This document shows, one piece after another, positions 1-64,000 of a DNA stretch of 64,000 nucleotides (its first letter is position 1; every line of letters begins with the position of its first letter). The notes under the pieces are model-generated. The model was not told the DNA's origin, did not search any database, and was given only the letters and a program-made list of their open reading frames with translations. A program made the position numbers and the translations under genes. The stretch is from Falsiroseomonas tokyonensis. Its GTDB lineage: Bacteria; Pseudomonadota; Alphaproteobacteria; Acetobacterales; Acetobacteraceae. The stretch lies in assembly GCF_019024325.1 (NCBI RefSeq), contig NZ_JAFNJS010000002.1:310118-374117 (forward strand), given 5' to 3'.

Positions 1-122
1 CTTCGAGATCGAGGGTCATTGCGGCCCATTGCACGCGCCGGACCGCCTTCCGGCAAGCCCGAATTCCGCGCAGGCAGGGGCCCCGGTTCCTCAACCCGGG
101 CCGGATCGGGCATGATGGGCGG
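1..122. other. Left edge, upstream region of the first gene
   Basis: No complete gene is visible. A minus-strand ATG at 19-17 could begin a gene reading MTLDLE and running off the left edge, but six codons cannot be assigned. The rest is GC-rich leader in front of the deoxyribosyltransferase gene. Confidence 0.3.
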
Positions 123-692
123 ATGAAAGTCTATCTCGCCGGCCCCGACGTCTTCCTGCCCAATGCCACCGAGATGGGGGAGGCGAAGAAGCGCCTCTGC
201 GCCCGCCATGGGCTGGAGGGCGTGTTTCCCGCCGACCCGCGGCCCGAGGAGGTCGAGCCGGGCGTCCCCCTCTGGTACGCCATTTATCGGCGCAACGAGG
301 CGCATATGCGCGCCTGCGACGCGCTGGTGGCGAATCTCACGCCCTTCCGCGGCCCCTCCGCCGATCCCGGCACGGTCTATGAGCTTGGCTTCATGCGGGC
401 CCTCGGTCGGCCGGTGTTGGGCTATACCAACGATGCCGCGGATTTCACCACCCGCACCCTCGGCCTGGTCCCGGCGCCGGCCGCCCGCAACGCCGCCGGC
501 CGCTGGCTGGACGGGCAGGGCATGGCACTGGAGAATCACGGCCTGGCCGACAATCTGATGATCGAGGGCGGCATCCGCGCGGCGAATGGCCTGCTGGTGC
601 GCCGCGACGTGCCGGAAGCCGAGCGTTGGAGCGACCTGGCCGCCTTCGAGGACTGCCTTCAAGCTCTCGCGGCTTCGCTTCGTCGCGGTTGA
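123..692 (+). CDS. Nucleoside 2-deoxyribosyltransferase family protein
   Basis: The 189-residue product matches the nucleoside 2-deoxyribosyltransferase fold, which exchanges or hydrolyses the N-glycosidic bond of deoxynucleosides (cytosolic nucleoside salvage). Visible hallmarks are the N-terminal YLAGPDVF strand-loop (4-11), the DALVANLTPFRGPSADPGT segment (66-84) and YELGF with Glu87, which by family comparison is the likely nucleophile. Length is normal for the family. The ATG at 123 is the first in frame and has a GGGCGG stretch just upstream. It stands alone, 58 bases before the next gene. Transferase versus plain hydrolase activity cannot be told from sequence. Confidence 0.85.
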   Translation: MKVYLAGPDVFLPNATEMGEAKKRLCARHGLEGVFPADPRPEEVEPGVPLWYAIYRRNEAHMRACDALVANLTPFRGPSADPGTVYELGFMRALGRPVLGYTNDAADFTTRTLGLVPAPAARNAAGRWLDGQGMALENHGLADNLMIEGGIRAANGLLVRRDVPEAERWSDLAAFEDCLQALAASLRRG

Positions 693-750
693 CAGCTAGG
701 CCCCGAGGCGCGGAGCCTGCATCCCAGTTCACACCGATGCTGGAAACCCC

Positions 751-2460
751 ATGACACTGCCCCCGACCGGCCGCCCCACCATCAGCGGCACGCGCCACGC
801 CATCAGCGCGGGCCACTACCTGGCGGCCGCGGCGGGCTATGCCATCCTCGAGGCCGGCGGCAATGCGGTGGATGCGGGCTGTGCCGCGGGCCTCGCGCTG
901 GGTGTGCTGCAGCCGGACCTGGTGAGTGTGGCGGGCGTCGCGCCCATCCTGATCCGCAAGGCGGATGGCACGGTGGAGAGCATCGCCGGCCTTGGCCATT
1001 GGCCGCGCGCGACCCCGCCCGATGTCTTCATGCGCGAGCATGGCGGCCAGATGCCGCCGGGGGTGCGCCGCATGGTGGTGCCCGCCGCCATCGATGCCTG
1101 GATCCAGGCCCTGTCCCGTCACGGCACGATGAGCTTCGGCGAGATCGCCGCCGCCGCCATCCGCTTCGCCGGCGAAGGCTTTGCGATGTACCCGCTGCTG
1201 CGGGAGAGCATCACGGCGCATGAATCCGAATACCGCACCTGGGCGCAGAACGCGGCGATCTTCCTGCCCGGCGGCAAGGTGCCGGCGCTCGGCCAGAAAT
1301 TCGTGCAATCCGACCTCGCCCGAAGCCTGGCCTATATGGTGGACCAGGAACGCGCGGCTTCGGGCAAGGGGCGGGAGGCCGGCCTCCAGGCCGCGCATGA
1401 CGCCTTCTACAAGGGCGACCTGGCGCAGCAGGTGGTGAAATTCGTCCAGGCCGAGGGCGGCTTCCTCTCGGCCCAGGACATGGCGGAGTATCGCAGCCGG
1501 ATCGAGCCCGTGGTGTCCCGCGACTGGCGCGGACACACCCTGCTGACCTGCGGCCCCTGGTGCCAGGGGCCGGCGCTGACAGAGGCGCTGCTGATCGTCG
1601 AGCGCCTCGGGCTGGACGGGCTGGCGCATAACTCCGCCGCCTATATCCATGTGCTGGTGGAGGCGCTGAAGGGCGCGCTGGCCGATCGCGAATACCACTT
1701 CGGCGACCCGGCCATGGTGGACGTGCCGCTGGAGCAGCTTCTCTCGCCCGGCCATATCGCGGCGCGCGCGGCGGCCATCGACCTGAAGCGCGCGCATCCG
1801 GGCCTGCCGGAGCCCATCCTCGGCCGGGGCAACGACCTGCCCGAGGCGAGCCGCGCGGCCCTGCCGAAGGTGGAGGCGGATACCTCCTACGTCGCGGTGG
1901 TGGACCGCTGGGGCAATGCCTTCAGCGCCACGCCCTCCGACGGCTCCTGGAACGTGCCCGTGGTGTCGGGCACGGGCCTGGTGATTTCGGGCCGCGGTTC
2001 GCAGAACCGGCCGGACCCGGCGCATCCCTCCGGCGTCGCCCCCGGCAAGCGGCCGCGGCTGACGCCCAACCCGGCCATGGTGGTGACGAAGGATGGCGGT
2101 GCCATGCCCTTCGGCACGCCGGGCGGCGATGTGCAGATCCAGGCCATGCTGCAGGTCATGCTGAACATCCTGCATTTCGGCATGGAGGTGCAGGACGCCA
2201 TCGAGGCCCCGCGCGTCGCCAGCTATTCCTTCCCCTCCTCCTTCGCGCCCTACGAATACTTCCCGGGACGCCTGGCGGTGGAATCGCGCATCCCGGAGAC
2301 GGTGCGGGCAGAGCTTGCCGCCCTCGGCCATGAGGTGAAGCCCTGGCCGGACATCACCTGGCTGGCCGGCAGCGTGGAGGTGGTGCTGGATGATGTGGCG
2401 GCGGGCCTGAAGCGCGCCGGCGCCGATCCGCGCCGCCCCGCCTACGCCATCGCCTCGTGA
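751..2460 (+). CDS. Gamma-glutamyltransferase family Ntn-hydrolase
   Basis: This 569-residue protein resembles gamma-glutamyltranspeptidases, Ntn-hydrolases that cleave themselves and use the new N-terminal Thr to attack gamma-glutamyl bonds. The early AGGNAVDAGCAAGLALGV block (about 35-52) is the typical large-subunit start. Thr378 in ADTSYVAVVD is the expected autocleavage site, followed by WGNAFSATPSDGS, and a GTPGGDVQ block lies near 455. No signal peptide is evident, so it may be cytosolic, unlike classical periplasmic GGT. Many proteins in this broad family act on other amides, so the substrate is unknown. Its stop overlaps the GTG start of the DUF1194 gene (GTGA), which implies co-translation. 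Confidence 0.85.
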   Translation: MTLPPTGRPTISGTRHAISAGHYLAAAAGYAILEAGGNAVDAGCAAGLALGVLQPDLVSVAGVAPILIRKADGTVESIAGLGHWPRATPPDVFMREHGGQMPPGVRRMVVPAAIDAWIQALSRHGTMSFGEIAAAAIRFAGEGFAMYPLLRESITAHESEYRTWAQNAAIFLPGGKVPALGQKFVQSDLARSLAYMVDQERAASGKGREAGLQAAHDAFYKGDLAQQVVKFVQAEGGFLSAQDMAEYRSRIEPVVSRDWRGHTLLTCGPWCQGPALTEALLIVERLGLDGLAHNSAAYIHVLVEALKGALADREYHFGDPAMVDVPLEQLLSPGHIAARAAAIDLKRAHPGLPEPILGRGNDLPEASRAALPKVEADTSYVAVVDRWGNAFSATPSDGSWNVPVVSGTGLVISGRGSQNRPDPAHPSGVAPGKRPRLTPNPAMVVTKDGGAMPFGTPGGDVQIQAMLQVMLNILHFGMEVQDAIEAPRVASYSFPSSFAPYEYFPGRLAVESRIPETVRAELAALGHEVKPWPDITWLAGSVEVVLDDVAAGLKRAGADPRRPAYAIAS

Positions 2461-3209
2461 TTCCGCGCCGCGCCCTGCTGGCCGCGCCGGCGCTGGCGGC
2501 AGCGCCTGCGCGGGCCCAGGTGGGAGCCGCGGGCGCGGCGGTGGACCTGCTGCTGGTGCTGGCGGTGGATGCCTCCGGCTCGATCGACGCGGATGAATTC
2601 GCCCTGCAAAGGGATGGCATCGCGGAGGCCATCGCCCATCCCGCGGTGCTCGCCGCCATTCGGTCCCGGCCGCGCGGGGCCATCGGCGTCGCCATGGTGG
2701 AATGGGGCTCGCCGGGCGGGGCGGCGACGGTGGTGGACTGGATGCGCGTGACGGATGCCGCCAGCGCCACGGCCGCCGCGGAGGCGATGCGCGACGCGCC
2801 GCGTTCGCGCCAGTCCTACAACGCCATCGGCGACGCCATCCTGCACGCCACCGCGCTGATCGCGGCCGCCCCCTGGCGGGCGGAGGAGCGCACCATCGAT
2901 GTCTCGGGCGACGGCCCCGATATCCGCAGCCTGACGCCGGCGGCGGAGGCGCGGGACTACGCCGTGGCACAGGGCATCGTGGTGAATGGCCTGGCGATCG
3001 AGGCCAGCTCCGCCTGGCGCGACGGCCGCCTCGCCGCGGCCTATGAGCGCGATGTCATGGGTGGCCCTGGCGCCTTCGTGATGCGGGCCGAGGACCGGCG
3101 CGACTTCGCCCGCGCCCTGCGCGCCAAGCTGATCCGGGAGGTGGCGCTGCATCCGGCAGGGGCACAATCCGCCCATGCCACAGGCAAGGTGGGCGCAAGC
3201 GGCGCCTAG
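2457..3209 (+). CDS. DUF1194 vWA-like secreted protein
   Basis: A 250-residue protein with a short signal-like N-terminus ending in ARAQ (about 1-21). A von Willebrand factor A fold follows: the strand LLLVLAVDASGS carries the metal-binding DxSxS motif (Asp38, Ser40, Ser42). Downstream, SYNAIGDAI and RTIDVSGDGPD fit the second and third MIDAS loops. DUF1194 proteins are of unknown function; a MIDAS usually means metal-dependent protein binding. The start is a GTG that overlaps the stop of the GGT-like gene, the only start that keeps the signal sequence. Export to the periplasm is inferred. Confidence 0.8.
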   Translation: MIPRRALLAAPALAAAPARAQVGAAGAAVDLLLVLAVDASGSIDADEFALQRDGIAEAIAHPAVLAAIRSRPRGAIGVAMVEWGSPGGAATVVDWMRVTDAASATAAAEAMRDAPRSRQSYNAIGDAILHATALIAAAPWRAEERTIDVSGDGPDIRSLTPAAEARDYAVAQGIVVNGLAIEASSAWRDGRLAAAYERDVMGGPGAFVMRAEDRRDFARALRAKLIREVALHPAGAQSAHATGKVGASGA

Positions 3210-3287
3210 CGGCCGCCCCGCGCCCCTTCCCAGCCGGGACCATTTCCCCCAAGGTCGTCCCAGAACAGGGAATGCTGGACTCTCAAT

Positions 3288-4796
3288 GTGACCGAAACCG
3301 GCCGCGCTTTCGACGAGATGCATGAAGATGGCGCCGTGCGCCCTGCCTATGCCGGCATCGCCGCCTGGCTCCAGGCGCATGGACTGGAGGCCCTGGCGGT
3401 GAAGCGGGCGGAGGCCGAGGCCCTGTTCCGCCGCGTCGGCATCACCTTCGCCGTCTATGGCGAGGGCGGCGACCCGGAGCGGCTGATCCCCTTCGACGTC
3501 ATCCCGCGCATCCTGGCCCGCGCCGAATGGGATCGCCTGGCCACCGGCCTGACCCAGCGCGTGAAGGCGCTGAACATGTTCATGGCCGATGTCTACGGCA
3601 AGCAGGAGATCCTGGCGGCCGGCCTGATCCCCCGCGCGCTGGTGCTGGAAAACGAGGCCTATTGCCCGCAGATGCAGGGGTTTGTCCCGCCCGGCGGCAT
3701 CTACAGCCATATCTCCGGCATCGACCTGGTGCGCACCGGGGCCAACGACTTCTACGTGCTGGAGGACAATTGCCGCACTCCCTCCGGCGTCTCCTATATG
3801 CTGGAGAACCGGGAGGCGATGCTGCGGCTGTTTCCGGCGCTCTGTGCCAGCCACCGCTTGGCGCCGGTCAGCCACTATCCGGAAGATCTGCTGGAGACGC
3901 TGAAGGATGTGGCGCCGCCGAACTGCAAGGGCGAGCCCTGCGTCGCCATCCTGACGCCGGGCCATTTCAACAGCGCCTATTACGAACACTGCTTCCTGGC
4001 CGATGAGATGGGCGTGGAGGTGGTGGAGGGCGCCGACCTTTTCGTGCAGGACGACGTGGTCTTCATGCGCACCACCGCCGGGCCGCGCCGCGTGGATGTG
4101 CTGTATCGCCGCGTCGATGACGACTACCTGGACCCGAAGGTGTTCCGCCCGGACAGCATGCTGGGCGTACCCGGCATCTTCGGCGCCTATCGCGCGGGCA
4201 ATGTCACCCTGGCCAATGCGCCGGGCGCGGGCATCGCCGATGACAAGGCGATCTACCCCTTCGTGCCGGAGATGATCCGCTTCTACCTGGGCGAGACGCC
4301 GCTGCTGCAGAACGTGCCGACCTTCCTCTGCGAGCGGGAGGCGGACCGCGCCTATGTGCTGGCGAACATTTCCGACCTGGTGGTGAAGCTGGCGCGGGGT
4401 TCAGGCGGCTATGGCATGCTGATCGGGCCGCATAGCACGGCGGAACAGCGCGCGGAGTTCACGCGGCGCATCCTGGAAAAGCCGGCGGATTACATCGCGC
4501 AGCCGACCCTGGCGCTGTCCACCGTGCCCTGCCTGGCAGGGGAGGAGATCGCGCCGCGCCATGTGGACCTGCGCCCCTATGTGCTGACCGGCAAGGCGGT
4601 GCGGATCGTGCCCGGCGGGCTGACCCGCGTGGCACTGCGGGCGGGGTCGCTGGTGGTGAATTCCTCCCAGGGCGGCGGCACCAAGGACACCTGGGTGGTG
4701 GATGACGCGCCCAGCCAGTCCCAGTCGCAGAGCCAGTCCCAATCCGGCGGCGGGCGGCAAAGCCAGAGCCAATCCCAGTCGCAGGGGCAGGGGTAG
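3288..4796 (+). CDS. Circularly permuted type 2 ATP-grasp protein (DUF404/DUF407) with Ser-Gln tail
   Basis: This 502-residue protein belongs to the circularly permuted ATP-grasp family (DUF404 then DUF407), predicted carboxylate-amine ligases that build peptide-like bonds. Conserved stretches include FIPFDVIPRI-like text (LIPFDVIPRI), LEDNCRTPSG, DVLYRRVDDDYLDP and KLARGSGGYGM near residues 365-380. The family is commonly found with alpha-E, transglutaminase-like and Anbu genes, and the first and last of these partners follow here. It starts with GTG at 3288; an ATG at 3318 is an alternative. Residues 476-502 are an unusual low-complexity tail of alternating Ser and Gln broken by GGGR. It ends 5 bases before the alpha-E gene. 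The true substrate is unknown. Confidence 0.87.
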   Translation: MTETGRAFDEMHEDGAVRPAYAGIAAWLQAHGLEALAVKRAEAEALFRRVGITFAVYGEGGDPERLIPFDVIPRILARAEWDRLATGLTQRVKALNMFMADVYGKQEILAAGLIPRALVLENEAYCPQMQGFVPPGGIYSHISGIDLVRTGANDFYVLEDNCRTPSGVSYMLENREAMLRLFPALCASHRLAPVSHYPEDLLETLKDVAPPNCKGEPCVAILTPGHFNSAYYEHCFLADEMGVEVVEGADLFVQDDVVFMRTTAGPRRVDVLYRRVDDDYLDPKVFRPDSMLGVPGIFGAYRAGNVTLANAPGAGIADDKAIYPFVPEMIRFYLGETPLLQNVPTFLCEREADRAYVLANISDLVVKLARGSGGYGMLIGPHSTAEQRAEFTRRILEKPADYIAQPTLALSTVPCLAGEEIAPRHVDLRPYVLTGKAVRIVPGGLTRVALRAGSLVVNSSQGGGTKDTWVVDDAPSQSQSQSQSQSGGGRQSQSQSQSQGQG

Positions 4797-4801
4797 CCGC
4801 C

Positions 4802-5743
4802 ATGCTCTCCCGCACCGCAGACAGCCTCTACTGGATGGGCCGCTACACCGAGCGCGCCGGCAACCTCGCGCGCGGCATGCAGGTGGCGCTGCGCATGGCC
4901 GGGCTGGGCGAGAGCCTCGGCGATACCGACAATGAATGGCGCAGCCTGCTGGTCGCCACCGGCGCCGAGCCCGGCTTTCGGGCCGAGCATGCGGAGGTGA
5001 CGCCGGAGGCGGTGATCCGCTGGCTGGCGATCGACGCCAAGAACCCGTCCTCCATCGCCAATTGCATCGAAGCCGCGCGCAGCAATGGCCGCGCCGTGCG
5101 CACGGCCCTGACGGTGGATATGTGGGAGGCGCTGAACGACACCTGGCGCGAGATGCGCCTCCTGGCCGGCACCGCGACGGATGCCGACCGGCTGCCGGGC
5201 TTCCTGGACTGGGTGCGCGCCCGCACGCTGCTGTTCAACGGCGCGGCGGCCGATACCATGCTGCGCGACGATGGCTGGCGCTTCGTGCATCTGGGCGTGA
5301 TGCTGGAACGCGCCGACAACACGGCACGTCTGTTGGACGCGAAGCACACGGCGCTGGATGGGCCGGAATCGGAAGGCGCGGTCGCCTATGCGCAGTGGCA
5401 GGCGCTGCTGCGCTCCGTCTCCGCCTTGCGGTCCTATCAATGGGTTTATCACACGCGGCTGCAGCCGAAGCTGGTGGCGGATCTGCTGATCCTGCGGCCG
5501 GAACTGCCGCGCTCCCTGCTCGCCTGCCATCGGAAGGTGGACCAGGTGCTGGACCGCATCGCGGAATCCAGCGGCGGCCGTCGCGGTGCCTGTCATCGCC
5601 TGGCGAGCGAGGCCCATGCGGGGCTGCGCGAGGCCCGCATCGAGGACATCCTAGCCGGCGGGCTGCACGACTTCCTGACGCGCATGATCGACCGCAATCT
5701 CGATCTCGGCCGCGAGATCGCCGACTTCTACCTGCACGCATGA
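4802..5743 (+). CDS. Alpha-E domain protein (DUF403)
   Basis: A 313-residue, largely helical protein starting MLSRTADSLYWMGRYTERA, the standard opening of the alpha-E (DUF403) family. Later blocks RFVHLGVMLERADNTARLLD (about 160-180) and a C-terminal FLTRMIDRNLDLGREI are also family-like. No enzymatic residues are established; in other genomes it accompanies the circularly permuted ATP-grasp protein and is thought to work with it in making or modifying an unknown peptide. Here it sits 5 bases after the ATP-grasp gene, and its TGA overlaps the ATG of the Anbu gene (ATGA), so the three genes are almost certainly one operon. Confidence 0.87.
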   Translation: MLSRTADSLYWMGRYTERAGNLARGMQVALRMAGLGESLGDTDNEWRSLLVATGAEPGFRAEHAEVTPEAVIRWLAIDAKNPSSIANCIEAARSNGRAVRTALTVDMWEALNDTWREMRLLAGTATDADRLPGFLDWVRARTLLFNGAAADTMLRDDGWRFVHLGVMLERADNTARLLDAKHTALDGPESEGAVAYAQWQALLRSVSALRSYQWVYHTRLQPKLVADLLILRPELPRSLLACHRKVDQVLDRIAESSGGRRGACHRLASEAHAGLREARIEDILAGGLHDFLTRMIDRNLDLGREIADFYLHA

Positions 5744-6474
5744 CCTATTGCGTCGGCCTGCTGCTGGATGCGGGGCTGGTGATGCTGTCCGACACCCGCA
5801 CCAATGCGGGTGTCGACAACATTTCCGTCTTCGGCAAGACCTTCGTCCACGAGACACCCGGCGAGCGGGCCCTGGCGCTGCTGACGGCCGGCAATCTGGC
5901 GGTGACGCAGGCGGTCTGGAACCGGCTGCAGGAGGGGGTGAAGCTGGACGGCCAGCTTCTCACCCTGGGCAGCGCCGAAAACATGTTCCGTGCGGCGCAG
6001 CTGGTGGGTGCGGCGGTGCGGGAGGTCTTTGCCACCGATGGTCCCGGGCTGCGCGACCATGGGCTGGGCTTCGACGTCTCCATCCTGCTCGGGGGGCAGA
6101 TCGGCACGGCGCCGCCCCGGCTGTTCCTGGTTTATGCAGCCGGCAATTTCATCGAGGCGACGGCGGACACGCCCTTCCTGCAGATCGGCGAGCACAAGTA
6201 TGGCAAGCCGATCCTGGACCGCGTGCTGAGCCCGGCAACGCCGCTGGCCGATGGCGTGACGCTGGCGCTGATCAGCATGGACAGCACGCTGCGCTCCAAC
6301 CTGACCGTTGGCCTGCCGATCGACCTGACGGTGATCCGCCGCGATGCGCTGGCCGTTTCGCTGCGCCGGCGCATCACGGAGGAAGACGCCTATTTCGCCT
6401 TCCTGCGCCAGCGCTGGTCCGAGAGCTTGCGCGAGGCCTACCAGGCGCTGCCGCGGCCGGATTGGCTGGATTAG
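5740..6474 (+). CDS. Anbu-type proteasome-like peptidase
   Basis: The 244-residue product starts MTYCVG, the hallmark of Anbu (ancestral beta-subunit), a self-assembling relative of the 20S proteasome beta subunit and HslV. Thr2 would become the N-terminal nucleophile after Met removal. Counting it as 1, Asp17 in LSDTRTN and Lys32 in FGKT match the catalytic Asp/Lys positions of the family. DVSILLGG and AAGNFIEATADTPFLQIGE are typical later blocks. The start is fixed by the ATGA overlap with the alpha-E gene; longer frames run through that gene. No transglutaminase gene, the usual fourth partner, is adjacent. Substrates are unknown. It ends base-to-base with the convergent FAD oxidase. Confidence 0.9.
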   Translation: MTYCVGLLLDAGLVMLSDTRTNAGVDNISVFGKTFVHETPGERALALLTAGNLAVTQAVWNRLQEGVKLDGQLLTLGSAENMFRAAQLVGAAVREVFATDGPGLRDHGLGFDVSILLGGQIGTAPPRLFLVYAAGNFIEATADTPFLQIGEHKYGKPILDRVLSPATPLADGVTLALISMDSTLRSNLTVGLPIDLTVIRRDALAVSLRRRITEEDAYFAFLRQRWSESLREAYQALPRPDWLD

Positions 6475-7884
6475 CTACTCCAGCACTTCCTCCACCTCCG
6501 GCGCATCGGCGCGGCCATAGAGATAGAAGCCGCGCTTGCGCTCCGGCGTCCAGTCCGGGTCGTCCCAGGCGATCATCTTGCCCGGGTTCAGCAGGCCATG
6601 CGGGTCCGCGATGCGCTTGAAGTCGAGCTGTTCGGAATCGATGCGCTTCATCCCGCCTTCCTCCAGCGTGAAGGCATGCGGGTTGAAGATGGGGGCGCCG
6701 GCTTCCTCATGGATGCGGATGATCTCGGCCAGCCGCTCCTCCGTCGTGAAGCGCACCAGCTGCAGGCCGAAGCAGGAAACGACGCCGTTGAGGCGAACGA
6801 ATTCCAGGTGCTGCATCACCTCATCGCCGAACAGCGCATCCATCTTCGCCACCAACTCGAAGTGGTGCGGAGCGGGGAAGAGGGTTTGGAGGTAGGTCAG
6901 GCCGCGATCAACCTTCAGGGCCTGCAGTGTGGTGTGGTTCCAGGTGAATTCATACAGCGGCGTTTCGGCGGCCTCGGTCGGCGCCGCATGGATCTGCCGG
7001 CCGCCGAAGCGCGCCAGCAGCGGCGGCAGCAATTCGAGGAAGGGCTCGGCCACCATGGCGAGGGAGGTCGCGGTGCCGGGCACCAGAATGCCGAGGAAGG
7101 GTTTGAAATAGCGCTGCGCCACGCCGGGCGCGACAACGCCGGCCATCTTCTTCACGATGCCGTCGCTGGAAACCAGGGCTTCGGAGAAGCGGGCGGCGGA
7201 GATGGTGTCGGGGAACTCGGACAGCACGTCGATCCAGTCCCAGGCCGGCGCCAGGGGCATCTCCAGCTCGGTGATGATGCCGTTGGTGCCATAGGCGTGG
7301 TTCGCCTTGTCGATCTCCGCCCCGCGCAGTTCCAGCACCCGCGGCTCGGCCTCCATCGTCACCACGCGCAGGCCCAGGATATTGCCGGGCTCGCGCAGCT
7401 TGCCGTAGGTGCAGGACCCGATGCCGGAGGAACCGCCGGCGATGAAGCCGCCGAGGCTCGCGGTGCGCTTGGTGGAGGGGTGGAAGCGCAGCTCGCCGCG
7501 CACCTCCCGCCGCGTGATCGCATCGAGGTCGATCAGCTTGATCCCGGCCTGTGCCCGCACGACGCCGGGCTTGGTCCAGATCACGCGGTTCAGGCCCATC
7601 AGATCCAGCACGACGCCGCCCTTCAGCGGCATGGCCTGGCCGTAATTGCCGGTGCCGGCGCCGCGCGGCGTCAGCGGCACCTGGTGCTTCACGCAGGCGG
7701 CCATGATGGCGATGACCTCGGCCTCGTCGCGCGGGCAGGCCACCGCCTCCGCCGTCACGCCGTTCAACTGGCGCTTCAGCACGGGCGAGTACCAGAAGAA
7801 GTCGCGCGAGCGCTGGCGCACCAAGGCGGGGTCGGTGATCCAGTCGATGGCCGGCAATTCGGCCATTACGGCTTGAACGGACAT
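6475..7884 (-). CDS. FAD-linked oxidase, GlcD/PCMH type (copy A)
   Basis: A 469-residue flavoprotein of the FAD_binding_4/PCMH class (glycolate oxidase, D-lactate dehydrogenase and alkyl-hydroxy acid oxidases). The PP-loop region PLTPRGAGTGNYGQAMPLKG lies near residues 75-95 and the second FAD segment SLGGFIAGGSSGIGS near 155-170. The C-terminal NPGKMIAWDD resembles the conserved LNPGK ending of such oxidases. The start MSVQAVMAELP at 7884 is set by the TGATG overlap with the preceding oxidase gene; the frame stays open further upstream only through that gene. It is the last gene of a four-gene operon. The upstream oxidase is a clear paralogue. The substrate is probably a 2-hydroxyacid, but this is not shown. 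Confidence 0.85.
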   Translation of the reverse strand: MSVQAVMAELPAIDWITDPALVRQRSRDFFWYSPVLKRQLNGVTAEAVACPRDEAEVIAIMAACVKHQVPLTPRGAGTGNYGQAMPLKGGVVLDLMGLNRVIWTKPGVVRAQAGIKLIDLDAITRREVRGELRFHPSTKRTASLGGFIAGGSSGIGSCTYGKLREPGNILGLRVVTMEAEPRVLELRGAEIDKANHAYGTNGIITELEMPLAPAWDWIDVLSEFPDTISAARFSEALVSSDGIVKKMAGVVAPGVAQRYFKPFLGILVPGTATSLAMVAEPFLELLPPLLARFGGRQIHAAPTEAAETPLYEFTWNHTTLQALKVDRGLTYLQTLFPAPHHFELVAKMDALFGDEVMQHLEFVRLNGVVSCFGLQLVRFTTEERLAEIIRIHEEAGAPIFNPHAFTLEEGGMKRIDSEQLDFKRIADPHGLLNPGKMIAWDDPDWTPERKRGFYLYGRADAPEVEEVLE

Positions 7885-9236
7885 CAGGCCTCCAAGGGTG
7901 TGAAATCGCGCATCTTGCCGGGGTTGAGCAGGCCGAGCGGATCGGTGCGCTGCTTGAAGCCGAGCTGGTCGCCGGGCACGCGGCGATAGTTGCTGCCTTC
8001 CTCGATGGTCAGGACGTGCGGATTGGCGATGCCGATGTTGTGGGCCTCGAAGGCGGCCATGATCTCGGCCAGACGTTCGGCATTGGTCCAGCGGATGACG
8101 GGCAAGGCGGACATGGTGAGGCGGCCGCCGAAGCGGACGCATTCCGTGTGCATCCAGACCTCGTCGCGGAAGGGGATGCGCACGGCCTCGATCGCTTCCA
8201 GTGTGTTCTCGAAGGGGAAGCGGCACTGCAGATAGGTGACGCCGCGATCCTTCTTCAGCACCTGCAGCGTGGTGTGGTTCCAGCAGTATTCGTAGAAGGG
8301 CGTCGCGTCGCCATCGCGCTCGGCCTCCACGGTGGATTGCTCGGCGACGATGGTGCCGCCGTGTTCCGCCGCCAATTCGCGCAGCGCCAGCAGGGCGGAG
8401 GGCGCCACCATCACCAGGGCCAGCGCATGGCCAGCGGGCACGGCATCGGAAAGGCCGCGGAAGAAGGGGGGAAGCTGGCTGTCGAAGACGCCGCACATCT
8501 TCTTCGGGATGCCGTCCGCGAAACTCAGCTCCAGCGCGAAGCGGCTGGCGGGGACGAAGTCGGGGAAGGCGATGGCCACGTCGCGCCAGTCCTGCGCCGG
8601 CGTCAGGGGCACGCGGATGCGGGTCAGCACGCCGGTGGTGCCATAGGTGCGGTTGACCGGATTGGCCGCCATGCCTTCCAGATCCAAGATGCGCGGCGGA
8701 TCGGTCATGGTGGCCACGCGGGCGCCCAGGAAATTCCCGCGCTCGCGCATCGTGCCGTGGCTGATGCCGCCGACCCCGGCGCCGCCACCGGCCACGAAGC
8801 CGCCGATGGTCGCGGTGCGCTTGGTGGAGGGCCAGAGCTTCAGCTCCCAGCCCCGCTCCCGCGCCCAGAGGTCGAGGTCGATCATCTTCGCCCCGGCCTC
8901 CACCTCCACCACGCCATCGGTCAGCGCGATCGGCGCGGACATCGCCGACATGTCGAGCACGATGCCGCCTTCCAGCGGCACGCATTGCCCGTAATTGCCG
9001 GTGCCGCCGCCGCGCTGCGTGACCGGCACGCGCGCCGCCCGCGCGGCGGTGAGGATGCGCAGAACCTCCGCCTCGTTGCGGGGTTTTGCGAAAAGCTCGG
9101 CGGACTTGCCGTCCAGCAGCGCCTTCAGGATCGGGCTGTACCAGTAGAAATCGCGGCTCTTCTGCCGCAGCAGGGCGCGATCGGTGGAGAGTTCGATCCC
9201 ATCCAAGGCGGCGACCAGGGCTGCGATATCAGCCAT
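7884..9236 (-). CDS. FAD-linked oxidase, GlcD/PCMH type (copy B)
   Basis: A 450-residue paralogue of the following gene. Both share LLRQKSRDFYWYSPILK-like and PVTQRGGGTGNYGQ-like blocks, an IGGFVAGGGAGVGG FAD-binding stretch and a LLNPGKMRDF C-terminus. These are marks of the PCMH-type FAD-linked oxidases that oxidise 2-hydroxyacids and similar compounds. The start MADIAALVAAL at 9236 overlaps the end of the creatininase gene by 8 bases, and its stop shares one base with the next start. Two divergent tandem copies suggest either different substrates or two subunits of one complex (as GlcD-GlcE); both retain the full FAD motif, so two enzymes or a heterodimer remain open. Confidence 0.85.
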   Translation of the reverse strand: MADIAALVAALDGIELSTDRALLRQKSRDFYWYSPILKALLDGKSAELFAKPRNEAEVLRILTAARAARVPVTQRGGGTGNYGQCVPLEGGIVLDMSAMSAPIALTDGVVEVEAGAKMIDLDLWARERGWELKLWPSTKRTATIGGFVAGGGAGVGGISHGTMRERGNFLGARVATMTDPPRILDLEGMAANPVNRTYGTTGVLTRIRVPLTPAQDWRDVAIAFPDFVPASRFALELSFADGIPKKMCGVFDSQLPPFFRGLSDAVPAGHALALVMVAPSALLALRELAAEHGGTIVAEQSTVEAERDGDATPFYEYCWNHTTLQVLKKDRGVTYLQCRFPFENTLEAIEAVRIPFRDEVWMHTECVRFGGRLTMSALPVIRWTNAERLAEIMAAFEAHNIGIANPHVLTIEEGSNYRRVPGDQLGFKQRTDPLGLLNPGKMRDFTPLEA

Positions 9237-10047
9237 GCGGGGAGGGCTCGTTGGCAAGAAAACCCTCGGCATCGAAGGCCGCGACCTGGCCCCAGAGCGT
9301 CGCCATCTTCTCGGCCGCGAAATCCAACAGCTGCTCGCCGATTTCCGTCGTCGCCAGCGAGGCATCGCCCACGGCGCCGGCCGGATTCAAATCCTGCGCC
9401 TGCCAGGCCAGCGGCGCGCCGGCATCGGGCGCCATGTTCGGCGCGATATTGGACACGCCCTGCCAGCGGCTCACGAAATTCACCGCCTTGTCCATCTTCA
9501 CCAGATGAGGGGTCAGCGCGAGCATCACGCTGGTCTCGTCGCGGCCCGCATGGATGCCGTACTTGCCTTCCACCGGGTCCTTCAGCGCCTCCGGCTTGCC
9601 CATCCGCGCCCACATGGCGTTGATCGCCAGGATGCCGTGCTGGATGCGGATGCGGCGGCAGGCGATATCGAGCACCGACACGTTGCCGCCATGGCTGTTG
9701 ACGATCACCAGCCGCTTCACGCCGGCCCGCGCCACGCTGGCGCCGATATCCGTCACCAGCGCCAGCAGCGTCTCTGGCGAGGTGGTGACGGTGCCGGGAA
9801 AACGCAGGTGCTCCACCGAGCAGCCCACGCATTGCGTCGGCAGAACCAGCACCGGCAGATCGGCCGGCGCCACCTTCAGGGTGCGCGCGATGACGCCCTG
9901 GTTGATGGTGGTATCCACCGAGACCGGCAGGTGCGGCCCGTGCTGCTCGATGCTCGCCACCGGCAGCACGGCCACGGTATTGGCCGGCAGGTCGCGAAAC
10001 GCGGGCCAGGGCAGGTCCTGCCAGTAGCGGGTGGGAAGCGGGGCCAT
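9229..10047 (-). CDS. Creatininase family amidohydrolase
   Basis: The 272-residue protein fits the creatininase/creatinine amidohydrolase family, metal-dependent hydrolases of cyclic amides and related compounds. Metal-ligand motifs are visible: SIEQHGPHLPVSVDT (Glu, His, Asp), VNSHGGN and GIHAGRDETS. The start at 10047 (MAPLPTRYW) is preferred because a GAGAAAGG ribosome-binding site lies at a good distance; a start at 10074 overlapping the upstream stop is possible and would add nine residues. Members hydrolyse creatinine, formamide intermediates in riboflavin and F420 synthesis, or mycofactocin precursor; context here (binding protein and oxidases) suggests catabolism of an amide, which is inference. 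Confidence 0.83.
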   Translation of the reverse strand: MAPLPTRYWQDLPWPAFRDLPANTVAVLPVASIEQHGPHLPVSVDTTINQGVIARTLKVAPADLPVLVLPTQCVGCSVEHLRFPGTVTTSPETLLALVTDIGASVARAGVKRLVIVNSHGGNVSVLDIACRRIRIQHGILAINAMWARMGKPEALKDPVEGKYGIHAGRDETSVMLALTPHLVKMDKAVNFVSRWQGVSNIAPNMAPDAGAPLAWQAQDLNPAGAVGDASLATTEIGEQLLDFAAEKMATLWGQVAAFDAEGFLANEPSPHG

Positions 10048-10070
10048 GGCGGGACCTTTCTCGAGGCGCC

Positions 10071-11084
10071 TCATGACTGCCGGAGATCGGCCGCCGGGGG
10101 CAGGTAGGACGGGTCGTAGATATCGGAGGCCGGCAGAGGGCGCGAGATGCCGAAGGCCTCCCGCACCGCGTCGATGTTGCGCTGCAGCCGCGCCATGTCC
10201 ACCTGGCCGAAGCCGTTCTGGCGCACATGCGGCGTGAAGGTCAGACGGTCCAGCGCCATGCGCAGGCGCTCCGTCTCCAGCGCCACATCGGTCAGCGGCT
10301 CGCGCCGGCGGAGATTGGCGATGGTGGCGTCGGGGTCGCGCAGGCTGTCGTATTGCGCGCGCACCAGGCCGCGGATCAGGCCCGTGACGGCCTGCGGATT
10401 GGCCGCCGCCCAGCGCCGCGTGGTGATGAGGGAGGTTGCGAAGAAATTCGCGCCCACATCGCTGAACAGCATGGTGACGATATCCTGCTCCGCCACGCCC
10501 AGGCCGCGCAGCGAGAAGATGCCGGAGGTGATGAAGCCGGTGATGGCATTCACCCGGCCCTGCGCCAGCATCGGCTCGCGCAGCTGCGGCGTCACGCTCT
10601 GCCAGCGGACGCTCGCCGGATCAAAGCCGGCCGCCTTGGCAAATGCCGGGAAGAGCTGCCGGCCGGCATCGGATTCGGGGGCCGCCAGCGTCTTGCCCAC
10701 CAGGTCGGCCGGGGTGCGGATGTTCTCGCGACGCAGGGTCATGACGGCCAGCGCCGTGGCGTCATGCAGGATGAAGGGCGTGAAGAGGTCACTCTCCGGC
10801 CGCTCCAGCTTCATGCGGATGGTGGGCGAGAGGTCGGCGACGCCGACATCATAGGCGCCGGCCGAGATCTTCACCGGCACGTCGCCGGAGCCGAAGCCGC
10901 GATCCATGGTGACGTTCAGCCCGGCCTCGCGGAAATAGCCCTTGTCCAGCGCCAGCACGAAGGCGCCCTGCGGGCCCTGCAGCGCCCAGTCCAGGGTGAA
11001 GCGCACATTGGTCAGGGACTGCGCGTGCACCGCGGGGGCGGCGAGGGCGGAGCCGATCAGGGCGAGGGCGTGGCGGCGGCGCAT
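10071..11084 (-). CDS. ABC transporter substrate-binding protein, NMT1/SsuA type
   Basis: A 337-residue periplasmic binding protein. Residues 1-22 form a signal peptide (MRRRHALALIG then a cleavage region ending AVHAQ). The body starts VRFTLDWALQGPQGAFVLAL and continues DKGYFREAGLNV, typical of the NMT1/THI5-like and sulfonate/nitrate families that bind pyrimidines, taurine or aromatic sulfonates. The ATG at 11084 has AGGA eight bases upstream and is preferred over 11093. No permease or ATPase is next to it, so it must share transporter partners elsewhere. It is the first gene of the operon with creatininase and two FAD oxidases, and its stop is two codons from the next coding region. Confidence 0.85.
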   Translation of the reverse strand: MRRRHALALIGSALAAPAVHAQSLTNVRFTLDWALQGPQGAFVLALDKGYFREAGLNVTMDRGFGSGDVPVKISAGAYDVGVADLSPTIRMKLERPESDLFTPFILHDATALAVMTLRRENIRTPADLVGKTLAAPESDAGRQLFPAFAKAAGFDPASVRWQSVTPQLREPMLAQGRVNAITGFITSGIFSLRGLGVAEQDIVTMLFSDVGANFFATSLITTRRWAAANPQAVTGLIRGLVRAQYDSLRDPDATIANLRRREPLTDVALETERLRMALDRLTFTPHVRQNGFGQVDMARLQRNIDAVREAFGISRPLPASDIYDPSYLPPAADLRQS

Positions 11085-11311
11085 GGTGATCATCCTGGCG
11101 ATGAAGATTGCCGCGCTGTTAGCAAGCCCGGTACGGCGGATGGAAGCCCGTTCTGCCCGAAACCTTGGCGTCGAAGCCCGGGGTCTGCTGCTTTCATGGG
11201 CGATCTGGCGAGGGACTGGGCGGATTACCGCAGCCAACCGGCGCGTGGCGCTTGCAAGGGCAGGCGCGCATTTGCACGCTGAAGTCCTGACGCCTTGCGA
11301 GGACCCACCGG

Positions 11312-12325
11312 ATGCGCCCCACCGAAACCCCGCTGCTGCGCCGCTTCTGGTACCCCGTCATGCCGGTCGGCCACCTGGCCGAAGGCCCGAAGCCCTTCCG
11401 CCTGCTCGGCCAGGACCTGGTGATCTGGCTGGATGGGGAGGGCAAGGCCGCGGCCATGGATGACCGCTGCTGCCATCGCACGGCCAAGCTTTCGAAGGGC
11501 TTCTATACCTCCGGTCGCCTCGCCTGCGGCTATCACGGCTGGGAATTCTCGGCCGATGGCCGCGTCATGCGCGTGCCGCAGCGCCCGGTGGACCGGCAGG
11601 GCGCCACCAATATGCGCGTGCCCTCCTACCAGGCCGAAATCCGCTACGGCCATGTCTGGGTGGCGCTGGAGAACCCGCTGTATCCGCTGCCGGATTTCGA
11701 GGAGGAGGGCCTCGGCTTCCGGCGCATCGACGAATTCTATGAGGTCTGGAGCTGCGCCGGCCTCCGCCTGATGGAGAACAGCTTTGATAATGCCCACTTC
11801 GCCTTCGTCCACCGGACGAGCTTCGGCGACCAGGGCCACCCTGAACCCGCTAAGCTGGAGATCGAGGAGCACGAGGACGGCTTCATGATGATCACCGAGG
11901 TTCCAGTGCGGAATCCCGAGATCCAGAAGAAGGTCCTGAACATGGAAAGCGACACCACCGTCCGCCACATGCGCGGCCGCTGGTACGCGCCCTTCCTGAG
12001 AAAACTGCGCATCCAGTATCCGAATGGCCTCAGCCATTCCATCGTCACCTGCGCCACGCCGATCGACGATGCCTCCTCCATGGTCGTGCAATTCGTCTTC
12101 CGCAACGACACGGAGCAACAGGCCAAGGCCGCCGATGTCATCGCCTTCGACCGCATCGTGACGGATGAGGACCGCGACATCCTGGAAAGCACCGACCCGG
12201 ACGTGCCGCTGGACCAGATAGGCATCGAGATGAACATGCCCAGCGACCGCCCGGGCGTGCTGATGCGGCGGATGCTAGCGCGCATGATCGCGGCGCATCA
12301 GCCGGCGCTCGAGGCGGCTGAATAG
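11312..12325 (+). CDS. Rieske-type aromatic ring-hydroxylating oxygenase, alpha-subunit like
   Basis: A 337-residue Rieske non-heme iron oxygenase. The [2Fe-2S] ligands are Cys53-x-His55 (RCCHR) and Cys72-x-x-His75 (CGYHGWEF). The catalytic iron site is in ENSFDNAHFAFVH with Asp159, His162 and His167. Length and architecture fit the single-component terminal oxygenases (phthalate/vanillate demethylase type) that need a separate reductase; none is adjacent. It diverges from the creatininase/FAD oxidase operon across 227 bases, hinting at a common pathway (inference). The last codon and stop fall at the edge of a large palindromic element. The substrate is unknown. Confidence 0.88.
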   Translation: MRPTETPLLRRFWYPVMPVGHLAEGPKPFRLLGQDLVIWLDGEGKAAAMDDRCCHRTAKLSKGFYTSGRLACGYHGWEFSADGRVMRVPQRPVDRQGATNMRVPSYQAEIRYGHVWVALENPLYPLPDFEEEGLGFRRIDEFYEVWSCAGLRLMENSFDNAHFAFVHRTSFGDQGHPEPAKLEIEEHEDGFMMITEVPVRNPEIQKKVLNMESDTTVRHMRGRWYAPFLRKLRIQYPNGLSHSIVTCATPIDDASSMVVQFVFRNDTEQQAKAADVIAFDRIVTDEDRDILESTDPDVPLDQIGIEMNMPSDRPGVLMRRMLARMIAAHQPALEAAE

Positions 12326-12487
12326 GGCCTGCGGACAGTTGGGGCCGGGATGCGGCCGGCGAGGGATTTTTCGTGCTGGGCAGGAAGACAGCGGAGCCGA
12401 TGGCACTCCATCGGCGAGCATGGCTGACGCACCCAGCGCGGAAAAGCACCGCTGGACGCGCCCGCAGCCCAACTGTCCGCAGGCCCT
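12324..12487. repeat. 164-bp palindromic element with nested central hairpin
   Basis: Two perfect 20-base inverted arms, 12324-12343 and 12468-12487, enclose a smaller perfect hairpin (8-bp arms 12396-12403 and 12408-12415, loop CACT). Both pairs have the same centre at 12405.5, so this is one large imperfect palindrome; intervening parts such as gctggg/cccagc also pair roughly. The left arm begins inside the TAG stop of the Rieske gene. No target-site duplication or T-run is seen. It may be a mobile MITE-like element or a strong transcript-end structure. Confidence 0.75.
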
Positions 12488-12543
12488 CACGCATTGACCT
12501 GCGGCCGCCCGTCCCCGATGGACGGGCCGACCGGAGGACAAGC

Positions 12544-13470
12544 ATGCCGAAGCCCGATATCCTGCTGCTGAGCGAGATGATCCAGCCCGCCGCCGTGGCG
12601 GCGTTGCAGGCGCTGTTCACCGTCCATGACGGCCGCAGCCCCGAGGGGCTGGAGGCGGCTCTGGCCGGGCAGGGCGGCGTCATCCAGGGCCTCGCCATTT
12701 CCGGCCGCAACACCGTGGACCGCGCCCTGCTGGACCGCCTGCCGGCACTCCGCATCGTCGCCTGCTTCAGCGCCGGCATCGACAAGGTGGATACCGCCGC
12801 GCTGGCCGCACGCGGCATTCCCCTGACGAACACCTCCGCCGTGCTGGCGGAGGAGGTGGCGGATCTCGCCATGGCGCTGCTGGTGATGGCGCGGCGCCGG
12901 CTGCTGGCGGCGGATGCCTATGTGCGCAGCGGCGACTGGGCGGCGCTTGGCGACTTCCCCTTCGGCCATTCCATCCAGGGCTGCCGCATGGGGCTGCTCG
13001 GCTTCGGCCATATCGGCAGCGCCATCGCGCGCCGCGCCCAGGCCGCGGGGCTCAGCCTGCGCTACTGCACCCGCAGCCCGCGCCCGGGCCTCGACCTGCC
13101 CTTCCACCCCACGCCCCTGTCCCTGGCGCAGGACAGCGACATCCTGATGGTCGCCACCACCGGAGGCGCCGCGAACCGCGACCTGGTGGACGCCCCCACC
13201 ATCCGCGCCCTCGGCCCTGGGGGCACGTTGATCAACATCTCCCGCGGCGAGGTGGTGGAGGAGGCGGCGCTGCTGGCGGCGCTGGAGGATGGCGGGCTGG
13301 GCTCGGCCGGCCTCGACGTGTTTCGGAACGAGCCGCGCATCGACCCGCGCTTCACCGCCCTGCCGAACGTGGTCCTGGCCCCCCACATCGCCAGCGCCAC
13401 TGTGGAAACCCGCGCCGCCATGGGCGCGCATGTGGTGCAATCCCTGCGGCGCGCCCTGCTGCCGGACTGA
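12544..13470 (+). CDS. D-isomer-specific 2-hydroxyacid dehydrogenase
   Basis: The 308-residue enzyme belongs to the NAD(P)-dependent D-2-hydroxyacid dehydrogenases, which interconvert 2-keto and 2-hydroxy acids. The Rossmann motif is GLLGFGHIGSAIARR (about 150-164). Catalytic residues are Arg in INISRGEVV, Glu in DVFRNEPRID and His in LAPHIASAT. Its slightly short length and spacing are closest to glyoxylate/hydroxypyruvate reductases. The ATG at 12544 has GGAGG a few bases upstream; the open frame extends further left only through the palindromic element. It follows the Rieske gene but is separated by 218 bases of structured DNA, so joint transcription is uncertain. Confidence 0.85.
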   Translation: MPKPDILLLSEMIQPAAVAALQALFTVHDGRSPEGLEAALAGQGGVIQGLAISGRNTVDRALLDRLPALRIVACFSAGIDKVDTAALAARGIPLTNTSAVLAEEVADLAMALLVMARRRLLAADAYVRSGDWAALGDFPFGHSIQGCRMGLLGFGHIGSAIARRAQAAGLSLRYCTRSPRPGLDLPFHPTPLSLAQDSDILMVATTGGAANRDLVDAPTIRALGPGGTLINISRGEVVEEAALLAALEDGGLGSAGLDVFRNEPRIDPRFTALPNVVLAPHIASATVETRAAMGAHVVQSLRRALLPD

Positions 13471-13530
13471 CCCCGAAACCCGGCTGTTCCTGCCGCGTTC
13501 CTGGCGCTGAACCGGGAGCGCCACGACAGC

Positions 13531-14733
13531 ATGAACCAGATTTCCATGGGGCGCCCCGCGGCCGCGCGGCACCTCCTCGACCGCTATCTCTCCGTCCGTG
13601 CGCGGACCGAAGCGCTGGCCGCGCCCCTCTCGGCCGAGGACCAGGTCGTGCAATCCATGCCGGATTGCAGCCCGACCAAATGGCATCGCGCCCATACCAC
13701 CTGGTTCTTCGAGACCTTTCTCCTGCTGCCGCACCTGCCCGGCGCGCAACGGGTCAACGAGGATTACGCGACGCTGTTCAACAGCTACTATGTCGCCGCC
13801 GGCCCGCGGCATGCCAGGCCACAGCGCGGCATGATCACGCGCCCGAATGGCGCCGCCATCGCCGAATATCGCCGGCAGGTCGATGCCGCCATGGCGCGGC
13901 TGCTCTGCGCCGCGACGCCCGAGATCGCCTCTCTGGTGGAGCTCGGCCTGCAGCATGAGGAGCAGCACCAGGAGCTGCTGCTGACGGATGCGCTGCATGC
14001 GCTGTCCCTGAACCCGCTGCGCCCGGCCTATGATTCTGGCTGGCAGGACCCCGCGCCGGATGCGGCGATGGCTAGCATGCTGGAAGGGCCGGAGGGTCTG
14101 GTCGAGATCGGCCATGACGGCATCGGCTATTCTTTCGACAACGAGACGCCGCGCCACCGCCACTATCTGGCGCCCTTCCGCATCGCCAACCGCCTGGTGA
14201 CCAATGGCGAATGGCAGGCCTTCATCGCGGATGGCGGCTACCGCAGCCCGCTTCTGTGGATGAGCGACGGCTGGGCCGCCTGCCAGGCGCAGGACTGGCA
14301 GGCGCCGCTCTACTGGGAGGAGCGGGACGGGGCATGGCGACAGTTCGGCCTTGGCGGGCTGCGGCCGATCGATCCCGCCGCGCCGGTCCGCCACATTTCC
14401 TGGTACGAGGCCGATGCCTTCGCCCGCTGGGTTGGCCGCCGCCTGCCCACCGAGCAGGAATGGGAAGCCGCCGCCACCCGCCCGGGCTTCGCCGAGGCCG
14501 AGGGCATCGCCTGGCAATGGACCGGCAGCGCCTATCGCCCCTATCCCGGCTTCCGCCCCTGGGAAGGCGCCGTCGGCGAATACAATGGCAAGTTCATGGT
14601 GAACCAGATGGTGCTGCGCGGCGGCTCGTTGGCCACCGCACCAGGCCATTCCCGCGCCAGCTACCGCAACTTCTTCCCGCCCGACGCGCGCTGGCAATTC
14701 ACCGGCCTGCGCCTGGCGGAGGATGCGGCATGA
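13531..14733 (+). CDS. egtB: Ergothioneine synthase EgtB
   Basis: A 400-residue iron-dependent sulfoxide synthase that joins hercynine with a thiol donor (gamma-glutamylcysteine or cysteine) in ergothioneine synthesis. The N-terminal DinB-like domain carries the iron-binding His: KWHRAHTTWFFE (His52, His55) and LQHEEQHQELL (His142, His146). The C-terminal FGE-sulfatase domain (about 175-400) shows VTNGEWQAFI, WYEADAFARWVGRRLPTEQEWE and LRGGSLAT. Length is right for the compact bacterial EgtB. Its stop overlaps the egtD start (ATGA). No egtA, egtC or egtE is adjacent, so the C-S lyase must lie elsewhere. Confidence 0.93.
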   Translation: MNQISMGRPAAARHLLDRYLSVRARTEALAAPLSAEDQVVQSMPDCSPTKWHRAHTTWFFETFLLLPHLPGAQRVNEDYATLFNSYYVAAGPRHARPQRGMITRPNGAAIAEYRRQVDAAMARLLCAATPEIASLVELGLQHEEQHQELLLTDALHALSLNPLRPAYDSGWQDPAPDAAMASMLEGPEGLVEIGHDGIGYSFDNETPRHRHYLAPFRIANRLVTNGEWQAFIADGGYRSPLLWMSDGWAACQAQDWQAPLYWEERDGAWRQFGLGGLRPIDPAAPVRHISWYEADAFARWVGRRLPTEQEWEAAATRPGFAEAEGIAWQWTGSAYRPYPGFRPWEGAVGEYNGKFMVNQMVLRGGSLATAPGHSRASYRNFFPPDARWQFTGLRLAEDAA

Positions 14734-15671
14734 GCGCCGCGGTCGAGCTGCAGCCGGCCCTGGTGGCCGATGCGATCGCGGGCCTGTCCGCCACGCGCAA
14801 GACTCTGCCGTGCAAATGGCTCTATGACGCCGAGGGCACGCGGCTGTTCGAAGCGATCACCCGCCTGCCGGAATACTACCCGACGCGGACCGAGGTGCAG
14901 ATCCTGGACCAGCGCGGCCGGGACATCGCCCAGGCGGTAGGACGTGGCGCGGCCGTGGTGGAATTCGGCCCCGGCGACGGCGCCAAGGCGGTGCAGCTGC
15001 TGGGCGCGCTCCAGGCGCCGGCGGCCTATCTGCCCGTGGACATCGCCCCCGAATGGCTGGAGGACGTGGCAGAGCGCGTGACCGGGGCTTTCCCGCACCT
15101 GCCCGTGCGCCCGGTAGTGGCGGATTTCACCCGGCCCTTCGACCTGCCCGCCCATGCCGGCGGCAGCGCCGCGCGGCTCGGCTTCTTCTCCGGCTCCACC
15201 ATCGGCAATTTCGAGCCGGAGGAGGCGGTGGCCTTCCTCGCCCGCGCCCGGGCTACCCTGGGGCCAGGGTCGCGGATGCTGCTGGGCGCCGACCTGGTGA
15301 AGGAGGTGGCGATCCTGGAAGCCGCCTATGACGACAGCGCCCGCGTCACCGCCGCCTTCAACCTGAACCTGCTCGCCCGGCTGAACCGGGAGGCGGGCGC
15401 CGATTTCGAACTGGACGGCTTCGCCCATGCGGCGCGCTGGAATCCGGGGCGGGAGCGCATAGAGATGCACCTGGTCGCCCGCCGCCCCCAGCGGGTGCGG
15501 CTGGGCGGCCGGGTCTTCGCCTTCGCCGCCGGCGAAAGCATCCACACCGAGAGCAGCCACAAATACCGCCCCGACCGGCTGCGCCAATTGGCCGAGGCGG
15601 CCGGCTGGCGCCAGGCGCGGATCTGGACGGATCCGGAGGAGATGTTCTCCGTCTGGCTGCTGGAGGCCTGA
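14730..15671 (+). CDS. egtD: L-histidine N-alpha-methyltransferase EgtD
   Basis: The 313-residue product is the SAM-dependent methyltransferase that trimethylates histidine to hercynine, the first step of ergothioneine synthesis. Diagnostic blocks are KWLYDAEGTRLFEAIT, LPEYYPTRTE, the SAM loop VVEFGPGDGAKAVQLL (about 71-86), FFSGSTIGNFEPEEA and the C-terminal ESIHTESSHKY. The start is the ATG in the ATGA overlap with egtB; the longer open frame is a shadow through egtB. Together with egtB it forms a two-gene ergothioneine operon giving an antioxidant thiol. A small GTCGCC/GGCGAC stem follows at 15698-15714. Confidence 0.94.
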   Translation: MSAAVELQPALVADAIAGLSATRKTLPCKWLYDAEGTRLFEAITRLPEYYPTRTEVQILDQRGRDIAQAVGRGAAVVEFGPGDGAKAVQLLGALQAPAAYLPVDIAPEWLEDVAERVTGAFPHLPVRPVVADFTRPFDLPAHAGGSAARLGFFSGSTIGNFEPEEAVAFLARARATLGPGSRMLLGADLVKEVAILEAAYDDSARVTAAFNLNLLARLNREAGADFELDGFAHAARWNPGRERIEMHLVARRPQRVRLGGRVFAFAAGESIHTESSHKYRPDRLRQLAEAAGWRQARIWTDPEEMFSVWLLEA

Positions 15672-15735
15672 GGCCCCCGGCGGAACCTGCGGCCGGGGTC
15701 GCCGTTCTGGCGACGTCAGCCGGAGGGAGGAGACG

Positions 15736-16161
15736 ATGCCGGAGAACCGGACACGCAGCGTGCTCGTCGTCGAGGACGAGGATCTCGTCGCCATGGCGAC
15801 CGGGGAGGCGCTGGAAGGCCACGGCTTCCATGTCTGCGGCACCGCCGCGACCGAGGCCGCCGCGCTGCGCCTGGCCGCCGAATGCGATCCGGACTTCGCC
15901 GTGGTGGACCTGCAACTGGCTGGCGGCGGCAGCGGATTGAGGGTGGGGCGGGCGCTGGCGGCGGAAGGGGTGCAGGTGCTCTACGCCACCGGCCATGGCC
16001 CCGCCTGGCGGCAGGAGATGGAAGACACCGGCGCCCGCGGCTGCATCGCCAAGCCCTATGATCCGGGCGATGTGCCGCGCGCGCTGGAGGCGCTGGACCG
16101 CTTGCAGCTCGGCGCCGCGCCGCGGCGCCTGCCGCCGGAGATGCACCTCTTCGTCGATTGA
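15736..16161 (+). CDS. Single-domain response regulator receiver protein
   Basis: A 141-residue CheY-like receiver with no output domain. VLVVEDEDLVAMA gives the acidic pair (Glu13, Asp14), Asp58 in VVDLQLAG is the phospho-acceptor, Thr85 in LYATGHG is the switch residue and Lys106 in IAKPYDPG is the conserved lysine. The wording matches receivers found beside or fused to HWE-family histidine kinases in alphaproteobacteria. No kinase gene is nearby, so its partner is unknown. A GGAGGGAGGAG ribosome-binding site precedes the ATG. It converges with glgX after 24 bases. Confidence 0.88.
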   Translation: MPENRTRSVLVVEDEDLVAMATGEALEGHGFHVCGTAATEAAALRLAAECDPDFAVVDLQLAGGGSGLRVGRALAAEGVQVLYATGHGPAWRQEMEDTGARGCIAKPYDPGDVPRALEALDRLQLGAAPRRLPPEMHLFVD

Positions 16162-16185
16162 GGGGCACCCCCGCCGGCGGCCCGG

Positions 16186-18447
<2,262 letters not shown>

Positions 18448-18593
18448 CCCCAAGCCCCCATCCGTCCCATCCCGGCCCGAGACGGAACCGGCGGCTGCAC
18501 AACATTCCAGGCCGCGCCGCGTTCCCGCGGCGCAGCAGAGGAATTTTTCGCCTGCGGATGGAACGAAGCGACCGCCTGCCGGTTTCCGGGGGC
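18448..18593. promoter_or_regulatory. Divergent control region glgX / treZ
   Basis: The 146 bases separate the divergent glgX and treZ starts and must hold promoters for both. A perfect 8-bp stem with TTCC loop lies at 18514-18533, followed by the only AT-rich patch (18539-18549, gaggaattttt). No clear -35/-10 pair could be fixed by eye. Confidence 0.45.
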
Positions 18594-20405
18594 ATGAGCA
18601 GCCCCCGCGTAACGCGTGCCCACTCCATGCCCTTCGGCGCATCGGTGCAGCCGGATGGCGCCCTGCGCTTTCGCCTCTGGGCGCCTGCCCATGCCGAGGT
18701 GGGGCTGGAGATCGACGGCGCGGCGCCGCTGCCCATGCAGCGGGAGGAGGGGGGCTGGCACGCTTTGCAGACGCGCGCGGCGCGCCCCGGCAGCCGCTAC
18801 CGTTTCGTGCTGCCGGACGGGCTGCGCGTGCCGGACCCGGCCTCCCGCCACCAGCCGGAGGATGTGCACGGGCCGAGCGAGGTGATCGACCCCGCGGCCC
18901 ATGCCTGGACCGATGCCGGCTGGCGCGGCCGCCCCTGGGCGGAGGCGGTGCTGTACGAATTGCACATCGGCACCTTCACGCCCGAAGGCACCTTCGCCGC
19001 CGCCATCGCGCGCCTGCCGTATCTGGCGGCGCTCGGCGTCACCGCCATCCAGATCATGCCGGTGGCGGATTTCCCTGGCGGGCGGAACTGGGGCTATGAC
19101 GGCGTGCTGCCCTTCGCGCCCGACGCCAGCTACGGACGGCCGGAGGATCTGAAGGCCCTGGTCCAGGCCGCCCACGGCCATGGGCTGATGGTGATGCTCG
19201 ACGTGGTCTACAACCACTTCGGGCCCGAGGGCGCCTATCTGCATGCCGTCGCGCCCCAGGCCTTCACGGATCGCCACAAGACGCCCTGGGGCGCCGCGCT
19301 GAATTTCGACGGCGCCGATGCCGCGCCGGTGCGCGCGTACTTCATCCACAACGCGCTCTACTGGATCGAGGAATTCCACCTCGACGGGCTGCGGCTCGAT
19401 GCGGTGCACGCCATCATCGATGACAGCCCGAAGCACCTGCTGGAGGAGCTGGCGGAGCGGGTGCGCGCCGCCGTGCCGGACCGGCCGGTGCACCTGGTGC
19501 TGGAGAATGAGGAGAACGAGGCGCGCCGCCTGCAGCGCGACGCCCGCGGCCAGCCGCCGCACTATACGGCGCAGTGGAACGACGATGCGCATCACGTGCT
19601 GCATGTGGCCGCGACCGGCGAGCGCAGCGGCTACTACGCCGACTACCAGGGCGACACGGAAGCGCTGGCCCGCGCGCTGGCCGAGGGCTTCGCCTTCCAG
19701 GGCCAGATGATGCCCTATCGCGGCCATCCGCGCGGCGAACCGAGCGGTTCGCTGCAGCCCACCGCCTTCATCGCCTTCCTGCAGAACCACGACCAGATCG
19801 GCAATCGCGCCTTCGGCGATCGGCTGTGCCAGATCGCGCCGCGCGCCGCGCTGCGCGCCGTGGCGGCGGTGGCGCTGCTGCTGCCGCAGGTGCCGATGCT
19901 CTTCATGGGGGAGGAGTGGGACGCCGCGCAGCCCTTTCCCTTCTTCTGCGACTTTGGGCCCGAGCTGGCGGATGCCGTGCGCGAAGGCCGTCGCGCCGAA
20001 TTCGCCCGGTTTCCAGAATTCGCCGACCCAGCAATGCGCGAACGCATTCCGGATCCAATGGCGGAGCCAACCTTCGCCTCCGCCAAGTTGCGGTGGGACG
20101 ACGTGGCGAAGCCGTCGCATGCCGAGGCGCTGGGATGGCACCGCGCCATCCTCGCCGTGCGCCATGCCGAGATCATCCCGCGGCTGTCCGGGATCCGTCG
20201 CGGCGGGACCTGGCGCGTGCTGGGCGAAGGCGCCGTGGAAATCACCTGGGCGCTGCATCGTGGCGGCAAGCTGCACCTGGCCGCCAATCTCTCCGCCACC
20301 ACCTTGCCCGAAATGCCAGAGGCTGGCCGCGTGATCTGGCGCGAGGGTGCGGCCACGGGCCTGGGCCCCTGGACCGTCCGCTGGTCCATCGAGGAATCCG
20401 CATGA
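18594..20405 (+). CDS. treZ: Malto-oligosyltrehalose trehalohydrolase TreZ
   Basis: The 603-residue GH13 enzyme releases trehalose from maltooligosyl-trehalose. It opens with MPFGASVQPDGALRFRLWAP, an N-terminal CBM48-like domain. The GH13 barrel shows the Asp in GLRLDAVHAI, Glu in LVLENEENE and Asp in FLQNHDQIGNRAFG. FADFPGGRNWGYDGV-type text (VADFPGGRNWGYDGV) is typical of TreZ. The ATG at 18594 was chosen; 18558 and 18627 are in frame and cannot be excluded. Its stop overlaps the treY start (ATGA). Product trehalose is a compatible solute against osmotic and drying stress. Confidence 0.93.
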   Translation: MSSPRVTRAHSMPFGASVQPDGALRFRLWAPAHAEVGLEIDGAAPLPMQREEGGWHALQTRAARPGSRYRFVLPDGLRVPDPASRHQPEDVHGPSEVIDPAAHAWTDAGWRGRPWAEAVLYELHIGTFTPEGTFAAAIARLPYLAALGVTAIQIMPVADFPGGRNWGYDGVLPFAPDASYGRPEDLKALVQAAHGHGLMVMLDVVYNHFGPEGAYLHAVAPQAFTDRHKTPWGAALNFDGADAAPVRAYFIHNALYWIEEFHLDGLRLDAVHAIIDDSPKHLLEELAERVRAAVPDRPVHLVLENEENEARRLQRDARGQPPHYTAQWNDDAHHVLHVAATGERSGYYADYQGDTEALARALAEGFAFQGQMMPYRGHPRGEPSGSLQPTAFIAFLQNHDQIGNRAFGDRLCQIAPRAALRAVAAVALLLPQVPMLFMGEEWDAAQPFPFFCDFGPELADAVREGRRAEFARFPEFADPAMRERIPDPMAEPTFASAKLRWDDVAKPSHAEALGWHRAILAVRHAEIIPRLSGIRRGGTWRVLGEGAVEITWALHRGGKLHLAANLSATTLPEMPEAGRVIWREGAATGLGPWTVRWSIEESA

Positions 20406-23080
20406 CCGAAGCCGTGACCCCGCGCGCCACCTACCGGCTGCAATTCCATGCCGGCTTCGGCTTCGCCGATGCGGCGCGGCTCGCGCCCTACCTGGCGCGG
20501 CTCGGCGTCAGCCATGTCTATGCCTCGCCCTATCTCAAGGCGCGGCCGGGCAGCACGCATGGCTATGACATCGTCGACCACAATGCGCTGAACCCGGAGC
20601 TGGGCGACGAACAGGCCTTCCGGGACATGGTCACCGCCTTCCGCGCGCATGGGCTGGGGCAGATCCTCGACTTCGTGCCGAACCACATGGGTGTGGGCGG
20701 GGCGGACAATCCCTGGTGGCTCGATGTGCTGGAATGGGGCGAGGCATCGGACTACGCGGGCTGGTTCGACATCGATTGGCGCCGCGGCCGGCTGCTGGTG
20801 CCGTTCCTGGGCGACCAGTATGGCGCGGTGCTGGAGGCAGGGCAGTTGGCACTGCGCTTCGATGCGGCGGCCGGAAGCTTCGCCGTCTGGGCCTATGACA
20901 CGCACAAGCTGCCGATCTGCCCGCTGCATTACGGCCGCGTGCTGGGCGATGCGCATCCCGAGCTGGAACGCCTAGGCGACGCCTTTGCGGGTTTGCCGGA
21001 CTGGCGTCCGCGCATCGTCGCCCGCGCGCGCGACCTGCAGGCGGAGCTTGCCGCGCTGGTCGCCGGCGATGCCGCGCTGCTGCGCGCGGTGGAGCAGGCG
21101 GTCGCCGCGCTGAACGCGGAGCCCGTCCGACTGGATGCGCTGATCCGTGACCAGCACTGGCGCGCCGCACACTTCCGCGTCGCGGCGGATGACATCAACT
21201 ACCGCCGCTTCTTCAACATCAACGAGCTCGCCGGGCTGCGCATGGAGCTGCCGGAGCTTTTCGAGCATGCGCATCGCCTGGTCTTCGCACTGCTGGCCGA
21301 TGGCACGCTGGACGGGCTGCGCATCGACCATGTCGATGGCCTGCTCGACCCGAAGGGCTATCTGGAACAGCTGCGCGCCGCCGCGCCGCGCCCCTTCTAC
21401 CTGGTGGTGGAGAAAATCCTGGCGCGCCATGAGGCCTTGCGCGCGGACTGGCCGGTGCAGGGTACAACGGGCTACGAATTCGCCAACCTCGTGCTCGGTG
21501 TGCTGGTGGACCCGGCCGGTGAGGCGCCGCTGACGCGCCTCTACGCCGACTTCACCGGGGCGGAGCAAGATTTCGACGCCATCGTGCAGGACTGCAAGCT
21601 GCGCATCATGCGCAACGAGATGGCGGGAGAGCTGGCGATGCTGGCCCGCGAAGCCGCGCGCATCGCGCAGCAGACGCCGCGCAGTGCCGACTTCACGCAG
21701 AACATCCTCTCCCGCGGCCTGGCCGCCGTGGTGGCCGGCTTCACCGTCTATCGCAGCTATGTCGATGCCGCCGCCCCGCCGACGGCGGAGGACCGCCACG
21801 CGATCGAGGAAGCTGTGGCCGCCGCGAGGCGGCAGGAGCCGGACCTCGACCCCAGCGTCTTCGACTTCCTGCACCGCCTGCTGACCACCGACCTGGTGGC
21901 CGAGCCCCGCAGCGGCTTCAGCCGCCACGCGGTGCAGCGCCTGGCCATGCGGGTGCAGCAATACAGCGGCCCGATCATGGCCAAGGGCCTCGAGGACACG
22001 GCCTTCTACCGCTACAACCGCATGGTCGCGCTGAACGAGGTGGGGGGGCACCCCGACCATTTCGGCGTGTCGCTGGAGGAATTCCACGCCGCCAATGCGG
22101 AGCGCGCGCGGCACTGGCCCCAGGCGATGCTCTCCACCTCCACCCACGACACCAAGCGCGGCGAGGATACCCGCGCGCGGCTGGCCGTGCTGGCCGGCAT
22201 GCCGGAGGAATGGGCGCGCCAGGTCCGCAACTGGTCCGCCATCCTGCGCCAGGGGGAGGGCGCGCCGGACCGCAACGACGAATACCTCTTCTACCAGCTG
22301 CTGCTCGGCGTCTGGCCCGTGCAGGGGCCGGATGCGGAGCTCGTCGCGCGGCTGGAAGGCGCCATGACCAAGTCGATGCGGGAGGCCAAGCGCCATTCCA
22401 ATTGGGCCGCGCCCAATACCGACTATGAGGAAGCCGTTCTGGGCTTCGTCCGGCGGGCGCTGGACAGCCAGGACTTCCTCGCCGCCTTCCTGCCCTTCCA
22501 GGAAAGGGTGGCCCGGCTGGGGCTGGAGTTCAGCCTGGTGCAGACGGCGCTGAAGCTGACGCTGCCGGGCATGCCGGACATCTACCAGGGCGCGGAGTCC
22601 TGGGACCTCAGCCTGGTGGATCCCGACAACCGTCGGCCGGTGAACTATGCCGCGCGCGACTCGGCGCTGGAGTCGGTGACGGAAGCGCTGGCGAAGGACC
22701 CAGGCGGGGCCTGGGCGGCCATGGCGGAAGGCTGGCGCGACGGGCGCATGAAGCTGGCGCTGACCGCCCAGCTGTTGGCGCATCGCGCGGCGAATCCGGC
22801 GCTCTACGCCCAGGGCGACTACCAGCCGCTGGCGGCATCCGGCGCCGCCGCGCCGCAGCTTCTGGGCTTCGCCCGGCGGCACGGCGATTTGGAGATTCGC
22901 CTTGTCGGAGCACGATTCGCGCCGCAGCCGGACTGGCAGGACAGCAGCCTGGACTGGCCGGGGAAAGATACCGAATGGCGGGACCTGTTGACGGGGCAGG
23001 TGATCCGTCCGCAGGGCAGGTTAACGCCCGGTGAAGCCCTGCGCAGCCTGCCGGTGGCCGTCTTCGCGCGGATCCGCTGA
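20402..23080 (+). CDS. treY: Malto-oligosyltrehalose synthase TreY
   Basis: An 892-residue GH13 enzyme that converts the reducing end of a maltooligosaccharide to an alpha,alpha-1,1-linked trehalosyl end. Signature blocks are TYRLQFHAGFGFADAA at the N-terminus, ASPYLKARPGSTHGYD, ILDFVPNHMG, DGLRIDHVDGL (nucleophile Asp), YLVVEKILARHE (acid Glu) and STHDTKRGEDTRARL (Asp). KLTLPGMPDIYQG near the C-terminus is also diagnostic. Full length for the family. The start is the ATG overlapping the treZ stop; longer frames are shadows. With treZ and glgX it forms the TreX-TreY-TreZ route from glucan to trehalose. Confidence 0.94.
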   Translation: MTEAVTPRATYRLQFHAGFGFADAARLAPYLARLGVSHVYASPYLKARPGSTHGYDIVDHNALNPELGDEQAFRDMVTAFRAHGLGQILDFVPNHMGVGGADNPWWLDVLEWGEASDYAGWFDIDWRRGRLLVPFLGDQYGAVLEAGQLALRFDAAAGSFAVWAYDTHKLPICPLHYGRVLGDAHPELERLGDAFAGLPDWRPRIVARARDLQAELAALVAGDAALLRAVEQAVAALNAEPVRLDALIRDQHWRAAHFRVAADDINYRRFFNINELAGLRMELPELFEHAHRLVFALLADGTLDGLRIDHVDGLLDPKGYLEQLRAAAPRPFYLVVEKILARHEALRADWPVQGTTGYEFANLVLGVLVDPAGEAPLTRLYADFTGAEQDFDAIVQDCKLRIMRNEMAGELAMLAREAARIAQQTPRSADFTQNILSRGLAAVVAGFTVYRSYVDAAAPPTAEDRHAIEEAVAAARRQEPDLDPSVFDFLHRLLTTDLVAEPRSGFSRHAVQRLAMRVQQYSGPIMAKGLEDTAFYRYNRMVALNEVGGHPDHFGVSLEEFHAANAERARHWPQAMLSTSTHDTKRGEDTRARLAVLAGMPEEWARQVRNWSAILRQGEGAPDRNDEYLFYQLLLGVWPVQGPDAELVARLEGAMTKSMREAKRHSNWAAPNTDYEEAVLGFVRRALDSQDFLAAFLPFQERVARLGLEFSLVQTALKLTLPGMPDIYQGAESWDLSLVDPDNRRPVNYAARDSALESVTEALAKDPGGAWAAMAEGWRDGRMKLALTAQLLAHRAANPALYAQGDYQPLAASGAAAPQLLGFARRHGDLEIRLVGARFAPQPDWQDSSLDWPGKDTEWRDLLTGQVIRPQGRLTPGEALRSLPVAVFARIR

Positions 23081-23109
23081 TACACTGCGATAACCGAAAC
23101 ATGCAGCTT

Positions 23110-23138
23110 GCCGCGAATCACACGCTGACATTCGCGGC
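23110..23138. terminator. Stem-loop between treY and HU
   Basis: A perfect 9-bp stem (23110-23118 with 23130-23138, gccgcgaat/attcgcggc) and an 11-base loop lie 29 bases after the treY stop. No T-run follows, so it may be a weak or factor-assisted terminator, or part of the HU leader. Confidence 0.4.
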
Positions 23139-23177
23139 GGTTCCGGCTATGCGACCGATATCGCAAGGAGCCAGTGC

Positions 23178-23486
23178 ATGTCGAAGAAGTTTCTGACCGA
23201 CGTCATCGTGAAGTCGACCGAGATGCCGGCCAATGCCGCCGGCCGGCTCGCGGCCGACATCATCGCAGCCATCAAGGGGGAGATCGTCCAGTCCGGGCGC
23301 TTCACCATCCCCGATTTCGGCGCCTTCAGCGTGCGGGAGACGGCGAAGCGCACCGCGCTGAACCCGCGGACCGGCGAGAAGGTGGCGGTGAAGGCCGGCG
23401 CGACGGTGCGCTTCAAGGCCAGCAAGGCGCTGAAGGAATCGGCGCTGGCCGGCATGAAGAAGGCGAAGCGCAAGGCCAAGGCCTGA
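23178..23486 (+). CDS. HU-family DNA-binding protein
   Basis: A 102-residue nucleoid-associated protein of the HU/IHF family that bends DNA as a dimer. It shows FTIPDFGAFSVRE and the DNA-binding arm with LNPRTGEKVAVKAGATVRFKA. The C-terminus after residue 92 is a short Lys/Arg/Ala tail (KKAKRKAKA), longer and more basic than in E. coli HU and reminiscent of the tails of some alphaproteobacterial HU-like proteins; it probably adds non-specific DNA affinity. AAGGAG lies nine bases before the ATG. The gene stands alone and is followed by a strong terminator, so it is transcribed on its own. Confidence 0.92.
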   Translation: MSKKFLTDVIVKSTEMPANAAGRLAADIIAAIKGEIVQSGRFTIPDFGAFSVRETAKRTALNPRTGEKVAVKAGATVRFKASKALKESALAGMKKAKRKAKA

Positions 23487-23490
23487 TCCC

Positions 23491-23554
23491 CGCGGGGCTT
23501 CGGCCCCGCGACCGTGACGCAAGGGGCACCGGATGGCGACATCCGGTGCCCTTT
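23491..23554 (+). terminator. Double stem-loop terminator after HU
   Basis: First a perfect 8-bp stem with a TTCG tetraloop (23491-23510), then an 11-bp perfect stem (23524-23534 with 23541-23551, gggcaccggat/atccggtgccc) followed by TTT. The second has the shape of an intrinsic terminator for HU. Confidence 0.75.
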
Positions 23555-23559
23555 CGCGT

Positions 23560-24993
23560 TTACAGGCCGGCCTGGCTGACGAACTTCGTGTTCAGATAGG
23601 CCTCGATCGCCTCCGACCCACCCTCGGAGCCATAGCCGCTGTCCTTCATGCCGCCGAAGGGCACTTCCGGCAGCGCGAGGCCCAGGTGGTTGATGGTCAT
23701 CATGCCCGATTCGACCCGAGCCGCGATGGCATTCGCCGTCTTGGCGCTGCGGGTGAAGGCATAGGAGGCGAGGCCGAAGGGCAGGCGGTTCGCTTCCTCC
23801 ACCACCTCCTCCAGGTCGCCGAAGGGGGCGATCATGGCGACGGGGCCGAAGGGCTCTTCGTTCATCATCCGGGCATCGCGGCCGACGCCGGTCAGCACGG
23901 TCGGCTGGTAGAAATAGCCCTTGTTGCCGATCCGCTCGCCGCCCGTGTGCACCTCCGCCCCGCGCTGCCGTGCATCGGCCACCAGCCCCTCCACCCAGGG
24001 CACGCGCCGCTCATGCGCCAGCGGGCCCATCTGCGTGTCGGCATCCATGCCGGCGCCGACCTTCAGCGCCTTGGCATGGGCGGTGAACCGCTCGACGAAT
24101 TCCGGGTAGGACTTCTGCTGCACCAGGAAGCGGGTGGGGGAGACGCAGACCTGGCCGGCATTGCGGAATTTCGCGCCGGCCAGCGTCTTCGCCGCGAGTT
24201 CGAGATCCGCATCGTCGAAGACGATCGCCGGCGCATGGCCGCCGAGCTCCATGGTCACGCGCTTCATGTGCTGGCCGGCGAGCGCCGAGAGCATTTTGCC
24301 GATCGGGGTGGAGCCGGTGAAGGTCACCTTGCGGATGACCGGGTGCGGAATCAGGTACTCGCTGATCTCGGCCGGCACGCCATAGACCAGGTTCGCCACG
24401 CCCTTGGGCAGGCCGGCATCCGCGAAAGCGCGGATCAGCTCGGCGGGGGAGGCCGGGGTCTCCTCCGGCGCCTTGACGATGATGGAGCAGCCGGTGGCCA
24501 GGGCGGCGGACAGCTTGCGGACCACCTGGTTGATGGGGAAGTTCCAGGGCGTGAACGCGGCGACGGGGCCGACCGGCTCCTTCACCACCAGCTGGTACAC
24601 ACCTTCCGCACGCGCGGGGATGACGCGGCCGTAGGCGCGGCGGGCTTCCTCGGCGAACCAGTCGATGATGTCGGCGGCCGCCATCACCTCCATCTTCGCC
24701 TCGGCCAGCGGCTTGCCCTGCTCCAGCGTCATCATCTGCGCGGTGGCATCGGCGCGGCTACGGAAGATATCGGCCGCCTTGCGCATCAGCTTGGAGCGGT
24801 CGAAGGCGGAGACCTTCTTCCACACGGCAAAGCCGCGGGCGGCGGCCTCCAGCGCCTCATCCAGGTCGTCGGTGGTGGCATGGGCAACCTGGCCGATGAC
24901 TTCCTCGGTGGCCGGGTTCAGCACGGGCAGGCTACGGCCGCCGCGGGCGGCGCGCCAGGTGCCGTCGATGAACAGCTGGGTATCGGGATACAT
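23560..24993 (-). CDS. NAD(P)-dependent aldehyde dehydrogenase, succinate-semialdehyde dehydrogenase like
   Basis: A 477-residue aldehyde dehydrogenase. [14 protein letters not shown] (about 147-160) is the coenzyme-binding block, [11 protein letters not shown] the glycine motif, Glu249 in [10 protein letters not shown] the general base and Cys283 in [12 protein letters not shown] the nucleophile. The [15 protein letters not shown] ending and overall similarity point to the GabD/succinate-semialdehyde dehydrogenase group, although semialdehydes such as glutarate or 2-oxoglutarate semialdehyde are equally possible. It lies 78 bases downstream of the hydroxyacid dehydrogenase gene on the same strand and probably shares its transcript. 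Its 3' end faces the HU terminator. Confidence 0.88.
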
Positions 24994-25071
24994 GCGCGTC
25001 TCCTATGCGTCTTGGCGCGGAAGGTGCCACAGGGACGCCAAAGGGGGAACCAGGGGGGAACCGGGGGCAGT

Positions 25072-26115
25072 TCAGCTGTTCGGCCCGCGCTCCATCGCAT
25101 AGGGCTGCCAGCGGCGCAGGCCGGAGCCCGGCAGCACCGTGGGATTCACGCAGGACATCGGCCAGCGGCCGGACAGCACCAGCGCCAGCTCCTGCCCCGC
25201 GCGCCGCTTGCGTGCCTCGTCGAAACGGGCCGAGGCGCTGGCATTGTGCGGCGAGAGGATGACGTGGGGCATCTTCAGCAGCGGATTGTCCGGCTTCACC
25301 GGCTCGATCTCGAAGACATCAAGGCCGGCGCCGGCGATGCGCTTGGATTGCAGCGCCTCGATCAGCGCCGCCTCATCCACCGTCGGGCCGCGGCCGGTGT
25401 TGATGAAGATGGCGTTGGGCTTCATTTTCGCGAAGTGACGCGTGGTCAGCATATGGCCGGTCTCGGGCGTGGCCGGCGCGTGCATGGACAGGAAATCGGA
25501 TTGCGCCAGAACCTCGTCCAGGCTGGCCGGCACCACGCCGAGCGCGCTCATCGTCAGCTCATCCACAAAGGGGTCGTAGGCCATCATGCGCAGCCCGAAG
25601 GCCTTGGCGCGCAGCGCGACCAGGCGGGCGACGCGGCCGAAGGCGACGAAGCCGAGCGTCTGGCCCATCAGCCGCGGCACGGTGGAAAGCTGCGGGCGCC
25701 CTTCCGTCCAGCGGCCCTCGCGCACCATGCGGTCCTGCTCGATGCAGCGGCGATGGGTCGCCAGCAGCAGCATCATGGCGTGGTCTGCGACTTCCTCGAT
25801 GAAGGTGTCGGGGCAATTGGTCACGGCGATGCCCTGCGCGGTGGCGGCGACCACATCGACGTAATCCACGCCCACGGTGGCGCAGGTGATGACCTTGGCC
25901 TTGGTCAGCGCCTGGATCATCGGTGCGGAGAAGCGCATGCCCTTGGCATAGACTGCATCGGCCTCCGGCGCCGCGGCGATGAAGCCTTCCTCCGTCGCCG
26001 GGCATTCGACGATCTCGGCGCCGAGCCGTTCCAGCGCCTCCATCTCCAGCGCATAGCCGCCACCATGCGTGGTGAAGGAGGCGCCTGCGGGCGTCAGGAT
26101 TCTGGGCTTGGACAT
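25072..26115 (-). CDS. D-2-hydroxyacid dehydrogenase family protein
   Basis: A 347-residue member of the NAD-dependent 2-hydroxyacid dehydrogenases. Catalytic residues are present: Arg in INTGRGPTVDE, Glu in DVFEIEPVKPD and His in LSPHNASASA. The Rossmann fingerprint reads LGFVAFGRVARLVA, with Ala at the first and last glycine positions of the usual GxGxxG, an uncommon variant. The start MSKPRILTPAG at 26115 fits the family N-terminus; the frame continues upstream only into non-coding sequence. It probably precedes the semialdehyde dehydrogenase in one transcript and diverges from an SDR gene across 103 bases. The substrate is unknown. Confidence 0.83.
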   Translation of the reverse strand: MSKPRILTPAGASFTTHGGGYALEMEALERLGAEIVECPATEEGFIAAAPEADAVYAKGMRFSAPMIQALTKAKVITCATVGVDYVDVVAATAQGIAVTNCPDTFIEEVADHAMMLLLATHRRCIEQDRMVREGRWTEGRPQLSTVPRLMGQTLGFVAFGRVARLVALRAKAFGLRMMAYDPFVDELTMSALGVVPASLDEVLAQSDFLSMHAPATPETGHMLTTRHFAKMKPNAIFINTGRGPTVDEAALIEALQSKRIAGAGLDVFEIEPVKPDNPLLKMPHVILSPHNASASARFDEARKRRAGQELALVLSGRWPMSCVNPTVLPGSGLRRWQPYAMERGPNS

Positions 26116-26218
26116 GGCTGCGTTTCCCTTCGATTGACCACAGCTTGCATCCGCTACGGGGGGCCGACAAGCGCGCGGCGCGCTGCTAGCCTGCGTCTGC
26201 GACAAGGGAGAAGCGAAA

Positions 26219-26980
26219 ATGGCGCGTTTGGCGGGCAAGGTCGCCTGGGTCACCGGGGCGGGCAGCGGCATCGGCGAGGCCGCGGCGCTGGCGCTGGCGG
26301 AGGAGGGCGCGGAACTGGTGCTGACCGGCCGCCGTCCCGCGCCGCTGGAGGATGTGGCGGCCCGCATCAAGGCCCAGGGCGGCACTGCGCATGTGCAGCC
26401 GGCCGACATGATGGATGCCGCGGCCGTGAAGGCGGTGGGCGCTTTCCTGGCCGAGAAATTCGGACGGCTCGACATCCTGGTGAACAATGCGGGACTGAAC
26501 ATCACGCAGCGCCGCTGGGCAGTTCTGGATGCGGATGGGGTGGATGAGCTGGTGCGCGGCAACCTGGCCTCCGCCTTCTATGCGGTGACGGTGGCGCTAC
26601 CGCTGATGCGGCCGCAGAAGGACGGCGTGCTGATCCACACCGCCTCCATGGCCGGGCGCAATATCTCCATGCTTTCGGGTGCGGGCTACACGGCCGCCAA
26701 GCACGGCGTGGTGGCGATGAGCCACACCATCAACATGGAGGAATGCGTCAACGGCATCCGCAGCTGCGCCCTGCTGCCGGGGGAGGTGGCGACGCCCATC
26801 CTCGACAAGCGCCCGAACCCGGTGAGCGCAGAGGAGCGCGCGCGCATGGTGCAATCCGCCGACGTCGGCGATCTGGTGCGCTACATCGCCTGCCTGCCGA
26901 AGCATGTGACGATCAACGAGGTCTGGATCACGCCGACGCATAACCGCAGCTATGTGGCGGCGCTGAACCAGAAGCTCTGA
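26219..26980 (+). CDS. Short-chain dehydrogenase/reductase (SDR)
   Basis: A classical 253-residue SDR. VTGAGSGIGEAAAL (11-24) is the cofactor loop, NNAGLN the structural motif, and Ser in HTASMAG with YTAAK forms the catalytic Ser-Tyr-Lys set. Arg residues after the glycine motif (LTGRRP) favour NADP(H), by family rules. A GGGAGAAG ribosome-binding site precedes the ATG at 26219. It diverges from the 2-hydroxyacid dehydrogenase and converges with the flavodoxin-fold reductase after two bases. Substrate unknown. Confidence 0.87.
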   Translation: MARLAGKVAWVTGAGSGIGEAAALALAEEGAELVLTGRRPAPLEDVAARIKAQGGTAHVQPADMMDAAAVKAVGAFLAEKFGRLDILVNNAGLNITQRRWAVLDADGVDELVRGNLASAFYAVTVALPLMRPQKDGVLIHTASMAGRNISMLSGAGYTAAKHGVVAMSHTINMEECVNGIRSCALLPGEVATPILDKRPNPVSAEERARMVQSADVGDLVRYIACLPKHVTINEVWITPTHNRSYVAALNQKL

Positions 26981-26982
26981 GT

Positions 26983-27597
26983 CTACTCCACGCCAGGGAA
27001 GGGCTTGGCCTGCAGCAGCCGCGCCAGATGCGCGGCGCTGCTGGCCAGCATTTCGGCGGTCTCCGTCACCTTTTCCGGCGTCTTCTTCAGATCCTTGAAG
27101 TCGACATCGCCCATCGCCTCGCCCACCCAGTAGCAGCTGGCGGAGGGCGGGATGGTCCAGCCCGTGTCGTTCAGCGCCTGGAAGATCTGCGCGGCGGAGG
27201 CATGCGCGCCATCCTCATTGCCGACGACGGCGGCAACCGCCAGCTTGCCGTAGCTCGGCATGCGGCCCTGGTCGTCGGTTTCCGAGATGAAGGCGTCCAT
27301 CCGCTCCAGCACCCGCTTGGCGACGCTGCTGGGCTGGCCGAGCCAGATCGGGCCGCCGAGGATCAGGATGTCATGCGCCAGGATCTTTTCCCGAAGCGCA
27401 GGCCAGTCGTCGCCCTCGCCCTCATCCGACGTCACGCCTGGCTTGATATTCAGGGCGGCGACGCGGACCGTTTCCGTCACCTCCACCTGCTGCTCCGCGA
27501 AGGCCGATTTCAGCACGGCGAGCATGGCGTCGGTGGAGGAGGCTTCGCTGGCATCGGACTTCAGCGTGCAGTTGAGGGCTAGCGCCTTGATCGCCAT
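26983..27597 (-). CDS. Flavodoxin-fold NAD(P)H-dependent oxidoreductase
   Basis: The 204-residue protein has a flavodoxin-like fold: IKALALNCTLKSD at the N-terminus forms the FMN phosphate loop and DILILGGPIWLGQPSSVAKRV (about 82-102) the second FMN-contacting loop. This pattern is typical of NADPH-dependent FMN reductases/iron-sulfur flavoproteins. The start at 27597 (MAIKALALN) has GGAG upstream; ten more residues are in frame before it but unlike the family. It lies 58 bases downstream of the last permease gene of the ABC importer and could be the final gene of that operon. Electron acceptor unknown. Confidence 0.8.
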   Translation of the reverse strand: MAIKALALNCTLKSDASEASSTDAMLAVLKSAFAEQQVEVTETVRVAALNIKPGVTSDEGEGDDWPALREKILAHDILILGGPIWLGQPSSVAKRVLERMDAFISETDDQGRMPSYGKLAVAAVVGNEDGAHASAAQIFQALNDTGWTIPPSASCYWVGEAMGDVDFKDLKKTPEKVTETAEMLASSAAHLARLLQAKPFPGVE

Positions 27598-27655
27598 GGC
27601 GGGAACTCCGGAGGGGTCGCGGTGCAAGCGCCCCGCCGGCCCCTCGGTTCCGCGT

Positions 27656-28570
27656 CTATTCCTTCACAGCGCCGGTGAGGGAGGAGACGTAGTAGTCCAC
27701 GAAGAACGAATAGAAGATCGCGACGGGCAGGGACCCCAGCAGCGACCCCGCCATCAGCGCGCCCCACTGGTAGACGTCACCCGTCACCAGCTCAGTCAGG
27801 ATCGCCACCGGCACGGTCTTGTTCTCGCTGCTCTGGATGAAGGCCAGCGCGTAGATGAATTCGTTCCAGGACAGGGTGAAGCTGAAGATGCCGGCGGAGA
27901 TCAGGCCCGGCACGGCCAGCGGCAGGGTGATCTGCCACAGGATCTGCAGCCGCGTCGCGCCATCGATCAGCGCGCATTCCTCCAGCTCGAAGGGGATCGA
28001 CTTGAAGTAGCCGATCAGCAGCCAGGTGCAGAAGGGGATCAGGAAGGTGGGATAGGTCAGGATCAGTGCGAAGGGCGTGTCGAACAGCCCGAGCTGGAAG
28101 ACCATCGTGGCCAGCGGAATGAACAGGATGGAGGGCGGCACCAGATAGGCGAGGTAGATCGCCAGCCCGACATACTGGCTGCCCTTGAACCGAAGCCGCT
28201 GGATGGCATAGGCCGCCAGCGTGCTGGCGAACAGCGACAGCACGGTGGAGCAGACCGAGACCAGCATCGTCGTCATCAGCCACTTCGGATAGGCCGTCTC
28301 GAACAGCAGCAGGCGGATGTGGTCGAGGGTGGGGGAGCTGATCCAGAAGGGATTGTGCTGGGCGAAGTCATACAGCTCGGCGTTCGGTTTGAAGGCCGTC
28401 ACCGTCATCCAGTAGAAGGGAAACAGCAGGATGATGACGAAGCAGGCCAGCGGCAGGTAGAGCAGCACAAAGCGCCGCGACTTGCTGTCCCAGGCCATCG
28501 CCTCCGGCTGGGCGGAGGAGGTGTTGGTGGATTTCGCCTCGGGCGCATTCATCGCGGCGGCCTCAGTCAT
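27656..28570 (-). CDS. Carbohydrate ABC transporter permease, MalG/UgpE type
   Basis: A 304-residue inner-membrane permease with six predicted transmembrane segments, the first after a polar N-terminal stretch of about 35 residues (LPLACFVIILLFPFYWMTV). The EAA loop reads EECALIDGATRLQILWQITLP and contacts the ATPase. It belongs to the carbohydrate uptake (CUT1) group. Its start overlaps the end of the MalF-like permease gene by 8 bases, so the two permeases are translated together, as needed for a heterodimer. The transported sugar or polyol cannot be read from sequence. Confidence 0.9.
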   Translation of the reverse strand: MTEAAAMNAPEAKSTNTSSAQPEAMAWDSKSRRFVLLYLPLACFVIILLFPFYWMTVTAFKPNAELYDFAQHNPFWISSPTLDHIRLLLFETAYPKWLMTTMLVSVCSTVLSLFASTLAAYAIQRLRFKGSQYVGLAIYLAYLVPPSILFIPLATMVFQLGLFDTPFALILTYPTFLIPFCTWLLIGYFKSIPFELEECALIDGATRLQILWQITLPLAVPGLISAGIFSFTLSWNEFIYALAFIQSSENKTVPVAILTELVTGDVYQWGALMAGSLLGSLPVAIFYSFFVDYYVSSLTGAVKE

Positions 28571-29522
28571 TGCCCTCTCCCTGCTGCCACTTGCGCCGCG
28601 CCAGGCCGAAATAGCTGAACAGCGTGGCGAAGACGAGGAAGGGGATCATGGAGACGGCGATCGCCGCGCCCTCTCCCAGCTGCCCGCCCGGAATGCCGCG
28701 CTGGAAGGCCAGCGTCGCCAGCAGATGCGTGGAATTCACCGGCCCGCCGCGCGTGATGGCATAGACCAGCTGAAAATCGGTGAAGGTGAAGATGATGGAG
28801 AAGGTCATCACGATCGCCAGGATCGGCAGCAGCATCGGGAAGGTGATGTAGCGGAAGCGCTGCCAGGCGCTCGCCCCATCCAGAAGCGCCGCCTCGTAGA
28901 GCGAGGGCGAGATGGTCTGCAGCCCCGCGAGCAGCGAGATGGCGACGAAGGGAATGCCGCGCCAGATATTCGCCGCGATCAGTGACCAGCGCGCCGGCCA
29001 GGCGGTGTTGATGAAGTCGATATTCGTGTCCCGCCAGCCCAGCACATCCACGAAGACATAGGAGATGATGGAGAATTGCGGGTCGTAGATCCACCAGAAG
29101 GCGATGGCAGACAGCACGGTGGGCACGATCCAGGGCAGCAGGATGATGGCGCGCAGCAGCGACTTCATCGGCAGGTGCTGATTCAGCAGCAGCGCGAGCC
29201 AGAGGCCCAGCGCAAATTTCCCGATGGTGGCGACGCCCGTGTAGAAGACGCTGTAGAAGACCGCGTTCCAGAAGATCGGGTCATCCGCCAGCCAGATGAA
29301 ATTTTCCAACCCCACAAAGATGCCGCTGCGGCCGATGGTGGTGTCCGTGAAGGCAAGCCAGACGCCGAGGCCGAGCGGATAGGTCAAAAAGGTCATCAGC
29401 AGGCCGACGGCCGGCAGCAGGCAAACGAAGGCGAGGAACGGCTTCCAGTCGAACAGCCGCGAGAGCGCGCCCTGCTTGGGGCGCATCTTGGTCCAGGTCG
29501 GCGCGGCGGTTGTCGCGGACAT
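28563..29522 (-). CDS. Sugar ABC transporter permease, MalF/UgpA type
   Basis: A 319-residue CUT1-type permease. After a basic N-terminus, six transmembrane segments follow, starting FLAFVCLLPAVGLLMTFLTY. The EAA loop is YEAALLDGASAWQRFRYITFP. The substrate-binding protein gene lies just upstream, separated by a perfect stem-loop, and the MalG-like permease gene overlaps downstream. The MIPFLVFATLFSYFGLARRK end is consistent with the UgpA/LacF subgroup. Confidence 0.9.
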   Translation of the reverse strand: MSATTAAPTWTKMRPKQGALSRLFDWKPFLAFVCLLPAVGLLMTFLTYPLGLGVWLAFTDTTIGRSGIFVGLENFIWLADDPIFWNAVFYSVFYTGVATIGKFALGLWLALLLNQHLPMKSLLRAIILLPWIVPTVLSAIAFWWIYDPQFSIISYVFVDVLGWRDTNIDFINTAWPARWSLIAANIWRGIPFVAISLLAGLQTISPSLYEAALLDGASAWQRFRYITFPMLLPILAIVMTFSIIFTFTDFQLVYAITRGGPVNSTHLLATLAFQRGIPGGQLGEGAAIAVSMIPFLVFATLFSYFGLARRKWQQGEGND

Positions 29523-29544
29523 GATGGCTTCCCGGATGGCGGAA

Positions 29545-29569
29545 CGGCGCCCGCTTGTCGCGGGCGCCG
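29545..29569 (-). promoter_or_regulatory. Intercistronic stem-loop after the sugar-binding protein gene
   Basis: A perfect 10-bp stem (29545-29554 with 29560-29569, cggcgcccgc/gcgggcgccg) with loop TTGTC lies between the binding-protein stop and the MalF-like start. Without a T-run it is best read as an mRNA 3'-end stabiliser or partial terminator that keeps binding-protein levels above permease levels. Confidence 0.6.
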
Positions 29570-29580
29570 CCCCGGATTGC

Positions 29581-30915
29581 TCAGCGGCGAGAGCGGAAGA
29601 AGCGGCGCGCGCGGCGCTCCGCCTCGGCGGCCGCCTGCTGCGGCGTCGCCTGGCCGGAGGCGACGGAGGCGCACATCTGCACCATCACGTAATCCGCATT
29701 GGCCGCGGCCGAGGCCTCGCTGATCGGGCCCTTGTAGCCGGCGTAGAAGGTCGTATCCATCACGCCCTTGAACACCGAGATCTTCGGGTCGCCGCTGCTC
29801 CAGGTCGCGCTGTTGTTGTAGGCGACCAGCGGCTGCGACCAGTAGCCGAGATTGGCCTGCAGCCAGGGGTCGTACTGCGCCGCCTCCAGCATGAACTGCA
29901 GGAAGGCCTTGGCGGCATTGGGATAGCGGCTGTGCCTGAAGACCATGGCGTTCAGCGTCAGCCCGGCCATGGGCGAGGTCTGCTGCGTGCCCTTGGGCAG
30001 CAGGGTCATGTAGGTGTCGTCCGCGATGGCGCGCATCGCCGGGTCGTTCTTCAGCGAGAAATACAGCGAGACGCCATTCGCCGTCAGGTGGCATTCGCCG
30101 GCGGAATAGGCGCGGTTGTTGCTGATATCGCCCCAGGCGATGGTGCCGGGGATGAAGGTCGCATAGAGGTCCTTCAGGTATTCCAGCGAGCGGATCGTCT
30201 CCGGGCTGTTGATGGCGACGTTGTTGTTCTCATCCACCAGATAGCCGCCGAAGGACCAGACCAGCCACTGCGCGAAGCCGTTGCCGTCACCCACCGCATT
30301 GCCCAGCGCGAAGCCGGAGGGCTTGCCCACCCGCTTCAGCTCCTGCGACATCTTCAGATAGCCGGCATGATCCTCGGGCGGGGCGTCGAAGCCGACGGAA
30401 TTCAGCGTGGACTTGCGCCAGACCAGGGGGCCGCCGGAGGCGCCGAAGGGCAGGCCGACCCATATGTCGGTGCCGGCGCGCTTGCCGTAGCGCTGCGCCA
30501 TGGCCTTCCAGCCACCGTATTTCTGGCCGAGATAGGCGGCGACATCGGCCATGTCGACCAGCTTGTCGGCGTAGATATGCGGCGCCTCGTTGAAGCCGAT
30601 GATCAGGTCGGGGCCGGCGCCGGTATTGGCGGTGACGGCGGTCTGCTGGGTGATGTCCTCCCACCCCACGAAGTCGACGCGCACCTCGACGCCCGTCTGC
30701 TGCGTGAAGCGTGCGGCATTGGCGCGGAACACCTCCTCATCCGGCTGCACGAAGCGCACCGGGCGCAGCATGCGCAGCGTGGCACCGCGTTCGATCGGCA
30801 GGGAAGGGGCGGTGGCGGATTGCGTGGGGATATTGGACTGCGCGAAGGCGCGGGGGGCTGCCAGCGCCGCTCCGCCCAGTGCGAGCGCCGCGCGGCGTGT
30901 GATGAGGTAGGCCAT
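29581..30915 (-). CDS. Sugar ABC transporter substrate-binding protein
   Basis: A 444-residue extracytoplasmic solute-binding protein family 1 member. The N-terminus MAYLITRRAALALGGAALAAPRAFAQ has a twin-arginine-like RR and a hydrophobic core, so Tat export is likely. Body features such as VRVDFVGWEDI, TGAGPDLIIGFNEAPHIYADKL and PMAGLTLNAMVFRHS (pattern of a hinge and ligand cleft) fit glycerol-3-phosphate/maltose-type binding proteins. It is second in the operon, 35 bases after the ATPase gene, and is followed by a stable stem-loop. The C-terminus is Arg-rich (RRARRFFRSRR), unusual for a periplasmic protein. Confidence 0.88.
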   Translation of the reverse strand: MAYLITRRAALALGGAALAAPRAFAQSNIPTQSATAPSLPIERGATLRMLRPVRFVQPDEEVFRANAARFTQQTGVEVRVDFVGWEDITQQTAVTANTGAGPDLIIGFNEAPHIYADKLVDMADVAAYLGQKYGGWKAMAQRYGKRAGTDIWVGLPFGASGGPLVWRKSTLNSVGFDAPPEDHAGYLKMSQELKRVGKPSGFALGNAVGDGNGFAQWLVWSFGGYLVDENNNVAINSPETIRSLEYLKDLYATFIPGTIAWGDISNNRAYSAGECHLTANGVSLYFSLKNDPAMRAIADDTYMTLLPKGTQQTSPMAGLTLNAMVFRHSRYPNAAKAFLQFMLEAAQYDPWLQANLGYWSQPLVAYNNSATWSSGDPKISVFKGVMDTTFYAGYKGPISEASAAANADYVMVQMCASVASGQATPQQAAAEAERRARRFFRSRR

Positions 30916-30950
30916 TTTCCCGATTCCTCCTTGTTTGTCGTTGGTTGTCT

Positions 30951-31997
30951 TCAGCCTGGCAGGCGCGCTCCATCCGGCCCGAACAGATGCACCAGTCCAA
31001 GGTCGGGCAGCACCCGCAGCTTGTCGCCCGGGCGCCCCTGCACGCGTTCGCGGAAGGCGCCGGTCACCACCGTCTCACCCAGCCGCATCGTCACCTGCGT
31101 CTCGGACCCCGTCGGCTCGACCAGCACGATGGTGCCTTCGACGCCATCATCCGAAAGGCTCATATGCTCCGGCCGGATGCCGTAGGTGGCGGCATGGGGG
31201 GGCGCGCCCGGCGGCAGCGGCAGCAGCGCGCCGCCCTGCGTGCGGAAGCCCTGCGGCGTCACCTCGCCGGGCAGCAGGTTCATCGCCGGGCTGCCGATGA
31301 AGCCGGCAACAAACAGGTTCGCGGGCTTGTCATACAGCGCCAGCGGCGCGCCCGCCTGTTCGATCCGCCCGCCATTCATCACCACGATCTGGTCGGCCAT
31401 GGTCATGGCCTCGATCTGGTCATGGGTGACGTAGATGGTCGTTGTGCCCAGGCGCTGCTGCAATTCGCGGATCTCGGACCGCATCTGCACGCGCAGCTTG
31501 GCATCCAGGTTGGACAGCGGCTCGTCGAACAGGAAGACCTGCGGATGCCGCACGATGGCGCGCCCCATGGCGACCCGCTGCCGCTGGCCGCCCGAGAGCT
31601 GGCGCGGATAGCGGTCCAGCAGCGCATCCAGGCCGAGGATCTTGGCGGCGCGCTGCACCTCCTCCTCCATCACCTGGGGCGGCGCCTTGGCCAGCTTCAT
31701 GGAGAAGGCCATGTTCTGCCGCACCGTCATATGCGGATACAGCGCGTAGTTCTGGAACACCATGGCGATGTCCCGGTCCTTCGGCGGCACGTTGTTCACC
31801 ACGCGCCCGTCGATCGCGATCTCGCCGCCGCTGATGTTCTCGAGCCCCGCGATCATGCGCAGCAGCGTGGATTTGCCGCAGCCGGATGGGCCGACCAGGA
31901 CGACGAATTCGCCATCCGAGATCTCCACATCGACGCCGTGCAGGATGCGGGTGGTGCCAAAGGATTTGAGCGCCTGCCGCACCGAGACCGTTGCCAT
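30951..31997 (-). CDS. ABC transporter ATP-binding protein, UgpC/MalK type
   Basis: A 348-residue CUT1 ATPase. Walker A is GPSGCGKSTLLRM (about 37-49), the Q-loop is in VFQNYALYPHMTV, the signature LSGGQRQRVAMGRAIV, Walker B VFLFDEPLSNLDAKLR and the H-loop VTHDQIEAM. A C-terminal TOBE/MOE domain (about 240-348) with GIRPEHM is present, as in UgpC/MsmX. The ATG at 31997 is the family-like start; a GTG 21 bases upstream is possible. It is the first gene of the importer operon and diverges from the MFS gene. Confidence 0.92.
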   Translation of the reverse strand: MATVSVRQALKSFGTTRILHGVDVEISDGEFVVLVGPSGCGKSTLLRMIAGLENISGGEIAIDGRVVNNVPPKDRDIAMVFQNYALYPHMTVRQNMAFSMKLAKAPPQVMEEEVQRAAKILGLDALLDRYPRQLSGGQRQRVAMGRAIVRHPQVFLFDEPLSNLDAKLRVQMRSEIRELQQRLGTTTIYVTHDQIEAMTMADQIVVMNGGRIEQAGAPLALYDKPANLFVAGFIGSPAMNLLPGEVTPQGFRTQGGALLPLPPGAPPHAATYGIRPEHMSLSDDGVEGTIVLVEPTGSETQVTMRLGETVVTGAFRERVQGRPGDKLRVLPDLGLVHLFGPDGARLPG

Positions 31998-32044
31998 CTT
32001 TCCGTTCCGTCCTCCCACGTGCCGCCTTTACCGGCGACTACGCC

Positions 32045-32069
32045 CGCGAAGGCTACACACGCCTTCGCG
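32045..32069. promoter_or_regulatory. Stem-loop in the divergent gap ABC operon / MFS
   Basis: A perfect 9-bp stem (32045-32053 with 32061-32069, cgcgaaggc/gccttcgcg) and a 7-base loop lie in the 234-base gap between two divergent genes. It could be an operator-like site or a transcript structure; nothing else clear is seen in this gap. Confidence 0.35.
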
Positions 32070-32231
32070 CCCCGCGCAACCTCGCCACCGGCCGACGGGC
32101 GCCGCGGTTTGCAGGATTAAGGCGCGGAAGCCGCCAGCGCGGCGCATGGCCGTCCCGCCCGATCCTGCGCTGGACGAAGGCTGGGGCGCGGGTCTAGGCA
32201 AATGCTGCATAGCAGCAAGGCCGATCCCCCC

Positions 32232-33413
32232 ATGCCTGAGCACTACAGGCGCCTCGCCGCCCTCCTCGGCGCCCTGACCGCGCTGGGGCCGCTGGGCGTG
32301 GACATGTACCTGCCCGCCTTCCCCGCCATGGGCGCCGACCTCGCCGCCAGCCCCGCCGCCATCCAGCGCACGCTCGCCGTCTTCCTGCTCGGCATGGCCG
32401 CGGGCCAGCTGGTCTATGGCCCGCTGTCGGACCGCGTCGGGCGGCGCCTGCCGCTGATGATCGGCATGGTGGTCTTCACCCTGGCCTCCATCGGCTGCGC
32501 GCTGGCGCGTTCCGCCGATGCGCTGGTGGCGCTGCGGCTGCTGCAGGCGCTGGGTGGCTGCGTCGGCGTGGTGGTGGCGCGTGCGGTGGTGCGCGACCTT
32601 TGCGACGAGCGCGGCGCGGTGCGCATGATGTCCATGCTGATGCTGGCCATGGGCGCGGCGCCGATCCTGGCGCCGATGCTGGGCGGCTGGCTGCTGGCGG
32701 CGCTCGACTGGCGCGCGATCTTCTGGTTCCTGGCCATCTATGGCGCGGTCGCGCTGCTGGTGATGCAGCAATGGCTGCCGGAAAGCCTGCCGGTGGAGCA
32801 GCGGCGGCAGGACGGGCTGGGCCAGGTGATGCTGGTCTATGTCCAACTGCTGCGCGATCGCCGCTTCCTGTCGCATGCGCTGGCGGGTGCGCTGCCGATG
32901 GCGGGGCTGTTCGCCTATCTCGTCGGCTCGCCGAACCTGCTGATGCAGGTGCATGGGCTGGGGCCGCTGGAATACGGCATGGCCTTCGGCGGCAATGCCT
33001 TCGGCCTGATCCTGGCGAGCCAGGTCATCAGCCGCCTGGTGCGTCGCAGGCAGCCGTCCCAGCTGCTGGTGGTCACGCTGTCGCTGCTGGCGGTGGCGGG
33101 GATCGGCGTGGTGCTGGCGGTCCTCAGCGGCGCCCTGCTGCCGCTGCTGGCCGCCTTCTTCCTGTATCTGGCGCTGATGGGATCGGTGCTGCCGCTGTCC
33201 TCGGCGCTGGCCATGGCGCCGATGGGGCGGATGGCGGGCAGCGCCTCGGCGCTGATGGGCACGCTGCAATTCGGCATTGGCGCCGTGGTGGGCGCGGTGC
33301 TGGGCGCCTTCGGCGGCACATCCGCGCTGGCCATGGGCGTGCTTATCGCGCTGGCGGGCAGCGGCGGCCTGGCCGCGCATCTGCTGCTGAAGCGCAGCGC
33401 GGCGGGGGCCTGA
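32232..33413 (+). CDS. Bcr/CflA-type multidrug MFS efflux transporter
   Basis: A 393-residue, 12-transmembrane major facilitator. The opening LTALGPLGVDMYLPAFPAMG and GQLVYGPLSDRVGRRLPLM (motif A between helices 2 and 3) are the signatures of the Bcr/CflA drug-proton antiporters. Helix 5 has the motif C-like PILAPMLGGWL. The start at 32232 gives the standard N-terminus; 32202 is also in frame with AGG upstream. It stands alone between the ABC operon and tgt. The compound exported is unknown; homologues export bicyclomycin, chloramphenicol or small peptides. Confidence 0.88.
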   Translation: MPEHYRRLAALLGALTALGPLGVDMYLPAFPAMGADLAASPAAIQRTLAVFLLGMAAGQLVYGPLSDRVGRRLPLMIGMVVFTLASIGCALARSADALVALRLLQALGGCVGVVVARAVVRDLCDERGAVRMMSMLMLAMGAAPILAPMLGGWLLAALDWRAIFWFLAIYGAVALLVMQQWLPESLPVEQRRQDGLGQVMLVYVQLLRDRRFLSHALAGALPMAGLFAYLVGSPNLLMQVHGLGPLEYGMAFGGNAFGLILASQVISRLVRRRQPSQLLVVTLSLLAVAGIGVVLAVLSGALLPLLAAFFLYLALMGSVLPLSSALAMAPMGRMAGSASALMGTLQFGIGAVVGAVLGAFGGTSALAMGVLIALAGSGGLAAHLLLKRSAAGA

Positions 33414-33420
33414 GCCTGGC

Positions 33421-34539
33421 TCAGCCCGCTTCGGCTTCCGCCCAGCCCGCCGCGATCGCCGCGGCCTCCGCCTCGAAGCGGCCTTCGAGGATGGCGTTGC
33501 GCAGCCGCGTCATCAGGGTCTGGTAGTAGCGGATATTGTGCCAGGTCAGCAGCATCGGGCCGAGCATCTCCTCGGCCTTGATCAGGTGGTGCAGATAGGC
33601 GCGGGAATGGTTGCGGCAGGCAGGGCAGTCGCAATCCGGGTCCAGCGGCCGCGTAGCCTCGGCATGCTTCGCATTGCGCATGTTTAGCACGCCGCGGCTG
33701 GTATAGGCGCGGCCGGTGCGGCCGGAGCGCGTCGGGATCACGCAGTCGAACATATCGACGCCGCGGCGGACGGATTCGATGAGGTCGGAGGGCGTGCCGA
33801 CGCCCATCAGGTAGCGCGGGGCATCCTGCGGCAGCAGCGGCGCGGTGAAGTCCAGAACGCGCAGCATTTCCGCCTGGCCCTCGCCCACGGCGAGGCCGCC
33901 GATGGCATAGCCCTCGAAGCCGATTTCGGTCAACGCGGCCACGCTCTCGCGCCGCAAATCCTCGAAGACGCTGCCCTGGACGATGCCGAACAACCCGTGG
34001 CCGTCGCGCGCGACAAAGGCCTGGCGGGACCGCGCGGCCCAGCGCATGGACAGTCGCATGCTCTCGGCGGCCTGCTCCTCCGTCGCCGGGAAGGGCGTGC
34101 ATTCGTCGAAGCACATGGTGACGTCGGCGCCGAGCAGGTGCTGGATCTCGACGCTGCGCTCGGGGGTGATGCGGTGTTTGGAGCCGTCGATATGGCTCTG
34201 GAAGGTCACGCCGTCCTGGTCCAGCTTCCGCAGGCCGGACAGCGACATCACCTGGAAGCCGCCGGAATCCGTCAGGATCGGCCCGTGCCAGTCCATCATC
34301 CGGTGCAGCCCGCCGAGCCGCGCCACGCGCTCCGCCCCCGGCCGCAGCATCAGGTGGTAGGTGTTGCCCAGCACCATGCGCGCGCCGGTGGACCGCACCG
34401 CATCAGCGGTCATCGCCTTCACCGTGCCGGCGGTGCCCACCGGCATGAAGACCGGCGTCGGCACCTCGCCATGCGCCGTGTGCAGCATGCCGGCCCGCGC
34501 CGCGCCGTCGCGCGCTGCCATCTTCCAATGCAGGGTCAT
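33421..34539 (-). CDS. tgt: tRNA-guanine transglycosylase
   Basis: The 372-residue enzyme inserts preQ1 at tRNA position 34 in queuosine synthesis. Key features are [14 protein letters not shown] (catalytic Asp and substrate pocket), [32 protein letters not shown] (nucleophile Asp) and the zinc site [17 protein letters not shown] with a later His. The start at 34539 overlaps the queA stop by four bases (ATGA), which fixes it; the longer frame is a shadow through queA. Queuosine improves decoding of NAU/NAC-type codons. Confidence 0.96.
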
Positions 34540-35618
34540 TCGGCAGCGTCCTGTTCGCAGCGGAACAGCAGGCTGCCGTCGCCGTAGGAGAAGAAGCGGT
34601 ATTCTTCGCGGATCGCATGCGCATAGGCCGCGCGCATGCGGCGCGTGCCGCAGAAGGCGGAGACCAGCATCATCAGGGTCGACTTCGGCAGGTGGAAATT
34701 GGTCAGCAGCGCATCCGCCGCGCGGAAGCGATGGCCGGGCAGGATGTAGATGCCGGTCAGCCCGCGGAAGGGCGTCACCGTGCCATCCTCGGCCGCCGCC
34801 GATTCCAGCGTGCGCAGCGCCGTTGTGCCGATGGCGACGATGCGCCGCCCGGCGGCGCGGGCCGCATTGATGGCGGCGGCGGAGCCTTCGGGCATCTCGC
34901 ACCATTCCTGGTGGATGCGATGCGCCCGCGGATCCTCGTCCCGCACCGGCAGGAAGGTGCCGGCGCCGACATGCAGCGTCACCGACACCCGTCGCACGCC
35001 CCGCGCATCCAGCGCCGCCAGCAGCCGGTCCGTGAAATGCAGGCTCGCGGTCGGCGCGGCAACGGCGCCGGGATGGCGCGCAAAGATGGTCTGGTAGTCC
35101 GCCGCATCCTCGGCGCGCGGCTTGCCCTCGCGCTGGATATAGGGGGGCAGGGGAATCTCGCCCGCCTGTTCCAGCGCCGCGGCCAGCGCCGCCTGGTCCG
35201 GGCCGAAGTCGAACAGGGCGGAGCCGCCTTCCTGCCGCTCCACCACCCGCGCGGTGCAGCCGGGGGCGCCCTCGATCTCCACCACATCGCCCGCGCGCAG
35301 ACGCCGCGCATTGCGCACCAGCGCCTGCCACAGCCCGCCGCCCTCGGCGCGGTTCAGCATGATCTCGATGCGCGCCTCGCCGCGCCGGGCGCGCAGGCGG
35401 GCCGGGATGACGCGGGTGTCGTTCACCACCAGCACGTCGCCCGGCTCCAGCAGCCCCGGCAGGTCCAGCACGCCGCGATCCGCCAGCCCTTCCGGCCGCA
35501 CCACCAGCAGCCGCGCGGCATCACGCGGCCGCGCCGGCGCCTGGGCGATCAGGCGCTCCGGCAGGGCGAAGTCGAAATCCTCGGTGCGCAGCGGGGGAGG
35601 GGCAGGGGCCTCGGGCAT
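34536..35618 (-). CDS. queA: S-adenosylmethionine:tRNA ribosyltransferase-isomerase
   Basis: A 360-residue QueA, which transfers and rearranges the ribosyl part of SAM onto preQ1-tRNA to make epoxyqueuosine. Visible family blocks: [68 protein letters not shown] and the C-terminal [17 protein letters not shown]. It is directly upstream of tgt with an ATGA overlap, the common queA-tgt order. Later pathway steps (queG) are outside the window. Confidence 0.96.
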
Positions 35619-35661
35619 GGGCGCGGCATGTGACCCGCCGCGCCCGCCTTGTCCAGTTGGA

Positions 35662-35988
35662 TCAGCCCGCCGGGCGCCAGCGGACCACGTCGCTGCTGGC
35701 GGAGGTCTCGCCCTCGGTCACGCCGATCACGGCCGAGACATCCACCTTGCCGCGGCCCGGCACCTCCAGCGTCGGCGGCTCGACACTGATGATCTGCGAG
35801 CCGGCCGGCGCCTCGACATGGCCGGCGGGGCGAGCCTCGCTGGCCTCGGTATCGGCATCCCCCGCGCTGGTCGGGCTGCCGCGGCCGGCATAGCCCACGC
35901 CTTCCATCGGCGCGAAAGTATAGCGCGTCTCGGTCGCGCCATCCTCCTGCCGGGTCTCGTAGCGATAGATCGGGAAGCTTTCGGCCAT
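35662..35988 (-). CDS. Hypothetical protein, 108 residues
   Basis: I do not recognise this protein. It is acidic and low in hydrophobic stretches, with no signal peptide or membrane segment. It starts [20 protein letters not shown] and contains an Ala/Glu/Ser-rich middle (about 38-62), so it is probably partly disordered. It lies 43 bases upstream of queA on the same strand and downstream of the DUF1501 gene. Codon use is like its neighbours, supporting a real gene. AGGA precedes the ATG. Confidence 0.55.
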
Positions 35989-36049
35989 GCGGGTCGGTCC
36001 TGTTTCGGTTGCGGTTGCAACGCAGGTCCCGCGCCGGGGGTTGCGCGCC

Positions 36050-37261
36050 CTATGCCCGCACCAGTCCTCGCATGGCCGGCGCCTCGTCGCTGCCGGGGAA
36101 GGCCCGCGCCACCGCGGCGTCGGGCAGGCGCAGATGGTCGCGCAGCAGGCCCTTGGCGATGCTGCGCAGGTCCCGGGTGGGCTGCAGGTCGCGGTTCTCG
36201 AACAGCTTGTCCTCGGCCAGGCCCGGCCAATCGGCCACCACCCGCCCGCCGGTCACCGCGCCGCCGGCCAGGAAGGCGACGCCGCCGGTGCCGTGGTCGG
36301 TGCCCTGGTTGCCGTTCACCCGCGCGGTGCGGCCGAATTCGGTCACCACCAGCACGGCGGTCCTGGCCCATTCGGCGCCCAGTCCCTCCTTCAGCTGTCC
36401 GAGGCCTTCATCCAGCGCCCGCAGCGGACCCATGATGCGGCCCATCTGCTGCACATGCGTGTCCCAGCCGCCGAGCTCCAGCGCCGCCACGCGCGGCCCG
36501 CCCGGCTCGGCCAGCAGGCGACCGGCGGTGCCGGCCAGCGTCGCGAAGGTCACCCGCTCCCGCTCCGGCGTGCCCAGCGCCTGGGCGACGAAGCCGCGCG
36601 CGCGCATGCCCTCGGCGAAGGCCGGGCCGATCAGCGGGTCGGCCTGCTGCAGGGCCGCCAGGCGGTACATCAACTCCGGCGCCGGCCGGTCCAGCCCCGG
36701 CGGGGCATAGGCGCCGACCGGCACCGGGCCGCGCAGCAGCAGCGGCACGCCGGTGCCCACCGCCAAGCCGGTGCGGGCCTGTTCGCCCGGTGGCAGGGCC
36801 TGCAGTGCGCGGTTCAGCCAGCCGCTGGCCATGCGCTGGCCGCTGCCCGATTCCAGCAGGTCCTGCGCCTCAAAATGGCTGCGGCTTCGATAGGGGCCGG
36901 CCACCGCATGCAGCATGGTGGCCTGGTCCGCCGTGAACATGCCATGCAGGTTGCCGAGCGCCGGATGCAGGCCGAAGGTTCCGCCGAGGTCCAGCAGCCC
37001 TTCTTCCTGCCCGGGCTCCGGCAGGGCGAGGCGTTCGCGCAGCCCCTTCAGCGCCGGGTCGCCATAGGGCTGCACCACATACAGCCCGTCCAGCGCGCCG
37101 CGCAGCAGGATGACGACCAGGCGGCGGTCGCCCGGCGCCTGGCCGAAGGCCAGCCGCGCCTGGCCGGCCACGAAGGTGGCGCCGAGGCCCAGCAACAGGC
37201 CGCGGCGGCCGATACGGAAGGAGGCGTGGGGCGCGGCGCCGCAGGCGGGGGATTCGCTCAT
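36050..37261 (-). CDS. DUF1501 (Tat-exported sulfatase-like) protein
   Basis: A 403-residue DUF1501 protein. The N-terminus RIGRRGLLLGLGATFVAGQARLAFG contains a twin-arginine motif and hydrophobic core, so Tat export is likely. Body blocks GALDGLYVVQPYGDP, SGSGQRMASGWLNRAL, VTEFGRTARVNGNQGTDHG and a C-terminal RSIAKGLL match DUF1501, whose fold resembles alkaline phosphatase/sulfatases. The start is set by an ATGA overlap with the DUF1800 gene. DUF1800-DUF1501 pairs are widespread and usually co-transcribed; their activity has not been established. Confidence 0.9.
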   Translation of the reverse strand: MSESPACGAAPHASFRIGRRGLLLGLGATFVAGQARLAFGQAPGDRRLVVILLRGALDGLYVVQPYGDPALKGLRERLALPEPGQEEGLLDLGGTFGLHPALGNLHGMFTADQATMLHAVAGPYRSRSHFEAQDLLESGSGQRMASGWLNRALQALPPGEQARTGLAVGTGVPLLLRGPVPVGAYAPPGLDRPAPELMYRLAALQQADPLIGPAFAEGMRARGFVAQALGTPERERVTFATLAGTAGRLLAEPGGPRVAALELGGWDTHVQQMGRIMGPLRALDEGLGQLKEGLGAEWARTAVLVVTEFGRTARVNGNQGTDHGTGGVAFLAGGAVTGGRVVADWPGLAEDKLFENRDLQPTRDLRSIAKGLLRDHLRLPDAAVARAFPGSDEAPAMRGLVRA

Positions 37262-38568
37262 CGGTGCATGAACTCCGGGCTGCCGAGCAGCAGGGTCAGC
37301 GCATCGCGCACCGATCCGGCGCGGCGCATCTCGGTGGCGGTTTCGGCGCGGGCGAGCGGGCCGAGGGCGGCCTCGGCCGCCGCGCCGGGATCCACCCGCT
37401 CCATCCGCCCGGCCAGGGTGAAGGCCCAGTCGACGCGGCGCATCAGCGCCTCCGGCGTCGCCCAATCCGCCGCCACATCGGGCCAGCCGATCGGCTGCTG
37501 CGCCGTCCAGAGCGGCTGGGAGAGGCTGCCCAGGCCGGCCAGAACCAGCCGCGCCTGACCCTCCCGCAGCCCCAGCGCGCGGCCGGCGGCGATGACATAG
37601 TCCATCGGCGTGCGGAACTTGCCGAGTGGCGGGTCCCAGGCCTGGGGCAGGGCAACCAGGGTGCGGGCGGCGGCGCCGAGGTCGCCCTTGCTCTCGCGCA
37701 GGCTGCGCTCCAGCGCGCTGACTGCCTGGGCCGGCGGCTGGTCCGCCACGAAATGCCGCGCCAGCTTCACCGCCAGGTGGCGCCAGGTGGCCGGATGCTC
37801 GGCCAGGAAGCGGATCGCCTCCTCCCCGGCCGCCTCGCCGGCGCCGAATCGGCGGCCGAGCAGGCGCTTCTCACCGGGTTCATGGTTGCGTCCGCGGAAG
37901 ACGAAGCCGTAGGGCTCGCGCCCACCCTCAAAAGACCAGCCGGTGAGGATCTTGGCCAGTTCCTGCACATCGCCCTGGGTGTAGCCGCCGGCCGGCGACA
38001 GGGTGTGCAGCTCCAGCATCTCCCGCGCCAGGTTCTCGTTCAGGCCGCGGCGGGCGCGTTGGCCGCCGGGGCTGTTGGGGCCCAGGGAGCCGGCATTGTC
38101 CAGGTAGATCAGCATGGCCGGGTGCCGGGCCACCGCGACAGCCATATCGGCGAAGCGGCCGGTGACATGCGGCCGGATGGCATCCCGCTCCAGGCTGCCG
38201 ATCAGCAGCGCGGTGCTGCCGGACCGGCGGCTGACGGTGAAATGGTTCATCCAGAAATCGACCAGCCTTTCCCGGAAGGGCTGGTCGGCGGTCAGCCGGC
38301 GGCTGGCCCAGGCCAGCGTCTCGGTCCGCAGCAATTCGGCCACGGCAGCGCGGGTCTGCATCGGATCGCCTTCCGGGTTGCGGGCGCGGCGGGCGGCGAG
38401 GTCCTTGCCGCGGACCTCCAGCGCCTGGGCCAGGCTGGCGCCTTCGGGCGGGGGGGCGGGCCGGTCGATCTGCTGCAGGAGCCAGGCCTCGGGCTGCGCC
38501 GGCGGCGCCTCCCCCAGGCGGAGACCCAATCCGAAGCGGATCGCGGCGATATGGGCCGGGGATTTCAT
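37258..38568 (-). CDS. DUF1800 family protein
   Basis: A 436-residue DUF1800 protein. Characteristic blocks are AAIRFGLGLRLGE at the N-terminus, FWMNHFTVSRR, RRGLNENLAREMLELHTL (about 225-242, the family signature with N-E-N-x-A-R-E-x-x-E-L-H), GDVQELAKILTGW, EEAIRFLAEHPATWRHLAVKLARHFV and FRTPMDYVIAAGRAL. The start at 38568 fits the family; the frame continues upstream without similarity. Its stop overlaps the DUF1501 start. Function unknown; in homologues the pair is predicted to be periplasmic. Confidence 0.9.
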   Translation of the reverse strand: MKSPAHIAAIRFGLGLRLGEAPPAQPEAWLLQQIDRPAPPPEGASLAQALEVRGKDLAARRARNPEGDPMQTRAAVAELLRTETLAWASRRLTADQPFRERLVDFWMNHFTVSRRSGSTALLIGSLERDAIRPHVTGRFADMAVAVARHPAMLIYLDNAGSLGPNSPGGQRARRGLNENLAREMLELHTLSPAGGYTQGDVQELAKILTGWSFEGGREPYGFVFRGRNHEPGEKRLLGRRFGAGEAAGEEAIRFLAEHPATWRHLAVKLARHFVADQPPAQAVSALERSLRESKGDLGAAARTLVALPQAWDPPLGKFRTPMDYVIAAGRALGLREGQARLVLAGLGSLSQPLWTAQQPIGWPDVAADWATPEALMRRVDWAFTLAGRMERVDPGAAAEAALGPLARAETATEMRRAGSVRDALTLLLGSPEFMHR

Positions 38569-38716
38569 GCGCTGCAATTTAGCACGCACGGCACGGCTGT
38601 CCCTGCAGGCTTTCGTGACATAGCGTGACCCTTGCCTCGGCTCCGGGCCCTCAAATCCGGCCGGCTGCCGCCCCGGATTCGCGCGCGAACGCTTGCAAAA
38701 CCCGGTGGGAGAGGGC

Positions 38717-38813
38717 ATGTCCCGCCGCGAGAAGACGATACTCGACATCATTGCGCGGGCGGCAACGGGCGAAAGCCCGCGGTCGGACCCGCTTTCGCCT
38801 ATGGAGACCCATC

Positions 38814-38827
<14 letters not shown>
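38717..38827 (+). CDS. Candidate 36-residue leader ORF overlapping the fusA start
   Basis: An ATG at 38717 is preceded by GGGAGAGGGC, one of the best ribosome-binding sites in the window, and opens a 36-codon frame beginning [15 protein letters not shown]. Its TGA (38825-38827) lies 11 bases inside fusA in another frame, an arrangement that would couple fusA translation to it. The N-terminal half could form a basic amphipathic helix. A GAAA-tetraloop hairpin (38766-38779) lies within it. No homologue is known to me; it could be chance. Confidence 0.35.
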
Positions 38828-40895
<2,068 letters not shown>

Positions 40896-40920
40896 TCCCA
40901 TCCGGGACGGGCGACGGCAG

Positions 40921-40950
40921 CGGCGCGGGGGGCAACCCCCGCGCCGTTTT
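40921..40950 (+). terminator. Intrinsic terminator of fusA
   Basis: A perfect 11-bp GC stem (40921-40931 with 40936-40946) with loop GCAA is followed by TTTT. It lies 25 bases after the fusA stop and just before the convergent MaoC gene end. Confidence 0.9.
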
Positions 40951-40955
40951 GCGTT

Positions 40956-41399
40956 TCAGCGCTTCAAGAAATGCGTGCCCAGCGCATCCAGCACCACCCG
41001 GCCTTCCGCGGTGGTGGCGACCAGGTAGCGCAGCTTCGCCACCGCCATCTCCGGCTTGCTGCGGCTCACGCGCATCTCCGCCACCTCCAGCCGCATGGTC
41101 ACGGACTCGTCCGGTTCCAGCGGCGCCGGCCAGGACAATTCCACGCCGCCGCCGGCCAGGTTGATCTCGGCCAGCAGCCCGCTGCGGATCAGGTGGCCGA
41201 CGGCCGCGGAATAGGTGTGCAGCCCGCTGGCCACCAGCCGGCCAAAGACGGAATGGCGCGCCGCCTCCTCATCCAGGTGGAAGGGCTGCGGATCCCATCG
41301 CGCCGCGAAATCCAGCACCTCCGCCCGCGGCAGGACGAAGCCGCCGAGGTCGAAGGACTGGCCCGGCGCCAGATCATCGGCCGAGCGCAGCGGCGTCAT
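40956..41399 (-). CDS. MaoC-like hot-dog dehydratase
   Basis: A 147-residue hot-dog protein. RWDPQPFHLDEEAARHSVFG then RLVASGLHTYSAAVG is the MaoC/R-hydratase motif: the Asp and His of DPQPFH would activate water for hydrating an enoyl-thioester. Length fits single-domain MaoC proteins. Its start overlaps the tctA stop (ATGA), so it is expressed with the tricarboxylate transporter, suggesting it acts on a CoA-thioester derived from the imported acid; that link is inference. Confidence 0.85.
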   Translation of the reverse strand: MTPLRSADDLAPGQSFDLGGFVLPRAEVLDFAARWDPQPFHLDEEAARHSVFGRLVASGLHTYSAAVGHLIRSGLLAEINLAGGGVELSWPAPLEPDESVTMRLEVAEMRVSRSKPEMAVAKLRYLVATTAEGRVVLDALGTHFLKR

Positions 41400-42889
41400 G
41401 CCGGGGCCGCGGCCGGTGCCCGCCGGAAGCCGCGGGCCAGCATCACCAGCCAGATCAGCAGGGTGAAGACGCCCAGGCTGCCGGCGATCGGGCGGCTGAA
41501 GAATTCCAGGAAGGCGCCGTCCGCCTTGATCATGGACTGCACGAAGGTCTGCTCCAGCATCTCCCCCAGCACCAGGCCCAGGATCAGCGGTGCGATGGGA
41601 ATGCCGTGCTCCTCCATCACCCAGCCCAGGACGCCCATGGCCAGCATCAGCACCACGCCATAGAGGCTGTTGGTCATGGCGAAGCTGCCCACCAGGCAGA
41701 ACAGCAGGATGACGGGCAACAGCAGGTTGCGCGGAACGCGCAGGATCTGCCGGGCCGACTTGATGGCGGCCCAGCCCAGCGGGAACATGATGAGATTGGC
41801 CAGGATGAAGATCAGGAAGACCGCGTAGATCAGCTGCGGGTTTTCCTGGAACACGGTGGGGCCCGGATTCATGCCCTTCATGTACAGCACGCCGATGACG
41901 ATGGCGGTGATGCTGTCGCCCGGAATGCCGAAGACCAGGGCTGGGATCCAGGCGCTGCCAAGGGCCGAGTTGTTGGCCGAGGTCGCATCGACGATGCCCT
42001 CCACCTCCCCGGTGCCGAACTTCTCTGGCTGCTTGGAGAAGCGCTTGGCCACCGCATAGCTGATCCAGGCCGCGATATCGGCGCCGGCGCCGGGCAGGGC
42101 GCCGATGGCGGTGCCGATGGCGCTGCCGCGCAGGAAGTTCAGCCAGTAGCGTCGCGTCACCTCGCCCAGCCCGCGGAACAGGCTGCCCACCGCCTGCGGC
42201 ACAGCCTTGGTCGCCAGGTCGAAGGTCACCGCGCCGCGCATCAACTCGCTCACCGCGAACATGCCGATCATGGTGGCGATGAAGTTCACGCCGCCCATCA
42301 GGTTCACGTCGTCGAAGGTGAAGCGCGGAAAGCCCGCCGCCGGATCGATGCCCACGGTGGCCAGCAGCAGCCCGAAGAACAGGGACAGAAAACCCTTCAC
42401 CGGGTCGGCATTGGACATGAAGACGGCGCAGGTCAGGCCGAGGCAGGCCAGCCAGAAATACTCATAGGAGGAGAAGTTGATGGCGACTTCGGCCAGCAGC
42501 GGCGCGAAGGCGATCAGCACGGCCACGCCGATCAGCCCGCCACCCACGGAGAAGACCAGGTTCACGCCCATGCAGAGGTTCAGCTGCCCCTTCTGCGTCA
42601 TGGCGTAGGATTCATCGGCGTAAGCCGCGGAAGCCGGCGTGCCCGGCATGCGCAGCATGGCGCCGGGGATGTCGCCGGCGAAGATCGCCATGGTGGTGGC
42701 GGTGACGATGGCGCCCAGCGCCGGCACCGGCGGCATGAAGAAGGTGACCGGCACCAGCAGCGCGGTGGCCATGGTGGCGGTCAGCCCCGGCATGGCGCCG
42801 ACGAACATGCCGAAGATGGCGGACAGGCCGATGACGGCCAACACGAAGGGGTCGAAGACCAGGCCGAAGGCCTCGATCAGCGGATCCAT
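41396..42889 (-). CDS. tctA: Tripartite tricarboxylate transporter permease TctA
   Basis: The 497-residue large membrane subunit of a TTT importer, with about 11-12 transmembrane helices. It shows the TctA signatures GAMPGLTATMATALLVPVTF, GAMLRMPGTPASAA (Gly/Pro-rich repeat), GALPGAGADIAAWISYAVAKR and NNSALGSAWIPALVFGIPGDS; the two related Gly-Pro segments indicate an internal duplication. It follows tctB by ten bases and overlaps the MaoC gene. TTT systems take up citrate-like or aromatic dicarboxylic acids by ion gradient; the ligand here is unknown. Confidence 0.95.
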   Translation of the reverse strand: MDPLIEAFGLVFDPFVLAVIGLSAIFGMFVGAMPGLTATMATALLVPVTFFMPPVPALGAIVTATTMAIFAGDIPGAMLRMPGTPASAAYADESYAMTQKGQLNLCMGVNLVFSVGGGLIGVAVLIAFAPLLAEVAINFSSYEYFWLACLGLTCAVFMSNADPVKGFLSLFFGLLLATVGIDPAAGFPRFTFDDVNLMGGVNFIATMIGMFAVSELMRGAVTFDLATKAVPQAVGSLFRGLGEVTRRYWLNFLRGSAIGTAIGALPGAGADIAAWISYAVAKRFSKQPEKFGTGEVEGIVDATSANNSALGSAWIPALVFGIPGDSITAIVIGVLYMKGMNPGPTVFQENPQLIYAVFLIFILANLIMFPLGWAAIKSARQILRVPRNLLLPVILLFCLVGSFAMTNSLYGVVLMLAMGVLGWVMEEHGIPIAPLILGLVLGEMLEQTFVQSMIKADGAFLEFFSRPIAGSLGVFTLLIWLVMLARGFRRAPAAAPA

Positions 42890-42899
42890 GGCTTGGTCC

Positions 42900-43364
42900 T
42901 CACAAGACGCTGTCGAGGACGCCGCGCGGCAGCGGCACGCGCATCAGCCCGGCGAAGAACCAGTGCACCAGCAGCGTCATCCCCGCCGCCACCGGCAGCG
43001 CCACCACCGGCCGCGCCTGGAACCACAGGAACAGGCCCAGCAGCAGCAGGAAGGCGGTGGGGATGAAGCCCAACGGGTCCGAGACCAGGATATAGGCGAG
43101 GGAGGCCAGCGGGATCAGCAGGAAGGAGACCACGCGGCGCGGCTGCGCCATCCAACCCTCCACCACCAGCAGCGGGGCGCGCTGGCGCAAGCCGCGCAGC
43201 AGCAGCACCAGCGCGCAGAAGCCGATGCCGGCGGCCAGGATGCGCGGAAACAGGTTCGGTCCGTAGTCCTGGCCGGGGAAGGAGGGGAAGAAGGTGGTCA
43301 GCCACCAGACCCAGCCGGCGAAGCCGAGCAGCAGCGCGCCCAGCAGGGCATCATTCATACGCAT
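42900..43364 (-). CDS. tctB: Tripartite tricarboxylate transporter small subunit TctB
   Basis: A 154-residue protein with four predicted transmembrane helices: ALLGALLLGFAGWVWWL, a second near 35-55, PRRVVSFLLIPLASLAYILV, and LLLLGLFLWF plus a C-terminal helix. TFFPSFPGQDYGPNLFPRI between helices 1 and 2 is a typical TctB loop. It lies between tctC and tctA. A pair of stem-loops separates it from tctC, probably lowering its expression relative to the binding protein. Confidence 0.9.
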   Translation of the reverse strand: MRMNDALLGALLLGFAGWVWWLTTFFPSFPGQDYGPNLFPRILAAGIGFCALVLLLRGLRQRAPLLVVEGWMAQPRRVVSFLLIPLASLAYILVSDPLGFIPTAFLLLLGLFLWFQARPVVALPVAAGMTLLVHWFFAGLMRVPLPRGVLDSVL

Positions 43365-43393
43365 GGCAGGCCTTCCGGACGCCGCGGAGCAGA

Positions 43394-43449
43394 AGGGGCG
43401 GCAAAAGCCGCCCCTAGGGGATCAGCCCAAGGAGGCGGCTTCTGCCGCC
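43394..43449 (-). promoter_or_regulatory. Two stem-loops between tctC and tctB
   Basis: A perfect 9-bp stem with AAAA loop (43394-43415) and a 6-bp ggcggc/gccgcc stem with TTCT loop (43434-43449) lie in the 94-base gap. A short direct repeat, gggatcagcc, flanks the second. Placement after the binding-protein gene suggests mRNA stabilisation or attenuation. Confidence 0.6.
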
Positions 43450-43458
43450 CCCGAGGGA

Positions 43459-44448
43459 TCAGCCGCGCGCCAGGCCTGCGCCGCGCATCGCCTCGCCCAT
43501 CGCCCGGTCGCCTTCCGCCATGAAGCTGGCGAAGCCGGCCGCATCCTGCCAGACCGTGCCGAAGCCGCGGCTGGTCATGAATTCCTTGAACTGCGGATTC
43601 TCATAGGCCGCCTTCAACGCGGTGCCGTAGCGTTGCGCGATCGGCGCCGGCAGACCCTTCGGCGCCGCGATGCCGCGCCAGGCGCCGACCGAGTAGTTGA
43701 TGCCCAGCGTTTCGTTCAAGGTGGGCACCTGGGCGAACATCGGGTTCCGCGCCGGCGCCATGATGGCCAGCGACTTGGCCCGGCCGGCATCGATCATCGC
43801 CCGCGCCTCCGGCACCGAGCAGGTGACGATGTCGACGCCGCCGGCCGCCAGTTCCTGCATCGCCGGCGCCGCGCCGTTCGAGGGCACCCAGCGCACATGG
43901 TCGCCCTTCAGCCCCATCGCCTGCAGCCAGCCCACCAGCGCCAGGTGCCAGATGCCGCCCTGGCCGGTGCCGCTGGCCTTGAAGGTGCCGGCCGGCCGCG
44001 CCTTGATGGCATCCGCCAGCGCCTTGATATCGGCATAGGGCGAATTGCTGGCCACCTGCACGCCCGGCGGGTCCGAATTCATCAGCGCCAGCGGGGTGTA
44101 GGATTCGGGGTTGAGCTGGGTCAGCCCCTGCCAATGCATCATGGTGATTTCCACCGTGATCATGCCGATGGTGTAGCCATCCGGCGCCGCCGTCGAGATG
44201 GCCGAATGCCCGACCACGCCGGACCCGCCGGTGCGGTTCACGACGTTCACCGGCTGGCCGAGGTCCCGCTCCAGCAGGCTGCCCACGATGCGCGCCGTGG
44301 CATCGGTGCCGCCGCCGGCGCCCCAGGGCACGATCAGCTGGATCGGGCGGTTCGGCCAATTGCCCTGGCCGAGGGCCGGCATGGCGAGCGGTGCGGTCAG
44401 CGCGGCGCCGCTGGCGGCCAGCAGGGAACGGCGGGACAGCAGGGTCAT
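43459..44448 (-). CDS. tctC: Tripartite tricarboxylate transporter binding protein (Bug/TctC)
   Basis: The 329-residue periplasmic binding protein of the TTT system. The signal MTLLSRRSLLAASGAALTAP has a twin-arginine-like start and ends near ALGQ (about 28). The mature start NWPNRPIQLIVPWGAGGGTDATARIV is the Bug signature; VVNRTGGSGVVGH and FKASGTGQGGIWHLALVGWLQA form further ligand-binding loops. It is the first gene of the tctC-tctB-tctA-MaoC operon. Ligand unknown; Bug proteins bind dicarboxylates, aromatics or amino acids. Confidence 0.93.
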   Translation of the reverse strand: MTLLSRRSLLAASGAALTAPLAMPALGQGNWPNRPIQLIVPWGAGGGTDATARIVGSLLERDLGQPVNVVNRTGGSGVVGHSAISTAAPDGYTIGMITVEITMMHWQGLTQLNPESYTPLALMNSDPPGVQVASNSPYADIKALADAIKARPAGTFKASGTGQGGIWHLALVGWLQAMGLKGDHVRWVPSNGAAPAMQELAAGGVDIVTCSVPEARAMIDAGRAKSLAIMAPARNPMFAQVPTLNETLGINYSVGAWRGIAAPKGLPAPIAQRYGTALKAAYENPQFKEFMTSRGFGTVWQDAAGFASFMAEGDRAMGEAMRGAGLARG

Positions 44449-44570
44449 CGGATCGTCTCTCCTCCTCTGCGCCCAGGTTGCTCCCGGGCACTTAGGGGCA
44501 AGGCTAGGCCGGGTTGCGCGGCGGCTTCAAGCCAGGAGAGGCGCGGCGAGGCGGTTTCGTTGCGCCGGGG

Positions 44571-45260
44571 TCAGTCCGCCTCCGCCAGCTGATCCTCCGC
44601 TTCCTGGGCCAGGCGATCCACGGCACAGCGGGCGGCGCGGCGCTGCAGATAGGCGCTGCGATAGACGGCATAGGGATCCAGCGCCTGCGCCTCGACCCGG
44701 CTTAGCTCGCCGGAGAGCTGGCTGTATTCCACCATCAGGTCGCTGCCGCGCCAGGGCAGGAAGAGGTGCGGGCCCAGCGCCTGGGCCAGGCCGGCGCTGC
44801 TGGCCAGCATCGCCCCGGCATCGCGCAGGGTGGAGGGGCCGAGGATCGGCAGTACGAGGTAGGGCCCGCTGGGAATGCCCCAGGCGCAGACCGCATCCGC
44901 CGGCAGAGCGACGCGCCGCGCGAAACCCCATTCCGCCGCGCTGTCCCGGACCCCGCCCAGCCCCAGGCTGGAATTGATGCCGAAGCGGGCCGTCGCATGC
45001 CAGGCGAGCTCGAAATCCCCCGCCGCCAGGCCGGAGATCGCCGTGATCGGCTCCCGCAGATTGGCGAAGGCATTCGCGATGCCCTGGCGCAGCGGTGGCG
45101 GCGCGTGGGTGACATAGGCGGTGACCACCGGGTCCAGCAGCCAGGACTGCACCACCCGGTTGAAGCCATGGATGCGACGGTTCACCCCCTCCAGCGGATC
45201 GGGGGCCGCCTGGGCGAGCCCGGGCGCCAGCAGCAGGGCCGCGAGGAGAAGCCGCCGCAT
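44571..45260 (-). CDS. mlaA: MlaA/VacJ family outer-membrane lipid-asymmetry protein
   Basis: A 229-residue MlaA homologue. MlaA removes mislocalised phospholipid from the outer leaflet of the outer membrane. DPLEGVNRRIHGFNRVVQ and PPLRQGIANAFANLREPITAISGL are family blocks, followed by FGINSSLGLGGVRDSAAEWGF. The signal MRRLLLAALLLAPGLAQAA has no lipobox cysteine, so it would be exported unlipidated, unlike E. coli MlaA. The start shares a base with the NfeD stop, so it ends a SPFH-NfeD-MlaA operon. The rest of the Mla system is not in the window. Confidence 0.88.
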   Translation of the reverse strand: MRRLLLAALLLAPGLAQAAPDPLEGVNRRIHGFNRVVQSWLLDPVVTAYVTHAPPPLRQGIANAFANLREPITAISGLAAGDFELAWHATARFGINSSLGLGGVRDSAAEWGFARRVALPADAVCAWGIPSGPYLVLPILGPSTLRDAGAMLASSAGLAQALGPHLFLPWRGSDLMVEYSQLSGELSRVEAQALDPYAVYRSAYLQRRAARCAVDRLAQEAEDQLAEAD

Positions 45261-45715
45261 CAGGCGGGCTGCCCGATGTCGTCGTGGATCGGCCGCACCA
45301 CCAGCACAACGCCCTCCACCGCTTCCACCCGCACCGGCGCGCCGATCGGCGGCAGCGCCATGCCGGGCGGCAGCCGGGCGGGCCATTCGCTGTCGCCGAG
45401 CCTGACCCGCGGCGCGCCATCCGGCCCGAGCAGCAGCAACGCGCGGCGCCCGGCCAGCCCCGCCTCCGGCGCATTCACCCGGCGGTCCGGCCCGCGGCGG
45501 CCGCGGCGCAGCGCCAGGGAGGCCGCCACACCCGCCGCCAGCAGCACCAGGAAGACCAGCACGGTCGGCGCGAAGCCAAGCCCGGTGCCGAGCAGCAGCA
45601 CCAGCCCGGTGCCGATCGCGGCCATGCCGGCCCAGAGAAGATAGACGCCGGGCAGCACCAACTCCGCCCCCAGCGCGACCAGGCCGAGCAGGATCCAGAT
45701 CAGGCCCGGTTCCAC
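45260..45715 (-). CDS. NfeD-like membrane protein
   Basis: A 151-residue short NfeD. Transmembrane segments occupy about 4-70 (IWILLGLVALGAELVLPGVYLLWAG, then LVLLLGTGLGFAPTVLVFLVLL), followed by a soluble OB-fold C-terminus with RRALLLLGPDGAPRVRLGDSEW. NfeD proteins are almost always paired with SPFH proteins and act in membrane microdomains. It overlaps the SPFH gene by 16 bases and the mlaA start by one. The C-terminus IHDDIGQPA is not diagnostic. Confidence 0.87.
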   Translation of the reverse strand: MEPGLIWILLGLVALGAELVLPGVYLLWAGMAAIGTGLVLLLGTGLGFAPTVLVFLVLLAAGVAASLALRRGRRGPDRRVNAPEAGLAGRRALLLLGPDGAPRVRLGDSEWPARLPPGMALPPIGAPVRVEAVEGVVLVVRPIHDDIGQPA

Positions 45716-46650
45716 GGACGATCCCCCGGCAACGCTCCGCCGCCCGGCACGGTAGGCGGCCGGTCGGGGCCGCCTTGCGTGCCGCGGAGCAATTCCATGG
45801 CCTGGGTGATGCCGCCGGCCAGCGCGGCACTCTCCATCGGCACGATGACGAGGCGGGAGGAGGGGTTGGCGGCCATCGCCTCGAAGGCCTTCACATACTT
45901 GTCCGCGATGAAGTAGCGCAGCGCATCGGCGCCCGCCCCGGCGGCGGCCTCGGCCACCATCTTCGTGGCATTGGCCTCCGCCTGGGCCAGCGCCTCCCGC
46001 GCCTCGGCATCGCGCAGCGCGGCATCGCGGCGGCCCTCGGCCTGCAGCACCAGGGCCTGCTTCTCGCCCTCCGCCTTGGCCACGCTGGCGCGCCGCTCGC
46101 GCTCCGCCGTCATCTGCAGGTTCATGGCGCGGATCAGCGTGTCCGGCGGCTCGATCTTGCGGATCTCGACGCGGCTTACCTTGGCCCCCCAGGGATCGGT
46201 CGCACCATCCAGGATATTGAGCAGCGAGGTATTGATGCGGTCGCGGGAGGAGAGCGTCTGGTCCAGGTCCATCTCGCCGATCACGGCGCGGATATTGGTC
46301 ATGGCCATGGCGACCAGCGCCTGGGTCAGGTCCTGCACCGCATAGGCGGCCTTGGCCGGGTCCATGATGCGGTAATAGACGATGCCATCCACCGCCACCG
46401 TCGCATTGTCCTTGGTGATGACGGACTGCTCCGGGATGTCGAGCACCACCTCCTGCACATTCAGCTTGTGGCCGATGCGGTCGACGAAGGGGATGATGAG
46501 GTTCAACCCGGGGGAGAGCAGCCGGGTGAAGGCGCCGAAGCGCTCCACCGTCCAGACCTGGCCCTGCGGCACCGTGCGGATGCCCTGGGCGACGGTGACG
46601 ACGGCCAGCAGCAGCAGCACGACAAGCACGATGGTCGGCAGGGACTCCAT
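45700..46650 (-). CDS. SPFH/Band 7 (stomatin/QmcA-like) protein
   Basis: A 316-residue SPFH protein. One transmembrane helix (about 5-22, TIVLVVLLLLAVVTVAQG) precedes the SPFH domain with VPQGQVWTVERFGAF, LSPGLNLIIPFVDRI and VDGIVYYRI. A long Ala/Glu/Lys-rich coiled coil follows (about 195-260, ERERRASVAKAEGEKQALVLQAEG) and a Pro/Gly C-terminus. Such proteins form membrane scaffolds and regulate proteases. The ATG at 46650 is chosen because the hydrophobic N-terminus and an AAAGG site follow; the frame extends upstream through a 24-bp repeat that is probably untranslated. Confidence 0.9.
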   Translation of the reverse strand: MESLPTIVLVVLLLLAVVTVAQGIRTVPQGQVWTVERFGAFTRLLSPGLNLIIPFVDRIGHKLNVQEVVLDIPEQSVITKDNATVAVDGIVYYRIMDPAKAAYAVQDLTQALVAMAMTNIRAVIGEMDLDQTLSSRDRINTSLLNILDGATDPWGAKVSRVEIRKIEPPDTLIRAMNLQMTAERERRASVAKAEGEKQALVLQAEGRRDAALRDAEAREALAQAEANATKMVAEAAAGAGADALRYFIADKYVKAFEAMAANPSSRLVIVPMESAALAGGITQAMELLRGTQGGPDRPPTVPGGGALPGDRPWNRA

Positions 46651-46699
46651 AGGGGCGCCTTTGGTCTCACCGGCATGCCGGCTTCGGGTGGAGTGGGGG

Positions 46700-46789
46700 G
46701 CGCCATGCTGGCGCGGGCTGCGGGCGCCATCCTGGCGCGGGATCGGACCCCCATCCTGGAGTACCGCCGCCGCGCCGTCCTGGCGCAGG
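46700..46789. repeat. Four 24-bp tandem repeats carrying mini-hairpins
   Basis: Units start at 46700, 46724, 46748 and 46772, exactly 24 bases apart. Units 1, 2 and 4 contain a small palindrome such as gcgcca-tcc-tggcgc; unit 3 is degenerate. They lie in the 225-base gap upstream of the SPFH-NfeD-MlaA operon. In the SPFH frame they would read as an octapeptide repeat (RQDGAxxx). Confidence 0.75.
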
Positions 46790-46875
46790 CGGGCCAGAGC
46801 CTTCGCCTGCCGCAGCTCCCTCATTCTGCCCTGGATCGCCGATTCTTGCCAGAGGCTTAAGGCGCGGCCGGATCC

Positions 46876-47223
46876 TTACCGAAATTCATTATCCCGCAGC
46901 GAGGCATTGCCCTTGTGGTCGGTGCGGGGCGCCAGCGCCGTATCCAGCGCCCGGCTGAGCTTGCCCAGCGCGCCATTCATCGCCTTCGGCACCGTCTCCG
47001 CCTGGTGGGAAACCGCGATCGGTGCCTTGCCCGTCGGCCGCGCCTCCACCATGCAGCGCTTGTCCTGCGCGCCGCCCTTCAGGGCGTTCACATCGCCGAG
47101 ATGAACCTCGACCCGCGTCAGATGCGCCTCGAACCGCCCCACCGCCTCGGCCACCGCCTGCTCCACCCGCGCGATCAGATCGGCGCCGCCCGCGCCATCG
47201 GGGGTGTTCACCTGGATCTGCAT
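46876..47223 (-). CDS. HPF/RaiA-family ribosome-associated protein
   Basis: A 115-residue protein of the ribosome hibernation factor group (short form). It opens MQIQVNTPDGAGG, with a beta-alpha-beta-beta-beta-alpha outline: VEQAVAEAVGRFEAHLTRVEVHLGDVN and RCMVEARPTGKAPIAVSHQAETVPKAMNGALGKLSRALD. It would bind the 30S subunit and slow or protect ribosomes in stress. GGGAGGT lies seven bases before the ATG at 47223, which decides this start against 47253. It is upstream of the repeat region and SPFH operon on the same strand, but cotranscription is unclear. Confidence 0.75.
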   Translation of the reverse strand: MQIQVNTPDGAGGADLIARVEQAVAEAVGRFEAHLTRVEVHLGDVNALKGGAQDKRCMVEARPTGKAPIAVSHQAETVPKAMNGALGKLSRALDTALAPRTDHKGNASLRDNEFR

Positions 47224-47324
47224 GCCGACCTCCCTTACCGTGAAGGAAGGCAACGCGCTGGCCGATCAGGGCGTTTCCGGCGATACTCCCGCTTTCGCCT
47301 TCAGCCTCGGCCAAGGAGCCCATC

Positions 47325-48749
47325 ATGCAGAATTCGGAACAGATCTGGCAGCTCGTCGACCAGCGGCGCGAGCCCTATGTCGAGCTCTCGGACAAGATCT
47401 GGGGCATGCCGGAGCTCTGCTACGACGAACACCGCAGCTGCGCCGAACACAAGGCGATGCTGGAGGCCGAGGGCTTTCGCGTCACCACCAATGTCGCCGG
47501 CATCCCCACCGCGGTGATGGGCGAGGCCGGCGAGGGCGGGCCCGTCATCGCTATCCTCGGCGAATACGACGCCCTTCCGGGCCTGTCCCAGGAAGCCGGC
47601 GTGACCGAACCGCGCCCGGTCCCGGGCGAGAGCCGCGGCCATGGCTGCGGCCATAACCTGCTCGGCTCCGCCAGCCTGATGGCCGCCGCCGCGGTGAAGG
47701 ACTGGCTGAAGGCCAACGGCCTGCCCGGCCGCGTGCGCTACTACGGCTGCCCGGCCGAGGAAGGCGGCGCCGCCAAGGGCTTCATGGTGCGCGACGGCGC
47801 CTTCGACGATGTCGACATCGCCATCACCTGGCACCCGGCCAGCTTCGCCGGCGTCGACGACATGATCTCGCTCGCCAATACCCGCATCGATTTCTCCTTC
47901 ATCGGCCGCGCCAGCCACGCCGCCGCCGCGCCGCATCTCGGCCGCTCCGCCCTCGATGCCGTCGAACTCATGAATGTCGGCGTGAACTACATGCGGGAGC
48001 ACATGCCGAGCGATGCCCGCATCCACTACGCCTATCTCGACGCCGGCGGCATCGCGCCGAACGTGGTGCAGTCCACCGCCAAGGTCCGCTACCTGATCCG
48101 AGCCCGCAACGTGACCGAGCTCAACGCCCTCGTCACCCGCGTGCGCAAGATCGCCGATGGCGCCGCGCTGATGACGGAATGCACCGTCTCCACCCGCGTC
48201 GTCTCCGCCGTCTCCAACCTCATGGGCAACACCCCGCTGGACAAGGCGATGCAGGCCAATCTGGACCGCCTCGGCGCGCCGGAATGGGACGATGCCGACC
48301 GCGCCAAGGCGGCCGAATTCCAGGCCACGCTGTCGGAGGAGGACATCCTTTCCGCCTGGCGCCGCGTCGGCGTGGAACCGCGCCCCGGCGAGGTGCTCTG
48401 CGAACAGGTGGTCCCGGAGAACGCCAAGGGCGTGCCGATGATCGGCTCCACCGACGTCGGCGACGTCTCCTGGAAAGTGCCCACCGTGCAGGCCCGCGGC
48501 GCCACCTGCGCCATCGGCACACCCTTCCACTCCTGGCAGCTCACCGGCCAGGGCAAGCTGCCCGCCGCCCACAAGGGCATGATCCACGTCGCCAAGGTCA
48601 TGGCCGGCACCGCCATCGACGCGCTGCAGAACCCGAAGCTCATCGCCGAGGCCAAGGCCGACCACGCCAAGCGCACCGGCGGCAAACCCTACGAAAGCCC
48701 GCTGCCCGCCGACGCCAAGCCGGCGCTGGACATGAGCGTCTCGGTCTGA
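47325..48749 (+). CDS. M20 family metallopeptidase / AbgB-like amidohydrolase
   Basis: A 474-residue two-domain dinuclear metallohydrolase. Metal ligands are in HGCGHNLLG, the Asp of LGEYDALPGLSQEAG and EEGGAAKGFM (CPAEEGGAAK). A dimerisation lid follows near residues 190-310 (FIGRASHAAAAPHLGRSALDAV). The wording is closest to p-aminobenzoyl-glutamate hydrolase AbgB and related amidohydrolases of N-acyl amino acids. Length is normal. The ATG at 47325 has AAGGAG upstream. It stands alone and its transcript ends in the large palindromic element before the convergent TRAP operon. True substrate unknown. Confidence 0.87.
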   Translation: MQNSEQIWQLVDQRREPYVELSDKIWGMPELCYDEHRSCAEHKAMLEAEGFRVTTNVAGIPTAVMGEAGEGGPVIAILGEYDALPGLSQEAGVTEPRPVPGESRGHGCGHNLLGSASLMAAAAVKDWLKANGLPGRVRYYGCPAEEGGAAKGFMVRDGAFDDVDIAITWHPASFAGVDDMISLANTRIDFSFIGRASHAAAAPHLGRSALDAVELMNVGVNYMREHMPSDARIHYAYLDAGGIAPNVVQSTAKVRYLIRARNVTELNALVTRVRKIADGAALMTECTVSTRVVSAVSNLMGNTPLDKAMQANLDRLGAPEWDDADRAKAAEFQATLSEEDILSAWRRVGVEPRPGEVLCEQVVPENAKGVPMIGSTDVGDVSWKVPTVQARGATCAIGTPFHSWQLTGQGKLPAAHKGMIHVAKVMAGTAIDALQNPKLIAEAKADHAKRTGGKPYESPLPADAKPALDMSVSV

Positions 48750-48765
48750 AGGTCCACGCAGGTGG

Positions 48766-48974
48766 TTGCAGGAGGGGCGCTGCCCCTCCTGCACCTCCCC
48801 GCAAAGGGCTTTGGCCCTTTGAACCCATGAACATGAGCGGAAATGGAGAGGGGGCCGGGGTGACCGCTTGTTCAGCGGTACCTCTGGCCCCCTCTCCATT
48901 TCCGCTCAAGGTCCTCGCGGTCCAGGGGCCGGGCCCCTGGCAGGGGGTGCAGGGGGACAGCGTCCCCCTGCAAA
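48766..48974. repeat. About 209-bp composite palindrome of five stem-loops
   Basis: A perfect 22-bp inverted repeat (48835-48856 with 48886-48907) forms the core and holds a nested 6-bp hairpin (48863-48879). Each side carries two more stems: 48768-48792 (11 bp) and 48802-48821 (7 bp) on the left; 48922-48940 (8 bp) and 48948-48972 (11 bp) on the right. Read outward, the left and right halves are diverged copies of one another. It fills the gap between convergent genes and probably ends transcription from both sides. Confidence 0.8.
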
Positions 48975-48989
48975 GCCACTCGCGCGGCC

Positions 48990-50285
48990 CTACAGATCCC
49001 CGAATGCGCGTGGCAGGAACAGGGCCAGGTCGGGGATGAAGGCCACCAGCAGCAGGGCGGTCAGCATGGCCAGGACGAACCACAGCACCCAGGGGATGGT
49101 GGATTCCATGGAGGTGTTGGCGACTTTGCAGGTCACCATCAGGTTCACGGCCATGGGGGGTGTGAAGGCGCCGATGGCGACGTTCATGGTCAGCAGGATG
49201 CCGAACCAGGTCAGGTCCCAGTCGAAGCTTCTGGCGATCGGCAGCAGGATCGGCAGGAAGACCAGGAAGATGGAGATGGCGTCGATCAGCATGCCGGCCA
49301 CCAGCACCAGGGCGGTGATCATCAGCAGCATGATGGTTTCGTTGGCGGTGATGCCGACCAGGGTCTGGGCCAGGGCGTCGAAGGCGCCGACGGTGCTGCC
49401 GGCATGGGCGAAGATGCTGGCGAGTGCGATGATCATCAGCACCACGGCGCTGATTTCCGCGCTGTCGCGCAGCGTGGCGTAGATATCGGCCCAGCGCAGC
49501 ACGCGGTAGATGACCAGCCCGACGAACAGCCCGTAGAAGACAGCGACGACGGCGGCTTCGGTGGGGGTGAAGGCGCCGGAGCGCAGGCCGCCCAGGATGA
49601 CGATGGGCGCGAGGAGGCCCCAGATCGCGTCCTTGAAGGAAGCCCAGAGCGGCGGTCGTTTTTCCTCGGGCGGTGGCAGGCCGAAGCCGTGGATGCGCGC
49701 CAGCAGGATGGCCGGCACCAGCAAAGCGAGGCCGGCCAGCAGGCCGGGGATGACGCCGCCCAGGAACAGCGCTGGGACGGACACGCCCGGCACCAGCACG
49801 GCATAGACGATGAAGGGGATGGAGGGCGGGATCAGCACGGCGGTGGACCCGGCGGCCGCGATCAGGCTGGCGGAATAGGCGCGCGGATAGCCCTGCTTGA
49901 TCATCGCCGGCAGCATGACGGCCGCGACCGCCGCGGAATCCGCGGCGCCCGATCCGCTGATGCCGCCGAGCACCAGGCAGACCAGCACGGCGACGATGGC
50001 GAGCGCGCCGCGCCGCGGCCCGACCAGCGCCTGGGCGAAGACGACGAGGCGCGCGGCGACGCCGGCGCGTTCGAAAACCATGCCGGCCAGGACGAACATC
50101 GGCAGCGCCAGCAGCGGGTATTTGGCGATGCCGGTCCAGATGTTGGTGGGCAGGGCCATGATGCCCAAGCCTTCGATGGCGATCACCAGGAAGCCGGCCA
50201 GGCCGAGCGAGACGCCGATCGGCACGCCCAGGAACAGCAGCGCGAAGAACACGCCGAGCAGGATGAGGGAGCCTTCGAGCGCCAT
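48990..50285 (-). CDS. dctM: TRAP transporter large permease DctM
   Basis: A 431-residue protein with about 12 transmembrane segments, the large channel subunit of a sodium-coupled TRAP importer. Diagnostic blocks are FLGVPIGVSLGLAG, IWTGIAKYPLLALPMFVLAGMV, GISGSGAADSAAVAAVMLPAM and SIPFIVYAVLVPGVSVPALF. The C-terminal PPMAVNLMVTC is the family P-P-M/VG-like motif. It lies two bases downstream of dctQ. The ligand is unknown but TRAP systems usually take up organic acids. Confidence 0.94.
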   Translation of the reverse strand: MALEGSLILLGVFFALLFLGVPIGVSLGLAGFLVIAIEGLGIMALPTNIWTGIAKYPLLALPMFVLAGMVFERAGVAARLVVFAQALVGPRRGALAIVAVLVCLVLGGISGSGAADSAAVAAVMLPAMIKQGYPRAYSASLIAAAGSTAVLIPPSIPFIVYAVLVPGVSVPALFLGGVIPGLLAGLALLVPAILLARIHGFGLPPPEEKRPPLWASFKDAIWGLLAPIVILGGLRSGAFTPTEAAVVAVFYGLFVGLVIYRVLRWADIYATLRDSAEISAVVLMIIALASIFAHAGSTVGAFDALAQTLVGITANETIMLLMITALVLVAGMLIDAISIFLVFLPILLPIARSFDWDLTWFGILLTMNVAIGAFTPPMAVNLMVTCKVANTSMESTIPWVLWFVLAMLTALLLVAFIPDLALFLPRAFGDL

Positions 50286-50287
50286 GG

Positions 50288-50800
50288 CTAGCCGGCCTTT
50301 GCCACGCGGATCATGCGTCCCAGGATGCGCAGGCAGATCACGGCAGACAGCAGCGGCATCCAGACCGTGTAGTACCAGGACGGCACGCCGAGGCCGGGTG
50401 AGAGCACCTCGAAGCGGTATTCGTCCCAGGTGTACCAGGCGCCGTACCAGGCGATGAAGCCGAAGATCAGCAGGCAGGAGGCGAGCACCGCCTGTTCCAC
50501 CAGCCGTGCGATGCGCAGCGGCAGGCGTTCGGTGAAGAAGGTCATGCGGATGTGGCGGTCGTTGCCGAAGGCGGCTGCGGCGCCGACGAAGGCCATCACC
50601 ACCATCAGCGCCACTGAGTATTCCTCGGTGAAGGCGAAGGAGACGTTGGTGAAGTAGCGCACCACCACATTGCCGAAGGTGATCAGCGCCAGCACGCCCA
50701 TGATGGCCGCGCCGATCGCGCCTTCGATGGTCACCGGGATGCGCGGGGGCGCTTCCCCCAGTTGCAGGCCGGGGGCCTGGATATCGGCGTGCTCGGTCAT
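50288..50800 (-). CDS. dctQ: TRAP transporter small permease DctQ
   Basis: The 170-residue small membrane subunit with four predicted transmembrane helices: IEGAIGAAIMGVLALITFGNVVVRY, LMVVMAFVGAAAAFG, LASCLLIFGFIAWYGAWYTW and YTVWMPLLSAVICLRIL. NDRHIRMTFF after helix 2 is typical of DctQ (H-I-R-M/V). It follows dctP across a stem-loop and precedes dctM by two bases. It presumably forms a complex with DctM. Confidence 0.9.
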   Translation of the reverse strand: MTEHADIQAPGLQLGEAPPRIPVTIEGAIGAAIMGVLALITFGNVVVRYFTNVSFAFTEEYSVALMVVMAFVGAAAAFGNDRHIRMTFFTERLPLRIARLVEQAVLASCLLIFGFIAWYGAWYTWDEYRFEVLSPGLGVPSWYYTVWMPLLSAVICLRILGRMIRVAKAG

Positions 50801-50820
50801 CGGGGCTTTCCGCCAGGCGG

Positions 50821-50845
50821 GCGCGGCGGGTCAGCCCCGCCGCGC
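50821..50845 (-). promoter_or_regulatory. Intercistronic stem-loop after dctP
   Basis: A perfect 10-bp stem (50821-50830 with 50836-50845, gcgcggcggg/cccgccgcgc) with loop TCAGC lies in the 55-base gap between dctP and dctQ. It matches the stem-loops after the other two binding-protein genes in position and size. Confidence 0.6.
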
Positions 50846-50855
50846 CGGCAGTCCA

Positions 50856-51896
50856 TCAGGCGCGCGCGCCGGAAACGGCGGCTTCGGCGCGGCGCACCAG
50901 GTCGGCGCCCACGGTCTGCGCGTATTTGTCGTAGACCGGGCGCGTGGCGCGGGCGAAGGCCTGCTTTTCAGCATCCGAGAGGATGGTGACGGTGACATTG
51001 CGCCGCGCCAGTTCATCGAGCGAGCTGCGGTCGCCATCGGCGCCGAGGCCCTTGCGGCTGGCGGCGATCTGCTCCTGCGCCGCCTGCTGCGCGCAGTCCC
51101 GCACCAGCGCCTGGTCCTCGGCCGAGAAGCTGGCCAGCACCGGCTTGGTCAGCAGGAAGATCCCGGCATCGGCCACGTAGTTCCAGATGGTCAGGTAACG
51201 CTGCGCCAGCGTGTCCATGCGGAAGCCGAGGAACAGGTTCACCGGATTCTCCTGCCCATCCACCGCGCCGGTGGACAGTGCCGGCTGCAGGTCGGCGAAG
51301 GACATCTGCACCGGATTGGCGCCAAGGGCGGTGAAGATCTCGGAGAAGATGGCACCGGCGGCGAAGCGGATCTTCATGCCGCGCAGGTCTTCCGGCGTGC
51401 GGATCGCCTTCTTGCTGTTGGAGATTTCCCGGAAGCCGTTCTCGCCCCAGGCCACCGGCTGCACGTCACGGGATTCCAGCGTGCGGAACAGCTCGGCGCC
51501 GATCGGGCCCTTGATGATGGCATCGAAGCCGCGGCTGTCCTGCAGCAGGAAGGGCAGGGAGAACAGGTTCATCTCCCGGATCTGCGGGGAGATGTTGATG
51601 GTGGAGAAGACCGCGAAGTCGATCACCCCCTGGCGCATCGCCACCAGCTCCCGCGTCTGGTCGCCGCCGACCAGCTGGCTGCCGGGATAGACCTTCACGT
51701 TGATCCGCCCGCCGGAGCGTTCGGTCACCAGCTCCGCCCAGCGGAAGGCACCGTCCGCCAGGGGGATGGTGCGGTTGCCGACGACGGAGAGCTTGTATTC
51801 GGGCTTGTAGCGGCTCTGCGCACGCGCCACGAGCGGCGCGGCGAGCGCGCCGGCGGCGGCGGCCAGCGCGATGCGCCGGGTGATCAGGCTGGTCAT
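50856..51896 (-). CDS. dctP: TRAP transporter substrate-binding protein DctP
   Basis: A 346-residue periplasmic binding protein of the DctP family. Its signal peptide MTSLITRRIALAAAAGALAAP carries RR and ends near VARAQ. The mature part shows YKLSVVGNRTIPLADGAFRWAEL, VYPGSQLVGGDQT, MNLFSLPFLLQD, EDLRGMKIRFA and MSFADLQPALSTGAVDGQENP, the usual order of DctP ligand and hinge blocks; the Arg in KIRF would bind the carboxylate. The ATG at 51896 has GGGAGGGG upstream. It is the first gene of dctP-dctQ-dctM. Confidence 0.93.
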   Translation of the reverse strand: MTSLITRRIALAAAAGALAAPLVARAQSRYKPEYKLSVVGNRTIPLADGAFRWAELVTERSGGRINVKVYPGSQLVGGDQTRELVAMRQGVIDFAVFSTINISPQIREMNLFSLPFLLQDSRGFDAIIKGPIGAELFRTLESRDVQPVAWGENGFREISNSKKAIRTPEDLRGMKIRFAAGAIFSEIFTALGANPVQMSFADLQPALSTGAVDGQENPVNLFLGFRMDTLAQRYLTIWNYVADAGIFLLTKPVLASFSAEDQALVRDCAQQAAQEQIAASRKGLGADGDRSSLDELARRNVTVTILSDAEKQAFARATRPVYDKYAQTVGADLVRRAEAAVSGARA

Positions 51897-51992
51897 CGGT
51901 ACCCCTCCCATTCTCCGCCGCGGCTTGCCGTGCGGCTTTTCGTGGCCGGCAGAATGCGGGGGGCCGCGCCCGTTCCGCAAGGGGGTGGTTTT

Positions 51993-52832
51993 CTAGGCGC
52001 CGGACCTGGCCAGCCAGGCGGCGGCGGCGTCGAAGGGCTCGGGGTCCAGCCCCGTCTCGGCGGGCGCGCGGCGCAATTCGGCATAGACGCGCTTCACCGC
52101 AGCCGGCACGTCCGGGTCTCGCAGCAGGGTTTCCGTACCGGCCTCGTGGTGGCGCAGCGCGGGGGTCAGGAAGGCCACCGTCTCCAGCGCCGTCTCCCGT
52201 CGCACCGGCATGCCGAGATGGGCGAGGCAGCCGCGCCAGTCGCGCAGCAGGTCGTCGTAGTGCAGGACGGTCCGCGGCAGGTCGCGGCTGCCGGCCTCGG
52301 CTGCCAGCACATGCGACAGCCACAGGGCCAGGGCGCGGGGCTTCGGCATCTTCTCCCGCACCTCCAGCGATCGGGCGACCTCCAGCGGGTTGCGCACCGG
52401 CAGCAGCGCCAGCGGCGTGGCGCCGAAGCGGGCGAGCGCCGGCAGCCAGACCGGCAGCAGCCGGCAGATGCGCGGATCCTTCAGCACGAAGGGTTCGGGG
52501 CCGGGGAATTCGGTGGCGAGCAGCTCCACGGCCTCGGCCACGAAGGGCTCCAACGCGTCCGGCGGCAGCAGGCCCGGCGGCAGCGGGCGCGGGTCGTCGT
52601 AGCGGCTGCCGGCGGCGGCCAGGATGCGGTCGTCCAGCGCCGCCACCTCGGCGGATTCCCAGAAGCCGCGCGGATTGTCCCGCGCCGGTTTCATCACCCG
52701 CGCCGGCAGCGAAAGCCCGTGCAGGGACAGCACGCGCGTGAGGGCGGAGGTGCCGGAGCGGTGCATGCCCAGCACCAAGACGGCAGGTCGGGCTTTGGGC
52801 GAAGGCGCCGGGGAGGGGGAGGCGGATTCCAT
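51993..52832 (-). CDS. Sulfotransferase family protein
   Basis: A 279-residue sulfotransferase-like protein. VLVLGMHRSGTSALTRVLSLHG (about 18-39) is the 5'-phosphosulfate binding loop of PAPS-dependent enzymes, with GFWES and FVLKDPRICRLLPVW (3'-phosphate region) downstream. Length is at the short end of the range. The start at 52832 (MESASPSPAP) is chosen; the upstream extension has an implausible Cys cluster. It stands alone and diverges from the isopropylmalate dehydrogenase-like gene. The acceptor, perhaps a carbohydrate or lipid, is unknown, and many such proteins are annotated only by fold. Confidence 0.78.
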   Translation of the reverse strand: MESASPSPAPSPKARPAVLVLGMHRSGTSALTRVLSLHGLSLPARVMKPARDNPRGFWESAEVAALDDRILAAAGSRYDDPRPLPPGLLPPDALEPFVAEAVELLATEFPGPEPFVLKDPRICRLLPVWLPALARFGATPLALLPVRNPLEVARSLEVREKMPKPRALALWLSHVLAAEAGSRDLPRTVLHYDDLLRDWRGCLAHLGMPVRRETALETVAFLTPALRHHEAGTETLLRDPDVPAAVKRVYAELRRAPAETGLDPEPFDAAAAWLARSGA

Positions 52833-52966
52833 CGGCGCGCAGACTGCCACGCCGCCCCGCGCCAAGGCAAAGCCGCAGCTACAGCAGCAAAGGCGTGTCA
52901 CGGGCTTGACGCGAAGGGCGCGCGGCGGCGCCATGCGGGCCAACCAAGTTCCGGGAGTCTCGCCGC

Positions 52967-54076
52967 ATGACCAAGCCCGTCCGCCTGCCTTTGCATGTCC
53001 TGGTCCTCGGCGGGGACGGCATCGGGCCGGAGGTCACGGCGCAGGCGCTGCGGGTGCTGCGCCGGATGCAGGCGAAGCACGACCTGCCGCTCACCATCGA
53101 GGAGCAGCCCTTCGGCAATGCCACCTGGCGCGCCACCGGCAGCCTGATGCCGGCCGAGACGCATGCTGCGGTGGATCGCGCCGATGCCGTGCTGTTCGGC
53201 GCGGCGGACAGCCTGGGTCGCGCCGCCATGCCGGCCGAGGAACGCGCCCGCGGCAGCCTGCTGTCGCTGCGCCGGCGGCTCGGCCTTTTCGCCAATCTGC
53301 GGCCGGTGCGGACGGAGCGCGCGTTGGACGCAGTCTCCCCCTTCAAGCCGCAGACGCTGGCGGGTGTGGACCTGGTCTTCGTGCGGGAGCTGTCGGGCGG
53401 CGTCTATTACGGGGAGCCACGCGGCATCGAGCGTGACGCGGATGGCAGGCGGCGCGGCATCAACACGCATATCTACGACGAGGACCAGATCATCCGCGCC
53501 GCGCGCTTCGCCTTCGCACTCGCGCGCGGCCGACGTGGCCTGCTGACCAGCGTGGACAAGGCCAATGTGATGGAGGCCGGGGCGCTGTGGCGCCAGGTGG
53601 TGACGGCGCTGCACCACGACGAATTCCGCGACGTGCGGATGGAGCACATGCTGGCCGATACCTGCGCGCTCATGCTGAACCGCGAGCCTAGGCGCTTCGA
53701 CGTGATCCTGACCGACAACCTGTTCGGTGACGTGCTGTCGGATGCCGCCGCGGGCCTGGCCGGCAGCCTCGGCCTGCTGCCCAGCGGCAGCCTTTCGGCG
53801 CCGCGGCCAGATGGCAGGCGACGGGCGCTGTACGAGCCGGTGCATGGCTCGGCGCCGGATATCGCGGGGAAGGGCGTGGCCAATCCGCTCGCCGCCATCC
53901 TGTCCGTCGCGCTGCTGCTGCGCTGGTCGGCGGGGGCGGAGGAGGCGGCGCAGGAGGTGGAGGCGGCGGTGACCGCGGCGCTCGATGCCGGCGCGCGTTG
54001 CGCCGACATCGCTTTGCCGGGCGAGGCGGCGCTGGGCACGGAAGCGATGGGCGAGGCGGTGCTGGCCCGCCTTTAG
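52967..54076 (+). CDS. Isocitrate/isopropylmalate dehydrogenase family protein
   Basis: A 369-residue beta-decarboxylating dehydrogenase. VLVLGGDGIGPEVTAQAL at the N-terminus, GSLLSLRRRLGLFANLRPVR (substrate Arg set), VDKANVM and DNLFGDVLSDAAAGLAGSLGLLPSGSL are typical of 3-isopropylmalate dehydrogenase (LeuB). However, leuC and leuD are absent and the wording diverges from normal leuB, so it may be a paralogue acting on another 3-hydroxy dicarboxylate such as tartrate or a substituted malate. ATG at 52967. It converges with the next gene with a 4-base overlap. Confidence 0.8.
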   Translation: MTKPVRLPLHVLVLGGDGIGPEVTAQALRVLRRMQAKHDLPLTIEEQPFGNATWRATGSLMPAETHAAVDRADAVLFGAADSLGRAAMPAEERARGSLLSLRRRLGLFANLRPVRTERALDAVSPFKPQTLAGVDLVFVRELSGGVYYGEPRGIERDADGRRRGINTHIYDEDQIIRAARFAFALARGRRGLLTSVDKANVMEAGALWRQVVTALHHDEFRDVRMEHMLADTCALMLNREPRRFDVILTDNLFGDVLSDAAAGLAGSLGLLPSGSLSAPRPDGRRRALYEPVHGSAPDIAGKGVANPLAAILSVALLLRWSAGAEEAAQEVEAAVTAALDAGARCADIALPGEAALGTEAMGEAVLARL

Positions 54077-54792
54077 CCCGGCGTCACACCCGTCGCCTCG
54101 TCATGCCCGCCCTGGCCGGTCAGCGCCGCCCAGGCACGAAAACGCGGGCTGGCGGGCAGGGCGCCGTCGGCGATGAGAGCCCGCCAATGGCCGCAGGCCT
54201 CGACGAAGCGCGGCACACTGCCGGGGAACATGGCCAGGCTGATCGCCTCCGCCATCGCCTCCTCCTCCACCCCATCCGCATAGGCCGCGGCCAGGTGCCA
54301 GGCGAAAGGTCGCCAGCGGGCGCGGCACACCTGCACGGCGAGGCCCGCCAGATGCACCAGGCGGATCGGCGCGGCGGGCGCCACGATCCGCAAGGTTGCC
54401 ACGTAGCTCGCCTGCGGATCGAAGGGCGCCAGCTGCCGCCCCCAGTCGCGCGCCGCGAAGTCGAAGGCCTCCGCGCCGATGGCGAAGGCGGCTGACGCAA
54501 AGGCGGCACCAATGGTCTCGTCCGTGCCGCCGGCCGCGCGGAACTTCGCGATGTGATGCGTCGCCAGCGCCTCGTCGGTCGCGGCCAGCACCGCCATCCA
54601 GACGAATTCCCGGTCGTGGTGGCTCAGCACCCGGTCGTCCAAAGCCAGGGCCGTATAGGCGGCGTCGTAGCCTTCCAGCAGCTTGGGAAAGGCCAGCGCC
54701 ATCAGCCCGTGATGCGGCAGCAGGTAGCCGCGCTTGGCGCGCACCTCGGCGAGCCGCGCCTCCAGCTCCGCCGTCGTCTCCGCGCCGCTCAT
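54073..54792 (-). CDS. Carboxymuconolactone decarboxylase / AhpD-like protein
   Basis: A 239-residue all-helical protein with AhpD-like architecture. HHGLMALAFPKLLEGYDAAYTAL and LDDRVLSHHDREFVWMAVLAA resemble the CMD fold, and FGTDETI-like loops follow, with a second half of similar helical pattern. The CxxC peroxidase motif of AhpD is absent, so it is more likely a decarboxylase or fold-only relative. Its start overlaps the Bug gene stop (ATGA) directly upstream, suggesting the imported compound is processed by this enzyme. Confidence 0.72.
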   Translation of the reverse strand: MSGAETTAELEARLAEVRAKRGYLLPHHGLMALAFPKLLEGYDAAYTALALDDRVLSHHDREFVWMAVLAATDEALATHHIAKFRAAGGTDETIGAAFASAAFAIGAEAFDFAARDWGRQLAPFDPQASYVATLRIVAPAAPIRLVHLAGLAVQVCRARWRPFAWHLAAAYADGVEEEAMAEAISLAMFPGSVPRFVEACGHWRALIADGALPASPRFRAWAALTGQGGHDEATGVTPG

Positions 54793-55742
54793 TCGACGCG
54801 GATGTTCGCGCTGCGGGCGATCTCGGCCCAGCGGGTGACCTCGCTCGCCACCATCGCGCTGTACTCGGCCGGGGTCATCCGGTTGGGCGGGGCGCCGAGG
54901 CTCGCCAGGCGCTCGACCAGCGCCGGCGTGTTCAGCCCGGCGACGACCGCGCGGTTGATCTCGGCGGCCTGGTCGGCGGGCATGCCGGCGGGGCCCGAAA
55001 GGCCGAACCAGTTGGTGGCGACCAGGTCGGGGAAGCCGGCCTCCACCACCGTCGGCACATCCGGCCAGCGCGCGGCACGCTCCGGCAGTGTGATGGCGAG
55101 CAGGCGCAGCCGGTCGTTGTTGCCGATATCCGGCACCGCCGCGATCAGCCCCTCCACCTGGCCGCCGATGACATCCGCCGTGGCCGGGGCGCTGCCGCGA
55201 TAGGGGACATGGGTGATATCGACCCCGGCCGCCCGCTTCAGCAGTTCCAGCTTCACATGGGAGGAGGTGCCGATGCCGGTCGAGCCGAAGCGCACCGCGC
55301 CCGCCTGCGCCTTCGCACGCGCCACGAGGTCCGCCATGCTGCGGATCGGCCCATCGGCCGCCACCGCAATGGCGGAAGGCACGGCGGCGACCAGCGCGAT
55401 ATGCCGGAAATCCGTCACCGGATTGTAGGGCACGCTACGGTTCACCGCCGGCCCGATTGCCTGGCTGGCGATATTGGACAGCAGGATCACGCCCTCCGCC
55501 GGGCCGCGGGCCACCGAATCCGATCCGATGGCGCCGCCGGCGCCGGCCCGGTTGTCCACCACCACCGGCGCGCCCAGCGCCTGCTCGATCTCACGCGCCG
55601 CCAGCCGGCCCAGCAGATCCGCCGTGCCGCCGGCGGGGAAGGGCACCACCAGGCGCAGGGGCCGGCGGGCGGATTGGCCAAGGGCGGGGGTGGCAAGGCC
55701 GGGGGCGAGCAGGGTGGCGGCCAGAAGGCTGCGGCGGCGCAT
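54789..55742 (-). CDS. Tripartite tricarboxylate transporter binding protein (Bug/TctC), orphan
   Basis: A 317-residue Bug protein with signal MRRRSLLAATLLAPGLATPALGQ and mature start RPLRLVVPFPAGGTADLLGRLAA, the family signature, plus VVVDNRAGAGGAIGSDSVARG. No tctA/tctB is adjacent, so it must use a TTT permease elsewhere (possibly the one at 41-43 kb). The ATG at 55742 has GGAG upstream. It is coupled to the CMD-like gene downstream. Confidence 0.92.
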   Translation of the reverse strand: MRRRSLLAATLLAPGLATPALGQSARRPLRLVVPFPAGGTADLLGRLAAREIEQALGAPVVVDNRAGAGGAIGSDSVARGPAEGVILLSNIASQAIGPAVNRSVPYNPVTDFRHIALVAAVPSAIAVAADGPIRSMADLVARAKAQAGAVRFGSTGIGTSSHVKLELLKRAAGVDITHVPYRGSAPATADVIGGQVEGLIAAVPDIGNNDRLRLLAITLPERAARWPDVPTVVEAGFPDLVATNWFGLSGPAGMPADQAAEINRAVVAGLNTPALVERLASLGAPPNRMTPAEYSAMVASEVTRWAEIARSANIRVE

Positions 55743-55922
55743 GGCGGGATCTCCGAACTTGTATCCCACAGCATAGCCCGGCCCGCCGAGCCGCAAAGGG
55801 GGTGGTCGGCACAGGATGATCGATCTGTCTGTCGCCGAAGAATTGGAAAGACAGTCTCTTTGGGCGTTGCGTGAAGAAAAATTCGCGGTGTAGTCTGGGC
55901 TCGTCGAGGAACAGCCTTAGCC
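55743..55922. other. Divergent gap Bug / cysteine-dioxygenase-like gene
   Basis: This 180-base gap between divergent genes has the most AT-rich patch nearby (55850-55885, around gaagaaaaattcgc). It may hold a promoter for the rightward gene, for instance TTGCGT near 55867 with TAGTCT near 55891, a weak match. A 25-codon ATG frame (55816-55893) lies here without a ribosome-binding site. Confidence 0.35.
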
Positions 55923-56447
55923 ATGACCTTCATCCGCACCCGCTCCCCGCGCGAAACCATGCTGGCCGGCATCGCCGCCGCCGCGCGGCACCCTTTGGCG
56001 GAGCGCCCGCGGGCCGTCGCGGCCGCCATCGAGGCTTTCGCCGCCGATCCGGCGCTGCTGGAGGGGATGGACTGCCCCTGTTGCCCCGACCGCTACATCC
56101 GCCACCTGCTGCAGAGCGACGAGGAAGCGGGCTATGCCGTGGTGGCGCTGGTCTGGCGCCCGGGCCAGATGTCCCCGGTGCATGGCCACAAGACCTGGTG
56201 CGCCTTCGCCGTCCACCAGGGCACGTTGACCGAGACCTACTATGCCGCGGCCGAGGCCGAGGGCGACCTGCCGCAGCCGCGCAGCACGCAGCTGCTGCAC
56301 CCCGGCCAGGGCAGCCACGGCCCGGCCGATCCCGCGCTGATCCACCGCCTGGCCAACCTCTCCTGCCGCACCGCCATTTCCATCCATTGCTACGGGGTGG
56401 GCTTCGACCGCTTCGGCCAGGACGTGAACGAGGTCCACGCCGCCTGA
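55923..56447 (+). CDS. Cysteine-dioxygenase-like cupin protein
   Basis: A 174-residue small cupin. Iron ligands are in MSPVHGHKTW (His87, His89) and a likely third His in ALIHRLANLS (His141). Cys93 (WCAF) sits where cysteine dioxygenases carry the residue that crosslinks to a Tyr, and HCYG follows at 155-158. An N-terminal DCPCCPDRY motif (50-58) is unusual. The likely reaction is oxygenation of cysteine or a mercapto acid such as mercaptopropionate to a sulfinate. ATG at 55923, standing alone upstream of an EamA gene. Confidence 0.78.
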   Translation: MTFIRTRSPRETMLAGIAAAARHPLAERPRAVAAAIEAFAADPALLEGMDCPCCPDRYIRHLLQSDEEAGYAVVALVWRPGQMSPVHGHKTWCAFAVHQGTLTETYYAAAEAEGDLPQPRSTQLLHPGQGSHGPADPALIHRLANLSCRTAISIHCYGVGFDRFGQDVNEVHAA

Positions 56448-56517
56448 CCGGCCCGCCCCTGGGAAGGGGGCGAGGGTGCGGGTAGGGTAAGGGTGTGATC
56501 TCCTCCCCCAGCCGCGC

Positions 56518-57402
56518 GTGAACCGGAATGTCCTGATCGGCCTGTGCTTCGGCCTGGCCGCGGCGCTGACCTGGGGCGGGCAGGCGGTGGTGACCCGCAG
56601 CGGCACCGTCGCCGGCTATTCGCCGCTGGATCTCGCCATGCTGCGCTATGGCGCCGCCGCGCTGGTGCTGCTGCCCTTCGCCTGGCGGGCGCGGCGGGTG
56701 CTGGCCACGATCGGGCTGCCGAAGCTGATGGGGCTGGTCGCCACCGGCGGCGCGGCCAATGCGCTGCTATTCGGCTGGGGGCTGGTCTATGCGCCCGCCA
56801 GCCATGGCGGCACGGTGGCGCCCATCACCGCCGCCGTCATGGGTGCCGTGCTGGCCGTGCCGCTGCTGGGCGAAAGGCCGACGCGGGGGCGGGCCATCGC
56901 GCTCGGCTTCATCGTCTGCGGCATCCTGCTGATCGGCTGGGACGGCATTTCGGGCAGCCATCCGGGCGCCTGGCGCGGCGACCTGATCCTGATCGGCGCC
57001 GGCACGGTCTGGGGCGCCTTCACCGTGTTGCTGCGGCGCTGGCGCATTCCGGCGCTGGCCGGCAATGCGGCCATGTGCATCCTCTCCGCCCTGGTGCTGC
57101 TGCCGCCCTGGCTCTGGCTGGGCGGCGGCGTGGTGCCTGACATGCCCTGGCAGTCCAACCTGCTGCAGGGCTTTGCGCAGGGTGTGCTCTCCTCCGCCAT
57201 CGCCACGACGCTCTATGCCCGGGCGGGGGAGCTGATGGGCGCGACGCGCACCGCCTGCCTGACCACCATGGTGCCGGTGGCCGCGGTGCTGATGTCCGTG
57301 CTGATCCTGGGGGAGCCGCTGGGCCTGGCCAAGCTGGCCGGGGTAGTGCTGGCGGTCAGCGCCATGCTGATCGCCGTGCTCTTCACCGGCCGCCGGGTTT
57401 AG
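56518..57402 (+). CDS. DMT-family EamA transporter
   Basis: A 294-residue protein with ten predicted transmembrane helices in two EamA repeats (about 5-140 and 150-290), a drug/metabolite exporter type. GQAVVTRSG in repeat 1 and GTVWGAFTVLLRRW in repeat 2 are typical. The start is GTG at 56518; no in-frame ATG fits near it. It follows the cysteine-dioxygenase-like gene by 70 bases and converges with a YdcH-like gene, overlapping 4 bases. Exported metabolite unknown. Confidence 0.85.
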   Translation: MNRNVLIGLCFGLAAALTWGGQAVVTRSGTVAGYSPLDLAMLRYGAAALVLLPFAWRARRVLATIGLPKLMGLVATGGAANALLFGWGLVYAPASHGGTVAPITAAVMGAVLAVPLLGERPTRGRAIALGFIVCGILLIGWDGISGSHPGAWRGDLILIGAGTVWGAFTVLLRRWRIPALAGNAAMCILSALVLLPPWLWLGGGVVPDMPWQSNLLQGFAQGVLSSAIATTLYARAGELMGATRTACLTTMVPVAAVLMSVLILGEPLGLAKLAGVVLAVSAMLIAVLFTGRRV

Positions 57403-57620
57403 GGTGCGGCATCCTCTCGCGCCCAGCGCGGCATGCCGCAGCCGCCGAGTGCCGCCACGCGGTCCTTGGCCAGGGACTTTTCCCGGCTCAGCCGCCGGAT
57501 CAGCGCCTCATCCGGGGTGGAACGTGCCCGCTCGGCCGCAATCAGCCGGTCCAGGTCCGTCAGCCGCTCCACCAGACGCAGCCTGAGCAGACCGCCCGAC
57601 GCGCCGTAGCCTCCATCCAT
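57399..57620 (-). CDS. YdcH-like (DUF465) small protein
   Basis: A 73-residue helical protein. The pattern LRLRLVERLTDLDRLIAAERARS then DEALIRRLSREKSLAKDRVAAL matches DUF465 (YdcH): a helical hairpin with L-D-x-x-I and a K/E-rich second helix. Function unknown in this family; homologues are small and cytosolic. The start at 57620 follows a GAGG stretch; a longer frame to 57797 has Pro/Gly-rich unlike sequence. Convergent with EamA. Confidence 0.6.
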   Translation of the reverse strand: MDGGYGASGGLLRLRLVERLTDLDRLIAAERARSTPDEALIRRLSREKSLAKDRVAALGGCGMPRWAREDAAP

Positions 57621-57784
57621 GACGCCCTCAGCCTCCACTTTCCGTCGCTGCGCGGGGGCGCGGCGGTTGGGAGGCCCGACATCGCGGGAACCGGGGGGTT
57701 CGCCGCCAGAGGGGCCCGGGCCTCTAGACAGGATGCTGGTCCCGCTTTCTGACGATTTCAAGACGAATCCGGGACAGCGGCTCC

Positions 57785-57803
57785 GCAAGCGGGTCACGCT
57801 TGC
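57785..57803 (-). terminator. Stem-loop at the 3' end of the CBS-BON gene
   Basis: A perfect 7-bp stem, gcaagcg/cgcttgc, with a 5-base loop lies directly after the stop of the CBS-BON gene on the minus strand. No T-run is present, so it may act only as a transcript-end structure. Confidence 0.35.
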
Positions 57804-57804
57804 C

Positions 57805-58494
57805 TCAGCCCGCCGGGGCTTCCGCCGTGCTCCGCTCCACCATCATCGTCACGCCGCGCACGCCGGGCACCGTCTGCGCCAGCACCTTCAGCCCGCGTAG
57901 CACGGCCTCGTCCCGGCAATAGCCGTGGAATGAGACGACGCCATTCTTCACGTCGAAGAAGATGGCATAGGCGTCGATCCAGGGCTGCTGCTTCATCGCC
58001 TTGGCCAGCGCACGGCGGATCCGCTCATCCGGCGCATCCGCCATCAGCTCCGCGGAGGGTTGCAGCAGCGCGCGGATCAGGTCGGCGCGGGAGACGATGC
58101 CCACCAGCCGGCCGTCCCGCAGCACGGGAATGCGGCGGATGGCCCGTTCCTCCATCGCCTTGGCCAGGGTCTCCAGCGGCGTGTCCTCCTCCGCCGTCAC
58201 GGCGCCACGGGTCATGGCATCGCCGGCGGTCTGGCCATGGGCGCGGGCGAAGCGGTCTGCCTGGGCGGCGGCGGATTCGAACAGGCCGGCGATCCAGGAC
58301 CGCGGCGCATCGGCCGGCGCGGCCAGGCGGCGCAGCAGGTCCCCTTCCGTCAGCATGCCGAGCAGGCGCCCCTTCGCATCCACCACCGGCGCGCCGGAGA
58401 AGCCCCGTTCCGCCATGGCGCGGGCGGCCACGGCGATCGGCGTGCCGGGCTGGAAGGTGACCGGGTCGGGCGTCATCAGGTCACGCGCGCGCAT
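57805..58494 (-). CDS. CBS-pair and BON domain protein
   Basis: A 229-residue protein with two CBS repeats (about 1-57 and 91-143) and a BON domain (about 155-220, PWIDAYAIFFDVKNGVVSFHGYCRDE). CBS pairs bind adenine nucleotides; BON domains bind phospholipid membranes. Such CBS-BON proteins are common small sensors in alphaproteobacteria, with unknown targets. AGGAGG lies a few bases before the ATG. It is a separate transcription unit just downstream of the hut operon. Confidence 0.88.
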   Translation of the reverse strand: MRARDLMTPDPVTFQPGTPIAVAARAMAERGFSGAPVVDAKGRLLGMLTEGDLLRRLAAPADAPRSWIAGLFESAAAQADRFARAHGQTAGDAMTRGAVTAEEDTPLETLAKAMEERAIRRIPVLRDGRLVGIVSRADLIRALLQPSAELMADAPDERIRRALAKAMKQQPWIDAYAIFFDVKNGVVSFHGYCRDEAVLRGLKVLAQTVPGVRGVTMMVERSTAEAPAG

Positions 58495-58552
58495 GTCTCT
58501 CTCCTCCTAAGGCCTCTGCGGACCGAAGGGGTGCCCTATTATGGAATTTTTG
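58495..58552 (-). promoter_or_regulatory. Putative promoter region of the CBS-BON gene
   Basis: Read on the minus strand, an AT-rich tract with CATAAT (around 58539-58544) and a strong GGAGGAGA ribosome-binding site lead into the CBS-BON ATG. The hut thioesterase ends at 58553, so this is the only control region for the CBS-BON gene. No convincing -35 box was seen. Confidence 0.3.
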
Positions 58553-58963
58553 TCACTTTGACCCTGTGGCAGCCCAGCTCGTGGTCACATGGGCGCAGGG
58601 TTCGGCGGCGCCCTCGGCGCGCAGCGTCACCTCGCCATAGGACAGGGTGCGGCCGCGCTTGATGACGCGCGCCTCGGCCAGCACGGCGGTGGCGGGCGGC
58701 CGGCGCAGGAAGGTGATGGCGAGGCTGGCGGTCAGGCTCTCGTCGCGCCCCTCGCTCAGGGACAGCAGCGCCACCCACATGGCGACATCGGCCAGCCCCA
58801 TCAACGCGGGGCCGGAGACGGTGCCGCCGGGGCGCAGCATATCCTCCCGCGCCGGCAGGCGCAGCGTGGCGAGGCCCTCGCCATAGGACAGCACCTCGAT
58901 CCCCCAGGCGCCGGCGAGCGGCACCCCTTCGCGCACCCGCGCCTGCATTGCGGCGATACTCAT
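58553..58963 (-). CDS. PaaI-like hot-dog thioesterase
   Basis: A 136-residue hot-dog thioesterase. The segment MLRPGGTVSGPALMGLADVAMWVALL (about 41-66) carries the usual G-x-x-x-x-x-D active-site layout of the PaaI class. ATVAVLAEARVIKRGRTLSYGEV-like text follows. Its start overlaps the hutI stop (ATGA), making it the last gene of the hut operon. A thioesterase is not part of histidine breakdown, so its role here is unclear. Confidence 0.83.
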   Translation of the reverse strand: MSIAAMQARVREGVPLAGAWGIEVLSYGEGLATLRLPAREDMLRPGGTVSGPALMGLADVAMWVALLSLSEGRDESLTASLAITFLRRPPATAVLAEARVIKRGRTLSYGEVTLRAEGAAEPCAHVTTSWAATGSK

Positions 58964-60165
58964 CGCCCGGCCACCACGCGGCCGAGGCAGGGGTTGCGGC
59001 CGATCCAGTAGCAGAGTTCGGCGGGGCGGGAGATGCCATACAGCGCCAGGTCGCAGCGCAGGCCGGGGGCGAGGGCGCCGCGATCGGAGAGGCCCAAAGC
59101 CGCGGCGGCGTTGCTGGTGACCCCGGCCAGCGCCTCGGCCACCGTCAGACGGAACAGGGTGCAGCCCATGTTCAGCATCAGCAGCAGGGAGGGGGCGGGG
59201 CAGGAGCCGGGGTTGAGGTCCGTGGCGAGCGCCATGCGCAGCCCGGCGGCGCGCATCGCGGCGATATCGGGGAAATGGGTTTCGCGGATGGTGTAGAAGG
59301 CGCCGGGCAGCAGCACGCCGACCGTGCCGGCGGCCGCCATGGCGGCGATGCCTTCGGCGCTGGCATATTCGATATGGTCGGCCGACAGCGCGCCGTAGCG
59401 TGCGGCGAGCGCCGCGCCGCCATCGTCGCGCAGCTGGTCCGCGTGCAGTTTCACGGGCAGCCCGGCGCGGCGGGCGGCGTCGAAAACCCATTCGGTCTGC
59501 TCGGCCGAAAAGCCGATGGCGCTGTCGGTGAAGGCGTCCACCGCATCGGCAAGGTTCTCGGCGGCGATGGCGGGGATGATCTCCTCCGCCACGTGCCGGG
59601 CAAAGTCAGCGGCGCGGCCGGCGTATTCCGGCGGCGTGGCATGGGCGGCGAGCAGGCTGGTCTGCAGCGAAACGTCCCGCAGCCCCGGCAGGCGCCGCGC
59701 GGCGCGCAGCATGCGGGCCTCGGTCGCGAGATCGAGGCCGTAGCCGGATTTCACCTCGAGGGTGGTGACACCCTCCGCCAGCAGCAGGTCGAGGCGCGGC
59801 AGGGCGGCCTGCACCAGCGCGTCCTCGGAGGCCTCGCGGGTGGCGCGGACGGTGGAGAGGATTCCGCCGCCGGCCTTGGCGATGGCCTCGTAGCTCGCGC
59901 CTTCCAGCCGCATCTCGAATTCGCGGGCGCGGTCGCCGGCGAAGACCAGGTGGGTGTGGCAGTCGATCAGGCCCGGCAGGATCCAGGCGCCGTCGCAATG
60001 CCGTGTTTCCGCCGCCGTGGCCGGCAGTTCCGCCCGCGGTCCGACCCAGGCGATGCGGCCATCCTTGGCGGCGATCGCGCCATCCTCGATCACACCGAGC
60101 GGGTCGCCGTCGCGCGGCACCATTGTGCAGAGATTCGCGTCCAGCCAGACGCGGTCGAAGATCAT
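58960..60165 (-). CDS. hutI: Imidazolonepropionase
   Basis: A 401-residue amidohydrolase that opens 4-imidazolone-5-propionate to formiminoglutamate, the third step of histidine breakdown. LIDCHTHLVFAGDRA carries His70 and His72; KLHADQLRDDGG gives the third His and ATDLNPGSCP the Asp. VEVKSGYGLDLATE-type text (LEVKSGYGLDLATE) and SYEAIAKAGGGILSTVRATR are HutI signatures. It overlaps the hutH stop and the thioesterase start (ATGA each). Confidence 0.96.
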   Translation of the reverse strand: MIFDRVWLDANLCTMVPRDGDPLGVIEDGAIAAKDGRIAWVGPRAELPATAAETRHCDGAWILPGLIDCHTHLVFAGDRAREFEMRLEGASYEAIAKAGGGILSTVRATREASEDALVQAALPRLDLLLAEGVTTLEVKSGYGLDLATEARMLRAARRLPGLRDVSLQTSLLAAHATPPEYAGRAADFARHVAEEIIPAIAAENLADAVDAFTDSAIGFSAEQTEWVFDAARRAGLPVKLHADQLRDDGGAALAARYGALSADHIEYASAEGIAAMAAAGTVGVLLPGAFYTIRETHFPDIAAMRAAGLRMALATDLNPGSCPAPSLLLMLNMGCTLFRLTVAEALAGVTSNAAAALGLSDRGALAPGLRCDLALYGISRPAELCYWIGRNPCLGRVVAGR

Positions 60166-61637
60166 GCGGGCAGCTCCACCAGGGCGGCGAAGGCGCCAGT
60201 TTGGACCAGCCGGCGCACGGCTTCCATATCGGGGGCCATGAACCGGTCGGCATCCCAGGGCGCCGCGACGCCGCGGACCAGGGCATGGGCCGCCTGCAGG
60301 GGCGGAGAGGTTGTCAGCGGCCGATGGAACTCCAGCCCCTGCGCCGCACACAAAAGTTCGATGGAGAGGATGGACGAAAGATTTTCGGCCATCTCGCCCA
60401 GCCGCAGCGCGGCACCGGTGGCCATGCTGACATGGTCCTCCTGGTTCGCGCTGGTGGGCAGGCTGTCGACGCTGCGCGGCGTGGCGAGCGCCCGGTTTTC
60501 GGCGACCAGCGCGGCGGCGGTGACCTGCGCGATCATGAAGCCGGAATGCAGCCCGCCCTCCGCCACCAGGAAGGCCGGCAGGCCGCTGGTCACGGGGTCC
60601 ACCAGCAGGGCGATGCGGCGTTCGCTGATGGCGCCGAGTTCCGCGAGTGCCAGCGCGATGGAATCGGCGGCGAAGGCCACCGGCTCCGCATGGAAATTGC
60701 CGCCCGACAGGATGTCGCCATCGGCCATGATCAGGGGATTGTCGGTGACCGCATTGGCCTCGCGTTGCAGGACCGCCGCGGCATGGTCCAGCAGGTCGAG
60801 GCAGGCGCCGGCGACCTGCGGCTGGCAGCGCAGCGAATAGGGGTCCTGCACCCGCGTATCGCCTTCGCGATGGCTGTCGCGGATGACGCTGCCGGCCATC
60901 AGCCCGCGCAGCGCCGCGGCACAGCGGATCTGGCCGGGCTGGCCGCGCAGCGCATGGATGCGTGCATCGAAGGGCGTGTCGGAGCCGCGCGCCGCATCGA
61001 CGCTGAGCGCGCCGGCCACCAGCGATGTGTGCAGAAGATCCTGGGCCGCGAAGAGGTTTGCCAGGGCGATGGCGGTGGAGACCTGCGTGCCGTTCAGCAG
61101 CGCCAGGCCCTCCTTCGGCCCGAGGGTGAGCGGCACGATCCCCGCCTCGGCACCCGGCCTGCGCTCGCCATTGACGAAGACCTCGCCTTCGCCGACCAGC
61201 ATCAGCGCGAGATGCGCCAGCGGCGCCAGGTCGCCCGAGGCGCCGACCGATCCCTTGGATGGAATAACCGGCAGCGCATCCGACGCCAGCAGCGCGAGCA
61301 GCGATTCCGCCACCGCTACGCGCACGCCGGAGGCGCCGCGCGACAGCGACAGCGCCTTCAGCGCCAGCACCAGCCGCACCACCGGCGCGGGCAGCGGCGC
61401 ACCGGTGCCGGCGGCGTGGCTGCGCAGCAGGTTCAGCTGCAGCTGCGCGAGTTTCTCGGGCGCGATGCGCGTGGAGGCGAGTTTCCCGAAACCCGTGTTC
61501 ACGCCATAGATCGGGCCATCCTCGGTGAGCCGCGCGGCGAGCACGGCCGCGCCCTGTTCGGTCGCCTCGCGCCAACCCTCCGGCAGCTCGAAGCGCGCGC
61601 CCGCCATCACGGCGCGCAGCGTGGCGAGGTCGATCAT
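60162..61637 (-). CDS. hutH: Histidine ammonia-lyase
   Basis: The 491-residue enzyme removes ammonia from histidine to give urocanate. The self-made MIO cofactor comes from Ala133-Ser134-Gly135 in [55 protein letters not shown] and [12 protein letters not shown] are further hallmarks of HAL. It is second in the hut operon with ATGA overlaps on both sides. Confidence 0.97.
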
Positions 61638-63304
61638 CGCAGGATGCCCGGCAGGTCGAGGCTCTTTTCGCGGGCGCACTCCAGCGCATCCTCGTAGCCC
61701 GCATCGGCATGGCGCATCACGCCCGTCGCCGGGTCGTTCCAGAGCACGCGGGCGAGCCGCCGCGCCGCGGCCTCCGTCCCATCCGCCACGATCACCATGC
61801 CCGCATGCTGGGAAAAGCCCATGCCGACGCCGCCGCCGTGATGCAGCGAGACCCAGGTGGCCCCCGAGGCCGTGTTCAGCAGCGCATTCAAAAGGGGCCA
61901 GTCGGAGACGGCATCCGATCCATCGCGCATCGCCTCCGTCTCCCGGTTCGGCGAGGCGACGGAGCCGGAATCCAGATGGTCGCGGCCGATGACGATCGGC
62001 CCGATCTCGCCGCGCGCCACCATCTCGTTGAAGGCAAGGCCCAGCCGGTCCCGCTGCCCGAGACCCACCCAGCAGATGCGCGCCGGCAGGCCCTGGAAGG
62101 CGATTCTTTGCTGGGCCATGTCGAGCCAGTTGTGCAGGTGCCGGTCGTCCGGGATCAGCTCCTTCACCTTGGCGTCGGTGCGCCGGATATCCTCCGGGTC
62201 GCCCGAGAGCGCGGCCCAACGGAACGGCCCGACGCCGCGGCAGAAGAGCGGCCGGATATAGGCCGGCACGAAGCCGGGGAAGTCGAAGGCAGTTGCAAGA
62301 CCTTCCTCCTTCGCCATTTGCCGGATGTTGTTGCCATAATCCATGACGATGGCGCCGCGGCTCTGGAAATTTAGCATCGCCTGCACATGCGCCACCATCG
62401 AGCGCTTCGCCGCGGCGGCGACGGCGGCCGGATCGCTCTCCCGCATCGCGGCCCACTGCGCCAGCGACCAGCCGGCCGGCAGGTAGCCATTGGCGGGATC
62501 ATGCGCGCTGGTCTGGTCGGTGACGATATCCGGCACCACGCCGCGCCGCACCAGCTCGGGAAAGATTTCGGCCGCATTGCCCAGAAGCCCGACGCTGATG
62601 GCGCGGCGCTCCGCGCAGGCCGCGCGAATCATCGCCAGCGCGGTGTCGAGATCCTCCGCCTTGTGGTCGAGGTACTTCGTCTCCAGCCGCTTCTCGATGG
62701 AGGAAGGCTGGCATTCCACCGCCAGCACGCAGGCGCCGGCAAAGACGCCCGCCAGCGGCTGCGCGCCGCCCATGCCGCCAAGCCCGCCGGTCAGGATCCA
62801 GCGCCCCGCCAGGTCGCCACCAAAATGCTGGCGCCCGGCCTCCGCGAAGGTTTCGTAGGTGCCCTGCACGATCCCCTGGCTGCCGATATAGATCCAGGAC
62901 CCCGCGGTCATCTGGCCGTACATCATCAGGCCCTTGCGATCGAGCTCCGAAAAATGCTCCCAGGTGGCCCAGCGCGGCACCAGGTTGGAGTTCGCGATCA
63001 GCACGCGCGGTGCATCGGCATGGGTGCGGAACACGCCGACGGGTTTGCCGGACTGCACCAGCAAGGTCTGGTCCTCCTCCAGCCGCTTCAGCGTGGCGAC
63101 GATGCGCTCAAAACTGTCCCAGTCGCGCGCGGCGCGGCCGATGCCGCCATAGACCACGAGCTCGCCCGGCTTCTCCGCCACCTCGTCATCGAGGTTGTTC
63201 ATCAGCATCCGCATCGCCGCCTCCGTGGTCCAATGGCGGCAGCTGAGCTCCAACCCGCGCGGGCTGCGGATGGCGGGGGCGTTGCGGCGGCGCGGATCGG
63301 TCAT
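61634..63304 (-). CDS. hutU: Urocanate hydratase
   Basis: A 556-residue NAD-dependent urocanase that turns urocanate into imidazolone propionate. [17 protein letters not shown] is the NAD-binding stretch, [20 protein letters not shown] holds the catalytic Cys, and [31 protein letters not shown] and [17 protein letters not shown] are family blocks. It is the first gene of hutU-hutH-hutI-thioesterase. Its start is 43 bases from the HutC operator. Confidence 0.97.
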
Positions 63305-63347
63305 GCGGGGGCTCCGTGTCTCACCGCCAGCATTGCGGCTGACAAAG

Positions 63348-63365
63348 ATTATGTCTAGACATAAT
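63348..63365. promoter_or_regulatory. Perfect 18-bp palindromic HutC operator
   Basis: The sequence attatgtctagacataat is its own reverse complement; its core gtctagac fits the GT-N-TA-N-AC operators of the HutC branch of GntR repressors. CATAAT occurs on both strands within it and could serve as divergent -10 boxes, with CTGACA at 63339-63344 as a -35 for the rightward promoter. Binding would silence both hutU and hutC. The palindrome ends only three bases before the hutC ATG. Confidence 0.85.
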
Positions 63366-63368
63366 CGG

Positions 63369-64000
63369 ATGACCCGCCACGCCGCCATCCGCGCCGAGAT
63401 CGAGGCGCGCATCCTCTCCGGCGCGCTCCGCCCCGGCGACAAGCTGCCTTCCGAGGCCGAGCTGGTGTCGGCGCACGGCGTGGCGCGGATGACGGCGAGC
63501 CGTGCGCTGGCGGATCTGGTCGCCGCCGGGCTGGTGGTGCGCCGCCGCAAGGCCGGCAGCTTCGTGGCCGCCCCGCGCGCGGAGGAGGCGCTGCTCGGCA
63601 TCCCCGACCTGCGCGCCACCATCGGCCCCGGCCACCGCCACGCCGTACTGTCCCGCGCGCTGCGGGCCGCCACGGCGGAGGACCGCGCCCGGCTGGGCGC
63701 CCTGCCGGGCGGTGCCCGCGTGCTGGCGCTGCGGGTGCGGCACGAGGCCGGCGGCGTGGCGATGGCGCTGGAGGACCGCCTCATCAGCCTGCACGCCGTC
63801 CCCGAAGCCCGCGCCGAGATTTTTGCGAATTCGCCGCCAGGCTCCTGGCTGCTGGATCGTGTCCCGTGGACCGAGGCGGAGCACCGCATCAGCGCCATCA
63901 CCGCGGATGCGGAGACCGCCGGCCTGCTCGGCCTCGCGCCGGGCGCCGCCTGCCTGGTGCTGGACCGCCGCAGCTTTCGCGGGGCGGAGGCCGTGACCGC
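63369..64000 (+). CDS. hutC: GntR/HutC-type histidine-utilisation repressor (3' end cut)
   Basis: Only the first 210 codons are in the window and the frame is open to its end. The N-terminus is a GntR winged helix (about 3-70) with [18 protein letters not shown] and [22 protein letters not shown] effector domain follows (from about 85), in which urocanate is the known inducer of HutC. Divergent placement beside hutU supports this role. The ATG at 63369 has no ribosome-binding site, because the operator ends three bases earlier, so the mRNA may be leaderless. Confidence 0.9.

Follow-up and report, generated by a model that had tools for sequence, protein, structure and literature searches.

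The window, by which we mean the whole stretch of 64,000 nucleotides analysed (G000:C12:310118-374117), belongs to a genome of 6.16 Mb that is 99.7% complete. Three of its genes stand on one strand in the order ATP-grasp, alpha-E and Anbu, and the same order is found in relatives (Table 1). A preliminary description of this DNA had reported tight packing of the three, with a 5-base gap between ATP-grasp and alpha-E and an ATGA overlap between alpha-E and Anbu, and had pointed out that the transglutaminase (TG) member was missing. The coordinates and the spacing proved correct, and there is no TG gene between alpha-E and Anbu. That description overlooked the (SQ)n tail at the end of the ATP-grasp protein (window 4713-4793).

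Table 1. Genes and features of the Anbu locus, with positions in the window
Feature	Position	Strand	Evidence
ATP-grasp, circularly permuted type 2 amidoligase, GTG start, 502 aa	3288..4796	+	PF14403 E 9e-162; phmmer 3n6x E 4.8e-196
(Ser-Gln)n tail at ATP-grasp C-terminus, residues 476-502	4713..4793	+	sequence; mixed TCN/AGY serine codons; AlphaFold2 pLDDT <50
alpha-E protein, 313 aa	4802..5743	+	PF04168 E 2.6e-96; all-helical model, mean pLDDT 95.7
Anbu proteasome-beta-like Ntn-hydrolase (by homology), 244 aa, starts MTYC	5740..6474	+	5loy E 1.8e-90; Thr1/Asp17/Lys32

Pfam searches showed that CP_ATPgrasp_2 (PF14403) covers the ATP-grasp protein over the whole profile (1-374 of 374) and that Alpha-E (PF04168) likewise covers the alpha-E protein (1-294 of 294). 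The ATP-grasp protein differed at 0 of 124 conserved columns, a column being counted as conserved when its identity across the 121 operons with an active TG was 98% or higher. Foldseek gave no PDB match for the alpha-E protein at E 0.001. The Anbu protein had no Pfam match at 0.001 and matched the solved Anbu structures 5loy (residues 2-242), 5nyj, 5nyf, 5lox and 5nyw. Its Thr1 would be exposed after Met removal, with no propeptide, and Asp17 and Lys32 are present (counted in P0001; positions from PMC6376114). All three genes were under purifying selection in the window's clade (dN/dS 0.08-0.36). Because the gene order is conserved and the selection purifying, a chance neighbourhood is unlikely. 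The locus is a real Anbu/ATP-grasp/alpha-E operon without TG, maintained by purifying selection. The alpha-E gene evolved faster in one distant pair (dN/dS 0.51). Searches for sigma-70-like and sigma-54-like promoter patterns found none above chance.

The four-gene Anbu operon (ATP-grasp, alpha-E, TG-like, Anbu) is already described in the accessible parts of PMC5666114 and PMC6376114, where Anbu forms an open ring, binds proteasome inhibitors and cleaved no substrate tried. The accessible text of PMC6376114 also reports that the Yersinia ATP-grasp frees phosphate from ATP, with no known acceptor and no stimulation by Gln, Glu or Anbu, and that pull-downs revealed no specific interaction among the operon proteins, TG and Anbu being C-terminally tagged. 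These published results do not bear out the simple tagging and degradation module suggested for the window. According to the available portion of PMC8050072, the nitrogen source affects the Anbu and ATP-grasp genes of P. putida, and that of PMC5491218 describes a DUF403/404/407-TG cluster of B. cenocepacia as sigma-54- and NtrC-dependent. In P. putida KT2440, Anbu is encoded by PP_2685 and ATP-grasp by PP_2688 (PMC8050072). The proposal of the preliminary description that the window holds an Anbu operon lacking TG stands; it had also named this operon the best candidate in the window for an undescribed system. A comparison of operon layouts found no TG downstream in 40 of the 141 Anbu operons surveyed, so the TG-less operon is a known kind; since the system is in print and this three-gene form recurs, the absence of TG alone does not make it an undescribed system.

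Fate of the transglutaminase gene in relatives

Anbu turned up in 16 of 59 genomes, a count that includes the genome of the window. The alpha-E and Anbu genes overlap in the window and in L026 and lie 60 bases apart in L025; in L027 an ORF occupies the interval, and no TG could be detected in it. The clade of the window has no TG gene at this place. The same-genus loci L028-L031 retain a 254-aa ORF between the two genes, and Pfam identifies that of L029, the one tested, as a TG (Transglut_core E 1e-12, Bact_transglu_N E 1.4e-13). In the TG of L028-L031, the catalytic Cys is changed to Ala or Asp and the catalytic Asp to Glu, while His is retained. Because its interspecies dN/dS is 0.13-0.21 (four pairs), this dead TG is apparently retained as a pseudoenzyme. 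TGs with an incomplete triad also occur elsewhere, in 22 of the 143 operons having a TG gene. "Dead" here means a departure from the Cys-His-Asp triad in the alignment; 21 of the 22 are without Cys, and one (L241) resembles a frame break or a misalignment. The tree of 223 rows requires a minimum of 27 changes in TG activity and of 14 in the ATP-grasp tail. The TG of the window operon was probably inactivated first and lost afterwards.

In the same-genus loci L040-L043, ATP-grasp and alpha-E are followed by no TG and no Anbu, as would be expected of an operon in decay that loses TG first and Anbu next. For the window this reading is highly improbable: the dN/dS values of its clade are low, Anbu Thr1, Asp17 and Lys32 are intact, the ATP-grasp protein agrees at 124 of 124 conserved columns, and alpha-E and Anbu are coupled by ATGA.

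The genome has three Transglut_core genes and two alpha-E genes in total. The genome-wide search for a TG partner that had been recommended thus found TG-domain genes, none of them within the Anbu operon, and a distant TG may act in the same pathway. Two of the three Transglut_core genes are members of a second, paralogous amidoligase operon (L004), which lies some 200 kb upstream in the same contig (C12, ~103-110 kb) and encodes a TG-domain/DUF2126 protein, a CP-ATP-grasp/alpha-E fusion and a small TG. The two operons share the same domain kit, but in L004 ATP-grasp and alpha-E are fused and there are two TG proteins. No Anbu was found in the L004 stretch, and its small TG ends without Gln.

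Survey of related operons

The sample comprised the window, 14 of the 15 loci of the first set, 60 loci out of 234 matching family genomes, 45 of 88 matching class genomes and 35 of 154 matching phylum genomes. A later set of named genomes took the best 80 of 590 loci, closest relatives first, of which 74 were new and 71 usable. We excluded L039, where Anbu is distant and ATP-grasp was not found, L077, L104, L131, L193, L205 and L230, whose contigs end too early, and L180-L182 and L184-L186, which were loci already in the first set. About ten loci (G1002, G968, G874, G878, G960, G863, G1012, G484, G657 and G584) were chosen with their alignment known to pass the core, so that tail frequency is inflated among them; TG state was unseen at that choice. 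The automatic survey was seeded with ATP-grasp, which is therefore constant in all surveyed operons, and sought TG only downstream of it, within 5.5 kb. Three tail rules were applied in turn, the first of which (Gln fraction) overlooked clear SQ/TQ tails.

Glutamine tail on the ATP-grasp protein

The window ATP-grasp protein ends in 27 residues, mostly alternating Ser and Gln, that start a few residues past the conserved motif GGGTKDTW. Confidence is low here (residues 476-502, pLDDT <50) in an AlphaFold2 model of moderate overall quality (mean 76.8), and the tail is predicted to be disordered. Among the same-genus loci read, 12 of 12 ATP-grasp tails had SQ or QS motifs. By the third rule, the tail was found in 3 of 121 operons with an active TG (L111, L149 and L158), 8 of 22 with a dead TG and 40 of 80 with no TG (223 operons). 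The other two rules gave tailed counts of 2, 8 and 31, and of 2, 7 and 39, in the same order. The largest tailed clade lies within the window's own family, which supplied 38 of the 51 tailed rows; outside that family (150 rows, approximate split) the counts were 3/106 for active, 4/18 for dead and 6/26 for no TG. In the later set (71 usable loci, drawn from the best 80 of 590), the tail was found in 0 of 53 operons whose TG is active, in 1 of 12 whose TG is dead (L243) and in 0 of 6 that have none. This set confirms that the tail is rare beside an active TG, not that it is gained after TG loss.

We then considered the composition of the tails. At least three S/T/Q-flanked Gln were present in the final 25 residues of 36 of 155 ATP-grasps vs 7 of 615 other ORFs. 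Serine codons mixed TCN and AGY in 22 of the 37 tails having at least three Ser. The final residue differs between tails (Gly, Cys and others), which leaves no obvious specific acceptor at the C-terminus. Recent slippage as the sole origin of the tail was rejected on the mixed serine codons and on a hexamer array that is weak (5.2 copies, score 34, Tandem Repeats Finder). The tail of L046 does resemble an expanded repeat.

Glutamine-rich ends of other operon proteins

Active TGs had a terminal Gln in 87 of 121 cases, and in 109 of 121 a Gln stood at one or more of the three final positions; for dead TGs the counts were 4 and 6 of 22. As background, a terminal Gln was found in 17 of 615 other long ORFs, which were picked from these loci by length and are not annotated genes. 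An (SQ)n end like that of the window ATP-grasp was found on the TGs of L073, L076, L127, L208, L244 and L251. The terminal Gln of the TGs was encoded by CAA in 54 cases and CAG in 33, with all three stops occurring after it, and lay at a variable distance from the end of the TG domain; 67 of 69 Gln-ending TGs that precede Anbu have a gap before it. Codons, stops and spacing ruled out the ATGA overlap as the source of this Gln.

Of the 143 operons that include a TG gene, 1 had a Gln-rich end on both TG and ATP-grasp (Fisher p 1e-4, uncorrected for the tree). Among the 40 operons that lack both TG and an ATP-grasp tail, 12 had a Gln-rich alpha-E end. The alpha-E rule also fired in 15 of 121 active-TG operons, partly on ordinary ends, and the alpha-E part of the pattern is therefore weaker. 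By the rule used, no Gln-rich end was found on ATP-grasp, alpha-E or TG in 28 of the 80 operons without TG, in 8 of the 22 with a dead TG and in 27 of the 121 with an active one. In our reading of these sequences, one Gln-rich tail may be able to occupy different operon proteins. A literature search by title and abstract, covering few subscription papers, returned nothing on such a Gln tail or on a tail position that follows TG state; an earlier description is possible.

Dependence of the tail on transglutaminase state

The results showed that the ATP-grasp tail depends on TG state, with LRT p values of 0.0025 and 0.009 under two rules (155 rows) and of 0.005 on 223 rows, where 1 of 60 null simulations reached the observed value. 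The tail also depended on whether a Gln-rich TG end was lacking (p 0.003, 223 rows). There was no dependence on the absence of Anbu (p 0.58, 223 rows), and the tail as an Anbu docking element alone was rejected on this ground. A sign test on independent pairs was not significant under rule A: of 14 tail-differing pairs about 2 were informative (0-4), all in the expected direction. Because informative pairs are few, the association rests on few independent events.

In the fitted model the tail is lost fast in TG-active lineages. Such loss, together with differing tail lengths in close relatives, would suit a neutral low-complexity C-terminus, tolerated only where no active TG can cross-link it. 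We give that explanation little probability, because active TGs themselves bear Gln-rich ends, S/T/Q-flanked Gln is enriched in ATP-grasps over other ORFs, and the tails mix both kinds of serine codon.

Candidate roles of the tail

The explanation that we favour, tentatively and at slightly less than an even chance, is a working Anbu-type operon in which TG was probably inactivated before it disappeared and ATP-grasp bears a TG-like Gln tail, which would be a recognition or acceptor peptide for ATP-grasp and alpha-E. The observations behind it are the identity of the operon, the dead-TG congeners, the purifying selection, the tail itself and the fact that the ATP-grasp tail depends on TG state. 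The tail would serve the ATP-grasp/alpha-E core as a disordered recognition, docking or acceptor peptide. ATP-grasp and alpha-E are the simplest choice of users, because alpha-E is present in all 51 tailed operons, Anbu in 33 and a TG gene in 11. The ligase with alpha-E would bind the tail and make an amide bond on it or beside it. An active TG, if present, could act on the same tail glutamines, and Anbu, if present, would cleave the ligase product.

In a more specific form, by analogy with Pup, the Gln tail would be the missing substrate itself: a disordered cis acceptor on TG, ATP-grasp or alpha-E that ATP-grasp with alpha-E would extend or conjugate and Anbu would trim. We regard this form as unlikely.

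A somewhat less unlikely rival is that nothing is attached and the tail is a non-covalent assembly element, Gln-x-Gln docking as an extended strand and joining ligase, alpha-E and TG. The regular spacing suits such a strand, a Gln-Gln spacing of 2 being counted 219 times in ATP-grasp tails against 17 for the next commonest, 7; so do the scarcity of Lys (0.7% of tail residues), the predicted disorder and the occurrence of the tail with and without Anbu. However, docking does not call for a Gln that ends the TG chain at varying distances from its domain, and the pull-downs in the accessible part of PMC6376114 gave no specific interaction, though with TG and Anbu tagged at the C-terminus.

The tail might also donate glutamine to a TG from another locus that would have replaced the lost operon TG. 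At least one other Transglut_core gene was present in 41 of 41 examined genomes with a tailed ATP-grasp and no operon TG (40 by the final tail rule, G062 being borderline), and among 41 genomes with an active operon TG a further TG was present in 33 and absent in 8. Within the window's family, however, a further TG was also present in 13 of the 14 genomes whose operon TG is active, so the comparison says little given kinship, and we consider the donor role quite unlikely.

Anbu has been discussed as an early proteasome relative, and the accessible parts of PMC5666114 and PMC6376114 give no identity for the substrates of Anbu and its partner ligase. A tail whose position tracks TG state offers a short peptide as candidate substrate or docking site. 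The TG ends surveyed here suggest that the interaction test in PMC6376114, as far as its text is available, was possibly weak, the TG having been tagged at its C-terminus. TG-less operons like that of the window represent a three-protein minimal system.

Comparison with known systems

The window shares three of four genes, their order and their families with the four-gene Anbu operon in the available text of PMC6376114 and PMC5666114. It differs in having no TG and in the (SQ)n tail of its ATP-grasp, which is rare where TG is active (3/121). The Pup-proteasome system, as covered in the accessible part of PMC8599861, would be alike in working only: a disordered peptide, Gln-ended in some species, is combined with a ligase and a proteasome. 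There the peptide, Pup, is a protein of its own, and PafA/Dop resemble glutamine synthetase, whereas in the window the tail is part of the enzyme and the ligase is an ATP-grasp.

RimK/RimB and RloABC of Pseudomonas, in the portion of PMC12239564 available, likewise pair an ATP-grasp ligase with a protease, and RloB also contains an inactive transglutaminase domain. They differ in having aspartic proteases in place of Anbu, and RloB is a membrane protein. The acceptor of RimK is known to be the C-terminus of RpsF.

Cysteine residues of the ATP-grasp and transglutaminase proteins

We recorded the C-terminal residue of the operon proteins at the survey loci. The results showed that Cys ended 16 of the 155 ATP-grasp proteins, compared with none of the 154 alpha-E, 88 Anbu and 77 transglutaminase (TG) proteins. 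The loci with a Cys-ended ATP-grasp were L044, L045, L048, L054, L056, L057, L061, L064-L066, L068, L121, L157 and L167-L169; 12 of these had no TG and 4 had an active TG.

In the later set of named genomes, alignment revealed that the catalytic Cys was missing in the operon TGs of L202, L206, L207, L209, L213, L214, L215, L217, L228, L243 and L245, some of them supplied by Devosia and Methylobacterium records, suggesting that pseudo-transglutaminases may be common in this Anbu/amidoligase operon type. A TG was also sought in the ORF separating alpha-E from Anbu in the same-genus genome G007, and none was detected there.

Features of the operon and related loci
Feature	Position	Content or basis
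Gamma-glutamyltranspeptidase	751-2460	PF01019
DUF1194 protein	2457-3209	
Alpha-E	4802-5743	
Second amidoligase operon, same genome (G000)	L004:7000-13826	TG/DUF2126 protein, CP-ATP-grasp/alpha-E fusion, small TG
ORF between alpha-E and Anbu, G007	L027:6235-7217	

Alpha-E structure and upstream genes

The structure model of alpha-E (pLDDT 95.7) was compared with the PDB using Foldseek, which returned no match at E 0.001; as modelled, alpha-E possibly has a fold without a solved structure.

Gamma-glutamyl chemistry is our guess for a tie between the operon and the gamma-glutamyltranspeptidase and DUF1194 pair, which precedes it in 8 of the 12 same-genus loci; a DUF1194 gene lies upstream in 11 of the 12. 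The two genes overlap one another and adjoin the operon on its upstream side.
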